11,690 bases of DNA, from positions 1-11,690 of the forward strand of contig JAGLJD010000003.1 in NCBI GenBank assembly GCA_023142625.1. Reading direction: 5' to 3'. Below, piece by piece: positions 1-11,690 of the stretch; the first letter of the stretch is position 1, and each line of letters begins with the position of its first letter. Under the pieces are notes generated by a model, which did no database searches, was not told the origin of the DNA, and was given only the letters and a program-made list of their open reading frames with translations. This DNA comes from Candidatus Parcubacteria bacterium. GTDB taxonomy: Bacteria; Patescibacteriota; Patescibacteriia; JAACEG01. A program made the translations under genes and the position numbers.

Positions 1-1315
1 GATTTCCAGTATATCTCTCCATTGTCTTTGGCGTCGCAAATTCAGACTCCTCAATATAACTTTCTAAATCGGGCAAATATTTTTGCAAAAGTCCGTAGAT
101 TTTTTTTAGTTCCTTATTTTTTTTCTCTCTGTATTCCTCCTTAGACAATCCGTCCCATCTTTTATAATTATCGGGAAAGGTTATGCAAATAATAGCATTC
201 CCTTCCGGCGTCGCAGACAAATCAACATTAGAATGAAAGGCAAGGATGATATCTTTATAAAAATCATCCTTTAAATTATTTAAAAAAACTAAATAAGAAT
301 CTTTAAATTTTTCATTTATCTGTTTGATAGGACAGTTAAGCCCAAGATAAATTTGGGATAAAGATGTCCCAATCTCCATTTTGTTTATCTTCTCTAATTC
401 TCGCTTACTTCCCTTCCAGTCTTTTAACAACTCTTCATAAACAATAAAAGGGGAAGCGCTGGCAATAATTTTTTCACCATAAAAAATTTGGTTATTTATG
501 GTCTCTACTCCTATCGCCACATCATTTTTTACTAAAATTTTTACTGCCTCGGTATTGGCAAGCGCTTTGCCGCCATTTTCTTCAATAACGGCTTTTAACG
601 CGGTGGAGACACTTTGCCCTCCTCCTTTAATGTAGTATCCGCCATCAAAATAATAGCCGTAATTACCTACAAATGGCAACAAGCACGCTATATCAAGATT
701 ATCCCCATAATATCCTTTGAGCTGCATCAACGCTAATTGCAGTTCCTTGTTTCTCGCGCAAATATTAAGTATTCTTTGCGCAGAAATCTTATGGGCAACC
801 ATTAGAAAGGGAATCAGCAAAGGAGCGAAACATAAAAATATCCCTCGCGATATTTTGTCGTTAGTTGCCATCGCTTTATCCAAGCGATATGTCTCTTTGC
901 CGATTTTTTCTATAAGAAAAAACCAAAGGCGAATTCCCCATTTTTCTTCGGGAAATTGTTCTATTAATTTCTTTTTTAGGTCATTTACATCTCCATTCTT
1001 TACTTCGAGCTCAAAGCCGGAGTCAGAATCAATTGATTCATAAAGATATTTGTGTTTTATGAACTTTAATCTGTCATAAATACCGCACGCTTTAAGTATA
1101 TCTTTATAAAAAGTTTTATTGATTCCGCCTGTTTGATGCAGCGCAACATCAAAAGGGAACCCCTTTCTTTTAAAGGATGTCGCATATCCGCCTATTTTGC
1201 AGTGCTTTTCCAAAATTAAAACATTTTTGCCATTTTTTGCTAAAATTGCCCCGGCGCTTAATCCGCCCAAGCCAGAACCGACTATAATTGCATCGTAATA
1301 TTTTTTCATATTCAT
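1..1315 (-). CDS. Phytoene desaturase / carotenoid isomerase-like FAD oxidoreductase (3' end cut by window edge)
   Basis: About 438 residues are visible with no stop; the C-terminus lies beyond base 1. The N-terminus is an FAD-binding Rossmann fold: GSGLGG at residues 13-18 and the ribose-binding acidic residue E36 in LILEKH, followed by GGYATSF. Around residues 220-250 lies the GGYYIKGGGQ segment typical of the CrtI/CrtISO/all-trans-retinol saturase group. Such enzymes desaturate, isomerise or saturate polyene lipids, usually at the membrane; CrtI proteins are near 490-500 residues, so roughly 60 are missing. The start is set by AAAGGAGGAG ending 5 nt before the ATG at 1315; the ATG at 1309 is too far away. 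No other carotenoid gene is in the window, so the substrate is unknown. The family is fairly certain, the exact reaction is not. Confidence 0.85.
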   Translation of the reverse strand, partial: MNMKKYYDAIIVGSGLGGLSAGAILAKNGKNVLILEKHCKIGGYATSFKRKGFPFDVALHQTGGINKTFYKDILKACGIYDRLKFIKHKYLYESIDSDSGFELEVKNGDVNDLKKKLIEQFPEEKWGIRLWFFLIEKIGKETYRLDKAMATNDKISRGIFLCFAPLLIPFLMVAHKISAQRILNICARNKELQLALMQLKGYYGDNLDIACLLPFVGNYGYYFDGGYYIKGGGQSVSTALKAVIEENGGKALANTEAVKILVKNDVAIGVETINNQIFYGEKIIASASPFIVYEELLKDWKGSKRELEKINKMEIGTSLSQIYLGLNCPIKQINEKFKDSYLVFLNNLKDDFYKDIILAFHSNVDLSATPEGNAIICITFPDNYKRWDGLSKEEYREKKNKELKKIYGLLQKYLPDLESYIEESEFATPKTMERYTGN

Positions 1316-1437
1316 TTGTTCTCCTCCTTTATTTTTTTGTTTTAATTTACAATTCCATCGTTCCAAGTTGGCTTAAAACTCTTGCCTTTTTTATAAATTT
1401 TCCAGCATGAGACAATGTCCGTAAGTTTTTATTAACT
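1316..1437 (-). other. Long 5' leader of the FAD oxidoreductase mRNA
   Basis: About 120 nt lie between the predicted transcription start and the start codon, ending in a strong Shine-Dalgarno sequence (AGGAGG at 1328-1323). I see the small symmetric CCAACTTGG but no riboswitch class I recognise and no intrinsic terminator hairpin. The rest of this 430-nt gap (1438-1745) holds the promoter, AT-rich sequence without an ORF, and the hairpin at 1640-1669. Confidence 0.4.
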
Positions 1438-1443
1438 ATTAGT

Positions 1444-1473
1444 ATTATATCAAACTATTAAATTATTTGTCAA
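1444..1473 (-). promoter_or_regulatory. Sigma-70-type promoter of the FAD oxidoreductase gene
   Basis: On the minus strand TTGACA (1473-1468) and TATAAT (1449-1444) are separated by 18 bp, both perfect consensus hexamers. Transcription would start near 1437, leaving a leader of about 120 nt before the ATG at 1315. Confidence 0.7.
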
Positions 1474-1639
1474 AAGATCTTTTTTTATTACTCCATCTTG
1501 AATTAACGCAATTATAAAATCGTAATATATTTTTAAAAAAATGTCAATTCAAAACCAGCGCTAAAATTCATAAAATTTTTAGCAAAATTCACGATCGTAA
1601 AAAAACGCTATAATTATAAAAACTCCGCATTAAAACAAT

Positions 1640-1669
1640 AAAGGCGGATCCGTTTATGGCTCCGCCTTT
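1640..1669 (-). terminator. Hairpin terminator downstream of the small membrane protein gene
   Basis: The arms AAAGGCGGA (1640-1648) and TCCGCCTTT (1661-1669) pair over 9 bp, then one mismatch and two further GC pairs around a GTTTAT loop. On the minus strand the stem is followed by ATTGTTTTAATG, an interrupted T-tract. It lies 76 nt after the stop of the 1746-2036 gene. The + strand also has T-rich sequence after the stem, so it may work in both directions. Confidence 0.6.
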
Positions 1670-1745
1670 TGGTTTTTGGGATAAGTCATCATCTAACTTA
1701 ACCCTAATTTTTTTCTCAATTCAATTTCCTCCTCTTTTATTTTTT

Positions 1746-2036
1746 TTATTTTTTCTCCCGATCAGCATGCATAGAGTCTTTTTTAAATACAGGTTCTGGT
1801 CCTCGGACAAATGTATTTATATATTTTTTATTCTCAACTTTTTCATCGCTTAATTCGTCATCTTTCGGCCAAAATTTCCAAGCCAAAAAAATAACAACAA
1901 TTATTCCCAAGGCACCACCTATTGGGAATGCTATTTTTACTTCAATCCCTGCGGACAATAAAATAATCCATGTTATTACAATTGTAAATACGCCTATTTT
2001 GGGAATGTTAATTTGTTTTTTTCTAATTTTTGTCAT
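1746..2036 (-). CDS. Small membrane protein with two transmembrane helices, unknown function
   Basis: A 96-residue protein that I do not recognise. A basic N-terminus (MTKIRKKQ) precedes two hydrophobic helices, at about residues 14-33 and 34-55, the second ending in WKFWP. The remaining ~40 residues are highly charged and lysine-rich, so the likely topology is a helical hairpin with both tails in the cytoplasm. The start is decided by an unusually strong ribosome binding site, AAGGAGGT, 5 nt before the ATG; few genes here have one this good. The gene ends at TAA and a hairpin follows at 1640-1669. A short open frame just upstream overlaps the start codon as ATGA (see the entry at 2037-2103). 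Being a real gene rests on the RBS, the coherent hydrophobicity pattern and the terminator. Confidence 0.7.
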   Translation of the reverse strand: MTKIRKKQINIPKIGVFTIVITWIILLSAGIEVKIAFPIGGALGIIVVIFLAWKFWPKDDELSDEKVENKKYINTFVRGPEPVFKKDSMHADREKK

Positions 2037-2103
2037 TTTTTACCTCCTTCCGCTTTTTCTTTATCTTCTCTTGTTAGTTCAAATAGCAGTTCTCCTATTA
2101 TTC
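2037..2103 (-). other. Possible short upstream reading frame coupled to the membrane protein gene
   Basis: On the minus strand 21 sense codons from an ATA at about 2101 (reading IGELLFELTREDKEKAEGG) run to a TGA that overlaps the next ATG as ATGA, a common sign of translational coupling. AAAGGAG lies upstream, but there is no ATG, GTG or TTG in frame before the preceding in-frame TAA. It may be the eroded 3' end of a gene or chance. Nothing else gene-like is seen between 2037 and the palindrome at 2182. Confidence 0.2.
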
Positions 2104-2181
2104 CTGCTCTCCTTTACTCCACCCCCTTTTTTTTATTTAATTATCAAAGATCGTTCAATTATTCTTAATAGACTATTATTC

Positions 2182-2378
2182 TATATTACTTTGAATTACG
2201 AAATGTCTTTTTTTGTCATTTCGAGCCGATAGGCGAGAAATCCCTTAAACATTACTTTTACTTATAGTATTGTTTAAGCGATTTCTCTCGAAGTTTATCC
2301 CGTATTTACTACGGGCTGCCGCTCCGTTCGAAATGACAAAATTGTCATTTTAACCTATTTCGTAATTCAAAGTATATT
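2182..2378. repeat. Long imperfect palindrome (MITE/REP-like), about 195 bp
   Basis: Three nested arm pairs fold the whole segment. The outer ACTTTGAATTACGAAAT (2188-2204) matches the reverse complement of 2357-2373 exactly over 17 bp. The middle TTTTGTCATTTCGA (2211-2224) matches 2328-2341 over 14 bp. The inner GAGAAATC (2235-2242) matches 2280-2287. No ORF fits it. It lies between the divergent membrane protein and TrmB-like genes. GTCATTTCGAG...GAGAAATC resembles the ends of the elements at 8569, 10712 and 11479, so it may be a distant member of the same class. Confidence 0.75.
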
Positions 2379-2478
2379 ATATAATAAAAAGAAATTATAA
2401 AAATGTCAATGGTATTATAACAACAAATGCTTTAAAATGGCTAAAATAAAGGATTTTTATATTTATTCATCAAAAATA

Positions 2479-2507
2479 TTGACAAAATTGCTATAATATG
2501 CTATTAT
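2479..2507 (+). promoter_or_regulatory. Promoter of the TrmB-like gene, predicted to give a leaderless mRNA
   Basis: TTGACA (2479-2484), a 17-bp spacer and TATTAT (2502-2507). A start 6-8 nt after the -10 box falls on or next to the ATG at 2514. No Shine-Dalgarno sequence precedes the ATG, in agreement with leaderless translation. Confidence 0.7.
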
Positions 2508-2508
2508 A
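2492..2508. promoter_or_regulatory. Candidate operator palindrome over the -10 box
   Basis: TATAATATGCTATTATA is a perfect inverted repeat with 7-bp arms and a TGC centre, covering the -10 box of the regulator gene. Autoregulation by the TrmB-like protein encoded directly downstream is an inference; low sequence complexity means it could also be chance. Confidence 0.35.
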
Positions 2509-2513
2509 CTTTT

Positions 2514-3260
2514 ATGGATGAAACATTACTAAAACTTTTAGAAGAATCTAATTTCACGAACAAAGAAGCAAGGGTTTATCTCGCGCTTTTAGAATTAAGC
2601 CAAGGAACCGTGACAAAAATTGCCAAAATAACCGAACTAAAACGCCCGATTATCTATGTAATTTTAGAAGGGCTGATTAAGCGCGGCTATGCCAGCGAAT
2701 TGCCGAATAAAAAAATTAACGCGTATCAGCCGATTAGCCCTGAAATAATTTTGAAGCGATTACAAGGTATTGTTAAAAATTTCTCTGAAATGCTTCCTGT
2801 TTTTAAAACCTTGCATAATAAAGGCGGCAAAAAGCCGAAAATAACCTACTATGAGACAAAAGAAGGGATCTGGAATGTCTATAAAGAGATGACTTTATCA
2901 AAAAATCCGTTTTTTATATCAAATTACCATATCATTGAAAAATTTTTTCCTAATGCCGTTGATACTTGGATTAGAGAAGTAAAAACCGGCTTATATAATC
3001 CAAACGGACGCCATCTTATGCCTGAAAACGCAAGAAATATTGAAATCGGCAAAAAATTTATAAAAATCAAACAAAAAGTCAAAATTTCCAAAGAATTAAA
3101 GGGTTCTAATATGGATTTTACTCTTTGGGATAACAAGTTAGCCATTACATCTTTTGAAAATCAGCTGTTCATCGTAGTTATAGAATCAGAAGAACTTATT
3201 AAATCTATGCGTCCAATTTTTAATATTGCATGGAAAGCCGGCAAATACTTGAAAAAATAA
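2514..3260 (+). CDS. TrmB-like (winged-helix) transcriptional regulator
   Basis: A 248-residue protein. Residues 1-75 form a winged helix: EARVYLALLE, then GTVTKIAKI, then the putative recognition helix KRPIIYVILEGLIKRGYA, a layout typical of the TrmB N-terminal domain in which the ALLELS..T..EIA pattern is conserved. A linker helix (about 78-105) follows, then an alpha/beta effector domain (from about 109, KITYYETKEGIWNVYKEM) to the end, as in the shorter TrmB-like proteins that lack the full maltose-binding C-terminal domain of archaeal TrmB. It probably binds DNA as a dimer; ligand and targets cannot be read from sequence. The start follows from the -10/-35 position and the MDETLLKLLEE start typical of the family. 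It heads a same-strand group with the phosphatase and cca, separated from the former by 66 nt carrying a palindrome. Confidence 0.8.
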   Translation: MDETLLKLLEESNFTNKEARVYLALLELSQGTVTKIAKITELKRPIIYVILEGLIKRGYASELPNKKINAYQPISPEIILKRLQGIVKNFSEMLPVFKTLHNKGGKKPKITYYETKEGIWNVYKEMTLSKNPFFISNYHIIEKFFPNAVDTWIREVKTGLYNPNGRHLMPENARNIEIGKKFIKIKQKVKISKELKGSNMDFTLWDNKLAITSFENQLFIVVIESEELIKSMRPIFNIAWKAGKYLKK

Positions 3261-3289
3261 TAAAAGTCCGCTAATCTAACTATTATAAG

Positions 3290-3307
3290 ATGTTCCGCGC
3301 GGAACAT
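3290..3307. repeat. ParS-like palindrome, copy 1
   Basis: ATGTTCCGCGCGGAACAT, perfectly self-complementary over 18 bp, in the gap between the TrmB-like gene and the phosphatase. First of eight copies between 3290 and 5636. Confidence 0.9.
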
Positions 3308-3326
3308 TGGAAATATAAATATTTTT

Positions 3327-3884
3327 ATGGCAAAAATATACATTATAAGACATGGGGAAACAGATTTTAATGTCCAAAACAGATATCTTGGCAGAACTGA
3401 CATATCTTTGAATTTAAAGGGCAAAAATCAAGCAAAAAAAATGTTTAACCGTATAAATTCGCTTGATATTGACATTGTTATCTCTTCTCCTCTTAAAAGG
3501 GCGCTTGAAACAGCGAAAATAATTAAACAAAATGGCAAAAAAGTGCTTATAGACAACCATTTTATTGAAAGATCGGTTGGAGTATATGAGGGATTAACAA
3601 AAAAAGAGGCAAAATTAAAATATCCTGATTTATACGCTAAAAATATTACCAGAATTTATAATGATGCGCCGTTAGGTGGCGAAACAATAAAAAATACTGA
3701 GAAAAGGGTGTTCAAAGGGTTGAATAATATTAAAAAAATCTATAAGGATAAAAACATTCTACTTATAACCCATGCTTTTGTCGCAAAAATTATAAACAAA
3801 TACTTTAATCCTAATATTTCCGAGTCAAAGTTTTACGCTTTTACTTTAAAAAACCTTGAGTTTAAGGATTATCAGTTTAATTAA
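3327..3884 (+). CDS. Histidine phosphatase family protein (phosphoglycerate mutase-like)
   Basis: A 185-residue protein, the usual length for the small cytosolic branch of the histidine phosphatase superfamily. The catalytic RHGET motif is at residues 8-12 (H9 would be phosphorylated). SSPLKRALETA (53-63) supplies the second phosphate-pocket arginine, R58. E81 in ERSVGVYEG is the likely acid. GGET is at 117-120, and the second catalytic histidine is H149 in LLITHA, where many relatives have SHG. All core residues are present, so the enzyme should be active. Substrates in this family range from phosphoglycerate to cobalamin precursors, nucleotides and sugar phosphates, and none can be chosen here. 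No Shine-Dalgarno sequence precedes the ATG; MAKIYIIRHGE is nevertheless the canonical family start. It lies between the regulator and cca, with a palindrome on each side. Confidence 0.88.
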   Translation: MAKIYIIRHGETDFNVQNRYLGRTDISLNLKGKNQAKKMFNRINSLDIDIVISSPLKRALETAKIIKQNGKKVLIDNHFIERSVGVYEGLTKKEAKLKYPDLYAKNITRIYNDAPLGGETIKNTEKRVFKGLNNIKKIYKDKNILLITHAFVAKIINKYFNPNISESKFYAFTLKNLEFKDYQFN

Positions 3885-3902
3885 AGCGATCATAAGTAAT
3901 GA

Positions 3903-3938
3903 TTTTTTTCAATGTTCCGCGCGGAACATTGAAAAAAA
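3903..3938. repeat. ParS-like palindrome, copy 2, inside a 36-bp perfect palindrome
   Basis: The core ATGTTCCGCGCGGAACAT (3912-3929) is extended by TTTTTTTCA on the left and TGAAAAAAA on the right to a 36-bp perfect palindrome. The T-run comes before the GC-rich stem and the A-run after it, on both strands, the opposite order to an intrinsic terminator, so it should not stop transcription into cca. It lies 20 bp upstream of the cca start. Confidence 0.9.
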
Positions 3939-3958
3939 ATAACAAATATTATAACAAT

Positions 3959-5566
3959 ATGATACCTAAATACATAGAAATCACAATAAAAAAGCTTGAA
4001 AAAACTGGGTTTGAGGCGTATATTGTCGGCGGCTGCGTTCGCGATCTGTTGTTATGCAAAAAACCGAAAGACTGGGATATTACAACAAACGCTAAACCAG
4101 AAGAAATTTTAAAAATTTTTCCAAATTCTGTTTATGAAAACATATTTGGCACCGTTGGCGTTAAAATCAAAGAAAAAGACACAACAATTGCTGTTGTAGA
4201 GGTAACAACCTATCGAACTGAAACGAAATATAGCGATAAAAGGCATCCTGATAGCGTAAAATTCACTAATGAACTAAAAAAAGACTTGTCGCGTCGCGAT
4301 TTTACGATAAATGCTATGGCAATTAAGCTAAATAAAGGCATTATTGAGATGTTCCGCGCGGAACATTGTAAAAATCGCAAAACAAAATGTTCCGCGCGGA
4401 ACATTGGAAAAATCGCAAAACAAAATGTTCCGCGCGGAACATTGGAAAAATCGCAAAACAAAATGTTCCGCGCGGAACATTTGCTATTAAGTATTGAAAA
4501 ACAAGAGCTAAACACTATTATAGACTATTTTAACGGACAAAAAGACTTAAAAAATGGAATCATTAAAGCGGTCGGGGATGCTAACAAAAGATTTAACGAA
4601 GATGCTTTAAGAATGATGAGGGCTATTAGATTTGCTGTTGTTTTAGGGTTTAAAATAGAAAAAAACACATTTCAAGCTATTCAAAAAAACTCTAAATTGA
4701 TTAAAAAAATAGCCAATGAGCGGATAAAAGACGAATTTATTAAAATTTTACAGTCAGATCAGGCTGATTTTGGCGTAATCTTGCTAAGAAGAGCAGGACT
4801 TTTGCGATATATCCTGCCCGAATTAGAATCTGGCGTAGGTGTAAGCCAAAATAAACACCATATTTATACTGTCTTTCAACATTTAATAAGAGCGTTAAAA
4901 CATTGTCCAAGCGCTGATTATAGAGTGCGACTATCCGCTTTGCTTCACGATATTGCTAAACCGCAGACAAAAAGAGGCGGCGGAATTAACGCAACTTTCT
5001 ACAACCATGATATAATCGGGGCTAAAATAAGCGCTAAAATAATGAAGAGGTTAGCTTTTTCCAAAGATGATATAAAAAAAGTGGCTCATTTGATTAAAAA
5101 CCATATGTTTTATTATAATGTTGACGAAGTTTCAGATGCTGGAGTAAGAAGGTTAGTTAGAAAAGTAGGGCTTGAAAACATTAAAGATTTAATGGATCTG
5201 CGCATTGCCGACCGTTTAGGATCTGGATGTCCAAAAGCAAAACCGTATAAATTGCGCCATCTTGAATATCTTATTGATAAAGTGGAAAAAGACCCAATCT
5301 CGGTAAAAATGCTTAAAATAAACGGCGATGACTTAATAAAAACGCTAAAAATCACTCCTGGACCAAAAATAGGCGCTATTTTAGACTGTTTATTGTCGGA
5401 AACCATTGAAAATCCTCAAAAAAACACTGTAGTTGAGCTTAAAAAACGGGCAAAAGAGTTAAATAAGATGGATTTAAACGAGTTAAGAATTAAGGCAAAA
5501 ACAAAAATTGAAGAAAAAAAAGAGGAGGATGATAAGGAAATCAAGCAAAAGCACTGGGTAAAATAG
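3959..5566 (+). CDS. cca: CCA-adding tRNA nucleotidyltransferase with HD domain and a repeat-derived insertion
   Basis: Adds or repairs the 3' CCA of tRNAs from CTP and ATP. This start gives 535 residues; MIPKYIEITIKKLEKTGFEAY aligns with the usual start, while an upstream ATG at 3899 would only add residues encoded by a palindrome. No Shine-Dalgarno sequence is seen. The class II nucleotidyltransferase head shows GG (24-25), the metal-binding D38 and D40 in DWDIT, and RRDFTINAMA (112-121). After the insertion come GQKDLKNGIIKAVGD (193-207) and RFNEDALRMMRAIRF (211-225). An HD phosphohydrolase domain follows, with H330-D331 and H350-D351, then a helical tail. The oddity is residues about 131-187, between NKGIIE and IIDYFNGQKDL, where relatives have only a few residues: this stretch is encoded largely by four palindromes at 38-bp spacing. 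The frame stays open and the catalytic motifs are intact, so it is probably functional. Confidence 0.93.
   Translation: MIPKYIEITIKKLEKTGFEAYIVGGCVRDLLLCKKPKDWDITTNAKPEEILKIFPNSVYENIFGTVGVKIKEKDTTIAVVEVTTYRTETKYSDKRHPDSVKFTNELKKDLSRRDFTINAMAIKLNKGIIEMFRAEHCKNRKTKCSARNIGKIAKQNVPRGTLEKSQNKMFRAEHLLLSIEKQELNTIIDYFNGQKDLKNGIIKAVGDANKRFNEDALRMMRAIRFAVVLGFKIEKNTFQAIQKNSKLIKKIANERIKDEFIKILQSDQADFGVILLRRAGLLRYILPELESGVGVSQNKHHIYTVFQHLIRALKHCPSADYRVRLSALLHDIAKPQTKRGGGINATFYNHDIIGAKISAKIMKRLAFSKDDIKKVAHLIKNHMFYYNVDEVSDAGVRRLVRKVGLENIKDLMDLRIADRLGSGCPKAKPYKLRHLEYLIDKVEKDPISVKMLKINGDDLIKTLKITPGPKIGAILDCLLSETIENPQKNTVVELKKRAKELNKMDLNELRIKAKTKIEEKKEEDDKEIKQKHWVK
4349..4480. repeat. Tandem array of four ParS-like palindromes (copies 3-6) inside cca
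   Basis: Copies of ATGTTCCGCGCGGAACAT start at 4349, 4387, 4425 and 4463, exactly 38 bp apart, with 20-bp spacers (TGGAAAAATCGCAAAACAAA) that are identical except one base in the first. Because 38 leaves remainder 2 on division by 3, successive copies are read in three frames (MFRAEH, CSARN, VPRGT, MFRAEH); three units add 114 bp and restore the frame. Identical spacers rule out a CRISPR array. Confidence 0.93.
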
Positions 5567-5576
5567 CTTTTCAACC

Positions 5577-5600
5577 TTAATGTTCCGCGCGGAACATTAA
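5577..5600. repeat. ParS-like palindrome, copy 7
   Basis: TTAATGTTCCGC and its exact reverse complement form a 24-bp perfect palindrome 10 bp after the cca stop codon. The shared 18-bp core is at 5580-5597. Confidence 0.9.
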
Positions 5601-5609
5601 AATAATCAA

Positions 5610-5645
5610 AAAAACAGGGTGTTCCGCGCGGAACACTCTGTTTTT
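5610..5645 (+). terminator. ParS-like palindrome, copy 8, forming the cca terminator
   Basis: The core GTGTTCCGCGCGGAACAC (5619-5636) has its outer A/T changed symmetrically to G/C, and is extended by AAAAACAGG and its partner TCTGTTTTT, with one G-T wobble. A-run, GC-rich stem, T-run is the order of an intrinsic terminator, and it reads the same on both strands. It therefore could stop both the cca transcript and the deaminase transcript arriving from the right. Confidence 0.75.
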
Positions 5646-5675
5646 AAATCTAAAAATTACTTATCTCATACAATG

Positions 5676-5754
5676 AGTTATATCCGAACTTAATCCGTAT
5701 TTGGCTTAAAATCAATGATTATTTACGCTAAACTTGTAATCATAAAAACTTTAA
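5676..5754. repeat. Direct repeat DR1 (79 bp) downstream of the deaminase gene
   Basis: Aligns without gaps to 6325-6403 with about 8 mismatches by eye (near 90% identity). It starts AGTTATATCCGAAC and ends AAAAACTTTAA. It lies 3' of the deaminase gene, as DR2 lies 3' of rel. No ORF or clear terminator is seen in it. Confidence 0.85.
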
Positions 5755-5775
5755 ACTTATTAAAACGGTAAAATT

Positions 5776-6267
5776 CTACTTTTTCAACCCAAACTGATAA
5801 GAGAAATTATTGTATTCTTCTGTGTCATAAACACAGACGCCTTTTTCGTGCCACAAAACAAATTCGTTAATTCCTACATCAAGAGCCATTTTACTGCAAA
5901 TTGTGCAATATGGATCTCCTGCTCTCAATGATGTCCCATTATCATCAAGACTGATAAAATATAATCTTGAGCCAAGCAATTTATCGGGATTTTTTCGTAA
6001 AGCATCCATTATAGCTCTTTGTTCTGCATGAACACAGCAAGTTTTATCAGTCACTTTAATATGATATAAATTTTTTTTATAATAACATCTTCTTTGCTTT
6101 TCAATGTCTTGCGGCGGACTGTTAAAACCGCTGCCAATTATTTCATCTTGCTGAACAATTATAGAACCGCATTTTGATCTTTTACAGGTTGCATTTGTTG
6201 CAACTTTAGTGGCTTTAGCAATGTATTTAAGCGCTTTTTTTTCTTCGTCGCCAAATAAATACTTCAT
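5776..6267 (-). CDS. dCMP deaminase-like zinc-dependent nucleotide deaminase
   Basis: A 163-residue protein of the cytidine/deoxycytidylate deaminase superfamily. The catalytic HAE motif is H80-A81-E82 (in CCVHAEQRAIMDAL), where H80 binds zinc and E82 shuttles the proton. The second zinc half-site is C121 and C124 in DPYCTICSKMAL, the PCxxC motif with Tyr inserted after Pro. KRSKCGSIIVQQDEIIGSGFNSPP (29-52) matches the substrate-side strand of dCMP deaminases. Further cysteines at 28, 33, 61, 77 and 78 could bind a second, structural zinc, as in some dCMP deaminases. The likely reaction is dCMP to dUMP, feeding dTMP synthesis; tRNA or base deaminases are less likely. The start has no clear Shine-Dalgarno sequence. 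The gene lies between two 79-bp direct repeats, suggesting that it arrived as, or was duplicated into, a cassette next to rel. Confidence 0.82.
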   Translation of the reverse strand: MKYLFGDEEKKALKYIAKATKVATNATCKRSKCGSIIVQQDEIIGSGFNSPPQDIEKQRRCYYKKNLYHIKVTDKTCCVHAEQRAIMDALRKNPDKLLGSRLYFISLDDNGTSLRAGDPYCTICSKMALDVGINEFVLWHEKGVCVYDTEEYNNFSYQFGLKK

Positions 6268-6324
6268 ATTATGGAAATTAATATTGATATATAAATTAAG
6301 GATGGGGTTTAATTTTGCCTAATA

Positions 6325-6403
6325 AGTTATATCCGAACCTAATCTATTTTTCACTTAAAATCAACGATTATTTACGCTAAACTTGCAATCATAAAAACTT
6401 TAA
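6325..6403. repeat. Direct repeat DR2 (79 bp) between rel and the deaminase gene
   Basis: Second copy of DR1, same orientation, 649 bp further on. The 10-bp string AAATTCTACT containing the stop codon (TAG on the minus strand) is also shared by both genes (5771-5780 and 6481-6490), so the similarity includes the gene ends as well as the intergenic DNA. Confidence 0.85.
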
Positions 6404-6485
6404 TCTTGCTAATCTTTTTATATAACCTTGCATATTAGCAATCAAATTTCTATTTTACAATGTAAATATTCTCTATTTCTAAATT

Positions 6486-7937
6486 CTACTGCTTTATTCT
6501 GCTCATAATGCTTGACAAAATTCCCTGCTTTTTCGCGTGGCGCTTAATATGCTCTTTAGCAGACTGAGTTTTAACGAATTTCAGCCAGTCAATGCTCGGT
6601 CCCTGGCGATTTTTGTCAATAATCACTTCCACTAAATCACCGCTTTTTAAGGTTGTGCTCACCTGTTCTATCTTTTCGTTTATTATCACTCCGACGCACT
6701 TGTTTCCTATTTCTGAATGGACATGATAAGCAAAATCAATAGCGCTTGCCCTTTTAGGAAGGTCTATCACATCCCCCCTTGGCGTAAAAACGAAAATGCG
6801 GTCGCTAAAAATATCAAATTCCAGCGTTTTTATAAAATCTTTATTATTAGAACTATTTTTCTGTATTTTAAGGATATCGTCAATCCATGCGGATTTCGCG
6901 CTAATCGCGTCTTTATAGCGCCAATGCGCGGCAACTCCGTATAGCGCCTCTTCGTGCATCTGCTGCGTCCTAATCTGAAATTCAATCAGCTTGCCCTCGT
7001 GACCGAAAACGGTAGTATGCAAACTTCTATAGCCATTCGGCTTCGGCATAGAAATAAAATCTTTAAAGCGATATTTTTTAGGATGATACAGAGTATGTAT
7101 AGCACCGAGCATTTTATAGCAGTCAGGAATGCTATCAACAATAATCCTCATAGCGAAAACATCATAAATTTCATTAAACTTTTTGTTTTTATTCTGCATT
7201 TTTAGCCAAACGCTATAAATGTGCTTAAATCTTCCTTCTATAATAAATTTTATATCGCACTTTTTCGCCTCTTTAGCAATATTTTCGCTGATTTTTTTTA
7301 TTAGCGCCTCTCTCTCTTTCTGCTGCTCTCTTTCGTATTTCTCTTTTATTTTATTAAAATTTTCAGGGTCTAAAAATTCAAAGCATAAATCCTCCAGTTG
7401 CCACCTTAAATGCCATACTCCGAGCAGTCCAGCTATCGGAGCGTAAATTTTAAAAGTCTCTTCAATGATTCGTTTTTGCTTGTGCTTTGGCAAATATTTA
7501 AGCGTCTTTAGATTATGCAGGCGGTCGGCAAACTTAATAATCATCACGCGCGAATCCTGCGCGGCGGCAATAAACATTTTTTTTAAATTTTCAACATAAC
7601 GGTCAATTCCCCTATATTTCACTTTGCTTAATTTGGTTATGCCATTAACTAAAGTGGCAACCTCCGAACCAAAATTTTTTTTAATGTCATCTAATGTTAT
7701 ATCTGTGTCTTCAGGGACATCATGCAAAAGTCCTGCGATAATAGTCGGCATGTCCGCATTAATCTTCGCTAAAGTAAGCGCTGTATCAAGCGAATGATTT
7801 ATATACGGCTCTCCTGACATCCTTTTTTGCCCCTTATGCGCCTCTTTGGCGTATTCATAAGCTAATTTAACCATATCTAAATTGGCTTTTGGATTATTTT
7901 TTTTAATTATTTCTAAAAAATCAGAATAGGTTGACAT
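6486..7937 (-). CDS. rel: Bifunctional (p)ppGpp synthetase/hydrolase, short form (HD-synthetase-TGS)
   Basis: Makes and degrades the stringent-response alarmone (p)ppGpp. Of 483 residues, 1-190 form the HD hydrolase domain: GEPYINHSL, HDVPEDT at 72-78 and FADRLHNLKTL at 136-146, so the hydrolase residues are present. The synthetase domain (about 225-345) has GRFKHIYSVWLKM, the RFKD motif at 290-293 that marks bifunctional Rel/SpoT rather than RelA (EPDD-type), PKPNGYRSLHT and QIRT..MH, then AAHWRYK. A TGS domain (about 380-440: VFTPRGDVIDLP, DFAYHVHSEIG) follows and the protein ends soon after. The helical, zinc-finger and ACT regions of the usual 700-750-residue protein are missing, so ribosome sensing may differ. 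M at 7937 is chosen over the ATG at 7979 because the latter lies inside tRNA-Gly. No Shine-Dalgarno sequence; the gap to the tRNA is 15 nt. Confidence 0.93.
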   Translation of the reverse strand: MSTYSDFLEIIKKNNPKANLDMVKLAYEYAKEAHKGQKRMSGEPYINHSLDTALTLAKINADMPTIIAGLLHDVPEDTDITLDDIKKNFGSEVATLVNGITKLSKVKYRGIDRYVENLKKMFIAAAQDSRVMIIKFADRLHNLKTLKYLPKHKQKRIIEETFKIYAPIAGLLGVWHLRWQLEDLCFEFLDPENFNKIKEKYEREQQKEREALIKKISENIAKEAKKCDIKFIIEGRFKHIYSVWLKMQNKNKKFNEIYDVFAMRIIVDSIPDCYKMLGAIHTLYHPKKYRFKDFISMPKPNGYRSLHTTVFGHEGKLIEFQIRTQQMHEEALYGVAAHWRYKDAISAKSAWIDDILKIQKNSSNNKDFIKTLEFDIFSDRIFVFTPRGDVIDLPKRASAIDFAYHVHSEIGNKCVGVIINEKIEQVSTTLKSGDLVEVIIDKNRQGPSIDWLKFVKTQSAKEHIKRHAKKQGILSSIMSRIKQ

Positions 7938-7952
7938 AAAACAAATATATTG

Positions 7953-8024
7953 AGCAGGTGAGCGGAATCGAACCGCCATCCTCAGCTTGGAAGGCTGGCA
8001 TAATAACCATTATACGACACCTGC
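7953..8024 (-). tRNA. tRNA-Gly (anticodon UCC)
   Basis: The 72-nt sequence has a 7-bp acceptor stem (GCAGGTG with CACCTGC), a D-arm with TATAATGGTTATTAT, an anticodon loop CTTCCAA giving anticodon TCC, and a T-arm GGCGGTTCGATTCCGCT of the usual form. The outermost anticodon-stem pair looks like a C-A mismatch. The discriminator base is T and it is followed by CAA, so CCA is not encoded and must be added after transcription, presumably by the enzyme at 3959-5566. The rel start codon follows 15 nt downstream on the same strand. Confidence 0.93.
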
Positions 8025-8107
8025 TTGTGAATTAATTTTGTCCGCGGCGGCGAATTGAATTTTGAATAAAATCTGAATGCCTGAATTTTTAATTTTTAAA
8101 TATTCAA

Positions 8108-8149
8108 ATACGCGATTTTTTACGCAAAACTCTTGACTTTTTTATTCAT
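8108..8149 (-). pseudogene. Decayed 5' end of a second flippase gene
   Basis: On the minus strand ATGAATAAAAAAGTCAAGAG at 8149-8130 is identical to the first 20 bases of the intact flippase at 10333, and the following ~22 bases align without gaps with several substitutions (shared ATCGCG). Translation gives MNKKVKSFA and then a stop. Nothing further of the gene can be recognised. It marks the edge of a duplicated module. Confidence 0.6.
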
Positions 8150-8161
8150 TTGTGGTGGTAT
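8133..8161 (+). promoter_or_regulatory. Likely promoter of the small gene at 8216
   Basis: TTGACT (8133-8138) with TGGTAT 17 bp downstream. The TATATT that lines up with the -10 box of the sister copy is here at a 20-bp spacing because of a 4-nt insertion, so this copy may be weaker. It overlaps the decayed flippase start. Confidence 0.4.
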
Positions 8162-8215
8162 ATTTATATAATCTTTTAGATTTATTTTTTAAAACACTTA
8201 AAAAGGGAGGATGAG

Positions 8216-8410
8216 ATGCACTTAAAGCTTGACGACCTTGTCGCTAAAAAAGAAAAGGAATTAGAAGAAATCGGAAAATTTTACTCTCTCTTTGAATCTT
8301 GTAAACATAAAGTAAGAGAACTAAACAGAGAATCCTCTGCTATAACCCTTGATGAACTTGAGGAACTTATCGTTAAGCGACTTAAATTCCAAGGAATTAT
8401 GGTTGAGTAG
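8216..8410 (+). CDS. Small charged, coiled-coil-like protein (module copy A), unknown function
   Basis: A 64-residue protein that I do not recognise. It is rich in Lys and Glu and predicted all-helical: residues 8-24 (LVAKKEKELEEIGKFY) and 44-58 (LDELEELIVKRLKF) have heptad-like spacing of hydrophobics. GGGAGG lies 5 nt before the ATG and sets the start. The product at 10403-10585 shares its layout: KL-acidic/hydrophobic-AKK near the N-terminus and V-KRL..G near the C-terminus. With the homologous flanks this makes the two genes probable diverged paralogues. It has its own promoter and an intrinsic terminator 46 bp after the stop, so it is a one-gene unit. That promoter, RBS and terminator are all kept in both copies argues that a product is made. 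Confidence 0.6.
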   Translation: MHLKLDDLVAKKEKELEEIGKFYSLFESCKHKVRELNRESSAITLDELEELIVKRLKFQGIMVE

Positions 8411-8456
8411 ATTAATTTCCTCGGATTTTTGTTGGAGGACAAAAAATTACGGCAAT

Positions 8457-8509
8457 AATAACCTTGTAGATTTTTGCGAAACAGCAGAAAGATGCAGGGT
8501 TATTTTTTT
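8457..8509 (+). terminator. Intrinsic terminator of the small gene, copy A
   Basis: AATAACCTTGTA (8457-8468) pairs with TGCAGGGTTATT (8493-8504) over 12 bp including two G-U pairs, followed by a T-run to 8509. The loop contains ATTTTTGCGAAACA, close to ATTTTTGCAAAACA in the sister terminator at 10627-10675. Confidence 0.8.
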
Positions 8510-8568
8510 ATTGCTGTATTTTAAAATCGCAAAACTTAAATGTCTGTATCTTCGCAAAATTTTTTTAT

Positions 8569-8713
8569 CTGTCTTTGCGAGGAGCCGAATGAGCGTAGCG
8601 AATGAGGTGCGACGAAGCAATCTCGTTAATGTCCGTATAAACTATGTAAAGTAAAGATTTGTCCGCTCAGTAATGGGATTGCTTCGTCGGCTATCGCCTC
8701 CTCGCAAAGACAG
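8569..8713. mobile_element. Palindromic MITE/REP-like element, copy A
   Basis: The 145-bp element has perfect 16-bp inverted ends, CTGTCTTTGCGAGGAG and its complement, and inner arms GCGACGAAGCAAT/ATTGCTTCGTCG. It has no coding capacity, so it would need a transposase in trans. No clear target duplication is seen. About 25 bp to its left, CTGTATCTTCGCAAAA (8544-8559) looks like the decayed end of another copy, at the position where the element starts in the sister module. It accounts, with the terminator and the two hairpins at 8811 and 8850, for most of the 492-nt gap 8411-8902. Confidence 0.8.
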
Positions 8714-8810
8714 TTGTTTTAATTAAAAGCGTAATCCCTAAATATACTAATATTTTAGCCAATTTTATCAAAAAGTCAACTTTAAATTTTTATAATCTCA
8801 CTTCCGCCTT

Positions 8811-8837
8811 GCAGCAGTCTCCGATAGGGACTGCTGC
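8811..8837. repeat. GC-rich hairpin downstream of the flippase gene
   Basis: GCAGCAGTCTC pairs with GGGACTGCTGC over 11 bp (one G-T) around a CGATA loop. No T-run follows on the minus strand, so it is not a standard terminator, though it may protect the 3' end of the flippase mRNA. Confidence 0.6.
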
Positions 8838-8849
8838 ATTCGGCATAAT

Positions 8850-8891
8850 CGTTGCAGTCCCGCTGCTCGCGAGCGGCGGGGGACTGCAACG
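8850..8891. repeat. Second GC-rich hairpin downstream of the flippase gene
   Basis: CGTTGCAGTCCC (8850-8861) pairs with 8880-8891 over 12 bp, and the inside folds further as GCTGCTCG/CGAGCGGC with a 2-nt bulge. It shares GCAGTC/GACTGC with the hairpin at 8811 and begins 12 nt after the flippase stop. Its GC content is far above that of the surroundings. Confidence 0.65.
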
Positions 8892-8902
8892 ATGCGCGAT
8901 TT

Positions 8903-10333
8903 TTAAACTTTTATAATTTCTCTTATTAATTCTTTGGAAAACCCTTTTAGCAAATATAGCGAAACGAAATAGACAATAATTGACATCGGCAATAATAAAA
9001 ACAGATGCCAATTTTGAAAAAAATGCAGAGCTGCCGCCATAACTCCGCTTGCCAAAATGGTTTTGAACAGTATCGCTATATCTGGCAGCATTTTTGTTGT
9101 TTTCGCGACCATTACAAAACAGATTGCGGCAATTAAAGTTTCAGCGAAAACCGTCGCCCATGCCGCGCCGAAATAAGAATAGCGCGGAATAAAAATCAAA
9201 TAAGCCACCATGCTTAATGCCGCTGTTATCGCGTATGCCCAGATCATTTTTCGCTGTTTTTCCAAGGCGACAACCGTATGCCCGTAAAGCGTTCCGATAA
9301 AAACCATCGCTGACGCTAAAACAATAATTTTTAGGACAGGCGCGGCAGGAGTAAAACTCTCTTTTGCGATCAAGACAACGATTTTTTCCGCTAAAAAAAG
9401 TGTTCCGACAACCATCGGCACCGCCATAATAATAATCGCGTTGAACGCCATCTGTAAAGTTTTTTTAAATTTATCAAAATTTTTCTCTGCCCAGTAATTT
9501 GAAAGAAGCGGCAAGATCAACCCCATAAACATTGTCGGCAGCATAATCAAAATTTCCAAAAAACGAAAACTGAATCCGTAAATCCCGACATCAGCGCTGG
9601 AATGCGTGAGTGAAAGAATAATCGTGTCCGCTTTTAAATAAACTAGATTAAAAGCTATTGAAATCGCGATCGGCCATGATCTTTTGAATATCTTTTTCCA
9701 AATATCAAAATCAAAAGCAAAGCGGATTTTTATTATTCTGATTGCTGAAAAAAGCAAATAACTGAAATTAAAAACATTTCCGATAATCGCCGCGACTAAA
9801 ATACCGATCAGCCCTAAATCAAGATAAGCCGCAAGCGCTACAAGCGCGGTCATTGTTCCTTTCCCGATAATATCCGCCGCGGCAACCTTTGCCATTTTCA
9901 GCTCTTTTTGAAAAAGTCCTGTCAAAACCTGAATTAAACTTAACAAAAAAAACGAAAGCGTAAAGATAAAAATCGCTGTTTTAACAATCGGCGGGTATGG
10001 AAAAAACAGCACCGCTATCGGCGCAATTGAAAAAAATACCAAACTCGCAAAAAACCTGAAAGTAAAAAGATTGCTTAAAGTTTTTTGCACATCAGCGTTC
10101 GGGCGTGAAATCATCTGCGTTGTGATAAGCATCAGCCCCATATCAGCCAGAATAGCAAAAAATTGCAAAAACGCAACCACGATCGTGTATTGCCCGAATT
10201 TTTCCGGACCTAAATATCGCGTCATTATGCCTAAAGCGATAACGCCGAGAAAGACCGATACGAATTTCCCAACGGTCTGGATTATAGAATTATGCGCGAT
10301 ATTTTGCCTTAGGCTCTTGACTTTTTTATTCAT
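8903..10333 (-). CDS. Wzx-type oligosaccharide flippase (polysaccharide biosynthesis membrane protein)
   Basis: A 476-residue integral membrane protein with about 14 hydrophobic segments, the usual number and length for the Wzx/RfbX branch of the MOP (MATE-like) exporter superfamily. The N-terminus is typical: NIAHNSIIQTVGKFVSVFLG followed by TRYLGPEKFGQYTIV, the pattern of a first helix and the G.E.FG.Y loop. These proteins flip undecaprenyl-linked oligosaccharides to the outer face of the cytoplasmic membrane for surface polysaccharide or glycoprotein assembly. A charged loop carries FKRSWPIAIS near residue 217, and YLKADTIIL follows, as in the second half of such flippases. No glycosyltransferase lies in the window, so the cargo is unknown. 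There is no Shine-Dalgarno sequence. The start codon overlaps the promoter of the divergent small gene, and a decayed duplicate of this 5' end lies at 8149. Confidence 0.88.
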   Translation of the reverse strand: MNKKVKSLRQNIAHNSIIQTVGKFVSVFLGVIALGIMTRYLGPEKFGQYTIVVAFLQFFAILADMGLMLITTQMISRPNADVQKTLSNLFTFRFFASLVFFSIAPIAVLFFPYPPIVKTAIFIFTLSFFLLSLIQVLTGLFQKELKMAKVAAADIIGKGTMTALVALAAYLDLGLIGILVAAIIGNVFNFSYLLFSAIRIIKIRFAFDFDIWKKIFKRSWPIAISIAFNLVYLKADTIILSLTHSSADVGIYGFSFRFLEILIMLPTMFMGLILPLLSNYWAEKNFDKFKKTLQMAFNAIIIMAVPMVVGTLFLAEKIVVLIAKESFTPAAPVLKIIVLASAMVFIGTLYGHTVVALEKQRKMIWAYAITAALSMVAYLIFIPRYSYFGAAWATVFAETLIAAICFVMVAKTTKMLPDIAILFKTILASGVMAAALHFFQNWHLFLLLPMSIIVYFVSLYLLKGFSKELIREIIKV

Positions 10334-10344
10334 TGTGTTATATT
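10317..10344 (+). promoter_or_regulatory. Promoter of the small gene at 10403, overlapping the flippase start codon
   Basis: TTGACT (10317-10322), 16-bp spacer, TATATT (10339-10344). The flippase ATG (10333-10331, minus strand) lies inside the spacer, so the two divergent genes cannot be occupied by polymerase at this site independently. Confidence 0.6.
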
Positions 10345-10402
10345 GAAATGATATAAAATTGTTTTGATATTTTTTAAACCCCTAAATGAAAAGGAGGGAA
10401 AA

Positions 10403-10585
10403 ATGGAACGAAAACTTAATTTTGGCGAGATGCTCGCTAAAAAAAAGGCGATTGGGGCAAAGGAGCTCCATAAAGCATTGGAGTTTAAAAATCTTTTAAC
10501 TCACCTATCAATGTGCATAGACTTTGATAGAAATAAAAACAGAAAGGCGGCAGTCAGTAAGCGGCTGTTGCGAGGGGTCAAATGA
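10403..10585 (+). CDS. Small basic protein (module copy B), unknown function
   Basis: A 60-residue protein without a recognised family. It is Lys/Arg-rich and probably helical: MERKLNFGEMLAKKK, then KELHKALEFKNLLTHL, then a basic tail NRKAAVSKRLLRG. The start is set by AAGGAGG 5 nt before the ATG at 10403; an in-frame ATG at 10364 lacks an RBS and would lie directly behind the promoter. It resembles the 64-residue product at 8216-8410 in N-terminal KL..AKK and C-terminal V.KRL..G patterns, but the middle has diverged and this copy is basic where the other is acidic/basic mixed. It has its own promoter, a 13-bp hairpin directly after the stop and an intrinsic terminator. A nucleic-acid-binding role would suit the charge, but that is speculation. 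Confidence 0.6.
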   Translation: MERKLNFGEMLAKKKAIGAKELHKALEFKNLLTHLSMCIDFDRNKNRKAAVSKRLLRGVK

Positions 10586-10620
10586 ATTATTTGCGGCTCT
10601 CAGGAAAAGCCGCAAATAAT
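10586..10620 (+). other. Perfect 13-bp hairpin immediately after the small gene stop codon
   Basis: ATTATTTGCGGCT (10586-10598) and AGCCGCAAATAAT (10608-10620) pair perfectly around CTCAGGAAA. It begins at the base after TGA. A-rich sequence follows instead of a T-run, so it is more likely an mRNA-stabilising or processing structure than a terminator. It has no equal in copy A. Confidence 0.7.
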
Positions 10621-10626
10621 AAAAAG

Positions 10627-10675
10627 GATAATCTTGTGATTTTTGCAAAACAAAAAACGCGGGATTATTTTTTTT
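10627..10675 (+). terminator. Intrinsic terminator of the small gene, copy B
   Basis: GATAATCTTGTG (10627-10638) pairs with CGCGGGATTATT (10658-10669) over 12 positions including G-U pairs, followed by eight T (10668-10675). Against copy A two stem positions change on both sides (C-G to T-A, and A-T to G-C), so pairing is kept while sequence differs. Confidence 0.8.
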
Positions 10676-10711
10676 ATTGCTGAATTTTAAAATCGCAAAA
10701 CTTGAATGTCT

Positions 10712-10869
10712 GTGTCTTTGCGAGGAAGGAGCGGAGCGATAGCGGAACGACTGACGAAGCAATCCCATTACTGAACGAATAAAACTGTAATTATAATTTT
10801 TTTGTCTATTAACGAGATTGCTTCGTCGCATCTCATTCGCTACGCTCATTCGCCTCCTCGCAAAGACAG
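10712..10869. mobile_element. Palindromic MITE/REP-like element, copy B (inverted relative to A and C)
   Basis: About 158 bp. It reads as the reverse complement of copy A: the arm with GCGATAGC and CCCATTACTGA is on the left here and on the right in A, and the arm GCGAATGAGCGTAGCG is on the right here. Ends are TGTCTTTGCGAGGA and CTCCTCGCAAAGACA. It ends 37 nt beyond the efp stop codon. Together with the hairpin and terminator above it fills the 321-nt gap 10586-10906. Confidence 0.8.
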
Positions 10870-10906
10870 CTTTTTAGATAGCCCTTATTGTAAATTAAAA
10901 ATTCAT

Positions 10907-11464
10907 TCACACTCTCTCAACATATTTTCCTGTCTCAGTATTCACCCTTACAACATCGCCTGTATTTACAAACAGAGGAGTATTTATCACAGTGCCTGTT
11001 TCCAAGACAACCTGTTTTGTTCCGCCTTGCGCCGTGTCGCCCTTAATTCCCGGCGGAGCTTCAACGACCTTTAATTCAACTTTTTTCGGCAAATCTATCG
11101 CAACAGGGCTGTCTTCAAAATTCAAAACATCAACTTCAAGCCCGTCTTTTAAAAAATTCATTTTATCGCCGAGCAGATTTTTATTGAAAGAAAACTGCTC
11201 AAAAGACACCTGATCCATAAAAAAATATTCATCCCCCTCTTGATATAAAAAATCCGCTTTGGAGCGCGCCAAATCCGCCTCTTCCGCTTTATCTGCGCCC
11301 TTGAAAGTATAATCTAAAACGCTTCCGCTGATTAAATTCTTCAACTTTGTCTTTAAAATCGCGCCGCCGCGCCCCATTTTAAGGTGCTGGGCGGAAATAA
11401 CCGAATACGGCTCATTATTAATTTTAATCGTTTTATTTAGTTTTATCTCATTGATTGAAAGCAT
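10907..11464 (-). CDS. efp: Translation elongation factor P
   Basis: EF-P enters the ribosomal E site to rescue stalling at proline runs. This start gives 185 residues, the standard length. The three beta-barrel domains are visible: the N-terminal KOW-like domain (1-65; LNKTIKINNEPYSVI..QHLKMGRGGA), the middle OB domain (about 66-128; ADFLYQEGDEYFFMD) and the C-terminal domain with PPGIKGDTAQGGTKQ, ETG..INTPLFVNTGD and the final TGKYVERV signature. At the loop that reaches the peptidyl-transferase centre the sequence is KMGRGGA, with Arg at position 32 and no KPGK. The frame is open upstream for 41 more codons, but these come from the palindromic element at 11479-11593, so M at 11464 is chosen; no Shine-Dalgarno sequence precedes it. 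It lies between two inverted copies of that element. Confidence 0.94.
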   Translation of the reverse strand: MLSINEIKLNKTIKINNEPYSVISAQHLKMGRGGAILKTKLKNLISGSVLDYTFKGADKAEEADLARSKADFLYQEGDEYFFMDQVSFEQFSFNKNLLGDKMNFLKDGLEVDVLNFEDSPVAIDLPKKVELKVVEAPPGIKGDTAQGGTKQVVLETGTVINTPLFVNTGDVVRVNTETGKYVERV

Positions 11465-11478
11465 AGTGTTTTTCGTAT

Positions 11479-11593
11479 TGTCTTTGCGAGGAGCCGAATG
11501 AGCGTAGCGAATGAGATGCGACGAAGCCGCACCTAACGGGTGGTCACCCGTTAGGTGCGGCTTCGCTTCATTCCACTCCGCTCGCAAAGACAG
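11479..11593. mobile_element. Palindromic MITE/REP-like element, copy C, directly upstream of efp
   Basis: It starts TGTCTTTGCGAGGAG and ends CTCGCAAAGACAG. Its left arm (11479-11525) matches the reverse complement of the right arm of copy B almost perfectly (one difference seen in about 45 bp). It ends 14 nt before the efp start codon, where a ribosome binding site and leader would be expected. Its centre has been replaced by the palindrome at 11522-11565. Bases 11594-11674 beyond it are AT-rich with no gene. Confidence 0.8.
11522..11565. repeat. Perfect 44-nt palindrome nested in element C
   Basis: The 21-bp arms (11522-11542 and 11545-11565, CGAAGCCGCACC... and its complement) pair perfectly around only GT. 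It is GC-rich and absent from copies A and B. Confidence 0.85.
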
Positions 11594-11674
11594 ATGTTAA
11601 ATGTATTTTTCCTTAATCATAAATTATTTTAATAATATTTCAATAGGCACAAAAAATCAAAATCTGCCGTAGGG

Positions 11675-11690
11675 GCGGGTCGCGACCCGC
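11675..11690. repeat. GC-rich palindrome cut by the right edge
   Basis: GCGGGTCGCGACCCGC is a perfect 16-bp palindrome, preceded by CCGTAGGG, and may continue past the window with the complementary CCCTACGG. Confidence 0.5.

Follow-up and report, generated by a model that had tools for sequence, protein, structure and literature searches.

Eight variant parS-like palindromes around cca in a patescibacterial genome, and a candidate change in the ParB surface that would read them

We observed eight perfect copies of a 16-bp palindrome, TGTTCCGCGCGGAACA, around and inside the tRNA nucleotidyltransferase gene cca of a patescibacterial draft genome (designated G000 here). Judged from sequence comparisons, these palindromes very probably constitute a parS cluster whose recognition sequence has changed, the reading surface of the ParB protein having apparently changed too. 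Few bacterial DNA sites are conserved as strongly as those of the parS type, and, to our knowledge, a joint change of a multi-copy site and of the protein reading it has been studied mainly through laboratory reprogramming of ParB towards Noc. The G000 family offers a natural before-and-after comparison, at homologous positions.

RESULTS

Number, position and sequence of the sites

The window, i.e. the whole stretch of DNA analysed (11,690 nt), is contig C117 of the G000 draft assembly (837,233 bases in 193 contigs, 75% complete). A search of the window for TGTTCCGCGCGGAACA with up to three mismatches produced eight matches, all perfect, vs 0.01 expected from 200 dinucleotide shuffles. The first-pass annotation had counted the same eight copies, had seen no further one in the window and had placed them around and inside cca; all of this agrees with our search and with the gene positions, except that each of its starts was one base low (the true starts open the site ranges given below).

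Site 1 (3291..3306) is situated between a TrmB-like regulator gene (2514..3260, + strand), which adjoins it, and a histidine-phosphatase-family gene (3327..3884, + strand), which fills the space between sites 1 and 2. Site 2 (3913..3928), around which a longer inverted repeat with arms of A/T extends, is 46 bp upstream of the start of cca (3959..5566, + strand; the frame could begin at 3899). Four sites are within cca, in a variable loop: site 3 (4350..4365), site 4 (4388..4403), site 5 (4426..4441) and site 6 (4464..4479). The loop is translated as MFRAEH...CSARN...VPRGT...MFRAEH, with MFRAEH produced by sites 3 and 6. Site 7 (5581..5596) is found 15 bp downstream of the cca stop codon, and site 8 (5620..5635) centres a strong terminator-like hairpin. 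No strand is assigned to any of the sites. The copies within cca follow each other at intervals of 38, 38 and 38 bp, and the 38-bp repeat units (sites 4 and 5 among them) are near-identical, which indicates that a part of the cluster grew through local duplication. The flanks are ATGTTCCGCGCGGAACAT in seven of the eight copies and GTG...CAC in the remaining one.

Outside 3291-5635 no match to TGTTCCGCGCGGAACA with up to two mismatches was detected in the G000 draft. The eight window sites were also the sole matches in G000 both for TGTTCCNNNNGGAACA and for the degenerate pattern TGTTYCBCGVGRAACA, and no canonical parS (TGTTTCACGTGAAACA) was found in the assembly. Each window site differs from TGTTTCACGTGAAACA at four of 16 bases, the core being CGCGCG instead of CACGTG. 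In half-site numbering after PMC7383237 (G1 T2 T3 T4 C5 A6 C7, where base 6 is position 7 of the 16-mer) these differences are two symmetric changes, T to C at base 4 and A to G at base 6.

Counting the 16-mer over the whole genome and in relatives, as the first-pass annotation had advised, gave one cluster in G000 and presence in one of 380 genomes of the class, G000 itself. The degenerate pattern occurred in nine of the 380 genomes, with a single site in each of the eight besides G000. Within the class G6 is rare, and many genomes have the form combining C4 with A6.

Canonical parS at the same place in relatives

The cca locus was compared in the four genomes of the same family where it was found (G002-G005). 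Exact canonical parS is present in three copies in G002, ten in G003 (inside 3.8 kb), two in G004 and one in G005, with further near-variant sites in G004 and G005. After the cca stop codon a site is at a distance of 2 bp in G002 and G005 (canonical parS in both), 86 bp in G004 and 91 bp in G003 (15 bp in the window). Upstream, with distances in the four relatives taken from the stop-to-stop frame of cca, a site precedes the open frame by 43-73 bp in G002, G003 and G005 and by 297 bp in G004 (46 bp before the start in the window). In G003 one canonical parS is located inside cca, where it is translated as MFHVKH in the same loop that has MFRAEH in the window cca. The sites around cca in G002-G005, canonical parS or near variants, are positional homologues of the window sites, and this homology of place strongly supports a parS identity for the window cluster. 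Two further comparisons were null: the assembly of the genus mate G001 contained neither cca nor ParB, which counts against this reading, and in the order-level relative G006, with cca at a contig end, a parS-like site was absent from the same contig.

To relate such clusters to the origin, we examined nine neighbourhoods in the class, of 40-66 kb each. A Pfam-confirmed DnaA was located 8-16 kb from the parS cluster in five of the nine (G012, G020, G068, G199 and G207). A text screen of frames did not pick up DnaA in G003:C7, G039, G047, G062 or a 20-kb Yanofskybacteria piece; in G003:C7 the GC-skew minimum is 6-10 kb from the parS cluster.

ParB and its recognition region

The single ParB_N match in G000 is on contig C147, outside the window. 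Its frame has 291 codons, encodes ParB_N, HTH_ParB and ParB_C domains and is situated immediately 3' of a ParA-like gene, and this parAB pair sits on its own 3.4-kb contig. The first-pass annotation had made its proposal of a ParB-type target with new specificity dependent on the genome having a ParB/Noc-like protein, and such a protein is present, beside ParA. The proposal gains further support from the single cluster and from the canonical parS or near variants at the same place in four relatives.

Residue numbers are those of the 6T1F Caulobacter ParB chain, with which the HTH region aligns without gaps; on this numbering the recognition region of the G000 ParB has H162, GKSR at 170-173, M179, N184, F200, A201 and R204. 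In the ParBs of the four family members residue 201 is Ser (three) or Gly (one), and residue 200 is Ser or Thr. Phe200, Ala201 and Arg204 are common to three ParBs that are 81-85% identical to the G000 ParB, so that this interface is a property of the lineage as a whole. ParBs P0002-P0004 and P0051 have the FAQAR motif of the G000 ParB.

In PMC7383237, R173 and G201 are termed absolutely conserved among extant ParB orthologues, and residue 201 is placed at base -6 (at base 6 in the solved ParB and Noc complexes). Absolute conservation of G201 does not hold in Patescibacteria: the best 120 database ParBs have Ser (60), Gly (42), Ala (12) or Thr (six) at this residue. In a tree of 106 ParBs, midpoint-rooted and with rough bootstrap values, the G000 group falls within the family clade (100/92), with G002 beyond the next fork (96/78), a topology compatible with A6 as the ancestral state.

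Covariation of site bases with ParB residues

We collected a set of 47 genomes, each with a readable ParB and one or more perfect sites (22 with T4A6, 21 with C4A6 and four with G6), and scanned all ParB columns; site groups were typed by hand and the p-values ignore shared descent. ParBs that came from one of the protein searches represent the top-scoring portion of 363 genomes with a match. Left out among T4 genomes were G042 (gapped HTH), G061, G062, G090 and G091 (ParB not fetched) and G087 (no ParB match), and among C4 genomes G057 (a ParB truncated where the contig ends), G066 (ParB not fetched), and both G052 and G059 (a single site, with its core not shown). Genomes with odd-core or asymmetric sites only (G014, G015, G022, G026, G030, G036, G067, G073, G079, G089, G237 and G345) were left out as well, and so was G380 (no ParB match).

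Throughout the class no other column predicted base 4 nearly as well as residue 204 (T with Arg, C with Lys): Arg204 was observed in 21 of 22 T4 genomes vs one of 21 C4A6 genomes (P = 4.6e-10; 1.7e-4 for the next column). Exceptions to this pairing are G104 (Lys204 with one T4 site) and G048; G000 itself breaks the rule, having C4 with Arg204, which counts against it. A strict rule pairing C4 always with Lys204 was rejected, being broken by G000, G048 and the C4-bearing Yanofskybacteria sites described below.

For base 6, Ala201 was found in four of four G6 genomes vs one of 43 A6 genomes, a result tied by Ser228 (G000-based number). With one genome taken per lineage the test is weak, and residue 67 outranks residue 201. 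Several observations count against a link of Ala201 with G6. G040 has Ala201 yet A6 sites. Five genomes (G006, G013, G035, G052 and G055) have Ala201 without any site of the TGTTNCNCGNGNAACA form, in a search set where 33 of 45 genomes lacked a site of the form searched. Of the 120 database ParBs, 12 have Ala201, and few of these come with known sites. Ala201 as a perfect marker of G6 was ruled out by G040 together with the five genomes just listed.

A second lineage with G6

GTDB species genomes were scanned for the 16-mer with A/T flanks, giving 96 stretches, 80 of which were considered; some of the stretches are likely chance singles. Among the matches listed (80 of 96) there were many planctomycete copies and four from Candidatus Yanofskybacteria. 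In the four Yanofskybacteria genomes TGTTYCGCGCGRAACA has two, two, three and three matches, which in each genome lie inside 1.3 kb; A6 sites of the same pattern were not detected in them. The sites adjoin a Mg-chelatase/ComM-like gene (identified by Pfam in one genome and by eye in three). A ParA-linked ParB was found in three of the four assemblies, and all three ParBs have A201 and R204. Given the well-supported branches of the 106-ParB tree, the G6 label must have originated twice.

Several side observations were made with the same 16-mer. Another stretch, L205, resembles the Yanofskybacteria sites by eye. On viral contigs the 16-mer was present in 15 stretches, as a single copy in 12. Two planctomycete genomes in which sites of TGTTYCRCGYGRAACA were counted have 59 and 28, dispersed; for planctomycete and acidobacterial copies we recorded counts and flanks only.

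DISCUSSION

According to the mechanism we propose, a ParB dimer, encoded beside ParA on C147, would bind each 16-bp palindrome; bound ParB would load as a clamp and spread, and ParA would then separate sister origins. In the G000 lineage all the sites found would have switched from TGTTTCACGTGAAACA to TGTTCCGCGCGGAACA. The best candidate for reading base 6 is ParB residue 201, changed from Ser or Gly to Ala, possibly because the replacement of thymine -6 by cytosine would remove the methyl group beside this residue. Co-adaptation of the G000 ParB with its sites is likely from the family comparison, while the exact residues responsible are offered as a hypothesis; that ParB binds the sites, that they serve segregation and that residue 201 is the cause of the switch is what we infer from these comparisons. 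With an assembly 75% complete and parAB on a separate small contig, there is a residual chance that the G000 ParB is mis-binned or that sites were missed.

Could the palindromes be something other than parS? The first-pass annotation had also pointed to Noc, and Noc-type sites, through which a Noc-like paralogue would keep division off the nucleoid, do have the same arm architecture; base 6 also separates Noc-binding sites (NBS) from parS (PMC7383237). NBS, however, have A1 and C6, as against G1 and G6 in the window; the window sites are gathered in one cluster instead of showing the dispersal that had been envisaged, relatives carry parS at the same place, and the sole ParB_N protein found has Arg173, not Gln173, and is without Arg201. 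Taken together, these differences leave the Noc reading very improbable. We find it just as hard to credit a mobile or self-copying palindrome, likewise raised in the first pass, that would be located here by chance. The three near-identical 38-bp spacings in cca do speak of local duplication and some planctomycete genomes have this 16-mer in dispersed copies, but no copy was found elsewhere in the incomplete G000 assembly and relatives have canonical parS at homologous positions. The latter fact also bears on the proposal that the palindromes serve a different dimeric regulator as operators or else terminate transcription. Sites 2 and 8 centre longer inverted repeats with strong RNA folds, and the region has seven terminator-like matches vs 1.8 expected; still, four sites are in the coding sequence of cca and the 16-mer stays constant in differing flanks, so that this proposal, too, has a very small chance of being correct. 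Terminator use by some of the sites can coexist with a parS role.

A much more serious competitor, to which we give somewhat less than an even chance, accepts the sites as parS and supposes that base 6 is read by residues other than 201 (e.g. 174-175, 179, 200 or the Ser228 column), Ala201 being incidental. In its favour are G040, which combines Ala201 with A6 sites, the tie with Ser228, the higher rank of residue 67 with one genome per lineage and the fact that just two independent G6 lineages are available. Against it are the position of residue 201 at base 6 in the solved ParB and Noc complexes (PMC7383237) and the occurrence of Ala201 in every one of the four G6 genomes. Returning to reading by residue 201, we regard as evenly balanced the broader proposal that the chromosomal core base, supposedly fixed, was rewritten from A6 to G6 at least two times in Patescibacteria, each time with Ala201; along with the Arg204/T4 and Lys204/C4 pairs, this would amount to a readable natural centromere code with coordinated replacement of all sites. 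We put the probability of such rewriting slightly lower than we otherwise would, since the group has Ala201 in 12 of 120 ParBs, too many for this residue to count as rare.

The comparison within the family is joined by a second lineage in which base 6 has changed in the same way and by the association, across the class, of base 4 with residue 204. The residues named here can be tested, and could yield orthogonal ParB/parS pairs for DNA labelling. There is also a warning: searches with canonical parS miss centromeres in this patescibacterial group.

Comparison with known systems

In the literature searched, which covered few subscription journals, we found no report of a parS with a CGCGCG core, and TGTTCCGCGCGGAACA, TGTTTCGCGCGAAACA and their 14-mer cores were absent from it. 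The window sites resemble the canonical parS of ParABS systems, TGTTTCACGTGAAACA (PMC7383237), in being 16-bp perfect palindromes with TGTT...AACA arms that form one multi-site cluster in a genome with ParAB; they differ from it at bases 4 and 6 of the half-site, and the ParB differs in having Ala at residue 201. The Pseudomonas-type parS, TGTTCCACGTGGAACA, has C4 in common with the window sites but, unlike them, keeps A6 and the CACGTG core (PMC4368675, PMC5450999). The Firmicutes NBS is an example of a natural change of base 6 read through residue 201, as we propose for the window sites; there, however, it is A1 and C6 that are read with Arg201 by a separate protein, whereas in the window it would be G1 and G6, with Ala201 in what is apparently the main ParB (PMC7383237).

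For the canonical Burkholderia site parSc1, symmetrical changes are described as abolishing binding, with the exception of those at 1-16 and of the 5-12 transition (PMC5450999), so base 6 (position 7) is intolerant for the Burkholderia ParB; in some other species a single substitution at either position (7 or 10) is tolerated, to a lower extent (PMC5450999). The replicon-specific parS sites of Burkholderiales (PMC5450999) are, likewise, natural variants of centromeres that have ParBs of their own. In Burkholderiales such variants distinguish several replicons per cell, whereas in the genome of the window all the sites of an apparently single chromosome would have been changed.

Neighbourhood of the probable parS cluster and of parAB

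In five related genomes, four from the same family and one related at the order level, parB adjoins a RelA/SpoT gene. The window carries its RelA/SpoT gene (6486–7979) beside the parS cluster, with parAB located elsewhere, on a separate contig of the same draft genome (G000:C147, L095). On that contig parAB is followed by Gp49-like and HTH_3 genes, which look like a toxin–antitoxin pair.

Two of the probable parS sites are each the centre of a longer inverted repeat (3900–3940 and 5603–5652). RNA folding of these repeats was strong, with −19.0 and −23.1 kcal/mol and z of −6.4 and −7.9, respectively; parS may double as a terminator.

The window has other repeats as well. A direct repeat of 92 nt (5672–5763 and 6321–6412, 87% identical) has a gene of the cytidine/deoxycytidylate-deaminase family between its copies, and a dispersed repeat with TGTCTTTGCGAGGAG...GCGACGAAGC was observed in both orientations at 8569–8645, 10793–10869 and 11479–11527. 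Two small ORFs (8216–8410 and 10364–10585) are each preceded by a related leader with CTTGACTTTTTTATTCATT; a Pfam search with the ORF at 8216–8410 gave no match.

The 16-mer in other phyla

The same 16-mer palindrome is dispersed in some planctomycete genomes (among stretches L114–L193 of our scan of GTDB species genomes), especially on contigs DDRH01 and VGZI01, from Phycisphaerales UBA2421 and Planctomycetota K_Offshore_80m_m2_128, respectively. In two planctomycete genomes counted there were 59 and 28 TGTTYCRCGYGRAACA sites, and in UBA2421 the copies are often paired or tripled with spacing of some 50–200 bp. This dispersed occurrence would be a different use of the palindrome. An Acidobacteria MAG, JABCZI01, has five copies over three contigs (L118, L144, L185, L191), two of them separated by 34 bp; these could represent another variant site family.

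ParB residue 204 and base 4 of parS

Among class genomes with a perfect site and a readable ParB, residue 204 (numbering of Caulobacter ParB, chain 6T1F) is Arg in 21 of the 22 genomes with T4A6 parS and Lys in 20 of the 21 with C4A6 parS. Judged from these sequences, the Lys/Arg alternation would be a class-wide split in specificity, an unexpected one; in PMC7383237, residue 204 is described as an Arg conserved between ParB and Noc.
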